This document shows, in pieces, positions 1-55,053 of a DNA stretch of 55,053 nt; the stretch's first letter is position 1, and each line of letters opens with the position of its first letter. A program made the translations under genes and the position numbers. The notes beneath the pieces were generated by a model. It was given only the letters and a program-made list of their open reading frames with translations, had not been told where the DNA came from and ran no database searches. This DNA comes from Flavobacteriales bacterium (GTDB taxonomy: Bacteria; Bacteroidota; Bacteroidia; Flavobacteriales_E; Vicingaceae): contig JAJCYO010000053.1 in NCBI GenBank assembly GCA_029262875.1, positions 1 through 55,053 of the forward strand, in the 5' to 3' direction.

Positions 1-64
1 CTTCATTCATACCACAACCTATGGAGAGCAAAATAATGGGTAGAATATAAAACAATTTTTTCAT
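1..64 (-). CDS. lipoprotein, N-terminal fragment (partial)
   Basis: The first 64 bases, read on the minus strand, start with ATG at 64 and give MKKLFYILPIILLSIGCGMNE before running off the left edge. The two lysines, the hydrophobic stretch and the lipobox LSIGC show a type II signal peptide, so the product is probably lipid-anchored in the envelope. Nothing can be said of the mature protein. It lies next to an attC-like repeat (132-230), so it may be another cassette gene. Confidence 0.6.
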   Translation of the reverse strand, partial: MKKLFYILPIILLSIGCGMNE

Positions 65-131
65 TTCAATAAAAGTAGCAAAATTAGGTTATAGTAGTAA
101 ATATGAGGATTCTTGATGGAAATCTTCAATT

Positions 132-230
132 ACGTATAACGACAACTCTATGTTTTCGTTTTGTTTTTGACCTTAGTCAAAAATAACGAAACTAAAACAA
201 TATGGAATATAGAGATTGTTGGCGATATGT
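132..230. repeat. attC-like structured inverted repeat (site A)
   Basis: A nested imperfect stem. CGACAA 140-145 pairs with TTGTTG 216-221 (one wobble), CTCTAT 146-151 with ATAGAG 209-214, TTTCGTT 154-160 with AACGAAA 185-191, and TTTTTGAC 164-171 with GTCAAAAA 176-183 across a CTTA loop. The outer ends are ACGTATAAC on one side and GTTGGCG on the other, a layout like integron attC sites. It sits just after the stop codon of the minus-strand gene 234-710, where a cassette's attC would be. Calling it attC is inference; the inverted repeat itself is seen. Confidence 0.5.
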
Positions 231-233
231 TTT

Positions 234-710
234 TTAATCAGTTATCTTGAATACTTCTCTGAATTCTCTGTCCATCTTTTTCTTTTTATAATTCAGTATA
301 AAAATTGGTAAAAACATTAATGAAAGGAATGCATTCACAACGATTAATAAGTCAGTAGGCAAGACATCTGTTTTAGTTATTATTAGATAATTAAACAGAA
401 TTATTCCAACAAAAGGAATTATACGCACCCATAAGTATCCGAACCAAATTGGTTTGATTTTAAAGTCAACAGTAGTTCGTGAGTCGTCAGTAGATTTAAA
501 ATTGCCAGATATAATATATGGAATTGGGAACAGTTTGGCGTTTTTAGTCAATTCAAAACATTTCTTGTCAAATTTCCCATAAAATGACTTTTTAGAACTT
601 TCTAAAATTGTCAAAATTGCAAAAGGAGTCCCTTTTGTACTTGGATCTCCAATCTTAGTTGTGTTATCTAATTGGGTTTGGAAATCGGATATGTTTAATT
701 CTGATGTCAT
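234..710 (-). CDS. hypothetical two-helix membrane protein
   Basis: I do not recognise this family. The 158-residue protein (starting MTSELNISDF) has a soluble N-terminal part of about 85 residues, then two hydrophobic segments around WVRIIPFVGIILFNYLI and IVVNAFLSLMFLPIFIL, and a basic tail (YKKKKMDREFREVF). The frame can be extended to a TTG at 740, but the ATG at 710 is preferred because the extension runs into the neighbouring repeat. The gene stands alone, flanked on both sides by attC-like inverted repeats. That is how integron cassette genes look, and it suggests lateral acquisition. No function can be assigned. Confidence 0.6.
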   Translation of the reverse strand: MTSELNISDFQTQLDNTTKIGDPSTKGTPFAILTILESSKKSFYGKFDKKCFELTKNAKLFPIPYIISGNFKSTDDSRTTVDFKIKPIWFGYLWVRIIPFVGIILFNYLIITKTDVLPTDLLIVVNAFLSLMFLPIFILNYKKKKMDREFREVFKITD

Positions 711-740
711 TTGATGCTTCAACTTATTAATTAACGCCAA

Positions 741-865
741 CGTGTTTGTATAACCAAAGTTGTGTTTTGGTTTTGCAATTTTTCGTTTGATAAATTTAAC
801 AAAATAAAGGTTTAGAATTATTCTATTTTGCTAAATGAAACAATTTTGGTTATACGTTGTTGTGT
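741..865. repeat. attC-like structured inverted repeat (site B)
   Basis: GTATAACCAAA at 748-758 pairs perfectly with TTTGGTTATAC at 845-855, and the stem extends inward to 15 pairs (748-762 with 841-855, one wobble). The loop of about 78 bases is AT-rich. The outer edges carry CGCCAAC (left, 736-742) and ACGTTGTTG (right, 854-862), close to the edges of site A. It lies immediately upstream of the minus-strand gene 234-710. Confidence 0.5.
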
Positions 866-1164
866 TTTCGTACTTTTTTTCGTTCATCTCGTAGCGTTGG
901 CAAAGACATACTCTTTTGCAATTTCGGGCTTATGAATTGGCTGATGCGAATTGCAAATGTGTATGGCTTTTAGCGTTGGCTTACACACATAATTTTATCA
1001 ATTTACAATCCATTAATTTAGCAGGATTATTCGGGGCAAGGCAATCATCATCAAGGTCTCCCTCCCAAATAATTATGTCTTGTGATTGTTGCACTTTGTC
1101 TTGATTTTAATGCTCTATAACGATTGGTGTATGAAACGTAGCGTGTAAAAAGGTAATAATTTTG
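866..1164. other. gene-poor spacer with direct repeats
   Basis: No convincing gene. The 10-mer TAGCGTTGGC occurs at 892-901 and again at 971-980. Between them, TTTGCAATTTCG and CGAATTGCAAATG form part of another imperfect stem, so this may be a further, decayed attC-like site. The rest holds short motifs such as CTATAACGATTGG near 1116 that recall the repeat edges. A 62-codon plus-strand frame at 916-1104 overlaps these repeats and is not believed. Confidence 0.4.
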
Positions 1165-1168
1165 GGTT

Positions 1169-1308
1169 TATAAAACATAGCTAAATTTTTAATTTTGTTT
1201 TTAACTTATCCAACGTAAAAGCCAAATTAAAAATTTGGCGGACTTGGCAGATAAACAAAAACCTCTGGTAAAGCCTAATTTAGCTATGTTTTATACACTT
1301 TGTTAGCC
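1169..1308. repeat. attC-like structured inverted repeat (site C)
   Basis: A perfect 19-bp inverted repeat: TATAAAACATAGCTAAATT at 1169-1187 pairs with 1277-1295. Inside it lies a second hairpin, GCCAAATT 1221-1228 with AATTTGGC 1232-1239. GTTAGCC (one mismatch to the attC R-box GTTRRRY) follows at 1302-1308. It sits directly downstream of the stop codon of the minus-strand methyltransferase gene, the place of an attC in a cassette. Confidence 0.55.
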
Positions 1309-1318
1309 ACTGGCTTTT

Positions 1319-1935
1319 TTAATTCAGTTGTCTTCTAAAACTACAAAACAAAAAATTCTGCGTTGTTTCAAAAGGTGTTAAATGGTCTTCTGTTACACAC
1401 TTAATTTTGTCAAATCCATCTTTCAATTCCGAAGTTAATTCCTCTTCGTTATATTGTTTTATTTCAAGTCCACTGCATTTTTCTGGCCCATTTTTTGAAA
1501 AGGTTCCGATTGTCAAGAATCCGTTAACAGATTTTCTTGCGGTTTGCATATATTTTATTCTTTGGTCGGCAGTAGTTAGAAAATGAAAGGTTGCTCTGTC
1601 ATGCCAAACATCAAAAGTCATTTTTGGTTCAAATTCTGTTATGTCGCTTACAATCCAATTTACTTTGTTCGCTTTGTCGCCAAGTCGGGTTTTAGCTTTT
1701 TCAAGTGATTTAGAGGAAATGTCAAGAACACTCACATTTTCAAATCCTGAGTCAAGCAGATAATCCACAAGTTTACTATCGCCTCCGCCAATATCTATTA
1801 TTTTTGCAGTTTTATTTAGTCCGAATGAGTTTATAAATTCAAGCGAAGTTTTTGGGATTTCTTGTGTCCAACTTACTTGGTCTGGGTTTTTAGTTTCATA
1901 AACTGTTTCCCAATGTTTTTTTCTGTCTAATTCCA
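1319..1935 (-). CDS. class I SAM-dependent methyltransferase
   Basis: A small methyltransferase of about 205 residues. Starting from MELDRKKHWETVYETK, it shows motif I as KIIDIGGGDSKLVDYLL, the acidic end of strand 2 as SVLDISSKSL, and a motif near VNWIVSDITEFEP. This is the Rossmann fold of class I enzymes that transfer methyl from S-adenosylmethionine; similar proteins are often labelled thiopurine- or UbiE-like. The substrate cannot be told. The frame is open upstream to 1990, but that extension codes through the 28-bp palindrome of site D, so the ATG at 1935 is chosen. The gene is alone between two attC-like repeats and is probably a mobile cassette gene. Confidence 0.8.
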
Positions 1936-1960
1936 TTATTATATACGTTTTTCTGCTTGT

Positions 1961-2010
1961 GGCTAACAACCGAATAAAGTGCATATGCACTTTATTCGCA
2001 TTATACGTTT
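1961..2010. repeat. attC-like perfect palindrome (site D)
   Basis: Positions 1971-1998 are a perfect 28-bp palindrome with half-site CGAATAAAGTGCAT. It is bordered by GGCTAACAAC (1961-1970) and CATTATACGTTT (1999-2010). On the minus strand the edge reads GTTGTTAGCC just before the methyltransferase start. These edges resemble those of sites A-C. Confidence 0.5.
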
Positions 2011-2029
2011 ACCCTTCAAATCTAATAAA

Positions 2030-2815
2030 TTACTTAATGTCCTTTTTTGTAAGGATAAAGTAAGTAATTCCCCAGAAAATAAAGATGTATACTACAGCTA
2101 CAATTAGAGTAGTGTTTAATGGTATTTGAGCTTCAGCCAAAGGGTTTGCTATCTCAATTCCTGGTTGTACCGCTATGTCCTTTAAAAAAGGATTAGGCGT
2201 CAAATTCGCAATGATTTCCATCGGAAAGTACTTGTCAAAAGGATATGGTATAGCTAATTGAATAATGCTTTCTATTGCGATGGAAGATAAAAATAAAATA
2301 ATAGATAATGCAGTAGAGCGTACCAAGGTGGCAACAATTAGCGCAACACTCATATAGCCTATTGCTTGAATAAAATAGATTAAAAGGTATTTGATGTCCT
2401 TCACAAAAGAGACATCAGATCCTCCAGAAATGGATCCAAACAAAAACCCTACGATAAACAAGTAAAGCGCGCTGAATAAAGCAAAAGATACAATTAAGAG
2501 CACTTTTGAGACAATAAAGTCGACTTTATCTTGACCATCAATTACGTGTTGTCTAAACGTTTTAAAAGAAAATTCGTTGCAGATTAGTATCACCACACAC
2601 ATTCCAATTAAAAGATTAAACCAGCTTCCTAAATAAGTAATGTTATTCCATACATCTGGGAATTGATAGATAGAAGAAAAGGAAACGGTGTCATTTCCCA
2701 TTTGCCCAATACCATAAAATACGGCAGGGGTCAATAGAAAAACCAATCCGAAGATAACCCAAAATGTACGGTAAGGGATAATCTTTTTGTATTCTATTTT
2801 GATTAAGTCTAACAT
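2030..2815 (-). CDS. ABC-2 type transporter permease
   Basis: The 261-residue protein has about six hydrophobic segments, beginning with a short cytoplasmic N-terminus (MLDLIKIEYKKIIPYRTFW), typical of ABC-2 permeases that pair with a single-domain ATPase. The middle motif ICNEFSFKTFRQHVIDG is the coupling-type segment seen in this family. Its start codon directly follows the stop codon of the upstream ATPase gene (2816-3703) with no gap, so the two are one transcription unit and one exporter. The substrate is unknown; relatives include bacteriocin-immunity and gliding-type exporters. Confidence 0.88.
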   Translation of the reverse strand: MLDLIKIEYKKIIPYRTFWVIFGLVFLLTPAVFYGIGQMGNDTVSFSSIYQFPDVWNNITYLGSWFNLLIGMCVVILICNEFSFKTFRQHVIDGQDKVDFIVSKVLLIVSFALFSALYLFIVGFLFGSISGGSDVSFVKDIKYLLIYFIQAIGYMSVALIVATLVRSTALSIILFLSSIAIESIIQLAIPYPFDKYFPMEIIANLTPNPFLKDIAVQPGIEIANPLAEAQIPLNTTLIVAVVYIFIFWGITYFILTKKDIK

Positions 2816-3703
2816 CTATTTTATGAGTTCTAAAAAGTTAGCTTCTAAATCTGATTTTTGTATTCCAATTTCTGAGGCAACAATCCCTTTGTCGAATAAT
2901 GCTTTATTTAAATAGGCACTATCTTTACCTTCAGCTAGCATTAAATAAATTTTACCACCAGTTTGATTGATGTTGCTAACACCATCAATTTGACTTAATG
3001 TTAACTTTAGAATTTCTAAATCATCCGAAGAAACACAAACTTGTTCTTGGGTATTTAAGATGGTCTGTATAGGACCATGGGTCAATAGGTTTCCTAACTT
3101 CAAAACAGCAACGTGAGTACATGTTTTTTCTACTTCATCTAAAATGTGGCTGGCCATAATAATGGTCTTACCTTCGTTAGCCAAATCTAAAATTATGGCT
3201 CTAATCTCAGCTATTCCTTGTGGATCTAACCCATTTGTAGGTTCATCTAAAACTAATGTATCCGGGTTTCCAAGTAGGGCAGAGGCAATGGCTAAACGTT
3301 GTTTCATTCCTAAAGAGAAGGTCTTGAATTTTGAGTTTGCTCTGCTGATTAGATCAACAACACTAAGCACTCTATCAACTTCACTTTCATTAACTTCTTT
3401 TATTTTACAAACAATAGAAAGATTTTGACGCGCTGTTAGGTAAGGATAAAAGTTAGGCGTTTCTAAAAGAGAGCCAATTTTTTTTCTGCTGTATTTACTT
3501 GGAGCTTCTCCATTCCATGTAAAAGAACCAGCATCAGCATTCAACACATCCAATATAATACCTAATGTGGTCGTTTTTCCACTTCCATTAGGTCCTAAAA
3601 TACCAAAAACTTCACCTTGATTAATCTGAAGTGTAAGGTTGTTTAGCGCCTTTACTTTTCCATAGCTTTTGGATATTCCGTTTATGTTGAGAACTGCTGT
3701 CAT
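2816..3703 (-). CDS. ABC transporter ATP-binding protein
   Basis: A 295-residue ATPase with Walker A GPNGSGKTT, signature SLGMKQRL, Walker B TLVLDEPTNGLDP and the switch histidine in IIMASHILDEVEKTC. The last 80 residues form the regulatory extension found in ABC-2 drug or lipid exporter ATPases. It powers the permease encoded immediately downstream at 2030-2815. The start ATG at 3703 gives the usual N-terminus (MTAVLNINGISKSYG). Confidence 0.92.
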   Translation of the reverse strand: MTAVLNINGISKSYGKVKALNNLTLQINQGEVFGILGPNGSGKTTTLGIILDVLNADAGSFTWNGEAPSKYSRKKIGSLLETPNFYPYLTARQNLSIVCKIKEVNESEVDRVLSVVDLISRANSKFKTFSLGMKQRLAIASALLGNPDTLVLDEPTNGLDPQGIAEIRAIILDLANEGKTIIMASHILDEVEKTCTHVAVLKLGNLLTHGPIQTILNTQEQVCVSSDDLEILKLTLSQIDGVSNINQTGGKIYLMLAEGKDSAYLNKALFDKGIVASEIGIQKSDLEANFLELIK

Positions 3704-3803
3704 TTTATCTTACATCGGTAAATATATAGATTAGATATATAGAGCACAAATCGTTTAACTCAATTTAACGTTTAATAGATGGGTTTTAACTTTACCTTAA
3801 CGT

Positions 3804-5138
3804 TTAGTTCTTAATGTTCAACGTTTCCAATGCTTTTTTAATTGGAATTCCAAACCCTATTCCTTCTATTCCATCACCAACAAGCTTAGAAGAAACAATA
3901 CCAACAACTTCTCCTTTGAGGTTTATTAAAGGCCCACCGCTATTTCCTTCATTGATGGTTACATCAGTTTGGATGTACGTGTTTTCCTCAAATACTCTGT
4001 TACCACTGATTATACCTTTGGTAACCGTTTGCCCTAACTTTAAGTCTTTTGGAGTGCCAATGGCATAAACTTCAATTCCAGCAGTGGTTTTTTCTTTAGA
4101 TATTGGAATTGATTTAAAACCTTTTCCTACAACTTTTAATAGCGCCACATCCTTTTTAGCATTTTGTCTTACAACTTCTGCATCTATAATTAACCCACTG
4201 TTTAACAACACCTCGATAGATGATTCTTCTTGTATGACATGGTTGTTGGTAAGAATATAGCCATTAGAACTAATTAAAAAACCACTTCCATGTCCACTTT
4301 CCGTTTTTATGGTAACCGTAGCATTTTTTACATGGTCTAAAAAATCTGTTTCTGTTTCAGGTATTTTTTCGGTAAAGTCAATTTCTAATGCTTCTTCCAT
4401 GTCTTTTTCTTCCTTTCTGGTCACCTTACTCGTCACTATTTTTTGAAATTCATCATCGTAAATTAAATGATTCATTGCGTCTCTCAGAGCCCGCTCATAT
4501 TCTTTAGCATACGGTTGTGCTTTTTTCGTATTAGAATATCCAAATGCTGTTGTATTGAGTACTACCTTTTCCTTATTCATATCATACACTACCCATTTAA
4601 CCACTGTAGAAATATTATATCCAGAAGTTCCTAATGTTTTTACCAACGTTGATACCACTTCAGCTCCAATGCTAAAATCTACTTTATCTACTTTTTCCTT
4701 AAACAGCGTTTGCTCGGTAATATTTACTCTAAACCCTAAATTTGATAAATCTTCATTGATCTTTTCCATCATCCTTTTTCCTTCTCCTTCTGAAATACTG
4801 TAGTAATAATTGTCACTCTTGTACTTAAATCTTGAGAAATCAATGTTGTTGAGGTTTTCCGTATCCAAACCTAAGTCCTCTGGAATTTCAGTTAAGCTAA
4901 AGGTGAACTTTTCTCCAGCTTTTAAAATGTTCTTTATGTACTCACCTTGTGTAATAAATCCCTTCTTATAGGCCATGATGTATTCATCATCACCATTGTC
5001 TGATCGAATGGTTAATCCTTGAGGTGCAACGATATTGTTTTTAAGCGTAACAGCAGGTGATGAGTATACTTTTGTCTTTTGAGCGTTAATACACCCTAAA
5101 AATACAAGGAATGTAACAGTCAATAATGCTTTTTTCAT
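3804..5138 (-). CDS. secreted HtrA/trypsin-like serine protease
   Basis: Starting at the ATG at 5138 the protein has 444 residues: a signal peptide (MKKALLTVTFLVFLGCINAQ), an N-terminal region of about 230 residues that I do not recognise, and a C-terminal S1C-type protease domain. The triad is visible: His in TNNHVIQEE (about 300), Asp in AKKDVALLKV (about 330) and Ser in EGNSGGPL (about 400). There is no PDZ domain after it, unlike DegP. The family cleaves misfolded envelope proteins; here the extra N-terminal domain may give a different target. An ATG eight codons upstream is possible, but it would put a basic tail before the signal peptide. A spacer of about 34 bases separates it from the barrel protein gene upstream (5173-5868). 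Confidence 0.82.
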   Translation of the reverse strand: MKKALLTVTFLVFLGCINAQKTKVYSSPAVTLKNNIVAPQGLTIRSDNGDDEYIMAYKKGFITQGEYIKNILKAGEKFTFSLTEIPEDLGLDTENLNNIDFSRFKYKSDNYYYSISEGEGKRMMEKINEDLSNLGFRVNITEQTLFKEKVDKVDFSIGAEVVSTLVKTLGTSGYNISTVVKWVVYDMNKEKVVLNTTAFGYSNTKKAQPYAKEYERALRDAMNHLIYDDEFQKIVTSKVTRKEEKDMEEALEIDFTEKIPETETDFLDHVKNATVTIKTESGHGSGFLISSNGYILTNNHVIQEESSIEVLLNSGLIIDAEVVRQNAKKDVALLKVVGKGFKSIPISKEKTTAGIEVYAIGTPKDLKLGQTVTKGIISGNRVFEENTYIQTDVTINEGNSGGPLINLKGEVVGIVSSKLVGDGIEGIGFGIPIKKALETLNIKN

Positions 5139-5172
5139 GTTGTTTTTTTTAATCATTTTCATAAACTTAATG

Positions 5173-5868
5173 CTAATATGGAAAATTAATACGTATTCCC
5201 AATACTAATCCATAATAATTGTGACCACGATCATCGAATTCAAATTCTCCGAGGTCAATATCTTTTATTGCAAAAAGAGGTGTATTCAGGTCACTCTCTA
5301 TAAAGAGGTTAAAATACTCCATGTGAAATTCATATCCGCCTCCTATGTTTAATGTTGCCTGATAGATTGTTTCAGAACCACTTCCTGGACTATCCTTAAT
5401 GGTGTAATACTGACTGTCATTAATGGTAGGATACTTCAAGGTTGTTTCACGTGCTACCGTGTTAAATCCGAACCCAAATAATAAATAGAATCCACCATAT
5501 TGGAAATTTCCATTACCAAAATACATTTTTTGGGTAATTTCAAATTGTAGCGACCTGTAATTTGTTACTCCTTTTACTTCAATTTGATTAGGCATCACTA
5601 TTGAACTAAAATTTGAATTTCTTGTCGCAGTTAATTTATGATTGTAGTCACCAAAAGAGAATTGAAAACCACTTCGCCATGATCCTGATCGGCCAAATAA
5701 CTCTTTCATTTGTTCATAAGAGAGCCTAATTCCCATTAGTTGTCCAGATCCAGCATTATCTCCAAAGTAATTGTCATAAGCAAAGCCTACCTCTATACCA
5801 TTTTGTTGTGCCTGAGTTGAGTTCCAGGATAAAAAAAGCGAGATTATTACTATAAATACTTTCTTCAT
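5173..5868 (-). CDS. outer-membrane beta-barrel-like protein
   Basis: A 231-residue protein with a signal peptide ending near NSTQAQ and many short alternating amphipathic strands rich in Tyr, Phe and Gly, ending in GIRINFPY with a C-terminal aromatic residue. This is the look of small outer-membrane barrels of Bacteroidota (OmpW/porin-like families), but no specific family is recognised. It lies one base downstream of the M28 peptidase gene and is probably co-transcribed with it. Confidence 0.6.
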   Translation of the reverse strand: MKKVFIVIISLFLSWNSTQAQQNGIEVGFAYDNYFGDNAGSGQLMGIRLSYEQMKELFGRSGSWRSGFQFSFGDYNHKLTATRNSNFSSIVMPNQIEVKGVTNYRSLQFEITQKMYFGNGNFQYGGFYLLFGFGFNTVARETTLKYPTINDSQYYTIKDSPGSGSETIYQATLNIGGGYEFHMEYFNLFIESDLNTPLFAIKDIDLGEFEFDDRGHNYYGLVLGIRINFPY

Positions 5869-5869
5869 T

Positions 5870-7228
5870 TTACTTTAACGATTTATCCATTAAGTAAATC
5901 ATTGTTGCCATTGCGGCAGCACCAAGCTCTAATTCACGTTGGTTTACATTTTCAAAAACATCATTGTTAGAGTGGTGGTAATTAAAATAAATTTGAGAAT
6001 TAATGGCCATTCCCAATTGTATCATGTCAGGATAAAATTCTTTTAGAGGGCCTATGTCTACACCGCCATATCCTTTCTTAAAACGAAAAAGTTCAAAATC
6101 GGAAAGCAATTCTTTATGTTGATTGACAAACTTAACTTGTTCTTCCGTTCCATTGATGTCAAAGCCAACAGGTAGAAAACCACCTCTATCGCTTTCTATG
6201 GCGCAAATGTGTTCCTCCTTGTTTTCTGAAGCTATTTTTGCATAACTTTTTCCACCCATGTTACCATTTTCTTCATTCATAAAAAGCACACACCTCAATT
6301 TGTGGTTGGGTTGGTATCCTAATTTTTTTAATATTCTTAATGCTTCTATCGAATGCACAATTCCTGCTCCATCATCATGAGCACCATCTCCAACATCCCA
6401 TGAATCTAAATGTCCTCCCCAAGTAATTATTTTATTGTCCTTACCATTCATTTCTGCAATTACATTGTAAGAAGTAACATCTTCAAATTTCTCACAATCC
6501 ATCTCCATTTTTAAGGTAACCTTCCCCTTTTTTAACCAAGCAGAAAGCATGGTAGCATTTTTAGTACTCATTGCTGCTCCAGGAATCTTATTTACACCTT
6601 CATCGTAATGCATGGTTCCTGTATGTGGAAAATCATCTTCAGGAGTAGCCAGTGATCGAATGACTACTGCTTTAGCATTTAGTTTCCCTGCTTCATTTGT
6701 TCCTTTTCCTCGTATAGGATAACAACCACCATAGGCATGAAAAGTGTTGATGTGCTTTTGATCGAAAGCTTGGCTTATAAAAACAACTTTTCCTTTTACA
6801 TCGTTTTCTGAAAGTTGCTGTAAAGCTTCTAAATTAGCAACTTCAATTACTTCACCTGAGATTAACCCATTCGTTCCTATGGAACCTCCTAATGCTAAAA
6901 TGTCAAGCTTGTAAGTTTCTCCTTTTTCATTAATTACCCAGGCTGCTTCTTTAGTACCCCTTTCCCAATGTGGGACTTTGATTTCTTGTAGATAAACCTT
7001 ATCAAATCCATAGGAATTTAATAGTTTTTCTCCCCATTTCACAGCCATTTCAGCCTCAGCAGAACCTGTTATTCTTGCTCCAATGTCTTTGCATAGGCTT
7101 CTTAAGTTCTCATAAGCTTCACCTCTTTCTAAAGCTTCGTCATACACTTTTCTTATAAAGGTTGAATCTGTTTGGCAAAATGAATTTATTGCAGAGAACA
7201 GTGCTATAAATAGTAATATCTTTTTCAT
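5870..7228 (-). CDS. secreted M28 metallopeptidase (carboxypeptidase Q-like)
   Basis: From ATG 7228 the product has 452 residues with a signal peptide ending about SINSFCQ. A protease-associated domain occupies roughly residues 110-240. The M28 catalytic domain follows, with zinc ligands and catalytic acids in WGGHLDSWDVGDGAHDDGAG, FMNEENGNMGGK, IESDRGG and NYHHSNND. The HLDSWDVG...DDGAG block is that of plasma glutamate carboxypeptidase (carboxypeptidase Q), a dipeptidase of the periplasm or outside in bacteria. An earlier in-frame ATG at 7258 would precede the signal peptide with ten extra residues and is less likely. Confidence 0.88.
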   Translation of the reverse strand: MKKILLFIALFSAINSFCQTDSTFIRKVYDEALERGEAYENLRSLCKDIGARITGSAEAEMAVKWGEKLLNSYGFDKVYLQEIKVPHWERGTKEAAWVINEKGETYKLDILALGGSIGTNGLISGEVIEVANLEALQQLSENDVKGKVVFISQAFDQKHINTFHAYGGCYPIRGKGTNEAGKLNAKAVVIRSLATPEDDFPHTGTMHYDEGVNKIPGAAMSTKNATMLSAWLKKGKVTLKMEMDCEKFEDVTSYNVIAEMNGKDNKIITWGGHLDSWDVGDGAHDDGAGIVHSIEALRILKKLGYQPNHKLRCVLFMNEENGNMGGKSYAKIASENKEEHICAIESDRGGFLPVGFDINGTEEQVKFVNQHKELLSDFELFRFKKGYGGVDIGPLKEFYPDMIQLGMAINSQIYFNYHHSNNDVFENVNQRELELGAAAMATMIYLMDKSLK

Positions 7229-7290
7229 AAGAAAACGTTGTCGAATAATGAGAAACAAAAATAATGAATTATGTCAGAATCTATTCTTTA

Positions 7291-7671
7291 TTAGGCCATA
7301 GAATGGATGCCAACTACACTTCCTTCAGTATCCATGATATAAGCTATATTTCCATTTTCGCCAATACTGAATTTAGGTTGAACTATTTTTCCACCTGCAG
7401 CTTCAACTCTACTTAACACATTATCCATTGCTGGATTTCCATTTAAGTACACAAAAGTTCCTTCACCGCTGGGTTTATGATGTTCCCCTTCTATGATTGC
7501 CCCTGAAGCTTTACCACTTCCTGGTTCAAAAGGAAACATGGCCATTTTGGTGTCCATTATCTCCATGTAAGTCATTTCAATCTCAAAAATTGTTTCGTAG
7601 AATTTTTTACTACGTTGTATGTCGTTTGCTGGTATTTCAAACCAATTTAATGCATTTGTTGTTCCATCCAT
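7291..7671 (-). CDS. VOC family (glyoxalase-like) protein
   Basis: A 126-residue single-repeat pair of the vicinal-oxygen-chelate fold: LNWFEIPANDIQRSKKFYETIF at the N-terminus and a second half ending in AYIMDTEGSVVGIHSM. Such proteins bind a metal and act in resistance, isomerisation or dioxygenation, and many are annotated only as PhnB/glyoxalase-like. The ATG at 7671 (MDGTTNALNW) is chosen; the longer frame starts inside the terminator hairpin at 7696-7723. Confidence 0.85.
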   Translation of the reverse strand: MDGTTNALNWFEIPANDIQRSKKFYETIFEIEMTYMEIMDTKMAMFPFEPGSGKASGAIIEGEHHKPSGEGTFVYLNGNPAMDNVLSRVEAAGGKIVQPKFSIGENGNIAYIMDTEGSVVGIHSMA

Positions 7672-7695
7672 TTTTCTAACTTTAGTTATAAAAAC

Positions 7696-7723
7696 AAAAG
7701 CTCCTACATTCATAGGAGCTTTT
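7696..7723 (-). terminator. intrinsic terminator of gene 7750-9366
   Basis: AAAAGCTCCTA (7696-7706) pairs perfectly with TAGGAGCTTTT (7713-7723) around a six-base loop. On the minus strand the stem is followed by TTTTGTTTTT, the expected U tract, about 30 bases past the stop codon of the upstream gene. Confidence 0.85.
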
Positions 7724-7749
7724 AAAATCGAGCTTCTTATTTTACTCGT

Positions 7750-9366
7750 TTATTTAATGTTAATTCTAATCATGATGTCTTGTTTCTTTTTCTTGTATAA
7801 TTCTAAGATAATCTCATCATTACTAGGTTGCATAATTCTACCCGTATTAAATTGATATACTTGAATTCCCTTCACATCTTTTAAATCAAATAATGATAAT
7901 TTAGAAACAGCTCCGTCTGCATCACCAATTTTGTAAGCAGTTAAGAATCCTCCTTTACCTGATGAATGTGTAGCAGGATATTTATTTACAGGTAAGTTAA
8001 GGTTCTTAATGTTATCTAAGTACAACAAGTAGTGGTCAGTATCAGTTGACATATACTTATAAGATAAGTCTGGACCAGCTCTATTAAACGAAGCTGATGA
8101 AAAACCTCCAAAACCAAAACCTCCACCTCCAGAAGTTGAGTATGTTTGACTTTTTGTTAATTTTTTCATCCAATCAACTTTACCAGCTGCGGTAAGTTTT
8201 GACATAAACATTTCTTTATAATGGTGGTGGTAAGTTGTTCTTGTACCTCCATTTGAAGTCCTTGTTGTGCTTCTGGTTACATAATAAACTTCTCCAACCA
8301 ATAAAAAGCTTCCATCATCATTAACGATGATATGGTCAAGGTCTAATTCATGAATTCCGATTTCTTTTCCTTTCTTTTCTTTTTTTGCATTTTTCCCTTG
8401 TTTCCGCTCACTTACATTTTGGTTAATAATTTCTAAAGGGATGTCATGAAATTGTTCATTTTCTATAGCACCATCTTTATTAATTACTGATACATATATA
8501 CCATTTGCTGACCGTCCTTCACCGTAAAATCCAGCGCAGTAAATAATGCCACCTTTTCCTTCTACTAACGTAATCCCATGAGGAAAATGCTTTCCGTTTG
8601 CCTTAACCTCTGTTATTTTAGGAGTATTAGAGTCATTGTATTTCAATAATTCTAAATGCGACTTTGTTTTATCAGAACTACTTCTTACTCGTGCTAATAC
8701 ATAGGCATTCCCTTTAGAATCGATGGTGTAACCTAAGTTATCCATTATTGCTTCGGTGTAAGGCATAGTGATTTCTTTTTCCCAGATAACCTTCATGTTT
8801 TCATCCAAAACAGTCATTCCAATTCTATCTTTATTTACCTTGTCACTTTTAACTTTAGGGTGTCTGTGGTAAACCATTAAATATTTCGAATAATCGAAAG
8901 ATTGGTAAAGGTTAATTTTATTGCTTCCCATAGCACTCTTAACTTTACCTTTAATTTTACTTACCAATTTTTTACTCCCTATACTCATGCTTCCAAAACT
9001 TATTTCGTGCACAAATATTTGTTCTGTTTTATTTGGTTTGTCCCACACATTGAAAAATTGAAAAACCTTATCTCCATTTTGAATAAAAGCCTCATGAACA
9101 AAGCCTCTAGGCATATTCTTTTTTATCGAAACTTCCTTCCTTGATTTTTGATCCAATGAATTGGCATCAAATTTCTGAAGCGTAATATTACCACTAACTT
9201 TTATTGCTAATATTTCATCATCGTGTATAAAATAATCTTTCACTTTTGCATCTACAACAGGGAAAGGTTTGCTGACTTCCAAATCAAAGTCTTTGGCTGT
9301 TTTTACCGTTTGAGAGATTAACAACGTTGGTAATACCAACAATAGAATAAGAGATAAATGTTTCAT
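7750..9366 (-). CDS. secreted protein of unknown function
   Basis: A 538-residue protein with a clear signal peptide (cut near LLISQ). The mature part is rich in beta-type segments (for example FDYSKYLMVYHRHP, YTIDSKGNAYVLARV, GIIYCAGFYGEG), suggestive of a beta-propeller-like fold. Around residue 415 is a low-complexity insertion with GGGGFGFGGFSSASF. No catalytic motif was recognised. The gene is monocistronic, with its own terminator at 7696-7723, and is about 107 bases from the next gene. Confidence 0.65.
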   Translation of the reverse strand: MKHLSLILLLVLPTLLISQTVKTAKDFDLEVSKPFPVVDAKVKDYFIHDDEILAIKVSGNITLQKFDANSLDQKSRKEVSIKKNMPRGFVHEAFIQNGDKVFQFFNVWDKPNKTEQIFVHEISFGSMSIGSKKLVSKIKGKVKSAMGSNKINLYQSFDYSKYLMVYHRHPKVKSDKVNKDRIGMTVLDENMKVIWEKEITMPYTEAIMDNLGYTIDSKGNAYVLARVRSSSDKTKSHLELLKYNDSNTPKITEVKANGKHFPHGITLVEGKGGIIYCAGFYGEGRSANGIYVSVINKDGAIENEQFHDIPLEIINQNVSERKQGKNAKKEKKGKEIGIHELDLDHIIVNDDGSFLLVGEVYYVTRSTTRTSNGGTRTTYHHHYKEMFMSKLTAAGKVDWMKKLTKSQTYSTSGGGGFGFGGFSSASFNRAGPDLSYKYMSTDTDHYLLYLDNIKNLNLPVNKYPATHSSGKGGFLTAYKIGDADGAVSKLSLFDLKDVKGIQVYQFNTGRIMQPSNDEIILELYKKKKQDIMIRINIK

Positions 9367-9473
9367 AAATACTTGCTTTAAATTAATAGTGAAATCAAAC
9401 TTAATAAATTAAAATTAAATACTGCATTAATCAGGGCTTAAGCTGATATATTAACAAAATATTTAACTTTTAT

Positions 9474-11177
9474 TTAAAATTGGAAATAAATAAATGCTTG
9501 TAATTCCGATGACATGGCTTGATAAACTGCAAAAACAGTTATAGTTGCTACCAATATCTTTACAATTAAAGGAAGTTTAATAAAGGTTTCTCGATACCAG
9601 TCTTTAACGTTACTTGGTAACCAATGGATGATGTACCCGATTAACATCATTATAAATACGTTACTGTAGGAACTCAAAATTTCGGGGATCAATGACAGGT
9701 TAAAATTACTCCCTATTTGAGTTAAGATTTGACCAGTAGATTCCATGGATTCGCCTCTAAACCAGATACGCGTAAAGGTGATGAAATTAAAAGTGACAAA
9801 TACTTTAACGACAATGGCTAAAAAATTATCGTATTTTTCATAAGGACTAATTTTTCTCCAAAGCTTATAAACAACCAGACCTAAACCATTTAGACCACCC
9901 CAAATAACGAATTGCCAACTTGCTCCATGCCACAAACCACCCAATAGCATCGTAATTAAAAGATTGATGTTGGTTGTTAACCAAGCTCTGAAACTTTTAA
10001 CCCATATCGCTAAGAAAGTAAAAAGTAACCCTACCCATATAAATGAATAGAGTACAATCATCTTACCAGACAGCATTACAATAAATGCAATGATAAATAC
10101 TAAAGCTATCCACGTACCGATACTTCCTCCACGATTACCGCCAAGTGGGATGTACAGGTAATCCTTTAGCCAGGTGGATAGACTTATATGCCAACGCTTC
10201 CAGAATTCACCTACGTTTTTAGCTTTATAGGGTGAATTAAAGTTTTTGGGTAGCGTAAAGCCCATTAAAAGTGCTATTCCAATGGCCATATCCGTATATC
10301 CTGAAAAATCCGCATAAACTTGCAAGGAATAGCCATATAATGCCATTAAATTTTCAAACCCAGTAAACATCATCGGGTTGTCAAAGATTCGATCTATAAA
10401 ATTAACGGCAATGTAATCGCCAATAATTACTTTTTTGATTAATCCTTTTAGAATCCAGAATAAAGCTAACCCAAAATTGTACTTGGAAAGATTGTAGGGC
10501 TTATATAACTGGGGTATAAAGTCTGCTGCTCTAACAATTGGTCCCGCTACCAATTGAGGGAAAAAGGAAACATAAAAACCAAAATCAAGAATGCTTTTAA
10601 CAGGTTTTACTTCTTCGCGGTAAATATCTACGGCATAACTAATTGTTTGGAAGGTGTAGAAGGAAATTCCCACAGGCAATAGAATTTTATTTACAGTAAA
10701 GTGGGTGTCAGCATATTCATTTGTAAAATGGGCAAAATGGTTAAAGACTTCATAATTCGTATGGAAAAATTCATTGAAGGAATCGGTAAAGAAATAAGCA
10801 TACTTAAAATAACAGAGTACAAAAAGGTTAATGAATACACTGGTTGCTACAAAAATCCTTTTGTAAAGCTTCTTTTTTGATGAATAAATAAGCCAGCCAA
10901 TAATGTAATCCGAAAATGTAGAGAATAAGAGAATACTAATAAATAGACCACTGGTTTTGTAGTAAAAGAAAAGGCTTACTAAAAATAAATAGGCATTACG
11001 TAACCCTCTTTTTTTGTGGATAATGGAATAAATCAACAAGACAACAGCAAAGAATCCCCAAAAGAAGAATTGGGTAAAAATCATGGGCTCTCCTTCATTG
11101 TAAGTGAAGATGTGCTTGATGTTTTCGAAACTAAAAAACCAAGAGAACCATTCAGATATGTTTGTTACCTCATTCAA
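9474..11177 (-). CDS. MBOAT family O-acyltransferase (AlgI/DltB-like)
   Basis: A 567-residue polytopic membrane protein. The MBOAT signature is clear: FWKRWHISLSTWLKDYLYIP and the catalytic-site histidine in GGLWHGASWQFVIWGG. AlgI/DltB/PatA-type MBOATs take an acyl group, usually acetyl, across the membrane to a periplasmic carrier or glycan. The frame has no ATG near the family's usual N-terminus; the start is a TTG at 11177, eight bases inside the end of the HAD gene, and the next stop upstream is two codons away. It is the last gene of a tightly overlapping cluster with two SGNH proteins and a LysM protein, which points to O-acylation of a cell-wall or surface glycan. Confidence 0.9.
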   Translation of the reverse strand: MNEVTNISEWFSWFFSFENIKHIFTYNEGEPMIFTQFFFWGFFAVVLLIYSIIHKKRGLRNAYLFLVSLFFYYKTSGLFISILLFSTFSDYIIGWLIYSSKKKLYKRIFVATSVFINLFVLCYFKYAYFFTDSFNEFFHTNYEVFNHFAHFTNEYADTHFTVNKILLPVGISFYTFQTISYAVDIYREEVKPVKSILDFGFYVSFFPQLVAGPIVRAADFIPQLYKPYNLSKYNFGLALFWILKGLIKKVIIGDYIAVNFIDRIFDNPMMFTGFENLMALYGYSLQVYADFSGYTDMAIGIALLMGFTLPKNFNSPYKAKNVGEFWKRWHISLSTWLKDYLYIPLGGNRGGSIGTWIALVFIIAFIVMLSGKMIVLYSFIWVGLLFTFLAIWVKSFRAWLTTNINLLITMLLGGLWHGASWQFVIWGGLNGLGLVVYKLWRKISPYEKYDNFLAIVVKVFVTFNFITFTRIWFRGESMESTGQILTQIGSNFNLSLIPEILSSYSNVFIMMLIGYIIHWLPSNVKDWYRETFIKLPLIVKILVATITVFAVYQAMSSELQAFIYFQF

Positions 11178-11817
11178 AGATTAGATTTTCTATTTCTGTT
11201 AAGCTCTTAATGTTATAATCAGCAATGTTAAATTTTGGATTGTTGTGGTTTTCTGCTTCTGGAATAGCAATAACTTGCATTACTGCTGCTTTTCCAGCTA
11301 ATACTCCATGGAAAGAATCCTCTATCACCAGACAATCAATGGGCTTTACATTTAATTGTTGAGCGGTTTTAATGAAAATTTCTGGGTGTGGTTTTCCATA
11401 ATTCAGATGCTCTGCTGAATTAACAACTTCAAATTTATCTTCGAGATCCAACTGCTTTAAAACAGTATTTATCAATGATAGAGCAGAGGAGGAGGCCAAT
11501 CCAATTTTGTATCCTTTTGTTTTAAAATAATCGAGAGATGTAGCGACACCTTCCATTTCAATTCCTTTTTCAATGATTAGTTCAGTTACTTTTTTTAATA
11601 AAGCAGCTTCAACTTCCTCTATTGTCTTTCCACTCCACGGAGTTTTTTCATACCAATATTCTACCACTTCTATCAATCTCATCCCCTGTGTAATTCTGCA
11701 CATATCTTCATTAAAATCTAAGCCCACATTATTGAATGTAAAAATGATAGCTTCTCTCCATAGCGGTTCAGAGTCAATGATAACTCCATCCATATCGTAT
11801 ATTACAGCTTTAATCAT
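11170..11817 (-). CDS. HAD hydrolase, HxpB/beta-phosphoglucomutase-like
   Basis: A 215-residue HAD phosphatase: motif I DMDGVIIDSEPLW, motif II GLASSS, the conserved lysine in GKPHPEIF, and motif III VIEDSFHGVLAG. The DSEPLW context matches hexitol/2-deoxyglucose-6-phosphatase HxpB (YniC) and other sugar-phosphate phosphatases with a C1 cap. Its start overlaps the stop of the SGNH gene (ATGA at 11814-11817) and its end overlaps the MBOAT start, so it is translated with them. A link to sugar precursor supply is only inference. Confidence 0.85.
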   Translation of the reverse strand: MIKAVIYDMDGVIIDSEPLWREAIIFTFNNVGLDFNEDMCRITQGMRLIEVVEYWYEKTPWSGKTIEEVEAALLKKVTELIIEKGIEMEGVATSLDYFKTKGYKIGLASSSALSLINTVLKQLDLEDKFEVVNSAEHLNYGKPHPEIFIKTAQQLNVKPIDCLVIEDSFHGVLAGKAAVMQVIAIPEAENHNNPKFNIADYNIKSLTEIENLIFE

Positions 11818-13058
11818 TCAGCAGTTGATAGTTTAAGATGTTTGTCATACTCTTTCATAATAGCAGAAAACATTAAATCTCCCATTAAAATATATCCGTT
11901 TTTAGTAAGGTGAATTTTATCTTTTTTAGCATATCCGTATTTAATCCATTTGTTAACTGATCCTAAGCCTCCCATAACATTAAACATGTCCCACATTCCA
12001 GCATTATGTTTATTCGCCAAGCTAATCATTGCATCTCTGGCTTTATAAACCCTTTCGTTAGGGTATCTTCGTTTATAGTAGCTATCATTATTGGTGACGA
12101 ATAGAAACTCGACATCAGGGTTGACTGATCTTATCCAGCTAACCAGTGTGTCATAATTTTTTTCATAACAATTTTCACAGAAATTAGGATCGTAGGCATC
12201 ATTTATTCCAATACAAAAAATAACTAAATCTGGATTTATCGCTTTCAGATGCTGCGTAAACAGTTCACATCTTAAATAACTTTTAGTGCTTGCTCCATTT
12301 ACTCCTATTGAATTGTAAATTAAACCAGGATCATCATTATCTAAACTAATTCCATACAAATTAAACGAAGAGCGTGTTGTATCGCTCCTATAAATATTCA
12401 ATTCAAAAGAGTCTATATGGTGGTCAAAAACAAACTCAGTATAACCTATTTCCCTGTTTATTCTAATAAGCGAACAAGTATCAGATATTGGCTCAATGCA
12501 GTAATCAGTATCATCTACATCATGAAATATTTTAATGCTGTTGAAATCATAGTAAGGTGTATGATCTCCTCTAAAATAGAACTTGAGTGTAGCTGCGCTA
12601 TCTTGGGTGGATGCTGTTATTCCTGAGACACCCCATGTCGTATCTTGTTTCATTAAAGAGTTTCTAAACCCTACCCATTCACCTGTAGAAGTGCATTTAT
12701 AATAGTAAGGGTTGTTGGTATGTGCTAATCGATAGGGAAATAAAAACCCTCTTCCACCATTTAAGTTTGGAGATAGGTTTTGGAAGTTTTTACGTATTTG
12801 GTCAGACCAAATATCTGCTTGAATATGAGATCCTCCAATTTGCATGACATTTATTTTTCCCTTTCCTTCAAAAATTAGCTCATCCAATTTTCCAAAAAAA
12901 TGATCGTAATTAGAACTGTCATTGTAAAAACGAATGTCACTTGAATCATAAACCACAAAATTGTGCTCAGGAAGTAAATGAGGATTTCCTTGTCCAATAG
13001 TAACCAAAGAACAAAGCGTTAGTATAGTTGTAATGATGTATTTATTAAATGTGCTCAT
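11814..13058 (-). CDS. SGNH/GDSL hydrolase-family protein B
   Basis: A 414-residue exported protein (signal peptide up to about IGQG). Block I reads QIGGSHIQAD, with the nucleophile serine kept (about Ser77) but Asp of GDS replaced by Gly. Block III is present as FCIGINDAYDP. The C-terminal Asp-His pair is in KDKIHLTKNG. Such SGNH partners of MBOAT proteins act as acetylesterases or as the periplasmic O-acetyltransferase (compare AlgX/AlgJ, PatB). The start overlaps the previous SGNH gene by ATGA at 13055-13058. Confidence 0.82.
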   Translation of the reverse strand: MSTFNKYIITTILTLCSLVTIGQGNPHLLPEHNFVVYDSSDIRFYNDSSNYDHFFGKLDELIFEGKGKINVMQIGGSHIQADIWSDQIRKNFQNLSPNLNGGRGFLFPYRLAHTNNPYYYKCTSTGEWVGFRNSLMKQDTTWGVSGITASTQDSAATLKFYFRGDHTPYYDFNSIKIFHDVDDTDYCIEPISDTCSLIRINREIGYTEFVFDHHIDSFELNIYRSDTTRSSFNLYGISLDNDDPGLIYNSIGVNGASTKSYLRCELFTQHLKAINPDLVIFCIGINDAYDPNFCENCYEKNYDTLVSWIRSVNPDVEFLFVTNNDSYYKRRYPNERVYKARDAMISLANKHNAGMWDMFNVMGGLGSVNKWIKYGYAKKDKIHLTKNGYILMGDLMFSAIMKEYDKHLKLSTAE

Positions 13059-14629
13059 TTTTTATTTTTTGCATCTTTGATTTCTTTTTTATCCTCGATT
13101 GGTTTTACAACTGGAGGTTGTTTTTCTTTTGGTTTTGCTTCTTTTTTGACTACAGCTTTATTTCCTGTTTTATAAGCGTTATACATTTCAAATAACTTAG
13201 TATTGAACTCTTCTGCTATTTTTTTTGCACCTTTTGGGCTGAAATGAATATAGTCTGATGCAGCTAAAGAAGGTTCAGCCTCTACCCATTTAGGCATCGA
13301 GTTTTTCCCACCCATTACTTCATACATATCCCAAAAGACACATCCAGAATTAATTGCAGCTTCTTTCATGGCATCTCTAACATCTTCTAAATAAGGGTAA
13401 GTAACGTATTCTGTTTTTTCTTTTACAGACATGTCTCCAGGTCCAATTACAATGATTGCAGCATTTGGATTTCTTTTTTTCATAAAATAGATCTGAGACT
13501 GAAACCATTTTCCATAATCAGATGCTCCTTTATCAGTTTTAATGTAAGGGATAGTATTCCCACCAAATTCCATTATAATTAAGTTGGGAGAAAGGCTTGC
13601 ATACATGTTGCTCAATGTTGTGGAATTTTGTTTGGTAAAGATGGTTCCAGAAGAACCTCGCAAAGGAATGTTATCCATAACAACACCACTTCCTCCTTCT
13701 AAAGAAATACCATATATGTCAGGACTATCACTTCCATTAAATGATACAGTTATTTCTTCAGGAGTGGTTTTGAAATTTGCTTTTAAAGTTTGGAAAGGGG
13801 TGTTGGGTTGAATAACACCAACAACAATATCAACACCATCAGCTACAATTTTATATTTAATTGGTGAATGAGAATTGCTTAAAAATATTTTGAGTTGCGA
13901 ATAGGTTTTTGTTCTGCCATAAGATGCTCTTGGTTTCTTTATTTTTAACCAACCTTCATGATTAATGCTATCATTGATGATCTTGGTCTTAGGGATTGGA
14001 GCATAACGGCAAAAAGCCATTAAAGCACCATATTTCATATGTGTAACGGTAGAGTCCTTTTTTCCAAACCCAGGATACCTTTTCCAATTTTCGGAAAATT
14101 CTGTGTTGACACTCATTTTTCGAGCAACTTGTATAATCGGAAATAAACCAACACCATAACCTCCAAATTTCTTTTGTAATTCATTTCTTAAGTACGAAGT
14201 AATTCTATCTGCTTCTATTTGAGAATCGCCATAATGCATTATTCTTACCTTTTTCTTCTTGGCATTGTCTAAGGCCGCAAAAAAGCGATGCATAGCAGAT
14301 TTACCTTTATCATTAAGTTGTAATCCTTGCCTGAATTTCTTTAAAGAGTCTAATTTGTGTTGAATTATTGCGGAATCAATTTTACTTACGACAATGGTAG
14401 AGTCAAACAATTCAGCCAAATCGTTTTCATATTTTGATAAGCTATCTTCCTCCAATTGAGGGATGAAAAAATCGTTAACCGTTGGGAATTGTATCTTAGA
14501 ACTACCAATTTGTATTCCTTTTTCAGGAAAGACAAGCATCACTAAAAACAATAATACCATAACAACGACTAAACTTGTTAGTGTAAGTATTGGGTGGGTA
14601 TTTTTATTGTCAGATGTATTATCTTCCAT
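13055..14629 (-). CDS. membrane-anchored SGNH/GDSL hydrolase-family protein A
   Basis: A 524-residue protein with one N-terminal membrane helix (about 15-35) and no cleavage site, so the SGNH domain faces the periplasm. Block I is MHYGDSQIEADR (nucleophile about Ser136), block III EFGGNTIPY, and the Asp-His pair is in SDYIHFSPKGAKKI. The C-terminal 50 residues are Lys/Pro/Glu rich, a possible wall-binding or flexible tail. Start and stop abut the flanking genes (stop of the LysM gene at 14630). It likely transfers or removes acyl groups delivered by the MBOAT protein. Confidence 0.83.
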   Translation of the reverse strand: MEDNTSDNKNTHPILTLTSLVVVMVLLFLVMLVFPEKGIQIGSSKIQFPTVNDFFIPQLEEDSLSKYENDLAELFDSTIVVSKIDSAIIQHKLDSLKKFRQGLQLNDKGKSAMHRFFAALDNAKKKKVRIMHYGDSQIEADRITSYLRNELQKKFGGYGVGLFPIIQVARKMSVNTEFSENWKRYPGFGKKDSTVTHMKYGALMAFCRYAPIPKTKIINDSINHEGWLKIKKPRASYGRTKTYSQLKIFLSNSHSPIKYKIVADGVDIVVGVIQPNTPFQTLKANFKTTPEEITVSFNGSDSPDIYGISLEGGSGVVMDNIPLRGSSGTIFTKQNSTTLSNMYASLSPNLIIMEFGGNTIPYIKTDKGASDYGKWFQSQIYFMKKRNPNAAIIVIGPGDMSVKEKTEYVTYPYLEDVRDAMKEAAINSGCVFWDMYEVMGGKNSMPKWVEAEPSLAASDYIHFSPKGAKKIAEEFNTKLFEMYNAYKTGNKAVVKKEAKPKEKQPPVVKPIEDKKEIKDAKNKK

Positions 14630-16105
14630 CTATTTTTTAGGAATTTTTAGTACTTGTCCTACGTCTAAATTGGCATCAATTTTATTGAAGTCCATAATGT
14701 TTTGAGCTGAAACTCCTAAGAATTTTTTTGCAATAATCCATAGGTTGTCGCCAGACTTAACAGTGTAAGTTGTTTGAACTCCTTTGCTTGTTATCGGTGT
14801 TTTCTCTTTAGGCTTAATAACCTTTGGTTCTTTTTCTTTCGGTTTTGGATTTTTATTATTGGATTTCTTTTTACCATAGATGGTTAATTTCTGGCCAATA
14901 TCAATACGTGTTCCATTGAGGTTATTCCAGTCTTGAATTTGTGATACTCGAACATTGAAACGTTCAGCTATAACACCTAAAACATCACCAGAGCGAACTT
15001 TGTAAACGAATGGTTCTCCATCTTTAGGAATAACGAATTTGGGAGCCACGGGCTCTGGTCTTAGCATAACAGAGTCTTGATAAAAGTAGATGCTGTCTTT
15101 AAAGGCAGTAAATTTTTCTTTTGTTCCTTTTGGAAACAATGCCTTAAAATTAGTCGGAAAGCTCTCTCGGTTAAGTGAAGGATTTAAAAATTTAAATGAA
15201 GCCGTTTTTGTTTTAATAACATGGTTAATGGCTTCAAATTTGAGTTTTCTCTCAATGATTACCGTATCCGCTTCAATAACTGGGTTCAGTTTTACTGCTC
15301 CGTAAGAATCGTAATTATAGATATAGATCATAGCAACAAATGCTTGAACCAGGTCTTTTGTTGTTTCTGGCAAATAGGGGTGAATTTCTTTATAAGTTTT
15401 TGCTGAATGCCGTTTTAAAAGCTTGTTTACTGTCACAACTCCAGAGGAGTATGCAGTTACTGTTAGTTCCCAATCACCATACATAGTATACAGGTCTTTT
15501 AGGTATAGTGTTGCTGCTTTAGTGGATTTTTTAAAATCTCTTCGTTCATCAATAGACTCGTTAACTGTTAGGCCATATTTAACAGCTTGAGGGTAATTTA
15601 AATGCCAATATCCCTCACCACCAATACCATTTGAAGAATTAGGGTTAAAAGATGAACAAACAGCTGGAAACAACTTTAGCTCTTTAGGAAGATTATTGGC
15701 ATTAAGATTTTGCTCAATAATTGGTTCGTAATAATTTAACAAACTGAATAGAGTAGGGCACTTTGCTGATTTTTGAGAGAAGTAAAACGCAAGGTATTGG
15801 TTCCTGATTTTATCTGAGTTAGTTGGAAAAGCAAAACAAAGCTGGTTGTTGTTAAAGTAAAATAGAGAATCTTCCGTATTTATAGGGCCACCCTGATAGC
15901 CTTTCCAGTTCTTTTCTGGCTTAAGTTCAGAAAGCTTAATTAGCTTATTAGTGTATGGTGTCTTTTTTAGTTGTTTAAATTCTTTAGCATAAGCTGATGA
16001 GAAGTTTTTTTTCTTTCCAGATTGGCCAAATGAGGTGCTAAGACAAAATGCAAATAGCAACGTGAAGCTCCACTTGATACAGGTTTTTATGCTATGAAAT
16101 TGCAT
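14630..16105 (-). CDS. LysM protein with degenerate lytic transglycosylase domain
   Basis: From the ATG at 16105 the protein is exported (signal peptide ending STSFGQ) and about 491 residues long. Residues ~130-235 align with the MltD-type GH23 domain (NLPKELKLFPAV, ESIDERRDFKKSTKAA, LKDLYTMYGDW). Two C-terminal LysM modules (VYKVRSGDVLGVIAERF and TYTVKSGDNLWIIAKKF) bind peptidoglycan. The catalytic Glu of the ESxFxP motif is missing: the sequence reads AVCSSFNP, with Cys in its place, and the AYNSG motif is AYSSG. It is therefore probably not a lytic enzyme but a glycan-binding scaffold for the acylation cluster it heads. The ATG at 16114 is three codons upstream and also possible. Confidence 0.82.
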   Translation of the reverse strand: MQFHSIKTCIKWSFTLLFAFCLSTSFGQSGKKKNFSSAYAKEFKQLKKTPYTNKLIKLSELKPEKNWKGYQGGPINTEDSLFYFNNNQLCFAFPTNSDKIRNQYLAFYFSQKSAKCPTLFSLLNYYEPIIEQNLNANNLPKELKLFPAVCSSFNPNSSNGIGGEGYWHLNYPQAVKYGLTVNESIDERRDFKKSTKAATLYLKDLYTMYGDWELTVTAYSSGVVTVNKLLKRHSAKTYKEIHPYLPETTKDLVQAFVAMIYIYNYDSYGAVKLNPVIEADTVIIERKLKFEAINHVIKTKTASFKFLNPSLNRESFPTNFKALFPKGTKEKFTAFKDSIYFYQDSVMLRPEPVAPKFVIPKDGEPFVYKVRSGDVLGVIAERFNVRVSQIQDWNNLNGTRIDIGQKLTIYGKKKSNNKNPKPKEKEPKVIKPKEKTPITSKGVQTTYTVKSGDNLWIIAKKFLGVSAQNIMDFNKIDANLDVGQVLKIPKK

Positions 16106-16218
16106 TAAATACATTTAATAAATAACTAAATGTAAATATGCTTTATTCTAATGGTGAATTAATAATTTTCGGCTAAGTTTATGAACAGAGAAGTGTTAAA
16201 CTTCGTGAGTGGAAATGT

Positions 16219-19194
16219 TTACCCTTGCGGTTGAAATTTTATTTCAAAGAATGTCCCTTTATCATCCAATCTTTTAATGTTACCATCTAATTGGCTGACA
16301 AAAATCTTAATTAATTCCATCCCTAAACTTCCTTCTTCTTTTGCTAACATTCCTTTTTCCATTCCTGAGCCATTATCACCAACAAGTAATGTATAGGTGT
16401 TTTTGTTTTCTTCTAAACTAAGGTTAATAATAACTTTCCCTTTATCTGTATCATTAAAAGCGTATTTCAATGCATTAGAAATGATTTCGTTTAGTAATAA
16501 ACCAAGAGGGATTAAGGTGTCAATACCAAATTTCACTTTTTCAATTTTAATGTCGAGAAAAATATCACAGTTAATAGCATAGGTATCAATCAAGTCATTG
16601 GTCAATGCCATAATGTAATCTTGAAAATCAATGTGTGCTAAATCACCACTTTGATACATTTTTTCATGAATTAAAGCCATGGAACGAATCCTGTTTTTTG
16701 CTTCGTCAAACAAGGCTAAAGCAGCTTTATCTTTTGTATAACCGGATTGAATACTAAGAAGGCTAATGATTACCTGCATATTATTTTTAACCCTGTGGTG
16801 TATCTCTTTTAAAAGAATTTCTTTTTCATCTCTTTGCGATTCAATCAATACGGTTCTTTCCTGTACTTTTTCTTCTAACTCTCTACTAACTTTACGTTCT
16901 TGGTTTTCTTTAAAAGAAGATATTTTGAAAATGGCATAAAAAATAAAGAGTGTAAAAGCCAATATTACCCACCATTTTTTCCACCAAGGAGTAGCTATTT
17001 TAAAGCTATAAGTGGCTGGTTCTTGATTCCATACACCATCTTCGTTTCTTGCTCTTACGTTAAAAGTATAGTCTCCAGATGGAAGGTTAGAGTAGGTTGC
17101 AAACGTTTGATCCGTAGAACTGAACCACTGGTCATCGAATGGAGTAAGTTTAAATCGGTATTGAACATCTTCAGGGAACGTTAAGTTAACCGCTGAAAAT
17201 TCAAAGGTTAAATGGTTCTCATTATAATCCAAAACAAGATTGTCTGGCAGGTTGTTCCATTTAGTCAATTTTTTAGAATAGTTTAACCAATTGACATCTT
17301 CAAAAAATAATTTGAGATTATTGATGTGGATGTTTGGTTCAAACACATTGGTTTTATCTTGGGCGGGATTGTATTTAACCAGCCCCTTTACTGTTCCTAT
17401 CCAAAGGTTATTCTTTTTATCTTCAAAGATGGCTCTACTATTGCATTCAACACCTTTAAACCCTTGCTTTGATTTGTAGTTTTTTATTCTACTTATTTGG
17501 CCATAACTGTCAAAACTGATCCGATCAATACCATTATTTGTCCCTATCCATAATTTCCCTTTTTTGTCGCCATGCATGAGGTAAATAACACCTGAAGAAA
17601 GCCCATCTTTAACAGTTATTTGCTTAAAATCTAATCCATCGTACCTTACCGCGCATCGGTCTGTACCGAACCAAATGTCACCATACTTGTCTTCGGTAAT
17701 ACTCCCTATATATGAGTTGCAAAAACCTTTTGCTCCTGCAAAACTTGTAATTTTCCCATTAAGATATTTACTAACACCATTGCCTGTTCCTATCCATATA
17801 TTTCCTTTAGAATCTTCAAATAACGAATGGATATAATCATGAGATAAGCCATTCGCTGTAGTGAAATTCTCAAAAGTCCGGTAATTGTATTTCGATAACC
17901 CTTTTCCATATGTCCCAATCCATAAGTTGCCAGACTTATCTAACAATAATGTTCTTGTATCATTTGAAGGTAAGCTATCATCCACAGTAAACGTTTTGAA
18001 CACTCCATTCTTAACCCTTGTTAAACCATTGGTTGTAGCAAACCACAAATTACCTTCATTATCAATAAGAGATGACCTTACGGTATTGCTTCCTAAGCCA
18101 TTATCCGTTGTATACTGAGTAGAATTAGCACCATCGTACTTATAAATTCCTTCATCATTTGTAGAAACCCATATGTTATTGTCTTTGTCTGATAAGATGC
18201 TAAATATACTTGGGCTATTCAACCCTGGAATTTTATTAAAATAAGTAAATGCTTTATTACCATATTTAATTAACCCTGCACCATTTGTTCCTATCCAGAT
18301 ATTACCAGACCTGTCTAAAAATAGTTTTGTTAAACTATTGGTAACCAATCCGTTCTTTTTGCTAATATGAGTTATTATCCCATTACTATTTAATAAGTAA
18401 GCACCGGCATCATTTGTTGATATCCAAATGTTCTTTTCTTTGTCCATTAGTACATCTGTTATTACGGCATTCATACCTTTAAACAAATCATTATCAAACT
18501 CAAAGGCATTATTGGCTATGCTTCCAGCCATTAATTTGATAATGCCCTTATCAGTTCCAATGTAATAATTGCCATCAGCATCTTCTTCTATAGCATTTAT
18601 ATTATTAGATGGTAAGCCATTTTTAGTAGAAATGTTGATAATCTCATTCTCTTTAAATACGGTTATTCCACTATTAGTTCCTACCCATATATTCCCTTTA
18701 GAATCTTCATAGATTTCATGAATAACGTTTCCGATTAGTTTGTTGTTTTCTTTGGTGTAGGTCTTAAATGTTCCGTTTTTATAAACGACAATACCAGCAC
18801 TACTACCTACCCATACCTTTCCTTTTTGATCTGTAACAACAACACTATGACCATTTTCATTCAAAAGACCATCCTTTTTATTAAACTTAAAAAAGTTACG
18901 TCCATTGTATTTTGTAACTCCTCCCCAGGTTGAAGTCATCCATATATTACCATCCTTGTCTTCAGTTAGATCTGTAATAATATCACCTGAAACGCCATCC
19001 TTTTCTGAGTACTGCGTAAAATTAATACCATCAAACTTTGACACTCCACCTCCTTGAGTCCCAATCCATAAATGACCTCTTGAGTCTTGGATAATGGCAT
19101 TTACCCTTGACTGAGATAGCCCTTCCTCTACATTGTAGTACTCAAAATTATAGGTTTGCGAAAATGAAACCTGGCTTACAATAAGTGTAAACAA
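16219..19194 (-). CDS. two-component propeller sensor histidine kinase
   Basis: About 990 residues. The extracytoplasmic part holds 14 repeats of the regulator-propeller type (xxxIWIGTxxG), enough for two seven-bladed propellers. A Y_Y_Y domain follows (YRFKLTPFDDQW, YTFNVRARNEDGVW), then one membrane helix after WWKKWWVILAFTL, a coiled coil, a HisKA_2 domain with KEIHHRVKNNMQV, and a HATPase with LLNEIISNALKYAFN and GDNGSGMEKG. Unlike hybrid SusR-like sensors it has no receiver or AraC output, so a separate regulator is needed. The only standard start is TTG at 19194, but the frame is open upstream and codes for KKTEKIKN followed by the hydrophobic core, a better signal peptide, with no ATG/GTG/TTG before it (ATA at 19242). 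Confidence 0.88.
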   Translation of the reverse strand: MFTLIVSQVSFSQTYNFEYYNVEEGLSQSRVNAIIQDSRGHLWIGTQGGGVSKFDGINFTQYSEKDGVSGDIITDLTEDKDGNIWMTSTWGGVTKYNGRNFFKFNKKDGLLNENGHSVVVTDQKGKVWVGSSAGIVVYKNGTFKTYTKENNKLIGNVIHEIYEDSKGNIWVGTNSGITVFKENEIINISTKNGLPSNNINAIEEDADGNYYIGTDKGIIKLMAGSIANNAFEFDNDLFKGMNAVITDVLMDKEKNIWISTNDAGAYLLNSNGIITHISKKNGLVTNSLTKLFLDRSGNIWIGTNGAGLIKYGNKAFTYFNKIPGLNSPSIFSILSDKDNNIWVSTNDEGIYKYDGANSTQYTTDNGLGSNTVRSSLIDNEGNLWFATTNGLTRVKNGVFKTFTVDDSLPSNDTRTLLLDKSGNLWIGTYGKGLSKYNYRTFENFTTANGLSHDYIHSLFEDSKGNIWIGTGNGVSKYLNGKITSFAGAKGFCNSYIGSITEDKYGDIWFGTDRCAVRYDGLDFKQITVKDGLSSGVIYLMHGDKKGKLWIGTNNGIDRISFDSYGQISRIKNYKSKQGFKGVECNSRAIFEDKKNNLWIGTVKGLVKYNPAQDKTNVFEPNIHINNLKLFFEDVNWLNYSKKLTKWNNLPDNLVLDYNENHLTFEFSAVNLTFPEDVQYRFKLTPFDDQWFSSTDQTFATYSNLPSGDYTFNVRARNEDGVWNQEPATYSFKIATPWWKKWWVILAFTLFIFYAIFKISSFKENQERKVSRELEEKVQERTVLIESQRDEKEILLKEIHHRVKNNMQVIISLLSIQSGYTKDKAALALFDEAKNRIRSMALIHEKMYQSGDLAHIDFQDYIMALTNDLIDTYAINCDIFLDIKIEKVKFGIDTLIPLGLLLNEIISNALKYAFNDTDKGKVIINLSLEENKNTYTLLVGDNGSGMEKGMLAKEEGSLGMELIKIFVSQLDGNIKRLDDKGTFFEIKFQPQG

Positions 19195-19289
19195 TAAAAT
19201 AATATAGGGGCTTAGGTTCTTGATTTTTTCTGTTTTCTTTATGTATACATCATAATAACTTAACTAAGATAGTTAAAAAAAATCAATGA

Positions 19290-19625
19290 TTAACCACCGA
19301 CTTTCTTAGTTTTAGAGTATCCCATGTTAATTAAAAGATCAGCGACCTTATCTTTAAATTCACCTTGGATTAAGATTTCACTATCTTTTATTGATCCTCC
19401 AACACCACATTTCGACTTTAATAATTTTGACAATGATTTTAAGTCATCCGAACTCCCAATAAAACCAGTAACTAAGGTAACGGATTTTCCTTTACGTTGT
19501 TTACGGTCTATCATAACCTTTAGTTGCTGCTCATCATTCTCGAGAGTATCGGAATCTTCCTCCTCCTCATAGTTGTAATTTGGATTCGTTGAATAAACGA
19601 TATTTCTTTTTTTGTTTTTACTCAT
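19290..19625 (-). CDS. SUI1/eIF1-family translation factor (YciH-like)
   Basis: A 111-residue protein with an acidic, disordered N-terminus (EEEEDSDTLENDEQQ) and a C-terminal SUI1 domain: VTLVTGFIGSSDDLKSLSKL, the LLKSKCGVGGSIKD loop and EILIQGEFKDKVADLL. SUI1 proteins monitor start-codon selection on the ribosome in eukaryotes; bacterial YciH acts in stress control of translation. The start overlaps the stop of the YegS-like kinase gene by ATGA, so it is translationally coupled to it. Confidence 0.9.
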   Translation of the reverse strand: MSKNKKRNIVYSTNPNYNYEEEEDSDTLENDEQQLKVMIDRKQRKGKSVTLVTGFIGSSDDLKSLSKLLKSKCGVGGSIKDSEILIQGEFKDKVADLLINMGYSKTKKVGG

Positions 19626-20500
19626 GGTATCAATACTTTTAATGATTTTGGAATTACTTCCAGCTCTAATTTATTATCCATTTCAACAGGCTCTCCATCT
19701 AAGTGTATCTTATGACCTGAATTTATTATCGTAAATTTTTTGCTTTTGAATTCATCTGTAAATTTAAATTTATGTATTCGTTTGCTTAAAAGATAATATG
19801 CAAAAACGGGGAAATAAATTAGTGGAAATTTTTTAACAGCCACCAACCTCACAAAACCATCATCGATAATCGCATTAGGAGATATGTGTATGTTGTTGCC
19901 ATATTGTTTTGAGTTACTAAAAGTGACCAGCATTCCCTTATGGATTGTCTTATTTTTACCATCATAACTAATGAGATAATCGGAGTATTTGTATCCTAAA
20001 AAACCCTTTAGTGCAATTTTAAGGTAAGTCCAGAATCCTCTGGTTGGGGCCGCATCAAACTTCCAACTAATATAGGAATCAAAAGCTACACCAGCAGTTC
20101 CTAAAAAGAAGTCATCATTAATTTTAACTGTATCAATAAGCTGGTTTTTTCCGTTATTGATTAACATTATGGCTTTTTTCAGGTTTAGAGGAATATTAAG
20201 GTTATTCGCCAAACCATTCCCAGATCCAGCAGGGATAATAGCCAAGGTGGTATCTGTGTTTATCAGTGATTTTCCTACTTCATTAACGGAGCCGTCTCCT
20301 CCCACAGCAACAATAATGTCAAAATCCTTTACGCTATTTGCACTAATTTCTATGGCATGTTTGGCTCTTTCTGTATACTTTATATCAATATTGAATTTAC
20401 TTTTATCAATATGACCTTCTATTAATTTCTCAACAACTTTTTGTTTTCCAACACCAGAAATGGGGTTAATAATAAATAGTATGTTTTTTTTTGAGCCGAT
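19622..20500 (-). CDS. YegS/diacylglycerol kinase-like lipid kinase
   Basis: The family signature is VGGDGSVNEV with IIPAGSGNGLANNL and a C-terminal IHLDGEPVEM. DAGK-catalytic proteins phosphorylate diacylglycerol or sphingoid-type lipids at the membrane. The first standard start in frame, GTG at 20305, would delete the family's N-terminal strand. The frame upstream clearly encodes it: FIINPISGVGKQKVVEKLIE and then the linker up to VAVGGDGS. That stretch has no ATG, GTG or TTG; the frame runs straight back to the TAG stop of the upstream gene at 20507-20509. I place the start at the ATC at 20500 only as a marker; ATA at 20482 is equally possible. Confidence 0.85.
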   Translation of the reverse strand: MGSKKNILFIINPISGVGKQKVVEKLIEGHIDKSKFNIDIKYTERAKHAIEISANSVKDFDIIVAVGGDGSVNEVGKSLINTDTTLAIIPAGSGNGLANNLNIPLNLKKAIMLINNGKNQLIDTVKINDDFFLGTAGVAFDSYISWKFDAAPTRGFWTYLKIALKGFLGYKYSDYLISYDGKNKTIHKGMLVTFSNSKQYGNNIHISPNAIIDDGFVRLVAVKKFPLIYFPVFAYYLLSKRIHKFKFTDEFKSKKFTIINSGHKIHLDGEPVEMDNKLELEVIPKSLKVLIP

Positions 20501-20506
20501 AGAAAC

Positions 20507-22408
20507 CTATTTTGAGATGGATAAATTATTATTAATTAATCGATCATTATACTGTTGAATAATTCCTTTTAATAATTTTTCTGCTTTATTCTTTTCGACA
20601 AGTTGTTGACCGTTTAGTTCATTAATAAGATTATTAGTCAGCAATGAATCTTCAGATAAATTGTAAAAATCAGTTGTTTTTTCTCCGTCAAAAATTAGAA
20701 AAATCTTACCTATTGCTATTTGGTAGGTACCACTAACGTATTGAATGCTAAATTTCTCTGATTCATCAAAAGCATTGTTACCAAAGGATATAAACTCATT
20801 TTTAATGCCAGTTAAGCCTAAAATAGTAGGAGAAATATCAATGTGCTGAAAGAATTTGTCGCTTTCTCCTTTTAAATAGCTGGTAGGAGCATAGATAAAA
20901 ACAGGAACAGCATACCTGCCTAATCGAGTATTGTATTTAATAGCATGAGATGGGGCAGAGTGATCAGCAGTAAAAATAAAAACGGTATTGTTAAACCAAG
21001 GCATTTTTTTTACGGTTTCAAAAAACCTTTTTAAAGCGTAATCAGTATAGCCTATAGTTTCATGTAAAGGCAAGTCTCCTTTAGGGAATTTATCAATATG
21101 TTTATTAGGTATAGTATAAGGATGATGAGAGGATACCGTAAAAAGAGTACTAAAAAAGGGTTGTTGTTTTGCATTTAGCTCGTTAGCATAATATTGTAAA
21201 TAAGGCTCATCAAAAATCCCCCATAAGCCATCATAATCTTTTTCTTTTGTTGGGTATTCATTAAGTCCATAATAATTATCAATACCAGCAAGCCCTACAA
21301 ATCCATTAAAATTCATTGTTCCATTGGCTCCTCCATGGTAAAAAGAAGTATTGTATCCATGAGATTTAAGAATGTCTGGAAATCCATCCAACTTATTTCC
21401 AGTGTAATTAGATAATACGTAAGGCGAATTCATTAGTTGAGGTAGACCGGTTAGAATGCACGGTAATGCCTCAATGGACCGCTGTCCGTTCGCATAAGCA
21501 TTGTTAAACACATAACTTTCTTTCATTAGGGAATCGATAAAAGGGGAGTAACCTTTTCCATCATTAAAACCTCCAATGTATTCTTTTGTAAAGCTTTCAA
21601 GTATAATTAATACTACATTTTTCCCTTTAAGAGAACCACCATTGGTAATTATTTTTTTCGGAGTGTAAATACTTTCTATCTCATTTTTAGGAAAATAGTT
21701 TGCTTCTTCAATGTTGTCAATTAGCAGTGTTTTAAGAATGGTAAAAGGGGTGTTTAAAACAATAGGGATATTTTGGGCTTGTGCATATTGTCCAGCATTA
21801 ACAATGTTTATTGGCTTGTATTGGACCCCTCCTCTCATTCCTAAAACCGTAATGGCAGAAAATACAAGGAATATTACTGAATGGACCATATAATCTTTCT
21901 TTACAAAAGGTTTAAACTGCACATTAGCGCTACAGTATTTGCTATGCAGTATCCAAGAAAGAATAAGAAGCCCTATAAGAAGTACATAATCGTACCAAAA
22001 ATCAATAACATAATGAGGTAGTAGCTTTATAAAGTCATCACCTGTTCCCACCATTCCAAAGAAATCCGTTGTGGTTCTTTTTAACGCAAAATCAAAATAA
22101 GCAACATCTACAAGGTTAAGAATAATAGCCAAAGAGTTTGCAGTATAAAAACTAACCACTAATAGCCTATTGTACCATTTAAAATTTCTAAATGAAAAAG
22201 GAATAAGGTGTAGTATAATTAATGGGAAAAAGAAGAATGATATTGCGACTAAATCAAATCGAATTCCATAGAAGAAAAGACCAAAAGATACATCAGGAAA
22301 GTGGTGGCTATTGAATAAATAGAACAGTATTCTGCATAAGGAAAAAATGATAAAGGCAATTCCTAATTTCTTTAATAAAAGGTTAAGATGGTTAAAATAA
22401 GGACTCAT
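20507..22408 (-). CDS. LtaS/sulfatase-fold membrane phosphotransferase
   Basis: A 633-residue protein with about five N-terminal membrane helices and a periplasmic alkaline-phosphatase-superfamily domain. Metal and catalytic motifs: NVVLIILESFTKEY (first metal acid), the nucleophile region NGQRSIEALPCILTGLP, and FIFTADHSAPS near the C-terminus. Such enzymes move phosphoglycerol or phosphoethanolamine onto glycans or lipids. In Gram-negative Bacteroidota the acceptor is usually unknown. A nucleophilic Ser stands where LtaS has Thr. It precedes the YegS-like kinase in the same direction with no gap, fitting a lipid-headgroup role for both. Confidence 0.85.
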   Translation of the reverse strand: MSPYFNHLNLLLKKLGIAFIIFSLCRILFYLFNSHHFPDVSFGLFFYGIRFDLVAISFFFFPLIILHLIPFSFRNFKWYNRLLVVSFYTANSLAIILNLVDVAYFDFALKRTTTDFFGMVGTGDDFIKLLPHYVIDFWYDYVLLIGLLILSWILHSKYCSANVQFKPFVKKDYMVHSVIFLVFSAITVLGMRGGVQYKPINIVNAGQYAQAQNIPIVLNTPFTILKTLLIDNIEEANYFPKNEIESIYTPKKIITNGGSLKGKNVVLIILESFTKEYIGGFNDGKGYSPFIDSLMKESYVFNNAYANGQRSIEALPCILTGLPQLMNSPYVLSNYTGNKLDGFPDILKSHGYNTSFYHGGANGTMNFNGFVGLAGIDNYYGLNEYPTKEKDYDGLWGIFDEPYLQYYANELNAKQQPFFSTLFTVSSHHPYTIPNKHIDKFPKGDLPLHETIGYTDYALKRFFETVKKMPWFNNTVFIFTADHSAPSHAIKYNTRLGRYAVPVFIYAPTSYLKGESDKFFQHIDISPTILGLTGIKNEFISFGNNAFDESEKFSIQYVSGTYQIAIGKIFLIFDGEKTTDFYNLSEDSLLTNNLINELNGQQLVEKNKAEKLLKGIIQQYNDRLINNNLSISK

Positions 22409-22423
22409 TAATGAAGATTAGAA

Positions 22424-22558
22424 TTAATGTTTCTTTAATTCATTGCTATCGGTAAGCCCACAATCATCACAGTCATGTGATTTTCGCCTAACAACAAACC
22501 GAACAAATAAGTAAACTAAGGCTATGGTTGCAATCGAGAAAACAATAATTTCTTGCAT
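22424..22558 (-). CDS. FeoB-associated Cys-rich membrane protein
   Basis: A 44-residue protein starting MQEIIVFSIATIALVYLFV, with one membrane helix, then RRKSHDCDDCGL with a CxxC pair and a charged tail ending LKKH. This matches the short FeoB-associated Cys-rich family, thought to help ferrous iron uptake. No feoA or feoB lies in the window, so the link is by family only. It sits 15 bases upstream of the transferase gene in the same direction and is divergent from the E1 gene. Confidence 0.75.
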   Translation of the reverse strand: MQEIIVFSIATIALVYLFVRFVVRRKSHDCDDCGLTDSNELKKH

Positions 22559-22646
22559 TTTCTAAGGCTTAATAATTTATTAACAATACCACTATTTTTT
22601 TGTTGTAAAATAAACAATTTCAGCAGTAAAGTTACACAATTTCAAT

Positions 22647-22654
22647 TAACTTTG
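22647..22654 (+). promoter_or_regulatory. possible -7 promoter element for the E1 gene
   Basis: TAACTTTG matches the Bacteroidota -7 consensus TAnnTTTG and lies 22 bases before the E1 start codon. No good TTTG -33 box is found 19-21 bases upstream, so this is only a half-match. Confidence 0.4.
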
Positions 22655-22675
22655 CTCTCAATAAATTCAACAGCT

Positions 22676-24661
22676 ATGCCACTAAAATACAATCGTAGAA
22701 AGTATTCTGACGAAGTTTTAATTAATCTTTATCGAGCTATATTAAAGCCACGATTGATTGAGGAAAAGATGATGGTCTTATTGCGCCAAGGAAGAATCTC
22801 AAAATGGTTTTCTGGAATTGGACAGGAAGCTATTTCTGTTGGTGCAACAATGGCTTTAAACAAAGACGAATTTATTTTACCGATGCATCGAAATTTGGGC
22901 GTATTTACTTCTCGAGATATTCCTATGCACAGACTATTTTCTCAATTTCAAGGGAAAATGAATGGTTTCACAAAAGGTAGAGACCGTTCTTTTCATTTTG
23001 GTTCAAAAGAGCACAATATAGTAGGGATGATATCTCATTTAGGGCCTCAGATGGGAGTTGCGGACGGTATTGCTTTAGGTAATTTATTAAAAAAGGATAA
23101 GAAAACTACGTTGGTTTTTACGGGTGATGGAGGTGCGAGTGAAGGAGATTTTCACGAGTCGATTAACACAGCTGCAGTATGGAAATTGCCGGTTATCTTT
23201 TTAGTGGAGAATAATGGCTATGGGCTATCAACACCATCCAGTGAACAGTTTGTCTTTAAGAATTTTGTAGACAAGGGAATTGGTTATGGAATTGAAACGG
23301 AATTAATTGAAGGAAATAATATTTTAGAAGTTTACCATAAAATAAAAGAAATAGCTGAATCGATTCGAAAAAATCCAAGACCTGTTTTAGTGGAGTGTTT
23401 ATCTTTTAGAATGAGAGGGCATGAGGAGGCCTCAGGAACCAAGTATGTTCCTCAAGAATTGATGGACGAGTGGGGAAAGAAAGACCCAGTAAATAATTAT
23501 GAGAATTATCTCTTGAAAGAAAAAGTGTTGGATGAAAAAACAATTCAAGAAATAAAGACAACTGTTAAAGCAGAAATAACTTCAGAATGGGACAAGGCAT
23601 TTACGGAGGAAAATATTGTTCCAGATACTGCAACAGAATTAAATGATATTTATGCTCCTTTTCAGTTTGAAGAAACTACACCAAAAACTGATGGTAAATC
23701 GGAAAAAAGACTGATAGATGCCATTTCAGATGGGTTGCGCCAGAGCATGGAAAAGTATGATGATTTAGTGTTAATGGGACAAGATATTGGGGATTACGGA
23801 GGAGTATTTAAAATTACGGATGGGTTTGTTAAACAATTTGGCAAAGAAAGAGTTCGAAATACACCTTTGTGTGAATCAGCAATATTGGGAGCCGGATTAG
23901 GACTATCTATCAATGGACAAAAGGCAATGGTAGAAATGCAATTTGCGGATTTTGTTTCAGAAGGAATTACTCAAATATGTAATAATTTAGCCAAGAGTCA
24001 TTATCGTTGGGGGCAAAATGCTGATGTGGTGGTAAGAATGCCAACAGGAGGGGGAATGGCAGCAGGCCCTTTTCACTCACAATGTAATGAAGCTTGGTTT
24101 ACGCAAACACCAGGATTAAAGATTGTTTATCCCGCTTTTCCAGCCGATGCTAAAGGGTTACTCGCGGCAAGTATAGAGGATCCTAACCCTGTAATGTTCT
24201 TCGAGCATAAAGGATTGTATAGGAGTATAAAAGAAGAAGTACCTAATGACTACTATACCTTGGAATTAGGTAAAGCTAAATGCATAAGAGAAGGAAATGA
24301 TATCACCATTGTAACTTATGGAATGGGAGTCCATTGGGCAATGGAAGCATTAGATGAAAACCCTGAAATTTCAGCTGACTTAATTGACTTAAGAACTTTA
24401 GTTCCTTTGGATACAGCAACAATCTTTTCTTCCGTAAAGAAAACGAATAAAGCAATTATATTACATGAAGCCTCTATGTTTAATGGCGTAGGAGGGGAAC
24501 TAAGTGCATTAATTACTGAAAATTGTTTTGAGCAGTTAGATGCTCCAATAAAAAGGGTGGCGAGTTTAGATACTCCAGTTCCTTTTATCAATCAACTTGA
24601 AGAGCAGTTTATGCCTAAAGAAAGGTTTAAAAAGGAATTGTTAGCGTTAGTAAATTACTGA
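22676..24661 (+). CDS. 2-oxoacid dehydrogenase E1, fused alpha and beta subunits
   Basis: A 661-residue protein joining the alpha subunit (residues ~1-340, thiamine diphosphate motif GDGGASEGDFHESINTAA ending in ENNGYGLS) to the beta subunit (from about 350, NGLGLSINGQKAMVEMQF-like block, MPTGGGMAAGPFHSQ, and the C-terminal transketolase domain with LVPLDTATI). It decarboxylates branched-chain 2-oxo acids or pyruvate-like substrates and passes the acyl group to lipoyl-E2. The fusion is common in Bacteroidota, where it supplies branched acyl-CoA. The frame opens at 22553, but the ATG at 22676 (MPLKYNRRKYSDE) is the family start. No E2 or E3 gene is adjacent. It converges on the patatin gene with a 7-base overlap. 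Confidence 0.93.
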   Translation: MPLKYNRRKYSDEVLINLYRAILKPRLIEEKMMVLLRQGRISKWFSGIGQEAISVGATMALNKDEFILPMHRNLGVFTSRDIPMHRLFSQFQGKMNGFTKGRDRSFHFGSKEHNIVGMISHLGPQMGVADGIALGNLLKKDKKTTLVFTGDGGASEGDFHESINTAAVWKLPVIFLVENNGYGLSTPSSEQFVFKNFVDKGIGYGIETELIEGNNILEVYHKIKEIAESIRKNPRPVLVECLSFRMRGHEEASGTKYVPQELMDEWGKKDPVNNYENYLLKEKVLDEKTIQEIKTTVKAEITSEWDKAFTEENIVPDTATELNDIYAPFQFEETTPKTDGKSEKRLIDAISDGLRQSMEKYDDLVLMGQDIGDYGGVFKITDGFVKQFGKERVRNTPLCESAILGAGLGLSINGQKAMVEMQFADFVSEGITQICNNLAKSHYRWGQNADVVVRMPTGGGMAAGPFHSQCNEAWFTQTPGLKIVYPAFPADAKGLLAASIEDPNPVMFFEHKGLYRSIKEEVPNDYYTLELGKAKCIREGNDITIVTYGMGVHWAMEALDENPEISADLIDLRTLVPLDTATIFSSVKKTNKAIILHEASMFNGVGGELSALITENCFEQLDAPIKRVASLDTPVPFINQLEEQFMPKERFKKELLALVNY

Positions 24662-26877
24662 TCCAATAAAGCTTTTAATCTTTTTAAAGATTCTTGATTT
24701 TTAGTTGAATAAATTGAATTTAACACCTTATCTTTTTCTTTAGAGGTTAGATGCCAACTTAAAGAAATTTCATTTTCAGAATTATTTAATTCAAAATCGA
24801 TAACATCAATTGGTTGTGAAAAGTCATTCCCTAAGTACTGTAACATTTCATCAAGGTTGTAATCTTGAATCGGAAAAAGATTTTCATATAAACTACCAAC
24901 TGGGCTAAGGAAAGTTTCGGTAATACTACTAACAGATTTATCGCTCACAGGGATGTGCTTTTGCTTATCTCTTAACGTGATGATAATTATTCCACTGGTA
25001 TTTTCATTGATCCAATTTTGAAATGTACAGATGTACTTGTAGGTAGTTAATTTTCCAAAATTATCACGCATCCCCGCATCCATAACTGTTATTTGTGGTT
25101 CTGTGGGTAATGAAACTTTAGGCATTATAATAGGAAATGTAGCACTCATTCTCAATGCACTCGTAAACTTTAGATTATTAGCATCTTGCTTTTCAAATAA
25201 TCGAGTAAACTCAAAATTTTCTATGATTGCTTGGTTATGTATTGATTTTGGCGCTGAGTTTTGAGTTAAGTAGGATATAGGTTGAGATGAAATCAACATT
25301 CTTCTGCCATCATTAATAACCGTTGGAGATAGAATCATCAATGGTATTTCTGAGTCATATTCTGGTTGAGTATAATCTTGGAGTCTCTTATTAAAAATAC
25401 CATCAGTATTTATAATTAATTGTCTTTCAAAAGCATAGCCCCTGTCTTTGGTATAAGAATATTCACCGTCTTGATAAGTTTTTGTTCTGAAGAAAAAATC
25501 ATTAGTGGCGATACTAAAGGCAATAGGATTTAATAAATCCTTAGAAACATTATTTAGGTAACGGTTAGAATATAGTGGGTAATCCAACTTGTTTTCTTGT
25601 AGTGATAGTTCTCTATAGTATGAAGCTCCTATCATTCCTCCAGACGATCCGGTAATTAAATGTGTTTGATCAAACAACTTACCATTTGTTGCACTGTCTG
25701 ATGTTTGAAGCATATAAAAAGTCCAGAGCATGGAACGAGAACCACCACCACTCGTGTTAATGAATACAATTTTTGGCTTTAACGTGGAAGTATTTTTTTT
25801 CTTCCAGTTCTCAAGAATTGAAATCGAATTTTCTTTATCATTGGCCAAATTCGAATTATTGTTTCTAAGCTCGTTTAAGTTGGTAATGGAATAGTCTGCT
25901 TTTTCGGTCGTGTAGTTTAATCCATAGGCCATGTTACTATAGCTAAACTTATTGTCTTGCGAAAGGTAATTGACGAGAAAAAATAAGCTAATAAAAATAA
26001 TTGTTGTCCAACCTTTAAGCCATGTGTAAAAGGCACTCATTAGAATAAAAACAATGGTAAAGAAGAGAATAATGCTTGCTCCAGCTGGGATTACAAATAT
26101 TGGTCTTTCACTAAAAAGTCCTAAGACAATAAGAGAAATGAAGATGATAATTTCGAAAATAGATGCATTTAAATGGTTTTGAGAAATTACAGATTTTAGC
26201 ATTTTCTTATCATAGTGAGAAATATCTCTTGCGGGTCTTACTATAAAAGGAGTGTGGAGGTATATTTCTACATGCCATTTAGTTTTACTTTTTAAGATGT
26301 CGTAGATACTTTCTTGCTTAGTAAATAAAGAGTTAATGGGTTTATCCTCATCCGAACTAGCAGAAATCCCAAACTTCTTGAAGATATTCTTATTTGTAGA
26401 TAAGAAGTAAGTCATAGATGCCATTATATTGACAGTATATCCAACCAAAATGGCCAATACGAAAACGGCTATCTCAATAGCACTTGTGTTCTCATTCTCT
26501 AAGTGATGATTAATGACTTGAAAAATATAATAAGTAACAAATATGAATGGGAGTAAAGAGTTGTTAATACAAAATTTTACAAACGGTCTTTTTAACGCAG
26601 CGATGAAAGGAAATCTTTTACTGTTGATAATATAACTACTAATGTTAAACGTCATTACGAAGCCACCAATGGCAAAGCCCATAATACAATACGACCAGAA
26701 ACTAACTGTGTTTAAGTATTCTGGAGCTAAAAAGAGGTTATGAATTCCATATTTACTGGCTATTGATTTGCTCACAAAACCGAAAAGAATAATCCATAAA
26801 AGCAATAGGAGGTGATTTCTTTTTAGATTAACTAAAAGAAGCTGCAGTGGAAAGAAAAATATTAGTTTACGAATCAT
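24655..26877 (-). CDS. patatin-like phospholipase with membrane N-terminus
   Basis: A 740-residue protein. The first ~330 residues carry several hydrophobic segments. The C-terminal part has the patatin hallmarks: the oxyanion loop TSGGGSRS, the nucleophile elbow TGSSGGMIG and the catalytic Asp in VMDAGMRDNFG. Patatins are serine lipid acyl hydrolases; here the active site would be tethered to the membrane. The 3' end overlaps the 3' end of the E1 gene on the other strand. Confidence 0.85.
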   Translation of the reverse strand: MIRKLIFFFPLQLLLVNLKRNHLLLLLWIILFGFVSKSIASKYGIHNLFLAPEYLNTVSFWSYCIMGFAIGGFVMTFNISSYIINSKRFPFIAALKRPFVKFCINNSLLPFIFVTYYIFQVINHHLENENTSAIEIAVFVLAILVGYTVNIMASMTYFLSTNKNIFKKFGISASSDEDKPINSLFTKQESIYDILKSKTKWHVEIYLHTPFIVRPARDISHYDKKMLKSVISQNHLNASIFEIIIFISLIVLGLFSERPIFVIPAGASIILFFTIVFILMSAFYTWLKGWTTIIFISLFFLVNYLSQDNKFSYSNMAYGLNYTTEKADYSITNLNELRNNNSNLANDKENSISILENWKKKNTSTLKPKIVFINTSGGGSRSMLWTFYMLQTSDSATNGKLFDQTHLITGSSGGMIGASYYRELSLQENKLDYPLYSNRYLNNVSKDLLNPIAFSIATNDFFFRTKTYQDGEYSYTKDRGYAFERQLIINTDGIFNKRLQDYTQPEYDSEIPLMILSPTVINDGRRMLISSQPISYLTQNSAPKSIHNQAIIENFEFTRLFEKQDANNLKFTSALRMSATFPIIMPKVSLPTEPQITVMDAGMRDNFGKLTTYKYICTFQNWINENTSGIIIITLRDKQKHIPVSDKSVSSITETFLSPVGSLYENLFPIQDYNLDEMLQYLGNDFSQPIDVIDFELNNSENEISLSWHLTSKEKDKVLNSIYSTKNQESLKRLKALLDQ

Positions 26878-26960
26878 TCTATAAAAATAACGTTCAAAAG
26901 GTCGTTATACCCTTATTTTACGTTAATAAATGACTTTTTGTTATGTATAAAAGGGGACAA

Positions 26961-29900
26961 TTAATATTTATTCTTTTCAAAAATTTTCCCGATACCCTCA
27001 ATACCTTTTCTAAGTAGGTCAAAGTAAAGCGAAATACCAAGAATTACACACATTAACCATATAACTGCCATGTTCACCCAAAAAGTGTCAAAATAATACC
27101 CAAATACTCTTTTTTCAGGGGCATAAAAATGAGACCTGAAACCACTTGGTTTTAAATAGATAGGATCTGCCTTCTGAATTAGGTGTCCATCTAATTCTAA
27201 TATTTTGTTAATAGAGTTTTTGTCTTTTACGTAATCAGATAAAGCGTCATTGGTATAATCGTTCTTCATCTGAATAAACTTCTCTTTGGACTCTTTGTCT
27301 TTATTTAGTTTTGCGGTTAATGCATCCTTTTCGTTATATGCTTTTTTATACTTTTTCAAGTAAAATTCATTAAGCTGAGCCAGGTAAAATTTAGTTTCGC
27401 TAAATACTTCGCTATTTATCTTATCAATGTATAAGCTTTCAACTAACTTGTATTCTACGTTAGGGTTTCTTTTTAATTCTTTAGTTATCTCATTTCTTAG
27501 AACAGTTAAATTCTCAATAATTAGCTCTTCTTTATCTTCTTTACCAAAATTGTTTTGAGCACTACTTAGCTTTGCAACGAGTTTTCCTAACCAATAGTTT
27601 TTTCTAAACTCAAACTTTTTAAACTTCTGATCTAAGTCAAAAAACTGTTCTTCAAATGCATTGTCCTTAAATTGACGAACGGCTATGGCTTCGTAAGCCC
27701 ATCTGGAAGTCATAACTTCTCCAACTACAGGTACATTTTCTTGCACTGTAACAAGTGGATTCAGTTTATCAAATTTAACCATTACACCACTCAATAATAA
27801 TTGAGGAATAACCAAGAAAGGAATTAAAATGTATATGGTTACTGCAGAATTAAAACTGGCTGAAATGTTTAAGCCTAACATATTGGCAAAACACGCAGTG
27901 GTAAACAGTACTAACCAATAGGAAAAATACATTCCTTTAATGTCTAAAATAAGATTCCCTATGACAACAAAGGTTAGCATTTGAATGGCTGAAATGATAA
28001 ACATTACGCTAATCTTAGATGCCAAGTATCCACCTTTACTTAGGTTTAGGAATTTTTCTCTTTTTCTAATTTTCTGATCTCTAAAAATTTCTTCGGCACT
28101 AACAGTAAGGCCAATAAATAGTGCCACAATTACCGACATAAACAAATAAGCAGGGAAGTTTTCGTTCTCCCTGAAAATATAGCCTAACTCATTGCTAGAG
28201 TCTGAATTGTAATAGCGAAGCAAATACGATAGTATAAAAGCTAAAAAAGGAGCTTCTAAAAAATTAATGAGTAAGTATTGCTTGTTAGTCAGCTTAGATA
28301 AAACATCTCTTGTAATGAAGACTTTAAATTGAGCCAACTTATTAGGGATGTTCGATATAATTTTAAGTGCCTCGTTGGTCTTGTTAAATTCGTTTATATC
28401 TTGAGCTACTTTTTCCTTATAAGTTCCATAAAACTCTGTAGGATCCACTTTTCTATTGTCTGTTGCATTACCATATTCATCAACAACCCTTGCTTCAATG
28501 ATGTTAAATATCTGTTCTGAATTAACGTTACCACAGGTAATACACTCACTTTCATCACTGTTAACATGGTTGACCAGCTTTTTAAAGTAGACAACTGCAT
28601 CAACAGGATTTCCATTGTATATTGGATATCCACCAGTATCTAAAATTAAGAGGTTATCAAACATTTTATAGATATCAGATGATGGCTGATGTATCACAAC
28701 AAATATCAGTTTACCTTTAAGCGCTAATTCTTTAAGTAAATCCATTATGTTCTCAGAATCTCTCGAAGAAAGACCTGATGTTGGTTCATCTACAAAAAGA
28801 ACTGCTGGTTCACGAATTAATTCTAAAGCAATATTCAATCGCTTTCTTTGACCACCACTAATGGTTTTCTCCATCGGGCTACCAACTTTTAGATCTTTCG
28901 CTTCAGATAACCCAATACTATTCAGAACATCGATAACACGTTTGGTGATTTGTTTTTCATTCAAATCAGCAAAACAAAGTTTTGCATTGTAAAACAAATT
29001 TTGAAATACAGTAAGTTCTTCAATTAGCAAATCATCTTGAGAAACATAACCAATAACACCTTCAATCTTATCAGGTTCATGATGGATGTCAACACCATTG
29101 ATGGTAATTTGACCGGTAGTTGGAAGGTAAGAACCATTTAAAAGGTTCAGCAAAGTCGATTTTCCAGCACCACTAGCTCCCATAATTCCAACCATTCTTC
29201 CAGATTCTTCTGAAAAACTGAAAGGGTGCATTCCGTGGTTTCCTCCCTTAAATTTATAAGTGAGGTTTTCTACATTAAAAACTATTTTCTCCGCATTTTC
29301 ATCTGCAAAATAAGAGCTTACAATATCACTGTAATAAATAGGTTGCACTCTAGAACTTCGAATAGAAGATCCTTGATTCAATATGCTTGAACGATTTTTA
29401 CTAATTAAAATTCCGTTTAAGTATAGTTCAGAATCACCAAAATACCGAACAAAGAACATGTTTACTGTTTCCAGCTTAATGATTCTTAATGTTCCTTTTA
29501 AGCCTTCAGAATAGATATGATGAGCCGCCTGGAAAGTTTTTTCTTTTTTGTTATCAATGATAAGCGCATTATCAATGTCAAAACTCTGTTCTTCTGTATT
29601 TTTTATGAAATCATGACACAAGTTGAACTCATTTTCAGGGATGTTAAAAGTCTCCGATACCGTAGTAACAAATTCCATTTCTTGTTCAGAAATGGTGTTG
29701 TCGGCATAAATAAATTCTAATAAACGAACTAATACAATTATTTTTTGCTTCTGGGCTAATTCTTCGTTTATCTGAGTACAGATTAAAAGAACTTTCACAG
29801 AGTTTACGGATGTTCTTTTTTTCTTTTTACCGTCTTTAGATTTTCTTGTCTTTGCTTCAATAAACTCATCATAGAGTTTAAGATACTCATCAACTAATTG

Positions 29901-30020
29901 TTGATTTAGTTGTTGTTTAAGGAAAGAGGCAACAATTTTTCTACTATTGTCAGAAATATCTTCCGCTTCAGATACAATAGAAAACAATTGCATTAAGGCT
30001 TTTAATATTCTTTCACTCAT
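26961..30020 (-). CDS. ABCG-type transporter with TerB-like N-terminal domain
   Basis: A 1019-residue half-transporter in one chain. Residues ~75-150 look like a TerB helical domain (LVRLLEFIYADNTISEQEMEF). A beta-rich segment around 165-245 could be FHA-like. Then the ATPase: Walker A GASGAGKST (~281), signature ISGGQRKRLNIALEL, Walker B VLFVDEPTSGLSS. A 7-helix ABC-2 region follows, split by a charged coiled-coil insertion of about 180 residues before the last helix. ABCG/White-type proteins export or flip lipids and small compounds. The TerB-like part suggests regulation by a stress or metal signal; that is inference. Confidence 0.88.
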   Translation of the reverse strand: MSERILKALMQLFSIVSEAEDISDNSRKIVASFLKQQLNQQLVDEYLKLYDEFIEAKTRKSKDGKKKKRTSVNSVKVLLICTQINEELAQKQKIIVLVRLLEFIYADNTISEQEMEFVTTVSETFNIPENEFNLCHDFIKNTEEQSFDIDNALIIDNKKEKTFQAAHHIYSEGLKGTLRIIKLETVNMFFVRYFGDSELYLNGILISKNRSSILNQGSSIRSSRVQPIYYSDIVSSYFADENAEKIVFNVENLTYKFKGGNHGMHPFSFSEESGRMVGIMGASGAGKSTLLNLLNGSYLPTTGQITINGVDIHHEPDKIEGVIGYVSQDDLLIEELTVFQNLFYNAKLCFADLNEKQITKRVIDVLNSIGLSEAKDLKVGSPMEKTISGGQRKRLNIALELIREPAVLFVDEPTSGLSSRDSENIMDLLKELALKGKLIFVVIHQPSSDIYKMFDNLLILDTGGYPIYNGNPVDAVVYFKKLVNHVNSDESECITCGNVNSEQIFNIIEARVVDEYGNATDNRKVDPTEFYGTYKEKVAQDINEFNKTNEALKIISNIPNKLAQFKVFITRDVLSKLTNKQYLLINFLEAPFLAFILSYLLRYYNSDSSNELGYIFRENENFPAYLFMSVIVALFIGLTVSAEEIFRDQKIRKREKFLNLSKGGYLASKISVMFIISAIQMLTFVVIGNLILDIKGMYFSYWLVLFTTACFANMLGLNISASFNSAVTIYILIPFLVIPQLLLSGVMVKFDKLNPLVTVQENVPVVGEVMTSRWAYEAIAVRQFKDNAFEEQFFDLDQKFKKFEFRKNYWLGKLVAKLSSAQNNFGKEDKEELIIENLTVLRNEITKELKRNPNVEYKLVESLYIDKINSEVFSETKFYLAQLNEFYLKKYKKAYNEKDALTAKLNKDKESKEKFIQMKNDYTNDALSDYVKDKNSINKILELDGHLIQKADPIYLKPSGFRSHFYAPEKRVFGYYFDTFWVNMAVIWLMCVILGISLYFDLLRKGIEGIGKIFEKNKY

Positions 30021-30058
30021 AGTATGTTGTTAGTCTGATTTCGTGTCAAGATACAAAA

Positions 30059-30095
30059 AAAGGCATTATCAATTTTAATAATGCCTTTAAATAAT
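30059..30095 (-). terminator. intrinsic terminator of gene 30106-30522
   Basis: AAAGGCATTAT (30059-30069) pairs with ATAATGCCTTT (30078-30088). On the minus strand the stem runs into a seven-base T tract, 18 bases past the stop codon of the upstream gene. Confidence 0.8.
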
Positions 30096-30105
30096 TTCGA
30101 TTTAT

Positions 30106-30522
30106 TTACTGCTTAAAACCAACCAGTAAAACAGCACATCCAGATGCTAAATTATTAGGGTCTAATTGAGCTTCAATAATGCAATCTAATGTATTAGTAA
30201 TTTTGAAATCCCAATAAGCAGAATTAGCATAATCTTTATTTGTAAACAGCAAGTTTCTTTCTTTATCATAAACAGAAAAAAGTAAGTTTCCATCAGCTAA
30301 ACCACTACAAGCAGCAAATCTGTATGTACTTCCTCCATAGAGCGTCATGTTAAATTCAGCGATCTCATCATCTAATAATAAAGACCTATAATCTTGTCCA
30401 TCAGAAATGAATGAAGAAGTAATGTGCTTGTCACATAATGATGCGATAGTATCACATTGCGCAAATGACGCAGTGCTAATAATTAATCCTATTGCTAACG
30501 CTAATGTTTTTAATGTTTTCAT
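30106..30522 (-). CDS. small secreted protein, unknown
   Basis: A 138-residue protein with a signal peptide (cut after STASFAQ) and four or five cysteines in the mature part (CDTIASLCDK, FAACSGLADG, TLDCIIEAQ, SGCAVLLVG) that could form disulphides. The mature part looks like a single beta-sandwich of the pre-peptidase C-terminal type (TLYGGSTYRFAAC, LFSVYDKERNLLF), but this is a resemblance only. It lies 20 bases upstream of the lipoprotein gene in the same direction but has its own terminator. Confidence 0.6.
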   Translation of the reverse strand: MKTLKTLALAIGLIISTASFAQCDTIASLCDKHITSSFISDGQDYRSLLLDDEIAEFNMTLYGGSTYRFAACSGLADGNLLFSVYDKERNLLFTNKDYANSAYWDFKITNTLDCIIEAQLDPNNLASGCAVLLVGFKQ

Positions 30523-30542
30523 AATTTCTCTTTAAATATCTA

Positions 30543-31448
30543 TTAACTAATAATCTCAATTCTCATTTTCATTACTTTTTCAGTAATTGCTTTCAATTGA
30601 TCGTCAGTAATGTTTACAACAGTTGTACTGTTAATGGTAGTTGTTTTATTTTCAACATCTACAGTAGGCTTAACATAAGTGTAAGTAGATTCTACTTGCT
30701 CATAAATTTCATTTAACTCCATTAAATCATCTACCAATGTTGTAAACTCTGGCTTGCTGTAAAATGGTGTTAATAATTTAATAAGGTTGTAAACTGTTGT
30801 TTTTTGCTCACCAATTCTTTTAATGATGTCTTTGTTTCCAGTCATTTCTGCTGCATTAGTAGCAAAGTATAAACTTTCTATCCAACCTCCAGCTAAGATT
30901 AAACCACCTATATCATTTTGTTGATTTCCTTTTAAATATCGATCACTTGATTTATAAGCATCAGAAACTAAAACCAATAATGAATCTTGATTACCAATAT
31001 TTTTTTCAAATCGTTCAACCAATTCTAAATCAAAAGCGCTACTTACTCCTAAATCATCACCGATTGATTTGACGGCAGTTAAGAAAGAAATGGCATCTTG
31101 AGTTTGATCGTACATCGTAACATAACCTAAGTCAGCACCATAAACACCAAGGTTTATTGCTTTCTTAAAGTTCGTAGAATAGTTGGTAACTTTAGAAGGT
31201 TCGTTTAAGATATCCTTGTTATAGTTAGCTCCAGAACTCTTAATTAACATTGCTGTTTGAATAGGAGAAGGAATGCTAAATACTTTTCCGTCAATTTCCA
31301 TTAATTGGCCATCGTTTGGATCAGTATCTTCTATAGGGTCTTCAATCTGACCATCTGTAGGTTCATCACCACCACAACTAACTGCAAAAACAGTTAAAAC
31401 TGCTAAAGTGAAAACTTGATTTCTTAGGTTAAAATATTTCTTTATCAT
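30543..31448 (-). CDS. lipoprotein of unknown function
   Basis: From the ATG at 31448 the product (MIKKYFNLRNQVFTL...) has a type II signal peptide with FAVSCGGDE, followed by an acidic linker (EDPIEDTDPNDGQ). The rest is mostly helical with no recognised domain. It mentions no catalytic motif. A longer frame to 31514 has a hydrophobic but poorly ordered N-terminus, so the shorter start is preferred. The next gene upstream on the same strand begins at 33350. Confidence 0.65.
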   Translation of the reverse strand: MIKKYFNLRNQVFTLAVLTVFAVSCGGDEPTDGQIEDPIEDTDPNDGQLMEIDGKVFSIPSPIQTAMLIKSSGANYNKDILNEPSKVTNYSTNFKKAINLGVYGADLGYVTMYDQTQDAISFLTAVKSIGDDLGVSSAFDLELVERFEKNIGNQDSLLVLVSDAYKSSDRYLKGNQQNDIGGLILAGGWIESLYFATNAAEMTGNKDIIKRIGEQKTTVYNLIKLLTPFYSKPEFTTLVDDLMELNEIYEQVESTYTYVKPTVDVENKTTTINSTTVVNITDDQLKAITEKVMKMRIEIIS

Positions 31449-31544
31449 TGATTCTGTTTTAGAAAATTTTCTATGCATGCAAATAAACAAAAAAATCTTC
31501 AATAGTAAAAACAAATTCTATCGATTAATTAACAGTTTTTACGG

Positions 31545-33350
31545 TTAATCGCTAAATATTTTTGTATGAAACATAAAATACCTCAAAATTAGAAATGAGA
31601 TAATGGCTATTATCAGATTTATAAGCGCATGATAATAATCTTGAAAAATTAACTTTCCAATTAAGAAAAGTGTGGAATAGGTCAGTGCTGTTGCACTTAT
31701 CCAACATAAAATTAAAACAGGTATTTGAGATTTTGTTTTAGGAATATTGAGCTTTTCTCTAATGCTATTCCAAGCTCCTTCAGGTTCAACTCGTTGATAG
31801 AATTTTTTTAATGTTTCATCACTTTCAGCTTTTGTTAAAAATGTCACCAATAACCATACTAATGTTGTAAATAAAGTGGTAGATAAAAGTATTCCTTCAT
31901 TGGCAATAAAATTATTCTGAATTTCATCTGGACCTATCTCTATATCGAACATTGGAGCGAGCACAAATTTACTCAAGCTATAGCCAATAATTGGAGCAAG
32001 TGTAGCCGAAATTTCACTCCATATATTAATTCTACTCCAATACCATCGGAGTATTAAAACAGCTCCTAAACCAGCAGAAGAGGCAATTAAAAAACGGGCA
32101 GCACCATCAATGGTATCAATAAATGAAGTAATAATTAAAGCAATTGCCATAATGACAACCGTAAATACTCTACCCACTTTTACCAATTGTTTTTGGTCTG
32201 TCGTTTTACCATTTTCTTCAACCTGTCGTTTATATAAATCGTTCGTTAAATAACTCGCTCCCCAGTTTAATTGAGTAGAAATGGTACTCATATAAGCACC
32301 TAAAAAAGCGGTAAATAAGAGTCCTCTTAATCCCCTTGGCATAAAATCCCTCATGGCCATAACAAAACCATTTCCAGCTTCATCCATGGCTAAGTTGGGA
32401 TAGACGACTAAAGCACACAATCCAACAATAATCCATGGCCACGGTCGTAAAGCGTAATGTGCAATTTGGAAAAATAAGGTAGCAAATACCGAATGCTTTT
32501 CATTTTTAGTACTCATCATTCGTTGGGAAATGTATCCACCACCACCAGGTTCATTTCCCGGATACCAACTTGCCCACCATTGAACTGCAATAAAAGAAAA
32601 GAAAGCCCCAATGGTTAATCCGAATGTGCCAATGGCGCTTCCAGTGCTATTTATGTTTGGGAAAAAATCAAAACGCCATTCAGGTAACTTTTCTTTTAAC
32701 CCAGCAACACCACCAACTTGCTCTGAGTTGAGCATAATAACGGCTAAAATAATACAGCCTGCCATGGCCAAAATAAATTGAACTGCGTCTGTAATGGCTA
32801 CTCCTAACAATCCAGAAAGTGAAGCATATATAGCAATTAATACCATAAGAACACTTATGTATATGAAAGCAGTTTGATAATCAATGTCTAAGAAAATGAT
32901 TAGAATTTTTATCATGGCGGCATTTACCCATCCAATAATAATGGTGTTGAAAAAGATTCCTAAATAAACTGATTTAAATTTTCTAAACAGTTTTGCAGCT
33001 TTACCGGAATAACGTAATTCTAAAAATTCCAATTCAGTCAATACATTTGCTTTTCGCCACATTTTAGCAAAAAAGAAGGTGGTCAACATCCCTCCAATGA
33101 GCATATTCCACCACAACCAGTTACCAGAAATACCATTCTTTTTAATGACTTCGGCCACCCATAAAGGAGTATCTGCAGCAAATGTGGTAGCTACCATAGA
33201 AATTCCGGCAATGTACCATGGCAAATTTCTACCCGCTAAAAAAAAGTCGGTTAACGAACCGCTTGCTTTATTTTTAAACTTTAATCCGATAAATAAGGTA
33301 ATGCCTAAAAAGACAGCAACAATTATCCAATCAATTAATTCTAACACCAT
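31545..33350 (-). CDS. sodium:solute symporter family protein
   Basis: A 601-residue membrane protein with 13 or more helices and the SSS signature (FFLAGRNLPWYIAGISMVAT near the N-terminus; LLFTAFLGAYMSTISTQLNWG containing the Na2-site serine/threonine pair). It moves a solute with Na+ across the inner membrane; in this family the substrate (sugar, carboxylate, amino acid or nucleoside) cannot be read from sequence alone. Transcribed divergently from the DUF58 gene. Confidence 0.9.
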   Translation of the reverse strand: MVLELIDWIIVAVFLGITLFIGLKFKNKASGSLTDFFLAGRNLPWYIAGISMVATTFAADTPLWVAEVIKKNGISGNWLWWNMLIGGMLTTFFFAKMWRKANVLTELEFLELRYSGKAAKLFRKFKSVYLGIFFNTIIIGWVNAAMIKILIIFLDIDYQTAFIYISVLMVLIAIYASLSGLLGVAITDAVQFILAMAGCIILAVIMLNSEQVGGVAGLKEKLPEWRFDFFPNINSTGSAIGTFGLTIGAFFSFIAVQWWASWYPGNEPGGGGYISQRMMSTKNEKHSVFATLFFQIAHYALRPWPWIIVGLCALVVYPNLAMDEAGNGFVMAMRDFMPRGLRGLLFTAFLGAYMSTISTQLNWGASYLTNDLYKRQVEENGKTTDQKQLVKVGRVFTVVIMAIALIITSFIDTIDGAARFLIASSAGLGAVLILRWYWSRINIWSEISATLAPIIGYSLSKFVLAPMFDIEIGPDEIQNNFIANEGILLSTTLFTTLVWLLVTFLTKAESDETLKKFYQRVEPEGAWNSIREKLNIPKTKSQIPVLILCWISATALTYSTLFLIGKLIFQDYYHALINLIIAIISFLILRYFMFHTKIFSD

Positions 33351-33426
33351 AATAAAATATTATGGACGAAAAATAATAAAGTTTGACCGTTCAATATTAA
33401 AAACCGAATTTCGTTATTAACAATTG

Positions 33427-34356
33427 ATGAGTCATAATATAGACATACAACAAATTCAGCGATATTCTAAATTAGAATTAATTGCCAAGCAAGTAGTAGA
33501 GGGATTTATTACTGGGTTGCATAGAAGCCCGTTTCATGGGTTTTCGGTTGAATTTGCTGAACACCGAATGTACAATACGGGAGAATCTACGAGACACGTT
33601 GATTGGAAATTGTATGGTAGAACGGAGAAGCTATTCATAAAACGATACGAAGAAGAAACAAATTTGAGGTGTCATTTAATCATCGATGGTTCTTCATCTA
33701 TGTATTTTCCTGAGGTGGATTATAATGATAGTAGTGTATTTAATAAGATGAAGTTCTCTGTTTATGCTTCTGCTGCCATTATGCACTTATTAAAAAAGCA
33801 GCGAGATGCAGTTGGCTTGAGTGTTTTTTCAGATCAATTGGATGTTCATACTCCGGATAAATCCAGTATGGTACATCATAAACGATTGATACACGAATTG
33901 GAGAGTCTTATAAATGAACCGAAAATCAATACGAAAACTTCGGCCATTAAAGCATTGCATACTATTGCAGAAAGCGTGCACAAACGCTCTTTAATCATTT
34001 TGTTTAGTGATATGATGGAGACTGTTGCCCAGCAAAATGAATTATTTGAAGCGCTACAACATTTAAAATACAACAAGCATGAAGTCATTTTATTTCATAC
34101 AGTAGATAAGGAAAAGGAATTGGATTTTAATTTTGAAAACAGGCCTTATCAATTTATTGATTTAGAAACTGGAGAAGAAGTGAAAGTTCATCCTAATGAT
34201 GTAAGAGAAAAATACATTGAAGAGACCATAAAACGAACCGAAAAATTAAAATTACGTTGTTTACAATATGGAATTGATTTTGTTGAAACCGACATCAATA
34301 AAGGCTTTCACGGATTGTTACAAACCTATCTTTTAAAAAGAACGAAAATGATGTAA
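33427..34356 (+). CDS. DUF58 domain protein
   Basis: A 309-residue protein with the DUF58 core GESTRHVDWKLYGRTEKLFIKRYEEE and a von Willebrand A-like half starting LIIDGSSSMYF. DUF58 proteins usually work beside a MoxR AAA+ ATPase and VWA proteins, in metal insertion or envelope maturation; no moxR is in the window, so the rest of the operon may lie elsewhere. The start is the ATG at 33427; a TTG directly before it is also in frame. Confidence 0.88.
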   Translation: MSHNIDIQQIQRYSKLELIAKQVVEGFITGLHRSPFHGFSVEFAEHRMYNTGESTRHVDWKLYGRTEKLFIKRYEEETNLRCHLIIDGSSSMYFPEVDYNDSSVFNKMKFSVYASAAIMHLLKKQRDAVGLSVFSDQLDVHTPDKSSMVHHKRLIHELESLINEPKINTKTSAIKALHTIAESVHKRSLIILFSDMMETVAQQNELFEALQHLKYNKHEVILFHTVDKEKELDFNFENRPYQFIDLETGEEVKVHPNDVREKYIEETIKRTEKLKLRCLQYGIDFVETDINKGFHGLLQTYLLKRTKMM

Positions 34357-34430
34357 GTTTTAGCAATTTGGCTGTAAAAACAGGCGGTAGAAACAAATTG
34401 CAAAAAACAAATAAAATTTTTTGCATTTCT

Positions 34431-34461
34431 TTTGTACAACTAAAACAAACATCTATATTTG
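34431..34461 (+). promoter_or_regulatory. Bacteroidota sigma-A promoter for leader and tRNA-Asp
   Basis: TTTG at 34431-34434, a 19-base spacer, then TATATTTG at 34454-34461: an exact match to the TTTG/TAnnTTTG consensus of Bacteroidota. Transcription would start near 34467, about 130 bases before the tRNA. Confidence 0.8.
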
Positions 34462-34464
34462 CAG

Positions 34465-34598
34465 CCCTCTTAACAGGGAAATAATCAAACGAGATTATTT
34501 TAGATTGAAATAATTAACAAAGATAAAACCATTCAACGTGAAGTTGAATGTAAAAAACCTAAAATTCATTCACTGAATGAATTTTTTAACGGTTTTTT
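34465..34598 (+). ncRNA. structured leader RNA upstream of tRNA-Asp
   Basis: Four hairpins in a row can be seen between the promoter and the tRNA: CCCT 34465-34468 with AGGG 34475-34478; AAATAATC 34479-34486 with GATTATTT 34493-34500; CATTCAAC 34530-34537 with GTTGAATG 34543-34550; AAAATTCATTCA 34561-34572 with TGAATGAATTTT 34574-34585. The last one is nested in an outer stem, AAAAAACC 34552-34559 with GGTTTTTT 34591-34598, ending exactly at the first base of the tRNA. It could be a processed leader, an attenuator or a stand-alone small RNA. Confidence 0.45.
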
Positions 34599-34672
34599 GG
34601 TCTGGTAGTTCAGTTGGTTAGAATACCTGCCTGTCACGCAGGGGGTCGCGGGTTCGAGTCCCGTCCAGACCG
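34599..34672 (+). tRNA. tRNA-Asp (GTC)
   Basis: A 74-base cloverleaf: acceptor stem GGTCTGG pairing with CCAGACC, discriminator G, anticodon GTC inside CTGTCAC, and a T-loop GGTTCGAGTCC. CCA is not encoded. It has its own promoter and terminator and lies at the border of the defence island; tRNA 3' ends are common integration sites. Confidence 0.96.
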
Positions 34673-34686
34673 CTAGTAATAGCGAA

Positions 34687-34719
34687 GGCTTCAAGAGTTT
34701 TACTCTTGGAGCCTTTTTT
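34687..34719 (+). terminator. intrinsic terminator after tRNA-Asp
   Basis: GGCTTCAAGAGT pairs with ACTCTTGGAGCC (one T:G wobble) around TTT, followed by TTTTTT at 34714-34719. Confidence 0.85.
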
Positions 34720-34720
34720 C

Positions 34721-34742
34721 ATTTGCACGGTATTTGCACGGT
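34721..34742. repeat. tandem 11-mer at island border
   Basis: ATTTGCACGGT occurs twice without a gap (34721-34731 and 34732-34742), directly after the terminator of the tRNA. Short direct repeats beside a tRNA can be integrase arm-binding sites or remains of an insertion. No integrase gene is next to it. Confidence 0.6.
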
Positions 34743-34882
34743 CGGTATATAATATCTCATTAAAAAACATACGCTTTAAATTTACGAAATCTTTTAAGAT
34801 TAATTGTTGTCTTTAATGCGGTGATATTCTCTCAAATTCTTCAATAGTCAACTCAAGAAGTTCTTTTTTTTTGAATTTATCT

Positions 34883-35119
34883 CTAAAATTTCTCTTCCAG
34901 ACCATAATAAATGTAATCTTGAATGATTCTTATGTCAGGATAGCCAATGCATTGAAAAATTATGTTGATTTGACGAGGATTATACAGTCTTCCCATCTGT
35001 TTCCCAATAGATTTTGTAAAAGGTTTAATCCATTTGTTAAAAGTTCGTACATCTACACCATAAGCTTTGGCTAATTGTGTTTTTGACATGGATTTTACGC
35101 AATATTTTGATCTTCTCAT
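34883..35119 (-). CDS. small helix-turn-helix protein
   Basis: A 78-residue basic protein: SKTQLAKAYGVDVRTFNKWI is a helix-turn-helix, followed by MGRLYNPRQINIIFQCIGYP. Small HTH proteins of this build (homeodomain/excisionase-like) are common in mobile regions of Bacteroidota, often near integrases. It is the only minus-strand gene in the left part of the island and is divergent from the hsd operon. Start at ATG 35119; a second ATG at 35089 is possible. Confidence 0.65.
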   Translation of the reverse strand: MRRSKYCVKSMSKTQLAKAYGVDVRTFNKWIKPFTKSIGKQMGRLYNPRQINIIFQCIGYPDIRIIQDYIYYGLEEKF

Positions 35120-35281
35120 GGGAAATAGATTCGTTATTGAGGATTAACTCTATATATAACGGGAAATTTTAGAGAAAAAGTGCAAGAAAGTATTTGTTTT
35201 AGCCTCAAATGAGATGGGGAAAATGAAAATAGGGGTTAATAGAGACTGAAAAATGAAAGAAATCCCCTCTTATTTAACGAG

Positions 35282-35368
35282 AAAACTTCAAAAAGCGACC
35301 TAAAAACAGCCTGAAAACACTCAAAAACAAGCTGAAATAAGCTGAAAACAGTCAAAAACAACTTAAAA
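35282..35368. repeat. nine helically phased A-tracts (predicted bent DNA)
   Basis: A-tracts of 3-5 bases at 35282-285, 290-294, 302-306, 314-317, 323-327, 335-337, 345-348, 354-358 and 365-368. The mean centre-to-centre distance is 10.4 bases, one DNA turn, so the bends should add up. The units also share fragments such as AAGCTGAAA and CAGTCAAAAA/CACTCAAAAA, a degenerate repeat. Confidence 0.7.
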
Positions 35369-35520
35369 TCATGCTGATTGTTACATTCTAATGTTGGATT
35401 ATGCTTAATATATGCTGGCTAAAAGCTAAAAACACGTAAGAAACCCAATAAAACCGTATAGTAAAACTATAAGTGATGTTAATGAGATTTATTATTTATA
35501 TGTAATTAGGGGTAAAGATC

Positions 35521-35552
35521 TTTGACCTGATTAGTGAATAATTATATATTTA
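35521..35552 (+). promoter_or_regulatory. putative promoter of the hsd operon
   Basis: TTTG at 35521-35524, 20 bases, then TATATTTA at 35545-35552: seven of eight bases of the -7 consensus. It would give a 5' leader of about 90 bases before hsdR and lies 150 bases downstream of the bent-DNA region. Confidence 0.55.
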
Positions 35553-35651
35553 GTTATGAGTTTTCCTCTTTTCAGATAATCCGTGTTAAAACGGAGTTCA
35601 TAATTGAGATTTTAGGATTATATTTATTGCCCAATTACAGCATGATAACTA

Positions 35652-38600
35652 ATGAAGTTTAACGAAGATTCACGGGTTAAAATTCCCACTATTTTACATT
35701 TAGTGAGGTTGGGGTATGAGTACCTTTCTTTGAAGGATGCTGAATGGGATATAGATACCAATATATTTACTGATATTTTCCTAAAAAGTGTACTTAAAAT
35801 CAATGATGGCTTAACGGAAGATGATGCCAAACGATTGTTAGATGAAATTTCTCTTTCATTAGACAATGAAGATTTAGGGAAAGCGTTTTACGAGCGAATA
35901 ACACAGAAATCAGGGGTTAAACTGATTGATTTTGAGAATTTTGATAACAATACCTTTAATGTAGTTACGGAGTTGACCTACAAAAAGGATGAAGATGAAT
36001 TTAGACCAGATGTTATTCTTTTAATCAACGGAATGCCTTTGGCGTTTATTGAAGTAAAGAAACCAAACAATCAAGATGGGATATTAAAGGAGAAGGAACG
36101 CATCAATATGCGTTTTCAGAATAAGAAATTTAGAAAATTTGTGAATATCACTCAATTGATGGTGTTCTCAAATAATATGGAGTATGATGATGGTTCTCCA
36201 TTACCGATTGAAGGAGCTTTTTATGCTTCTTCTTCATATCACAAGCCAATCTTCAATTACTTTCGTGAAGAAGAGAAATTGGATTTAGAACAATTGTTAA
36301 GTCCAGAAGAAGATGCTGTAGAAAATTTTGTTTTAAAAGACAATAATTTAGTTGGCATTAAGAATAGTGAAGAATTTTTGACTAATAAAGATTCCAACAC
36401 TCCAACCAATAGGATTTGTACATCATTGTTTAGTAAAGACCGTTTATCTTTCATTTTAGAATACGCGATTGCTTATGTAAATGAATCCAACGGATTGCAA
36501 AAACACATTATGCGTTACCCTCAGTTGTTTGCAACAAAAGCAATTGAACGAAAATTGGATGAAGGAGTTAATAAAGGAATTATTTGGCATACACAAGGAA
36601 GTGGTAAAACGGCTCTGGCATATTACAACGTAAAACATTTAACGGATTACTATCAAGACAAAGGAATTGTACCAAAGTTTTACTTCATTGTAGATAGATT
36701 AGATTTATTGGTTCAGGCAGGAAAAGAGTTTAGAAGTAGAGGATTGATTGTTCATAATGTAAATTCGAGAGATGAATTTGCACGTACCATTAAATCTACC
36801 CAAGCCATTGAAAATAATTCAGGAAAACCTGAAATTACGGTTGTAAATATTCAAAAGTTTAAAGATGATCCAGATGTAGTTCGGAATACGGATTACAATC
36901 TTAATTTACAACGAGTTTACTTTTTGGATGAAGTACACAGAAGTTATAACCCAAAAGGGAGTTTCTTAGCAAACTTAAGAGAGTCAGATCCTAATTCAAT
37001 TAAAATTGGATTAACTGGAACACCGCTATTAGGAGATGATTTTAACTCTAAATTGTTGTTTGGAGATTACATCCATAAATACTATTATAATGCTTCTATT
37101 GCTGATGGCTATACGCTACGTTTAATCCGTGAAGAAATTGAAACAAGTTATAGTTTAACTTTAAAAGAGGCTTTAGAGAAGATTAAAATTCTACAGGGAA
37201 ATACGGATAAAAAGAAGCTGTATGCTGACCATAGGTTTGTAGAACCAATGTTGGATTACATTGTTACTGATTTTGAAAAAAGTCGAATATCAATGAATGA
37301 TGCAAGTGTTGGAGCAATGGTAATTTGTGATTCCTCTGAGCAAGCCAAAGAGATGTATAAAATCTTTAACGAGAAGTACACTCAAAAGACTGAAACTTTA
37401 GGTTTTGAACCGTTACAAATGGCTGCTGAACCTCAAATGAGTTATGGTGATAAAAAGAAGAATGACATTAAAGTCAAATCTTCTGCTGTAATTCTTCACG
37501 ATGTTGGAACAAAACAAGATCGTAAAGATTGGGTAGATGATTTTAAGGATGGAAAAATTGACATCCTTTTTGTATTCAATATGCTCTTAACAGGGTTTGA
37601 TGCGAAGCGATTAAAGAAATTGTACATAGGACGAGTAATTAAATCCCACAATCTCTTGCAAGCCTTAACGCGTGTAAACAGAACTTACAAAGAGTTTAGG
37701 TATGGTTATGTTGTTGATTTTGCTGATATACAAGGTGAATTTGATAAAACCAATCAAGCGTACTTTAATGAATTACAAGCAGAATTAGGTGACGAAATGC
37801 AGCATTATTCCGATTTGTTTATGTCTCCAGATGAGATTGAGGAGCAGATTGGTGAAATAAAAGATGCTTTATTTCATTTTGATACTAAAAATGCTGAAAA
37901 TTTCTCTAAACAGATTACGCAGATTAAAGACCGTAAGCAAATGTTGGAGATTACGAGGGCGTTGAATAATGCCAAGAGTTTGTATAATCTTATTCGTTTA
38001 TCTGGTAACTATGATTTATTGGAGAAGCTTGATTTTAGAAAACTGACCATTTTATCAAGAGAAGCCAATAATCATTTAGCATTAATCAATACGAAAGAAG
38101 CCTTAGAAAACAATGTGGATACTTCTGATCTGTTAAATACGGCATTAGAGGATGTGATTTTTGCTTTTGCAAAAGTGAAAGAAGAAGAAATGGTGTTGGC
38201 GGATGAATTGAAAAACATCTTACAAAAAACAAGAGAAGGGTTAGCAGGAAATTTCGATCCCAAAGACCCAGTATTTATTTCTTTAAAAGATGAATTAGAA
38301 CGCTTGTTTAAAAAGAAAAATTTAAATGAAGTAACCAAAGAAGAAATGGAGAAAAACATTGAAGCTTTGACTAAGATTCATAAGAAATCGAAAGAATTAG
38401 AAAGAACTAATAATTTAATTAAAGCCAAATATGAAAACGATGCAAAGTACGCTCGAATTCATAAGCGATTAATGGAAAAAGACCCATTAACAGATAGCGA
38501 ACGAAAATTATTTGAGGTACTTTGCGAATTAAAAGAAGAAGTTGATAATCACATTTTACAGAACGCTAAGATTTTAGAGAACGAAAGCTTTGTGGATAAA

Positions 38601-38729
38601 ATGATTTCAAGAATGGTAATAGTTGAATTTAAAAAGAAAAACATACCACTTAACCTTGATAAATCTAAACGAATTATCAATTTGGTAACAAAAGAATATA
38701 TGAACGAGTATCACGGAAGAACAGCGTAG
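35652..38729 (+). CDS. hsdR: type I restriction enzyme, R subunit
   Basis: A 1025-residue HsdR. The N-terminal nuclease domain shows FRPDVILLINGMPLAFIEVK (D...ExK). The SF2 helicase motor has Walker A HTQGSGKTALAY, the DEAD-like box FLDEVHRS and LTGTPLLG. The C-terminal third is a charged helical domain that contacts the methylase. It translocates DNA and cuts away from unmodified sites, with HsdM and HsdS. It is the first gene of an operon, three bases before hsdM. Confidence 0.95.
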   Translation: MKFNEDSRVKIPTILHLVRLGYEYLSLKDAEWDIDTNIFTDIFLKSVLKINDGLTEDDAKRLLDEISLSLDNEDLGKAFYERITQKSGVKLIDFENFDNNTFNVVTELTYKKDEDEFRPDVILLINGMPLAFIEVKKPNNQDGILKEKERINMRFQNKKFRKFVNITQLMVFSNNMEYDDGSPLPIEGAFYASSSYHKPIFNYFREEEKLDLEQLLSPEEDAVENFVLKDNNLVGIKNSEEFLTNKDSNTPTNRICTSLFSKDRLSFILEYAIAYVNESNGLQKHIMRYPQLFATKAIERKLDEGVNKGIIWHTQGSGKTALAYYNVKHLTDYYQDKGIVPKFYFIVDRLDLLVQAGKEFRSRGLIVHNVNSRDEFARTIKSTQAIENNSGKPEITVVNIQKFKDDPDVVRNTDYNLNLQRVYFLDEVHRSYNPKGSFLANLRESDPNSIKIGLTGTPLLGDDFNSKLLFGDYIHKYYYNASIADGYTLRLIREEIETSYSLTLKEALEKIKILQGNTDKKKLYADHRFVEPMLDYIVTDFEKSRISMNDASVGAMVICDSSEQAKEMYKIFNEKYTQKTETLGFEPLQMAAEPQMSYGDKKKNDIKVKSSAVILHDVGTKQDRKDWVDDFKDGKIDILFVFNMLLTGFDAKRLKKLYIGRVIKSHNLLQALTRVNRTYKEFRYGYVVDFADIQGEFDKTNQAYFNELQAELGDEMQHYSDLFMSPDEIEEQIGEIKDALFHFDTKNAENFSKQITQIKDRKQMLEITRALNNAKSLYNLIRLSGNYDLLEKLDFRKLTILSREANNHLALINTKEALENNVDTSDLLNTALEDVIFAFAKVKEEEMVLADELKNILQKTREGLAGNFDPKDPVFISLKDELERLFKKKNLNEVTKEEMEKNIEALTKIHKKSKELERTNNLIKAKYENDAKYARIHKRLMEKDPLTDSERKLFEVLCELKEEVDNHILQNAKILENESFVDKMISRMVIVEFKKKNIPLNLDKSKRIINLVTKEYMNEYHGRTA

Positions 38730-38732
38730 AAG

Positions 38733-40358
38733 ATGACAACAATAGATTTTGAAAATAAAGCGAAAGCTCTAATAGATGACCTGAAAGGAGTTTGTGCCAA
38801 TTATGGATTAGGGAATGATGGGAATGAGTTTAAAATTATAACGCAAGTATTTCTTTACAAGTTCTTAAACGATAAGTTTGCTTATGAGGTAAAACAACTA
38901 GAACCTGCATTAGAAAATGATGACAACTGGCAGGAAACGTTGAGCAATTATCCAAAAGATGATTACCAAATGTTGTTGATGCAAATGAGTGAAGGTACAG
39001 CATTGATACAACCCAATCATTTTATAGCTTCTTTATATCATAAGCAGGATGAACCAGATTTTGCGAAACTGTTTGATGATACTTTATTGGATATTGCTAA
39101 ACTTAACACCGATATTTTCTCTGTAAAAGAAGATGGTGGAGCAAAAGTAATTCTGTTCGATCGTGTAAGTGAATTTGTTACCATTTCTAAACGCGATGCT
39201 TTTTGTAAAGCCATCATAAATAAGCTGATTAACTTTAGTTTTGAGCGTATTTTCCAAGAGAAGTATGATTTTTATGCAACCATTTTTGAATACTTAATTT
39301 CTGATTACAACAAAGATAGTGGAGGTAAATATGCCGAGTATTTTACGCCACATGCAGTAGCCAAAATTATGGCGGCTTGTTTGGTGACGGATGATGTAAA
39401 AAATGTAACTTGTTACGATCCAAGTGCAGGTTCAGGAACCTTATTAATGAATTTAGCTCACGCCATAGGAGAGGATAAGTGTACGATATATTCACAAGAC
39501 ATTTCGCAGAAATCATCTAGTCTGCTACGATTAAACTTGATATTAAATAATCTGGTGCATTCTATCCAGAATATTATACAAGGAAATACTATTTTACACC
39601 CTTACCACAGGCAAGATAATGGGAAGTTAGAACAATTCGATTATATCGTTTCTAATCCACCGTTTAAGCTCGATTTTTCTGATTACAGCGAAGATTTAGA
39701 TACCAAAGCCAATAACGAACGCTTTTTTGCAGGAATACCTAAAGTACCTGCCAAGAAGAAGGACTCTATGGCTATTTACCTGATGTTTTTGCAGCACATT
39801 ATGCACAGCTTAAGTAAAAATGGAAAAGCTGCAATTGTTGTTCCTACAGGTTTTATAACTGCTCAAAGCGGTATTGACAAGAAGATTAGGCAGAAAATGG
39901 TTGAGAGTAAAATGTTAGCAGGAGTAGTAAGTATGCCAAGTAATATTTTTGCTACAACTGGTACTAACGTAAGTATTTTGTTTTTAGATGCTACCAACAA
40001 AGAGGATGTGGTTTTGATTGATGCTTCTAATTTGGGAACTAAAGTTAAAGATAGTAATGGCAATCAAAAAACGCTATTATCTCCTACTGAAGAGCAGCAA
40101 ATAATTGATGTTTTTAATGCTAAAGAAGTTAAAGATGATTTTTCTGTGGTGGTTTCTTATGATGATATTAAAGCAAAAAACTATTCTTTAAGTGCTGGAC
40201 AATATTTTGAAGTGAAGATTGAGTATGTAGATATTTCACATGAGGAATTTTCATTAAAAATGAAAAGCTTTGAAAGTAATTTAGAAAGCTTTTTTTCTGA
40301 ATCTAAAACCTTGGAAAAGGAGATTAAAGGGAATTTGAAAAGTTTGAGGTATGAATAA
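38733..40358 (+). CDS. hsdM: type I restriction enzyme, M subunit (N6-adenine methylase)
   Basis: A 541-residue HsdM: an N-terminal helical domain (residues ~5-150), SAM-binding motif DPSAGSGTLLMN and catalytic NPPF in YIVSNPPFKLDF. The family's N6-adenine methylase protects the host's sites and is needed for restriction by HsdR. Its stop overlaps the hsdS start by eight bases. Confidence 0.95.
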   Translation: MTTIDFENKAKALIDDLKGVCANYGLGNDGNEFKIITQVFLYKFLNDKFAYEVKQLEPALENDDNWQETLSNYPKDDYQMLLMQMSEGTALIQPNHFIASLYHKQDEPDFAKLFDDTLLDIAKLNTDIFSVKEDGGAKVILFDRVSEFVTISKRDAFCKAIINKLINFSFERIFQEKYDFYATIFEYLISDYNKDSGGKYAEYFTPHAVAKIMAACLVTDDVKNVTCYDPSAGSGTLLMNLAHAIGEDKCTIYSQDISQKSSSLLRLNLILNNLVHSIQNIIQGNTILHPYHRQDNGKLEQFDYIVSNPPFKLDFSDYSEDLDTKANNERFFAGIPKVPAKKKDSMAIYLMFLQHIMHSLSKNGKAAIVVPTGFITAQSGIDKKIRQKMVESKMLAGVVSMPSNIFATTGTNVSILFLDATNKEDVVLIDASNLGTKVKDSNGNQKTLLSPTEEQQIIDVFNAKEVKDDFSVVVSYDDIKAKNYSLSAGQYFEVKIEYVDISHEEFSLKMKSFESNLESFFSESKTLEKEIKGNLKSLRYE

Positions 40359-41607
40359 CTGGCGAAGGGTAGATGAGATAATATCATACTATGGTAAGGG
40401 AGTGACACCAAAATATGTCAAGGAAAGTTCGATTATCGTATTGAACCAGAAATGCATTCGAAATAATAACATTGATTATTCATTTGCCAGATATATTGAT
40501 GACAGTAAAACTTATTCCGAAAATAAGTTGTTGAAAGAGGGAGATGTTTTAATAAACTCTACTGGGCAAGGTACGGCAGGGAGAGTCGCTTTTTTAGAGA
40601 AGATCCCTAAAGGGAAAAAGGTTATTGTCGATTCACATATTTTAGTTTTAAGAACGAATGATTATTGGGAATCAAAATGTTTAAACTATAGTCTGTATTC
40701 AATTGAACCTCTATTACAAACATTCTTAGATGGAAGTACAGGACAAGGAGAGTTTGATAAATTAAGAATGTTTAATGTAGAAGTAAATTATAGTCAAGAT
40801 AGCCAAGATCAAAGATCCATAGCCAAAGTCCTTTCCGATTTAGATGCCAAAATCGAACTCAACAATAAAATCAATGCCGAGTTAGAAGCCATGGCTAAAC
40901 TTACTTATGATTATTGGTTTGTACAATTTGATTTCCCAAATAAAAACGGAAAGCCTTACAAGTCTTCTGGTGGTAAAATGGTTTACAATGAAGAATTGAA
41001 AAGAGAGATTCCTGAGGGTTGGGAGGTGAAGAGATTAGAGGAGATTGCTAATATAACAACTGGAAAATTAGATAGTAACGCAGAGGTAGAAAATGGAAGT
41101 TATCACTTTTACACTTGTGCTTCTGAGCCAACTAGAACAGATAGTTTTGCTTTTGATGATTCTGTTATTTTGATTGCAGGGAACAACGCAGCCGGAAATT
41201 TTCATGTAAATAGATATACTGGTAAGTTCAATGCTTATCAAAGAACATACATTGTAACTGCCAAAGAAGAAAAGTATCTGAATTACTTATACCAAATATT
41301 GGTGCTTCAAATGAAACTTCTTAAAAAGAGAGGTAAAGGTTCACAAACCAAATTTATTACTCTGGGAATGCTGACGGAAACACCAATTTTTGATACTAAT
41401 TCAGAAGTAATTGATGCTTTTCATAAAATCTCACACCCAATGTATGAGAAGCAAATGAATATTCTTAATGAAAACCAAAAGCTAGCCGAACTTAGAGATT
41501 GGTTATTGCCAATGTTAATGAATGGGCAGGTTAAAGTTGGTGAGGCTAAGGGAAAAGTACAAATGAATATGGCTGCTGAGTCAGATGTACAGTATAATAA
41601 GGGATAG
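40351..41607 (+). CDS. hsdS: type I restriction enzyme, S (specificity) subunit
   Basis: A 418-residue HsdS with two target-recognition domains (about residues 1-145 and 215-360), each followed by a helical spacer: IAKVLSDLDAKIELNNKINA in the middle and QNILNENQKLAELRDWLL-like at the end. The TRDs set the two half-sites of the recognition sequence and differ widely among strains. No second hsdS copy or invertase is nearby, so no shuffling is indicated. Confidence 0.93.
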   Translation: MNNWRRVDEIISYYGKGVTPKYVKESSIIVLNQKCIRNNNIDYSFARYIDDSKTYSENKLLKEGDVLINSTGQGTAGRVAFLEKIPKGKKVIVDSHILVLRTNDYWESKCLNYSLYSIEPLLQTFLDGSTGQGEFDKLRMFNVEVNYSQDSQDQRSIAKVLSDLDAKIELNNKINAELEAMAKLTYDYWFVQFDFPNKNGKPYKSSGGKMVYNEELKREIPEGWEVKRLEEIANITTGKLDSNAEVENGSYHFYTCASEPTRTDSFAFDDSVILIAGNNAAGNFHVNRYTGKFNAYQRTYIVTAKEEKYLNYLYQILVLQMKLLKKRGKGSQTKFITLGMLTETPIFDTNSEVIDAFHKISHPMYEKQMNILNENQKLAELRDWLLPMLMNGQVKVGEAKGKVQMNMAAESDVQYNKG

Positions 41608-41609
41608 AA

Positions 41610-42344
41610 ATGATAGCGCCTGTTCAAATATGCAAAACGGTTTTATCTCGTCTATCTGCAATGGATTTTGAGAAAGAAGGAGGTAGTTCGTCTGAACAAC
41701 TTATTTTCCCTAAAAAAATTCAAGCAAAAGGAACTAAACATAAAAATAGAATTTCGGAGCAAGAGCTTCGTTTTTTGTTTATTGAGGAATTTAAAAAAAG
41801 TAATCCTGAACTATTTTACTCTATTGAAACACCTACAATAGGTAAATTTAATTTCGGGAAATCATACGATACAATAAAGTCTGCTAAGGATGGACAATCA
41901 GCATCCCTTGATATGTGCGTATTCGCAAGATCTTTGGGTAGTTATAACCGTATTCTAAATATAGAATTCAAGCATAAAAATGCTGCGATAAAAAAAATAG
42001 GGAAAGATATTCTAAAATTAATTCAAGAAAATCAAAACGGAGCATTTATTCATTTGCTTGATAATACGAACATCAGTACTTTTTGTAATAATAGAGAAAC
42101 AGGTTTATTCAATAAGTTTTATAAGTCATTTTCAGATTTTAAAATAGGGTGGAGCAATAATGATAAATATATCCATTTGGTCATTATTTCATTAAAGCAA
42201 GAAACTATAATTCACCGGAAGATATATAGAGCAGATTTAAATATTCTAAAAGACATTTTTTTTATTGAAAGTGGTAGTAAAAAATTGAAAGATATAAATT
42301 GTAAAGGTTGGCAAGTTGAAGCAATAAAAAAATGCCATGAATAG
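41610..42344 (+). CDS. putative PD-(D/E)XK nuclease-fold protein in the hsd operon
   Basis: A 244-residue protein, two bases after hsdS, so probably a fourth gene of the same operon. I do not recognise the family. The segment SASLDMCVFARSLGSYNRIL followed by NIEFKHKN gives Asp101...Glu119-x-Lys121, the order of a PD-(D/E)XK core. The acidic residues at ~50-60 (ISEQELRFLFIEEF) would fit the helix with the first glutamate. It could be an extra nuclease, a modification-dependent partner or an unrelated passenger. The nuclease reading is inference. Confidence 0.6.
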   Translation: MIAPVQICKTVLSRLSAMDFEKEGGSSSEQLIFPKKIQAKGTKHKNRISEQELRFLFIEEFKKSNPELFYSIETPTIGKFNFGKSYDTIKSAKDGQSASLDMCVFARSLGSYNRILNIEFKHKNAAIKKIGKDILKLIQENQNGAFIHLLDNTNISTFCNNRETGLFNKFYKSFSDFKIGWSNNDKYIHLVIISLKQETIIHRKIYRADLNILKDIFFIESGSKKLKDINCKGWQVEAIKKCHE

Positions 42345-42423
42345 AACCATTGTTATAGGGTTGGTTATAGCCAATTTTAATGAATGGGTGGTTAGAGTGA
42401 AATAAGATATTAATTAGTATGAT

Positions 42424-45400
42424 ATGAATATATTAAAATCGTTACCAAGAGAAAAGTTTTTAAACCTTATCGCAACTATAATTAATAGCGAACATAATTA
42501 TAATCTGGAATTAGATAAAGCTCCAACATTTAAAAGACATATTTTACAGCAAGGTTATGGTTCTAATCGAGCAAGTAATAAAGTTATAGTTGAAGTTAAA
42601 GATTTCGATATTTCTCATTTCGAACTGCTAAATAGAGAAGTCAATGGAACAAACTCATTTATTAATCAGCGAAATCCGAATAGGTACATAGTCATCATTC
42701 CTGAATATTTAACTCCTGAAATAGAAGAGCAATACAAGAGCAATCTAAATACTATAGGGAGAAAACAAATTGAGATCTGGGATGCGGGTTATATCGATGG
42801 CTTAATAGAACGTAATTTTGAAGTTTATCGAAATTCAGTTACTACATGGAATGAAGTTTACGAAGAAATCAATAAGCTTTTATATAATTTTTATCAAAAA
42901 AATAATAGTGATCCAAAAGAAGCAGGTGAAAAGTTATATGCACAATGTCGAAAGTTTCCTGGGTTTATTAAATTAAATTTATGGATTAGGAAATTTTCAA
43001 ATAGTTATGGAATAACGAGCCTTGATCCGTTTCACGTTTTGTTTTCGATTAATGCCGCAAAATTATCATACGAAAGTAGAATAAAGAGAATAAACTCTTT
43101 TCTTAAGATATTAGATGGTAAAGAATTGGATAAAGAGGTTTTGTTTGCTGGTTGTCCGAGTCCTATAGTAACAAAAATACTATCTTCTCGAAAGTTTAAA
43201 GAGCAAGAGGAAATTTGGACTTTTTTCAGTAAATTATTTAAGAACAAAACGACTGGTATAGATGAGGCTACTTTTAGAATGTTTCCTGAATGGAACGGAA
43301 TCCAAATCCGTTCCTTTACCATGTTTCTTTTTTGGTTTGATTCTAATAAATATTTACCGCTAGACTCAAATGTAAGTACTTTCATTGTAGCTAAAGGAAT
43401 AAGGAATGCTCCCCCTATAAACCATCATGGATATAATTCATTATTAGAAGATATTGACAAATTAAATAGTGATTATCAGATCAACTATAAGTATGGAAGA
43501 ACAGGTTTGAATCGAGAGTTGACTCATGTAGCTTATCAGATTGTTTCAGAAGGAAAGAAAGATGTTTTTTATTCAAAAAATTTTCAATCATTAATCAATG
43601 GTGGCTGGAAGAGAACTAAGGCTGCTGTAGCAATAAAAGAAGTTGTTGTTAAAAAGTCTCAAAAGGATTTTTTAAAAATTAACAAGCCTGTTTCTAATCA
43701 TCTACAAAGGGATCAAAACAATTTAGGAGCTCTAAGTTTCAAATTAATTGCAATTAGACCGTTGGATACCTGTGATAAAAAATTATTAAAGATCTTAGGT
43801 AATAAGCAGGTGGCAGGTAAAACCTATCACTTTGAAAAATCCATTGAAATTTCGGAGGACATTATTAAGTATTATCCAGAACGCGAGATGAGTCTGTATC
43901 ATTCTCGTGATGAAACCCCCATAAATGTTAGTGCGATTGTTGGCAAGAATGGTTCAGGAAAAAGCACTTTAATTGAACTTCTTTTTGGGGTGTTAAATAA
44001 TGTGGCATTCTTGTATAATAAGAAATTGAAAACGAGTAAGCTTGAAAAACTGGATGGGTTAGAAGCAGAATTATACTATTTGAACTATGGTATACTTAAC
44101 AAGATTCTGGTAACGAGTGATGAAGTTAAAATTCAAAAATATAGACTTAATAAAGGTGAGTTTAAGAAGTATAATAGACTACGGAAGTTTAAATATGAAG
44201 ATTTAGGGGAGTTCTTTTACACCATAGCAGTGAATTATTCTATTTATGGGTTAAATAAAAGAGAATTAGGTAATTGGATTGATGGACTATTTCATAAGAA
44301 TGATGGATATCAAACACCCATTGTAATTAACCCCATGCGAGAAGATGGTGTAATTGATATCAACAAAGAGAATGATCTATTACAAACTAGGTTTATGGCA
44401 AATTTACTTGAGCCGATGGATGAAGGCGAAATTGGTTTTAAACAAGTTACTGATAGACAAAGAGCTTTCCGCATTGATTTAAAACGAATACCTGGGAAAA
44501 ATAAGATTCTGTATTTTGATGAAAATGACAATGGTGTCCTCTTTAAAGTAATTAAAAAGGATTACGATAATATTTGGGAAAATGTAATTAGTGTTTTTGG
44601 CCTCAAAAACTCAAAAATTGATGAGAAATTAATTGTAGTTAAGGACACTAAAAAATACATAGTACGTAAGTTAGTGCGAATTGCCTTAAGGTATTTTAAA
44701 GCTGAGAAGTATTTTGATATAAGTACCAATGAATTTGATGAAGATAAATTAGAAACTTTTTTAATTGAACTCAGGGATAATCCAAGCCATATAACAGACA
44801 AGTTAATGCAAGCAATTAACTACTTGAAATATAAAGAAGTTTGGCCTAAAGAAAATTCATTTCAAATAGATTTGGAAAAAGAACTTCAAGGGTTCTCTAA
44901 TGTCCTTTCAACTGAAGGAATTAGGACAGTAGAATTAATTCCGCCTCCAATTTTTCAATACAAGATTAAATTGAAAGGTGAGAATAATCGAAAAAGTGAT
45001 TTGGAAAAGCTTAGTAGTGGAGAGAAACAACTCATTCATTCTACAAGTTCTTTAATTTATCATCTTCGCAATATCGATTCAGTTGTAGAAGGTTCTGGAA
45101 GGATGAAGTATAAAAATGTCCATTTGTGTTTAGATGAAATTGAACTATATTATCATCCTGAAATGCAAAGATGTTATCTAAACCAACTTTTACAATCATT
45201 GAAAAGAGTGGAGCTTCCGAACATACAAGCTCTTAGCATAAGCCTGGTTACACATTCACCATACATACTTTCCGATATTCCTTCGAATTATACATTAAGA
45301 ATGGGTGAGTTAGAGCAAACAGGTTTAAGTCAGAATACGTTTGGTGCAAATATCCATCAATTACTACGTGCTGATTTTTTTCTAGAAAATGGATTTATGG

Positions 45401-45708
45401 GCGAGTTTTCGCAAGAAACAATTAAGAATTCGATTGCATATTTCAGTTATCATATAAATGATAGAGAGTTAAAAAGTTTATCAAAAAAATATAAAGGTGT
45501 TCGCTTTAAAAGTATTCCTGAATATGTAGAATTGAAGAAAAAAGCTCTTAAAGCTGAAAATGAACATCTAAATGAAAAGCTAAATGTTGATTTTTCATTA
45601 GGCATGAAGGAGCATCATGAAAAAGTAATTGAGATAATTGGAGAAGAAGTACTTAAGAATAAATTAATGGAAATGAAAGAATTAGCTTTCGAGAAAAAAT
45701 ATGATTAA
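42424..45708 (+). CDS. Mrr-like/SMC-type ATPase fusion, Septu-like
   Basis: A 1094-residue protein. Residues 1-150 resemble an Mrr-type restriction domain (SLPREKFLNLIATII near the start, VIVEVKD with E57-x-K59, IEIWDAGYIDGLIE), though the usual catalytic Asp is not evident. Residues ~160-400 form a helical domain with FLFWFDSNKYLPLDSN. The ATPase follows: Walker A GKNGSGKST (~507), signature LSSGEKQLI, Walker B HLCLDEIELYYHPE (~902) and the switch His in SLVTHSPYIL. This ATPase class (AAA_15/RecF-like) drives Septu PtuA, retron and PARIS-like defences. Its end overlaps the start of an HNH nuclease gene by eight bases, as PtuA pairs with PtuB. The extra N-terminus makes it about twice the usual PtuA length. 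Confidence 0.82.
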   Translation: MNILKSLPREKFLNLIATIINSEHNYNLELDKAPTFKRHILQQGYGSNRASNKVIVEVKDFDISHFELLNREVNGTNSFINQRNPNRYIVIIPEYLTPEIEEQYKSNLNTIGRKQIEIWDAGYIDGLIERNFEVYRNSVTTWNEVYEEINKLLYNFYQKNNSDPKEAGEKLYAQCRKFPGFIKLNLWIRKFSNSYGITSLDPFHVLFSINAAKLSYESRIKRINSFLKILDGKELDKEVLFAGCPSPIVTKILSSRKFKEQEEIWTFFSKLFKNKTTGIDEATFRMFPEWNGIQIRSFTMFLFWFDSNKYLPLDSNVSTFIVAKGIRNAPPINHHGYNSLLEDIDKLNSDYQINYKYGRTGLNRELTHVAYQIVSEGKKDVFYSKNFQSLINGGWKRTKAAVAIKEVVVKKSQKDFLKINKPVSNHLQRDQNNLGALSFKLIAIRPLDTCDKKLLKILGNKQVAGKTYHFEKSIEISEDIIKYYPEREMSLYHSRDETPINVSAIVGKNGSGKSTLIELLFGVLNNVAFLYNKKLKTSKLEKLDGLEAELYYLNYGILNKILVTSDEVKIQKYRLNKGEFKKYNRLRKFKYEDLGEFFYTIAVNYSIYGLNKRELGNWIDGLFHKNDGYQTPIVINPMREDGVIDINKENDLLQTRFMANLLEPMDEGEIGFKQVTDRQRAFRIDLKRIPGKNKILYFDENDNGVLFKVIKKDYDNIWENVISVFGLKNSKIDEKLIVVKDTKKYIVRKLVRIALRYFKAEKYFDISTNEFDEDKLETFLIELRDNPSHITDKLMQAINYLKYKEVWPKENSFQIDLEKELQGFSNVLSTEGIRTVELIPPPIFQYKIKLKGENNRKSDLEKLSSGEKQLIHSTSSLIYHLRNIDSVVEGSGRMKYKNVHLCLDEIELYYHPEMQRCYLNQLLQSLKRVELPNIQALSISLVTHSPYILSDIPSNYTLRMGELEQTGLSQNTFGANIHQLLRADFFLENGFMGEFSQETIKNSIAYFSYHINDRELKSLSKKYKGVRFKSIPEYVELKKKALKAENEHLNEKLNVDFSLGMKEHHEKVIEIIGEEVLKNKLMEMKELAFEKKYD

Positions 45709-46762
45709 TCTTAATTATCAAAATATTGATTTAGATAAAGCTCGAAAAGAACATTTCGATTTTTTTGCATGCTTTATTACCAAGAAGTTAACAGGTAAGA
45801 ACTGTTGTGTGTCAAGTCGAAATAAGTCCCATCCTTCCAGATTACCAGTTTGTAAAGACTATAAGAATAAGAAATTTAACTTCAAAAATCATAAGGACTT
45901 AGTAAGGAAATTCTTAATTACGGAAGGACATTTAGAAGACTTAATATTGGGAAAACCAAAGAGACTTATGGAACTCAATGATGAGTTTATTAAAAGAGTT
46001 GACAAGCATTTTGGATCAGGTATTTATGAAGAGTATATTGAGTTAGATTCAGGTAGTCGATCCAAATTTAGAATAGTTAAAGTTCACCAATTTTTCGAAG
46101 ATCTTGCAACCGTTATTAAATACAAGATTTTGTCAGATGATAAAGATTATAATTCTTACACATTAACTAATAATTTGGGAGTTCGTAGTTGCACTTATTG
46201 TAACAGAACATATACAGTAACTCAGCGAAAAAGAAAAAATAAAAAAGATGGAAGATTGATGAGTCCTCAATTAGATCATTGGTTTCCACAAAGTGACTAT
46301 CCGCTGTTACAGATTTCATTTCACAATTTAATTCCTAGTTGCGAAATATGTAACAGTAGGGTTAAGAACGACACTCTTTTTAATCTTAACGATCATTTCC
46401 ATCCTTATCAAAAGAACGAGGCATCAATTAAGTTTGGTTATCGCTATAGTTTCTTGAAAGAGAAATATCAAATTTATTTTAAAGATTATTCGGATGATAA
46501 GATTTTAGAAACATGTAAGAAAATGTGTATCGATCAGATGTATGATGGACATGGGGAAGAATTAGATGACTTAATAACGATAAAGGAGGAATATTCAGAA
46601 ACTTACTTAGACAGCCTTAAAGCGACCTTTCCTAAGGCCAATTTAACGGATGAACTGATTTACCGGTTAGCTTTTGGAGTTGAGCTAAATAAAGCAGATT
46701 TTCACAAGCGTCCAATGAGTAAATTCAAACATGATATACTTAAAGAACTTAAAATAATATAA
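45701..46762 (+). CDS. HNH endonuclease, PtuB-like partner of the ATPase
   Basis: A 353-residue protein. The HNH core is GVRSCTYCNRTY (zinc Cys164/167), SPQLDHWFPQSDYP (Asp192-His193), LISFHNLIPSCEICNSRV (His/Asn208-209, zinc Cys214/217, Asn218). The N-terminus also has clustered cysteines (KNCCVSS). HNH enzymes cut DNA or RNA with one metal ion. It starts inside the ATPase gene and is translationally coupled. In Septu the ATPase controls such a nuclease; the same division of labour is inferred here. Confidence 0.85.
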   Translation: MINLNYQNIDLDKARKEHFDFFACFITKKLTGKNCCVSSRNKSHPSRLPVCKDYKNKKFNFKNHKDLVRKFLITEGHLEDLILGKPKRLMELNDEFIKRVDKHFGSGIYEEYIELDSGSRSKFRIVKVHQFFEDLATVIKYKILSDDKDYNSYTLTNNLGVRSCTYCNRTYTVTQRKRKNKKDGRLMSPQLDHWFPQSDYPLLQISFHNLIPSCEICNSRVKNDTLFNLNDHFHPYQKNEASIKFGYRYSFLKEKYQIYFKDYSDDKILETCKKMCIDQMYDGHGEELDDLITIKEEYSETYLDSLKATFPKANLTDELIYRLAFGVELNKADFHKRPMSKFKHDILKELKII

Positions 46763-46769
46763 TTGTGAT

Positions 46770-47360
46770 ATGAATTTAGATGAAATCAAAACACAACCAA
46801 AAGAACCTAACCAGCAATTTGTTGTTGGAGATAAAATGTTAGATTTTAAATTGGTAGATTTTTGGAAATGGGGTTTATCTGATTTAATCGAAAATAGGAA
46901 TAGGGGCGTTTTAGCAGAGTTTATTGTAAAACAAGCATTAGAAGTAAAAAGTAATACGAGGTTAGAATGGGATGCTTTTGATTTGGAGACTGAGAAAGGA
47001 ATAAAAATTGAGGTTAAGTCTGCGGCTTACATTCAAGTATGGCAACAAAATAATTACTCGAAGATAAGTTTTGGTATTGCTCCAACAAAAACATTATTAG
47101 ATGATAATAACTATTCTGATACTTTAAAAAGACATGCTGATGTTTATGTGTTTTGTTTACTTCATCATGAAGAACAGGAGACCATAAATCCGATGAATCT
47201 CAATCAATGGACGTTTTATTTGGTAAAGACTGCAACATTAGATGAAAAAATTCCAAAACAAAAATCCATTACTTTATCTTCAATTAAATTGCTTGAACAT
47301 GAGAAGTGTAGTTATAGTGAATTAAAAGAAAAGTTTCATCAAATTACGAAAGAGTTATGA
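46770..47360 (+). CDS. PD-(D/E)XK nuclease-fold protein
   Basis: A 196-residue protein, seven bases after the HNH gene and overlapping the DUF2779 gene by ATGA. The core LEWDAFDLETEKGIKIEVKS supplies Asp68/Asp71 and Glu81-x-Lys83; Glu51 (GVLAEFIV) would complete a PD-(D/E)XK site. The flanking QVWQQNNYSKISFGI is the next strand. Proteins of this look occur in defence islands without a set function. It might process the DNA cut by the HNH protein or act with the DUF2779 nuclease; both are inference. Confidence 0.65.
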   Translation: MNLDEIKTQPKEPNQQFVVGDKMLDFKLVDFWKWGLSDLIENRNRGVLAEFIVKQALEVKSNTRLEWDAFDLETEKGIKIEVKSAAYIQVWQQNNYSKISFGIAPTKTLLDDNNYSDTLKRHADVYVFCLLHHEEQETINPMNLNQWTFYLVKTATLDEKIPKQKSITLSSIKLLEHEKCSYSELKEKFHQITKEL

Positions 47361-49318
47361 AAGTTCTAACAAAATCTCGATTCAAATTAGGGCTTGAATG
47401 TCCTAACAAGCTGTATTATACACGTAAAAAAGAGTATGCCAATAAAAAGCAAGAAGATCCTTTTTTAGAAGCGTTAGCACAGGGAGGTTTTCAGGTAGAA
47501 GAATTGGCAAGAATGCATTATCCAAATGGTGTTTTAATTGAAGGTAATGATTGGGATTATGAATTGTTATGGCAACAAACACAAGAACTACTACAACAAG
47601 AAAATGTAATTATTTATGAGCCTGCTTTTTTGATTGATGGTTTATTTATTAGAGTAGATGTTTTAGTTAAAAAAGGAAATAAGGTTGAGTTAATTGAGGT
47701 TAAATCTAAATCATATAACCCCGATGATGATTATTTATTTGTTGGCAAAAGAGGAGGGATGGTTTCAGGTTGGAAACCCTATTTATTTGATATTGCTTTC
47801 CAGAAACATGTGATGCAATTGTGTTTTCCAGAATGGAATATACAATCCTATTTAATGATGGCTGATAAATCTAAAAAAGCAAGTATAAATGGATTAAACC
47901 AATTGTTTAGGATTAGCAATAAAGAGGGTAATAGAACAGGAATAACAAAAAAAGTAACAGCATTAGAAGAAACAGGAAGCCCTGTTTTGGGTAGGAAAAA
48001 CATCACACAAATTGTAGCAGATATAGAATCTGATAAGTTTAAATATCACGATAGTTTAACATTTAAAGAGTCTATAGACTTTCTAAAAAGACATTATACT
48101 AACGATACTTATGCCAATTGGTCAACCACTTTTGGGGCTTGTAAGAGTTGCGAATATATGTGTACAGAAGAAGAGGAGCAACAGGGGCTAAAATCAGGCT
48201 TTAAAGAATGTTTTATAAAGCAACATAATTGGAGCATTAACGATTTTAATAAGCCTAATATATTTGATGTTCATAATTTTAGAAAAGGAACAAAATTATT
48301 TGAGGAAGGAATTTATTTTAAAGATGAACTAACAGAAAGTAATATTGGATTAAAAGTAGAAGCAGAAAAATTAACTACATCACATAGACAATGGTTGCAA
48401 GTAGAAAAAGAAATTAATAATGATGCTTCTATTTATATAGATAAAGAGGGACTAAAGTCAGAAATGAATAGTTGGACTTTTCCATTACATTTTATTGATT
48501 TTGAAACAAGCACGGTTGCATTACCATTTAATAAAGGCTTAAAGCCTTATGAGCAAATTGCTTTTCAGTTTTCTCATCACATATATCATCAAGATGGGAG
48601 GGTAGAACACGCTAATGAATATATTAATAATAAAGCGGGCTTCTTTCCAAATTTTGAGTTCATAAGAGCCTTAAAAAAAGCATTAGATAATGATAATGGG
48701 TCGATATTTAAGTATTCCAATCATGAGAACACCATTCTAAATGCCATCTATATTCAATTATTGGATTCAAATGAAGCTGATAAGGAAGAGTTAATGACTT
48801 TTATACAAAGTATCTCACACTCAAAGGGTGGTAGTGCTATAAAATGGAAAGGAGAACGTGACATGATTGATTTGTGGGAGGTTGAAAAACGATACTATTA
48901 TAATCCTTTAACCAAGGGGTCTAATTCTATTAAAGCAGTATTACCTGCTTCATTAAGTTCAAGTAAATTTTTACAGGAAAAATATTCACAACCAATTAAT
49001 CAAATAAATGTAACGAGTAAGAATTTTTCAGACAGTCATATTTGGTTGGAGATTGACAATGAAAATGTAAAAAGTCCATATAAAATGTTACCCTCCGTTT
49101 TTAACGGTTGGAGTGAAGAGCAGTTGGAAAGTACATTGTCAGAAATAGAAGATATAGCAAATGGTGGAGCTGCATTAACAGCTTATGGGAAGTTACAATA
49201 TACTGATATGGAGCAAGCTGAAGTAGATGAATTAACATCAGCATTACTTAAATATTGCGAACTGGACACTCTGGCAATGGTAATGATTTACGAACATTTT
49301 AGAGAATTAATAGATTGA
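47357..49318 (+). CDS. DUF2779 protein: Cas4-like nuclease plus DEDD exonuclease domain
   Basis: A 653-residue protein. The N-terminal half has a RecB/Cas4-like nuclease site (FIRVDVLVKKGNKVELIEVK) and Cys15, and cysteines in CKSCEYMCTEEEE and FKECFIKQ that could hold a 4Fe-4S cluster, as in Cas4. The C-terminal DUF2779 half starts LHFIDFETSTVALP, a DEDD exonuclease motif I, and ends with YCELDTLAMVMIYEHF, motif III. So it may cut and then chew DNA or RNA. Known in defence and phage islands, with no proven role. It starts within the preceding gene and is followed by the WYL regulator after three bases. Confidence 0.82.
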   Translation: MKVLTKSRFKLGLECPNKLYYTRKKEYANKKQEDPFLEALAQGGFQVEELARMHYPNGVLIEGNDWDYELLWQQTQELLQQENVIIYEPAFLIDGLFIRVDVLVKKGNKVELIEVKSKSYNPDDDYLFVGKRGGMVSGWKPYLFDIAFQKHVMQLCFPEWNIQSYLMMADKSKKASINGLNQLFRISNKEGNRTGITKKVTALEETGSPVLGRKNITQIVADIESDKFKYHDSLTFKESIDFLKRHYTNDTYANWSTTFGACKSCEYMCTEEEEQQGLKSGFKECFIKQHNWSINDFNKPNIFDVHNFRKGTKLFEEGIYFKDELTESNIGLKVEAEKLTTSHRQWLQVEKEINNDASIYIDKEGLKSEMNSWTFPLHFIDFETSTVALPFNKGLKPYEQIAFQFSHHIYHQDGRVEHANEYINNKAGFFPNFEFIRALKKALDNDNGSIFKYSNHENTILNAIYIQLLDSNEADKEELMTFIQSISHSKGGSAIKWKGERDMIDLWEVEKRYYYNPLTKGSNSIKAVLPASLSSSKFLQEKYSQPINQINVTSKNFSDSHIWLEIDNENVKSPYKMLPSVFNGWSEEQLESTLSEIEDIANGGAALTAYGKLQYTDMEQAEVDELTSALLKYCELDTLAMVMIYEHFRELID

Positions 49319-49321
49319 GTT

Positions 49322-50329
49322 ATGGCAAAAAATCAATTAGCAATACCAAGGTATAGAATAATTCTAAAAACTTTAGCAAGGCAGGGTAAACATGCTTCAA
49401 AAGATATTCATTTAGCCTGTATTAATTGTGGTATTGATGCGGAGCTAAGAACTATTCAAAATGACCTTAATAGATTAAGGGATGATGATACAATCTTCGG
49501 GCAAGACCTCAATATCCATTATGATGAAAAAACTAAAAAATGGTATTCGGAAGGGATCCCAAAGGAAATATTTGCCTTACTTGAATTAGAGGAAGGAGAG
49601 GTAACTGCATTACTTTTTTATGCTAAAACTATTAACCAGTATAGTGGGTATCCAATTTTTACGGAAATGTCTAAAGCAATAAAGAAAGTTATTGACAGTA
49701 GTAATATTTCGGACAACGTAAAAGAACTTTTTGAAAAAGAGACTTTACTTGAAACCGAAAAACATTTACCATTAAAAGGGATTGAATTGATTACAGATAT
49801 ACTTGATGCAATTCATAATCGTAATATTCTAATTATAGAATATCAAAGGTTTGATGGGGATAAAATAAAAACTCACGAATTTAGACCTGTTATTTTAAAA
49901 GAAGACAAACAAATGTGGTATATAATTGGTGAGAATGCTAAATATGAAAATTTAATGACGTTAGCATTAGATAGGATAAAATCTCTTAATGTTTCCGAAC
50001 AAAGTTTTGAACCTATTGAATTTAATTCAGAAGAATATTTTAAATATTCTTTTGGAATAACGGTTTCGGATGAGAAACCTATTGATGTTATTATTTCTTT
50101 TACTCCATACCAAGGTAATTATCTTAGAACATTACCTATTCATTCAACTCAAGAGATAATTGTGGATGATGAAAATGAATTTAAAATTCAGATTAAAGTA
50201 ATTCCATCTTATGAGTTTTACTCAAAAATTAGGAGTTATGGGGAGCAGGCAAAAATTATTTCACCAACGAGTTTAGCTGAAGATATTAAATCGTCCTTTT
50301 CTAAAGCCATAATTCGCTATAAATCATAG
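49322..50329 (+). CDS. WYL-domain transcriptional regulator (CapW/BrxR-like)
   Basis: A 335-residue regulator: an N-terminal winged helix (about 10-80, DAELRTIQNDLNRLRDDDTI), a WYL domain (IIEYQRFDGDKIKTHEFRP, MWYIIGEN) and a C-terminal WCX-like domain. WYL proteins CapW and BrxR repress CBASS and BREX and are released by a ligand. This one sits directly before the CBASS-like operon (50435 onward), on the same strand, with two inverted repeats between them, so it is likely its repressor. It could also serve the nuclease genes upstream, three bases away. Confidence 0.85.
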   Translation: MAKNQLAIPRYRIILKTLARQGKHASKDIHLACINCGIDAELRTIQNDLNRLRDDDTIFGQDLNIHYDEKTKKWYSEGIPKEIFALLELEEGEVTALLFYAKTINQYSGYPIFTEMSKAIKKVIDSSNISDNVKELFEKETLLETEKHLPLKGIELITDILDAIHNRNILIIEYQRFDGDKIKTHEFRPVILKEDKQMWYIIGENAKYENLMTLALDRIKSLNVSEQSFEPIEFNSEEYFKYSFGITVSDEKPIDVIISFTPYQGNYLRTLPIHSTQEIIVDDENEFKIQIKVIPSYEFYSKIRSYGEQAKIISPTSLAEDIKSSFSKAIIRYKS

Positions 50330-50357
50330 CGGTAAAAAATAATTTCATTTTTTTTTG

Positions 50358-50426
50358 ATGGCGCATGTGGGGTGCGTCATGTTGTCATTTATTTGTAACG
50401 TGAAATATTATATTAACGCTACAAAT
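50358..50426 (+). promoter_or_regulatory. two inverted repeats before the CBASS-like operon (candidate WYL operators)
   Basis: ATGGCGCA 50358-50365 pairs with TGCGTCAT 50373-50380 (one wobble) across TGTGGGG. ATTTGTAACG 50391-50400 pairs with CGCTACAAAT 50417-50426 (one wobble) across 16 bases. Both lie in the 105-base gap between the WYL gene and the peptide gene. No clear TTTG/TAnnTTTG promoter was found here. Operator function is inference. Confidence 0.45.
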
Positions 50427-50434
50427 AAACTATT

Positions 50435-50569
50435 ATGACAAAAAAGACAGTACCAGTAAAAAAGCATAAGAGATCTACACCATCTCCAACCCCAAGGAAA
50501 AATCCGAGCTCTCCAAAGCCTGGACCCAAATCGGTTCCTGTAAGAAAACATAAAAGAAGTAAACCTTAA
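50435..50569 (+). CDS. 44-residue Lys/Arg/Pro-rich peptide
   Basis: A short gene easily missed. The product begins MTKKTVPVKKHKRSTPSPTP and ends SVPVRKHKRSKP. The ends repeat each other: TVPVKKHKRSTP and SVPVRKHKRSKP, joined by a Pro-rich middle (PRKNPSSPKPGP). About a third of the residues are basic, so it would bind nucleic acid or an acidic protein; its lysines would also suit conjugation. It starts at ATG 50435, 14 bases before the next ATG (50583), and ends TAA. The function is unknown; its position just upstream of a CD-NTase and an E2-like gene is notable. Confidence 0.65.
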   Translation: MTKKTVPVKKHKRSTPSPTPRKNPSSPKPGPKSVPVRKHKRSKP

Positions 50570-50582
50570 ATTGAAGAAAGTC

Positions 50583-51539
50583 ATGAGTTTAAATAAAAAT
50601 AAACATTTAGCAGATGTATTAGATAGCCATAAAATGAGTCATGTTAATGACCTGTTGGATAAATACAAAAAGAAAAGAGATGAAGTTAAAGATGCTCTTG
50701 AAGAGAAATTTAAAGATGAAATAGTAACACGAGCAATCAATTCGGGTTCTTATGCGAAGCATGATGCTGTTAACATCAAATTCGACCTTGATATATGTCA
50801 ACCTTTTAAACGTAATTCCTTTGAAACATTGGAAGATATGGCTGATGCAGTATTTAATTATTTCAATGATGAGTATGAAGATGATGATTTGGTGAAATAT
50901 AAAACTCGTAAGCAAAGAGTATCTACGGGTATAACATTTGTTATTGATGGAGATGAAATCCAAATGGATATTGTACCCGGAAGAGAATTGGTTGAAGATG
51001 ATTATAAAGAAACAAATAGATTAAATCTGTATGTAAGACCTAAATTATTAGAGGACGCTAGTTCGACACAAACTAATATTCAAAAACATATTAATTTAAT
51101 TAGCGGTAAAGATCTGGAACGTAGTGTTATTCGTTTACTTAAAATATGGAAAGTCAATAAAAGTAAAGATAGAGTTAAATCTTTTTTGATTGAACTTATT
51201 ACGATTAGAGCTTTTGATAATTGTTCAGAGATACCAACTGATCAATGGGGTAAACTCAAAATGGTTATGGAATATATCCGTGATAATATCAAAACTATTC
51301 GTTTAGAAGATCCTGCAAACTCTAATAATATTGTGTCTGATACAATGACAGATTCAGAGAAAAATAATTTATCGTATGATATGGAGTTTATGTTAGACCA
51401 TATTGAAGAAAATGCAGATAATTTGAAGATCTATTTTTCTGTAAATGATGAGTTTGATACAAATGATGATGATAAAAAAGCTGCTGCATTAGATGTGGCT
51501 AGATCAGGTGTAATTCAAAAACCATGGTGTAATTGTTAA
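50583..51539 (+). CDS. CD-NTase-like nucleotidyltransferase (cGAS/DncV fold)
   Basis: A 318-residue enzyme. The active site is INSGSYAKHDAVNIKFDLDI: Gly55-Ser56 and Asp68-x-Asp70; the third acid is Asp129 in IQMDIVPG. A helical C-terminal half follows (SVIRLLKIWK). This is the OAS/CD-NTase layout; in CBASS such enzymes make cyclic or linear oligonucleotides after phage sensing. The tail ends PWCNC, which differs from the usual C-terminal Gly of type II CD-NTases. A TTG at 50571 is in frame but ATG 50583 is chosen. The stop overlaps the ATG of the E2-like gene by one base (TAATG). Confidence 0.85.
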   Translation: MSLNKNKHLADVLDSHKMSHVNDLLDKYKKKRDEVKDALEEKFKDEIVTRAINSGSYAKHDAVNIKFDLDICQPFKRNSFETLEDMADAVFNYFNDEYEDDDLVKYKTRKQRVSTGITFVIDGDEIQMDIVPGRELVEDDYKETNRLNLYVRPKLLEDASSTQTNIQKHINLISGKDLERSVIRLLKIWKVNKSKDRVKSFLIELITIRAFDNCSEIPTDQWGKLKMVMEYIRDNIKTIRLEDPANSNNIVSDTMTDSEKNNLSYDMEFMLDHIEENADNLKIYFSVNDEFDTNDDDKKAAALDVARSGVIQKPWCNC

Positions 51540-52186
51540 TGAATAAAGTAATTAAAGATATTGATCAGGCACTTTTGTCTTATCCATTACTTAAACGTGT
51601 AGAGGAAGAAGGGTTTGTAAGAGTGATTGGATGGATTCCCTTACTTCATCCTGAGCAGGGTGAATTTGATAGATATAATGTTTCTATACGTTTTCCTGAT
51701 ATCTACCCTAGATGTTTTCCAAAAGTAATTGAGACTAGTAAAAAGATACCTAGAAAAGACTTTAGGCATGTAAATCCTGACCAAACATTATGTTTAGCTG
51801 TTGAACCAGAAGAAAAAGCAATAGTTAAAAATGGAATTCGATTCAAATATTTTTTAGATAAAGTACTCGTCCCTCATTTAGCTAGAGAAACTTTTCGAGA
51901 AATCAATGAGGCTTATCCAGATGGTGAATATGCCCATGGGAGTAATGGTGTATGGGAATTTTATGAATCAGTTTTAGAAGTAAAGAATAGGAGTTTAATC
52001 ATTAGCGAATTAGAAAGTATTATCTTTTCAAAATGGCAAAGCAGAAACGAACGGTGCAATTGTGGTAGTGGGAAAAAATTCAAAAAATGCCATCTTGAAA
52101 AGTGGAATAGAATAATGAAATCAGGACGTGAATACATTCTTGAAAAGATAAAAGAATTAAAAATTGACATAGATGAAAAAGATTGA
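51539..52186 (+). CDS. E2-like ubiquitin-conjugating-fold protein with SEC-C motif
   Basis: A 215-residue protein of the UBC-fold type used by CBASS (E2-only, 'type II short'). The fold's strands are VIGWIPLLHP and YNVSIRFPDIYPRCFPKV. The active-site cysteine is probably Cys85 in HVNPDQTLCLAVEP, with His78 before it. Residues 173-185 form a SEC-C zinc motif, CNCGSGKKFKKCH. No E1 or JAB gene is in the window. In type II CBASS an E2 links the CD-NTase C-terminus to a target; here one E2 without E1 must use another route. Start ATG 51539; a TTG at 51533 is in frame. Confidence 0.85.
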   Translation: MNKVIKDIDQALLSYPLLKRVEEEGFVRVIGWIPLLHPEQGEFDRYNVSIRFPDIYPRCFPKVIETSKKIPRKDFRHVNPDQTLCLAVEPEEKAIVKNGIRFKYFLDKVLVPHLARETFREINEAYPDGEYAHGSNGVWEFYESVLEVKNRSLIISELESIIFSKWQSRNERCNCGSGKKFKKCHLEKWNRIMKSGREYILEKIKELKIDIDEKD

Positions 52187-52904
52187 TGTTAGAGAACTCT
52201 TTTTAGATCAACAAAAGGAGATGATTACGAATTTGGAAAAAATAAGGAAACACACAATTAATCATGCACCAACTACTGGTGATGCAAGTGAAGGGGCTTG
52301 GGCAGAATGGTTAAGGAATTATTTACCCAATAGGTATAATGTTGATCGTGCAATAGTAGTTAGTAGTGAAGGCTTTGAAAGTGATGCAATAGATATTGTA
52401 ATTTACGATCAACAGTATTCTCCATTTGTGTGGTTTCAAGAAGGAATTAAAAAGATTCCTGCTGAGAGTGTATATGCTGTTATAGAGTGTAAGCAAGACA
52501 TAAGTAAAGGACAGATAGAATATGCCTCTGATAAGGCTAAATCTGTTCGTGAGTTATTTAGAACTGTTGCTCCAGTTGTAGATCGAGGAGAAAGTTATAC
52601 GCCCCCTCCTTTATTTGAAATTTTAGCAGGTGTTATTACCTTAGAAAATACTTGGGCTGATACTATAAAAGATTCAAAAAGTTTTAGCTCAGTTATCTCA
52701 AATCTGTCTGGGAAGGGAGTTTTAGACTTTGGTTGTGTGTTGAATGACAGATCGTTTATTGTTGATGGTGATGATATCCATTATAGTGATCCAGAAGAAA
52801 GTCTAATATTCTTTTTTACAAATCTTTTTAATAAGTTACAGAAATTAGGAACAGTACGACCAATAGACATGATGCAATATTTAAAGCATCTAAAATCAAA
52901 GTAA
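52173..52904 (+). CDS. DUF6602 nuclease-fold protein
   Basis: A 243-residue protein with ESDAIDIVIYD (Asp74) and YAVIECKQDI (Glu105-x-Lys107), the PD-(D/E)XK order. The N-terminal part GDASEGAWAEWLRNYLP would carry the helix with the first acid. The family is known only as DUF6602. It overlaps the E2-like gene by 14 bases, so it is made together with it. In a CBASS-like operon the effector is usually a nuclease or a membrane protein; this is a natural candidate for a nuclease effector, though no ligand-binding domain (SAVED) is visible. Confidence 0.75.
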   Translation: MKKIDVRELFLDQQKEMITNLEKIRKHTINHAPTTGDASEGAWAEWLRNYLPNRYNVDRAIVVSSEGFESDAIDIVIYDQQYSPFVWFQEGIKKIPAESVYAVIECKQDISKGQIEYASDKAKSVRELFRTVAPVVDRGESYTPPPLFEILAGVITLENTWADTIKDSKSFSSVISNLSGKGVLDFGCVLNDRSFIVDGDDIHYSDPEESLIFFFTNLFNKLQKLGTVRPIDMMQYLKHLKSK

Positions 52905-52926
52905 AAAAGAACTATAAATAAACGAT

Positions 52927-53991
52927 ATGAGTAAAACTTTAGAATATGCAGGGAAGGGTGCAGCGATTGGAGGGGCAGGCTTCCTTTTGTTTAACTTATT
53001 TGATCAGTTAATTAAAATGAATGAAAATCCCAACTTAAAATTTAATTGGGAAGAGCTTTTAATTTCAAGTGGAAAAGGTGCTTTAATTGGAGGAGGAACA
53101 GGAGCTTTAATTGGTGGGGTGAAAGATATAAGTAACACTTTAGAAGAGCCATTAAACACGAATTCTATTTTGAGTGTAGCGGTTCATAAAATGAAGCTTA
53201 ATAAACAAAATGGAACATATCTGAAACTTTCAGAAAAGGCAGAAAATATTACGAATTTGATAAACACTAACTTTCAGAATAAACTAGGTGGTCATATTGT
53301 TAGGATTGGTTCTACGGAGGATAATACAGCATTAGCTAAAGATTATGATATTGATATAAGTGTACCGTTCGCACCAAGAAGTTATTCGTCAACAGCTGTT
53401 ATGTATAATGAGTTATATTGTTTTATGGATAATACATTTAATGATCCTGATTTAATTAAAATAAGAGCTCAAAAGAAATCAATAGGATTGTTGTTTGAAA
53501 TAGATGGAGAAGATTTTAAAATTGATATTGTTCCTTATAAATTAAGTAAAGAAAGAGGTGCTAAAACCGAAGGTTACTTGTTTGTAAATAATCATTCTTT
53601 ATTTAAAAGAGATTCATATACTAAAACTGATATAATTAGTTTAAAGAGGATTACCCTAAGTCCAGTACAACAAAAAATCCATATAGCGTTTAAAACATGG
53701 AAAAGGAATTTTGATATACCTATCAGTTCTCATTTGTTAAAAATGTTGATTTTAGATTCATATAAAATAAATAAAGGGAAAATACCAAGGGGCTTTACTG
53801 ATAAATTGTTAATGGTAGTGCTTCATATTAGAAATGAAATACTTTTTAAACGTATTGTAAGTGTGGAAAATACAAACAATGTTCTTACGAATATTAAGAA
53901 TTCAAGTAAAAATAAAATAAGTAAATCTTGTGATAAGATTTTAGATGATTACGATTATCAGCCAAACACTATATTAAATTATTTTACATAA
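52927..53991 (+). CDS. second nucleotidyltransferase with Gly-zipper N-terminus
   Basis: A 354-residue protein, 22 bases after the DUF6602 gene. Residues ~9-27 and ~49-64 are hydrophobic and Gly-rich (GKGAAIGGAGFLLFNL; GKGALIGGGTGALIGG), like glycine-zipper membrane segments that can oligomerise or open pores. The rest is an NTase of the same build as the first one: GSTEDNTALAKDYDIDI (Gly128-Ser129, Asp141-x-Asp143), third acid Asp200 in FKIDIVPY. It may be a membrane-tethered synthase, or an effector whose NTase part senses the nucleotide. Two NTases in one CBASS-like operon is unusual. Confidence 0.8.
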   Translation: MSKTLEYAGKGAAIGGAGFLLFNLFDQLIKMNENPNLKFNWEELLISSGKGALIGGGTGALIGGVKDISNTLEEPLNTNSILSVAVHKMKLNKQNGTYLKLSEKAENITNLINTNFQNKLGGHIVRIGSTEDNTALAKDYDIDISVPFAPRSYSSTAVMYNELYCFMDNTFNDPDLIKIRAQKKSIGLLFEIDGEDFKIDIVPYKLSKERGAKTEGYLFVNNHSLFKRDSYTKTDIISLKRITLSPVQQKIHIAFKTWKRNFDIPISSHLLKMLILDSYKINKGKIPRGFTDKLLMVVLHIRNEILFKRIVSVENTNNVLTNIKNSSKNKISKSCDKILDDYDYQPNTILNYFT

Positions 53992-54065
53992 TTAGTTTAA
54001 AAAAAATGACTTATTGAAAGGCAATAGTAAATGTGTAAATGAGTCGGATATATTCGTAATATCTA

Positions 54066-55053
54066 TTACTTCTGCAAAATCCTAAGTAAATCGTTATTGA
54101 TGTAGAATACTTCTCTACCATCTTCTTTTGAAGAGAGGACACCTAGATTAATTAGTTCTTTGATGTATTTTGATAGGGTAGTTCTACTTTTCACTCCTGT
54201 TATTTCTCCAATAATTTTTTGTTTAATGTATGGTTGGGAAAATAACATCTGATTTAGCTCTATAGAATACCATTTTAGTTTAGGTTTTATAGATTTAAAT
54301 GTAGCCTCCATTTGTTCTAAAATTTCATCTATTACCTGATTTGTTTGTTGAGAAGTATATAGAACAGCATTTAACATATACTCTATCCATAATTTCCAAT
54401 CTTGTCGTTGTGTAACAGCAGATAGTGCGTAGTAGTAATCATCTTTATTTTCGATAATGTATTTACTCAAATACAATACAGGATGAGAAATTAAACCTTG
54501 ACTAACTAAATAAAGTAGATTAATAACTCTGCCTGTTCTACCATTTCCATCCGAAAAAGGGTGTATAGCCTCAAATTGGTAATGAGCTATTGCCATTTTT
54601 AATAATGGGTCTATTGTTTTGTCATTATTCAAAAAATCAATTAGGTTATCTAATTTCTTTTCAATAATTCCTTCTCCTCGTGGGGGAGTATAAATTACCT
54701 CTCCAGGTCGGAATTCGCTTTGACCTCTTTTTATCACAACTTGTGAGTGTGGAGGTCTAATTCCTTGCGTAGTGTCTTTTATTTTTTGAAAAACGCTAAT
54801 AATTACTTCTTCATCTAAATTTCCTTTATCCTTTAGGTTCTGAAAACCTTCCCATAACGCTTCTCTATACCTTAAAACCTCTTTGGTTGAAGGATTTGCT
54901 ACTTGCTCTTTAATAGTGTCTGAAACGGCTTTATACAGCTCGTCCTCGGTTGTAAAGATGTTTTCTATTGCGGTTGAACTTTGTGCTTCCTGTAATGCTA
55001 TGGTATTAATTAGCATTGTTGGATTAGGTATTCGTAATATGTTCTTATTTAAC
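54066..55053 (-). CDS. Fic family protein (partial, runs off the window)
   Basis: The Fic core HPFSDGNGRTGR is intact, so it should transfer AMP or another nucleotide phosphate to a protein hydroxyl. The inhibitory helix motif SSTAIEN, (S/T)xxxE(G/N), precedes it, as in class II Fic proteins. A winged helix follows at the C-terminus (SRTTLSKYIKELINLGVL). The first ATG is at 55016, but the frame stays open to the window end and reads LRIPNPT, the usual sequence just before LINTIALQEA in this family, so the real start lies beyond 55053. It converges on the NTase gene and ends the visible defence island. Confidence 0.88.
   Translation of the reverse strand, partial: LNKNILRIPNPTMLINTIALQEAQSSTAIENIFTTEDELYKAVSDTIKEQVANPSTKEVLRYREALWEGFQNLKDKGNLDEEVIISVFQKIKDTTQGIRPPHSQVVIKRGQSEFRPGEVIYTPPRGEGIIEKKLDNLIDFLNNDKTIDPLLKMAIAHYQFEAIHPFSDGNGRTGRVINLLYLVSQGLISHPVLYLSKYIIENKDDYYYALSAVTQRQDWKLWIEYMLNAVLYTSQQTNQVIDEILEQMEATFKSIKPKLKWYSIELNQMLFSQPYIKQKIIGEITGVKSRTTLSKYIKELINLGVLSSKEDGREVFYINNDLLRILQK

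What the first reader, a model, noticed from the sequence alone, without database searches (positions are those of the whole stretch)
42424..46762. Septu-like pair with an added Mrr-type N-terminus and middle helical domain
Septu (PtuA ATPase + PtuB HNH) is matched in layout and by gene overlap, but the ATPase is 1094 residues and has an Mrr-like domain (E57-x-K59) and a helical segment with YLPLDSN. The unit may combine two nuclease activities controlled by one ATPase. The apparent lack of a clear catalytic Asp in the Mrr-like domain raises the option that it only binds DNA.
Basis: partly seen in the sequence, partly recalled or inferred. Interest (0 to 1): 0.65.

Follow-up and report, generated by a model that had tools for sequence, protein, structure and literature searches.

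The report
Defence ATPase with glycosylase-like DNA sensor
This looks like a two-gene bacterial anti-phage system of the Septu kind (an ATPase plus a nuclease) whose ATPase carries an extra front part resembling a dead restriction enzyme joined to a DNA-repair-like domain that it shares with restriction systems against modified DNA.

Summary
In detail: a 1094-aa ABC-type ATPase (42424-45708) overlaps by 8 bp a 353-aa HNH gene (45701-46762), behind a type I restriction operon. The pair is Septu-like; the best-matching models are PADLOC candidate PDC-M62, ahead of PtuAB. Residues 1-436 are an added module: relatives begin at residue ~437. Residues ~3-142 are homologous to the Mrr_cat domain; the Asp motif is gone and E57-x-K59 is left, so a second nuclease is unlikely. 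The 'helical segment' (~142-376) is homologous to the N-terminal domain of McrB and FRG proteins. Two AlphaFold models (sharing one set of sequences) match mainly HhH-GPD DNA glycosylases, but with low Z (5.8 and 5.3), and sequence profiles show no significant link to glycosylases. D314 of YLPLDSN falls near the glycosylase Asp. A second genome, in another family, has this domain on an M62 ATPase (879 aa, 35% identity) with an HNH gene, without the Mrr part, 17 bp behind a short-pAgo gene. Best reading: a DNA sensor, perhaps for unusual bases, drives an ATPase-HNH effector. Trigger, cut target and base excision are untested. New variant of a known kind; I found no description of the glycosylase-like domain of McrB proteins in the library searched.

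The parts
42424..45708 (+). ATPase gene, 1094 aa (PDC-M62A core with 436-aa N-terminal addition)
42424..42846 (+). domain 1, residues 1-141: Mrr_cat-like (restriction-endonuclease-like) domain, catalytic Asp motif lost
   Evidence: hhalign vs 10 Mrr_cat-type N-termini prob 91.8, E 7e-7, residues 3-142; BLASTP with Rhizobium protein L035, itself Pfam Mrr_cat 5.1e-6; no direct Pfam hit
42541..42567 (+). residues 40-48 (ILQQGYGSN), about where the relatives have GxDxGxD; no Asp here
   Evidence: alignment (placement within a few residues uncertain)
42592..42600 (+). E57-x-K59, the remaining half of the PD-(D/E)xK motif
42847..43551 (+). domain 2, residues 142-376: homologous to the N-terminal domain of McrB/FRG proteins; predicted HhH-GPD-glycosylase-like fold
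43285..43371 (+). residues 288-316: hairpin NGIQ and YLPLD314SN; D314 (43363-43365) near the place of the glycosylase Asp
   Evidence: profile alignments, not significant; D in 29 and N in 6 of 35 rows
43552..43734 (+). linker 377-437
   Evidence: mostly missing in the second genome
43735..45705 (+). PDC-M62A ABC-type ATPase core, residues 438-1094
43942..43968 (+). Walker A GKNGSGKST
45010..45030 (+). ABC signature LSSGEKQ
45124..45144 (+). Walker B LCLDEIE
45247..45264 (+). H-loop VTHSPY
45701..46762 (+). HNH nuclease gene, 353 aa (PDC-M62B), overlapping the ATPase gene by 8 bp
46190..46354 (+). HNH core C164xxC ... D192-H193 ... N209 ... C214xxCN
35652..41607 (+). type I restriction operon hsdR, hsdM, hsdS upstream (one small gene lies between it and the ATPase)
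41610..42344 (+). 244-aa gene between hsdS and the ATPase; PD-(D/E)xK-like by eye only (SLD..IEFKHK)
   Evidence: no family match better than E 0.04
46770..47360 (+). 196-aa gene 7 bp after the HNH gene; PD-(D/E)xK-like by eye only (WDAFD..IEVKS)
   Evidence: no family match

Best explanation
A two-gene anti-phage module. Domain 2 (glycosylase-like, shared with McrB proteins) together with a catalytically dead Mrr-type domain reads DNA, most likely an unusual (modified or damaged) base flipped into its pocket. The ABC-type ATPase core couples this to the HNH protein, which then cuts nucleic acid (DNA, or tRNA as in E. coli Septu). It follows a type I restriction system on the same strand and would cover phages whose modified DNA escapes it. 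Shown here by sequence: the domain make-up, intact ATPase and HNH motifs, loss of the Mrr Asp motif, homology of domain 2 to McrB/FRG N-termini, recurrence in a second genome. Suggested by models, not proven: the glycosylase fold. Inferred: DNA binding, base reading, signal transfer, the cut target, anti-phage function.
For: PDC-M62A/B matches; the added module ends at the native start of relatives; domain 2 homologous to N-termini of McrB/FRG proteins, in which other N-terminal domains (EVE, DUF3578) are described as specificity modules (PMC7641849 and PMC11090510, passages); two models both resembling HhH-GPD glycosylases: 43 of the 50 Foldseek rows shown and 39 of 50 VIA rows for the window model, 49 of 50 and 50 of 50 for the relative L069 at pLDDT 96, many rows being entries of the same few proteins; Asp in 29 of 35 rows, Asn in 6; domain 1 homologous to Mrr_cat with the Asp motif lost; second genome with domain 2 + ATPase + HNH at 35% identity; HNH H-to-N spacing 16 (H193, N209), as between the PtuB residues H75 and N91, mutated among others with loss of Septu immunity (PMC13096335, passage).
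Against: Structural scores are low: best Foldseek E 0.086 and 0.051, best VIA Z 5.8 and 5.3, under the Z 8 that the tool advises; for the window model unrelated chains follow at Z 4.7 and 4.6. The two models are not independent: both alignments use the same rows. Profile comparison with Nth/MutY/AlkA sets is not significant (hhalign probability at most 1.4), and Pfam gives no glycosylase hit for residues 1-460. The window's hairpin reads GIQ, not GVG, and the Lys that follows the hairpin in 12 of 35 rows is absent there; the Asp is Asn in 6 of 35. The Mrr part of the model is poor (pLDDT 35-61 over residues 1-140). No activity of a PDC-M62 system was tested, and the one held paper with that name only counts it (passages).
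Confidence: 0.55

Rival explanations
1. Guard of a neighbouring defence system: the ATPase-HNH pair watches the type I restriction complex (or another system next door) and fires when a phage inhibitor disables it; the N-terminal part is mainly a docking surface.
For: In 10 of 14 related pairs a restriction gene is directly upstream: HsdR in L021, a type ISP gene in L022, HsdS in L023 and L026-L032, in 9 of the 10 overlapping or within 10 bp. The window pair follows hsdRMS and one small gene. The second domain-2 pair starts 17 bp behind a short-pAgo gene, itself preceded by an argonaute-associated TIR gene.
Against: Of the other four, L020 and L025 have non-restriction genes upstream, L024 meets a contig end, and L033's upstream genes were not scanned. 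Partners differ (type I, ISP, pAgo), and domain 2 is found on McrB and FRG proteins, which fits DNA sensing better than docking to one partner. Seven of the ten (L026-L032) match only parts of the M62A profile or of the window ATPase, so they are more distant relatives.
Confidence: 0.25
2. Two active nucleases (Mrr plus HNH) under one ATPase.
For: Homology of domain 1 to Mrr_cat and a kept E57-x-K59.
Against: The GxDxGxD motif kept in 10 of 10 relatives aligned is missing in the window; the second domain-2 pair has no Mrr domain.
Confidence: 0.06
3. A helical accessory part without base recognition: domain 2 is a general DNA-binding or oligomerisation domain of defence ATPases and only looks like a glycosylase.
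For: Low structural Z, non-significant profile scores, Lys not conserved and Asp sometimes Asn.
Against: The matched folds are almost all from one superfamily in both searches; hairpin-to-Asp spacing is 19-20 residues in the rows I counted, against 20 in the Nth and MutY sequences (my count on the sequences printed).
Confidence: 0.14

Closest known systems
PADLOC phage-defence candidate PDC-M62 (M62A ATPase + M62B HNH)
   Same: ATPase core and HNH protein are the best matches; same gene order (relatives)
   Different: The M62A models matched are 597-746 positions long; the window protein has 436 extra N-terminal residues
Septu (PtuA/PtuB)
   Same: ABC-type ATPase plus HNH, overlapping genes, same HNH H-to-N spacing; M62 and Septu models can call the same loci (PMC11811056, passages)
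   Different: Weaker match than M62; two extra N-terminal domains. An E. coli Septu cuts tRNA-Tyr (PMC13096335, passages); target unknown here
   Same: Domain 2 fused to an M62A ATPase, 35% identical over 142-1089, with M62B HNH
   Different: No Mrr-like domain; behind an argonaute-associated TIR gene and a short-pAgo gene instead of a type I system
McrB / EVE-McrB (type IV restriction) N-terminal domain
   Same: Domain 2 is homologous
   Different: There it precedes an AAA_5-type domain, with McrC in annotated cases; here an ABC-type ATPase with HNH
HhH-GPD DNA glycosylases (Ogg2, Nth, MutY, AlkA)
   Same: Predicted fold and approximate Asp position of domain 2
   Different: No significant sequence score, Lys not conserved, activity untested
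Brig1/Brig2/Brig3 defence DNA glycosylases
   Same: Defence by recognising modified bases in phage DNA (PMC13160076, passages)
   Different: That paper relates Brig1 and Brig3 to uracil-DNA glycosylases and describes base excision as their defence; here another predicted fold is linked to an ATPase-HNH

Membership tests
PDC-M62 | ATPase matches PDC-M62A | tested here: met
   PDLC04737 E 2.7e-35 over residues 500-1009
PDC-M62 | adjacent HNH protein matches PDC-M62B | tested here: met
   PDLC04743 E 2.4e-48 over residues 47-352
PDC-M62 | anti-phage activity | not testable with these tools
   candidate family; needs phage challenge
Septu (PtuAB) | best match is PtuA / PtuB | tested here: not met
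   PtuA 3.5e-12 and PtuB 6.9e-6 rank behind M62A/B; NCBIfam PtuB 13.1 bits against cut-off 150. M62 and Septu models overlap in a survey, so this says 'variant', not 'unrelated'
Septu (PtuAB) | ABC-type ATPase plus HNH in adjacent genes with intact motifs | tested here: met
Septu (PtuAB) | tRNA cleavage on infection (E. coli Septu) | not testable with these tools
   needs experiment
TIGR04435 restriction system-associated AAA | curated score cut-off | tested here: not met
   40.9 bits against 300
Mrr_cat-type nuclease domain | homology to the domain | tested here: met
   hhalign 91.8, E 7e-7; 10 shuffles at most 1.0; no direct Pfam hit
Mrr_cat-type nuclease domain | catalytic Asp of D...(E/Q)xK | tested here: not met
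   10 of 10 relatives have GxDxGxD, window has no Asp there
McrB N-terminal domain (LFWxxPxxYLPLDS type) | homology over the domain | tested here: met
   hhalign 95.5, E 1.5e-8 over residues 197-350
McrB proteins | AAA_5-type GTPase and McrC partner | tested here: not met
   ABC-type ATPase and HNH partner instead
HhH-GPD DNA glycosylases | Pfam PF00730 sequence match | tested here: not met
   no such hit for residues 1-150, 151-404 or 1-460; the own genome's two PF00730 matches lie on other contigs
HhH-GPD DNA glycosylases | fold | tested here: inconclusive
   most structural neighbours shown are of this superfamily, but Z is at most 5.8
HhH-GPD DNA glycosylases | catalytic Asp after the hairpin | tested here: inconclusive
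   D314 aligns with it in two non-significant profile alignments; D 29, N 6 of 35; no residue-level superposition was available
HhH-GPD DNA glycosylases | base excision | not testable with these tools
   needs assay

The most novel reading that the evidence does not exclude
Domain 2 is a working or base-flipping HhH-GPD-type glycosylase domain that type IV restriction proteins and this Septu-like ATPase share as a common reader of modified phage bases. In the window system it excises or exposes the odd base, and the ATPase then fires the HNH nuclease: a glycosylase-triggered Septu.
Probability: 0.2. Interest if true: 0.85.

Novelty: new variant of a known kind. Interest (0 to 1): 0.6.

Why it matters
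What triggers Septu-like ATPase-HNH systems is, to my knowledge (recalled), poorly understood. A natural fusion to a domain shared with McrB proteins names a testable trigger: DNA with unusual bases. It also points to an un-annotated, glycosylase-like domain on McrB and FRG proteins (domain 2 in 9 of 296 genomes of the phylum, the window included), different from EVE, DUF3578 and the UDG-related Brig enzymes.

Tried and rejected
Single-protein scans with residues 1-460 found no relative in viral contigs, genome contigs or phages, and only the own genome among 46 of the order; 395 genomes of the phylum gave the own one and one weak hit, which opened the McrB link; plasmids gave one hit at E 0.05, which opened the Mrr_cat link. 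Pfam on the N-terminal pieces gave only one chance-level hit, PRESAN at 0.34; no sequence match in solved structures. A3 found nothing in viral contigs. The first structure alignment A6 was dropped because the Mrr row L074 was misaligned, so domain 1 was folded without relatives. Profile comparison with Nth, MutY and AlkA sets was not significant and is not used as proof. Considered and rejected: two active nucleases (Asp motif lost); a retron effector (TIGR02646 and NCBIfam PtuB far under cut-off; no retron was searched for). The weak G522 match was dropped: no related protein was seen in the fetched stretch. The fusion first looked unique; the class-wide search overturned that for domain 2, while the Mrr-like addition was seen only in the window. 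No call names the host; Bacteroidota is my guess, and no 16S gene was found in the assembly. Row choices: one search counted 35 rows (two near-identical pairs; L038 and the later L171 not included); L069 is called McrB-type by resemblance to L034 and L060, was not scanned, and its ORF ends before any GTPase part.
Full report
WHAT IS THERE. The window holds two overlapping genes, an ATPase of 1094 aa (42424-45708) and an HNH protein of 353 aa (45701-46762). They lie in a run of same-strand genes after a tRNA-Asp (34599-34673): hsdR, hsdM, hsdS (35652-41607), a 244-aa gene, the pair, a 196-aa gene, a DUF2779 gene and a WYL-domain gene. The ABC ATPase motifs and the Cys-rich HNH core are intact.

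THE CORE. PADLOC places the ATPase core (residues 500-1009) in PDC-M62A (2.7e-35) and the HNH protein in PDC-M62B (2.4e-48); PtuA and PtuB follow at 3.5e-12 and 6.9e-6. Searching 296 genomes of the phylum with the HNH protein gave 16 with a match. I fetched the surroundings of 14 (L020-L033; the own genome and G161 left out): all 14 have an ATPase gene directly upstream (12 by BLAST, L026, L033). Searching with one M62A model gave 42 of 296 genomes and 60 matches; seven genomes match at E <= 6e-34 (G186, G066, G084, G057, G012, G000, G002), all seven also in the HNH list; the longest open frame other than the window's 1096 is 726 codons; at most 4 candidates per genome were scored. Of L020-L025, eight proteins were scanned and all match M62A or M62B (for L022, L023 and L024 only the ATPase, for L025 only the HNH protein). 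A survey of the Bacillus cereus group reports PDC-M62 and Septu models calling the same loci (PMC11811056, passages), so M62 is best seen as a branch of the Septu kind.

THE ADDITION. L020 and L025 begin with FKLLSIRPL and FKLLAIRPL, which align with the window at about residue 437. Residues 1-436 are an added module of two domains.

DOMAIN 1 (about 3-142). A plasmid search gave one faint match, to a Rhizobium protein (E 0.05; pairwise 2e-8) whose N-terminus is Pfam Mrr_cat followed by nSTAND3. A profile of ten such N-termini (nine from plasmids, one from a viral contig) matches window residues 3-142 with hhalign probability 91.8 and E 7e-7; ten shuffles reach at most 1.0, and three other window proteins at most 0.2. 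All ten rows keep GxDxGxD before (Q)xK; the window keeps E57-x-K59 but has no Asp in the motif region. A dead, DNA-binding nuclease fold is the likely reading. The AlphaFold model is poor here (pLDDT 35-61 over residues 1-140).

DOMAIN 2 (about 142-376). A faint match to an EVE-McrB-type protein (L034) led to a family of N-terminal domains of McrB and FRG proteins on plasmids (25 records, 17 of them Deinococcus), viral contigs and genomes. hhalign of seven such domains against the window protein gives probability 95.5, E 1.5e-8, residues 197-350. A profile that includes the window finds it in 9 of 296 genomes of the phylum, the window's included. Of the other eight, L034 and L061 carry AAA_5, L065 has no Pfam hit, and five were read by eye as McrB-like; none of the eight looks like an M62 ATPase.

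FOLD OF DOMAIN 2. The window model (residues 1-420, 20-row alignment) is confident over about 141-350, with a dip to 63-68 at 181-200. Foldseek gives nothing at E <= 0.001, best 0.086, but 43 of the 50 rows shown are HhH-GPD DNA glycosylases. VIA gives M. jannaschii Ogg at Z 5.8 over 163 residues (rmsd 4.4) and S. solfataricus Ogg 5.0; 39 of the 50 rows shown are of that superfamily, while unrelated chains follow at 4.7 and 4.6. A model of the relative L069 from the same rows has pLDDT 96.1 and pTM 0.92; 49 of 50 Foldseek rows shown (best E 0.051) and 50 of 50 VIA rows shown (best Z 5.3 over 143 residues, rmsd 4.7) are HhH-GPD proteins. Many rows are entries of the same few proteins (OGG1, MutY), and Z below 8 may be only a common arrangement, so the fold is likely, not shown. 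Profile alignments with Nth, MutY and AlkA proteins are not significant (probability at most 1.4), yet two of them put D314 on the catalytic Asp. The column of D314 holds D in 29 and N in 6 of 35 rows; a Lys follows the hairpin in 12 of 35, not in the window. A reader of odd bases is more likely than a strict enzyme.

RECURRENCE. A class-wide profile search (395 genomes, 5 with a match) found a second domain-2 fusion: in G623 (another family) an 879-aa protein, 35% identical to window residues 142-1089 (E 6e-164), starting near the residue matching W142, with the Asp kept, without the Mrr-like part, followed by its HNH gene. Of the other matches, G158 and G581 are McrB-like (by eye) and G522 is a weak one that led nowhere. 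Domain 2 with an M62 ATPase is thus a repeated combination; the Mrr-like domain is a further addition seen only in the window.

NEIGHBOURS. In 10 of 14 related pairs the gene directly upstream belongs to a restriction system: HsdR in L021, type ISP in L022, HsdS in L023 and L026-L032. L020 and L025 have other genes, L024 meets a contig end, and the upstream genes of L033 were not scanned. The G623 pair starts 17 bp after a short-pAgo gene, which follows an argonaute-associated TIR gene. These modules ride behind other defence systems, which feeds the guard rival.

LITERATURE. An E. coli Septu cuts tRNA-Tyr and needs both ATPase and HNH residues (PMC13096335, passages). EVE and DUF3578 are described as specificity modules of McrB proteins (PMC7641849, PMC11090510, passages). 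Brig1 and Brig3 are defence glycosylases related to uracil-DNA glycosylases (PMC13160076, passages). PMC12839542 was searched for 'glycosylase', 'HhH' and 'McrB' without a hit. No held paper contains both McrB and HhH as whole words; the listings show none that, by title and abstract start, describes this domain. 'PDC-M62' is in one held paper. Nothing was read beyond the passages named.

VERDICT. A Septu-like M62 pair with a sensor-like N-terminus: a dead Mrr-type domain plus a glycosylase-like domain shared with McrB proteins. New variant of a known kind.

Noticed in passing
L171:1684-5270 (= L173:12184-15773): The second domain-2/M62A/M62B pair starts 17 bp after a short-pAgo gene with an argonaute-associated TIR gene before it (SPARTA-like, name recalled).
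   Followed up: partly
L026-L032: More distant ATPase-HNH pairs sit directly behind hsdS, most with overlapping genes: a restriction-linked Septu-like group.
   Followed up: partly
L036:2998-4482 and L067:991-2514: The glycosylase-like domain is also fused to FRG domains (Parabacteroides plasmid, Paludibacter MAG).
   Followed up: no
window:41610-42344 and window:46770-47360: Small genes on either side of the pair look like PD-(D/E)xK nucleases by eye; no convincing family hit.
   Followed up: no
window:47357-50329: DUF2779 protein (weak Cas4 match, E 0.036) followed by a WYL-domain protein.
   Followed up: no
window:52173-55016: DUF6602 gene (52173-52904) and a Fic-family gene (54066-55016, minus strand) further on.
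   Followed up: no
L059, L060, L061, L066, L037, L039: In these six domain-2 proteins the glycosylase-type Asp is Asn, which points to base reading rather than excision there.
   Followed up: no
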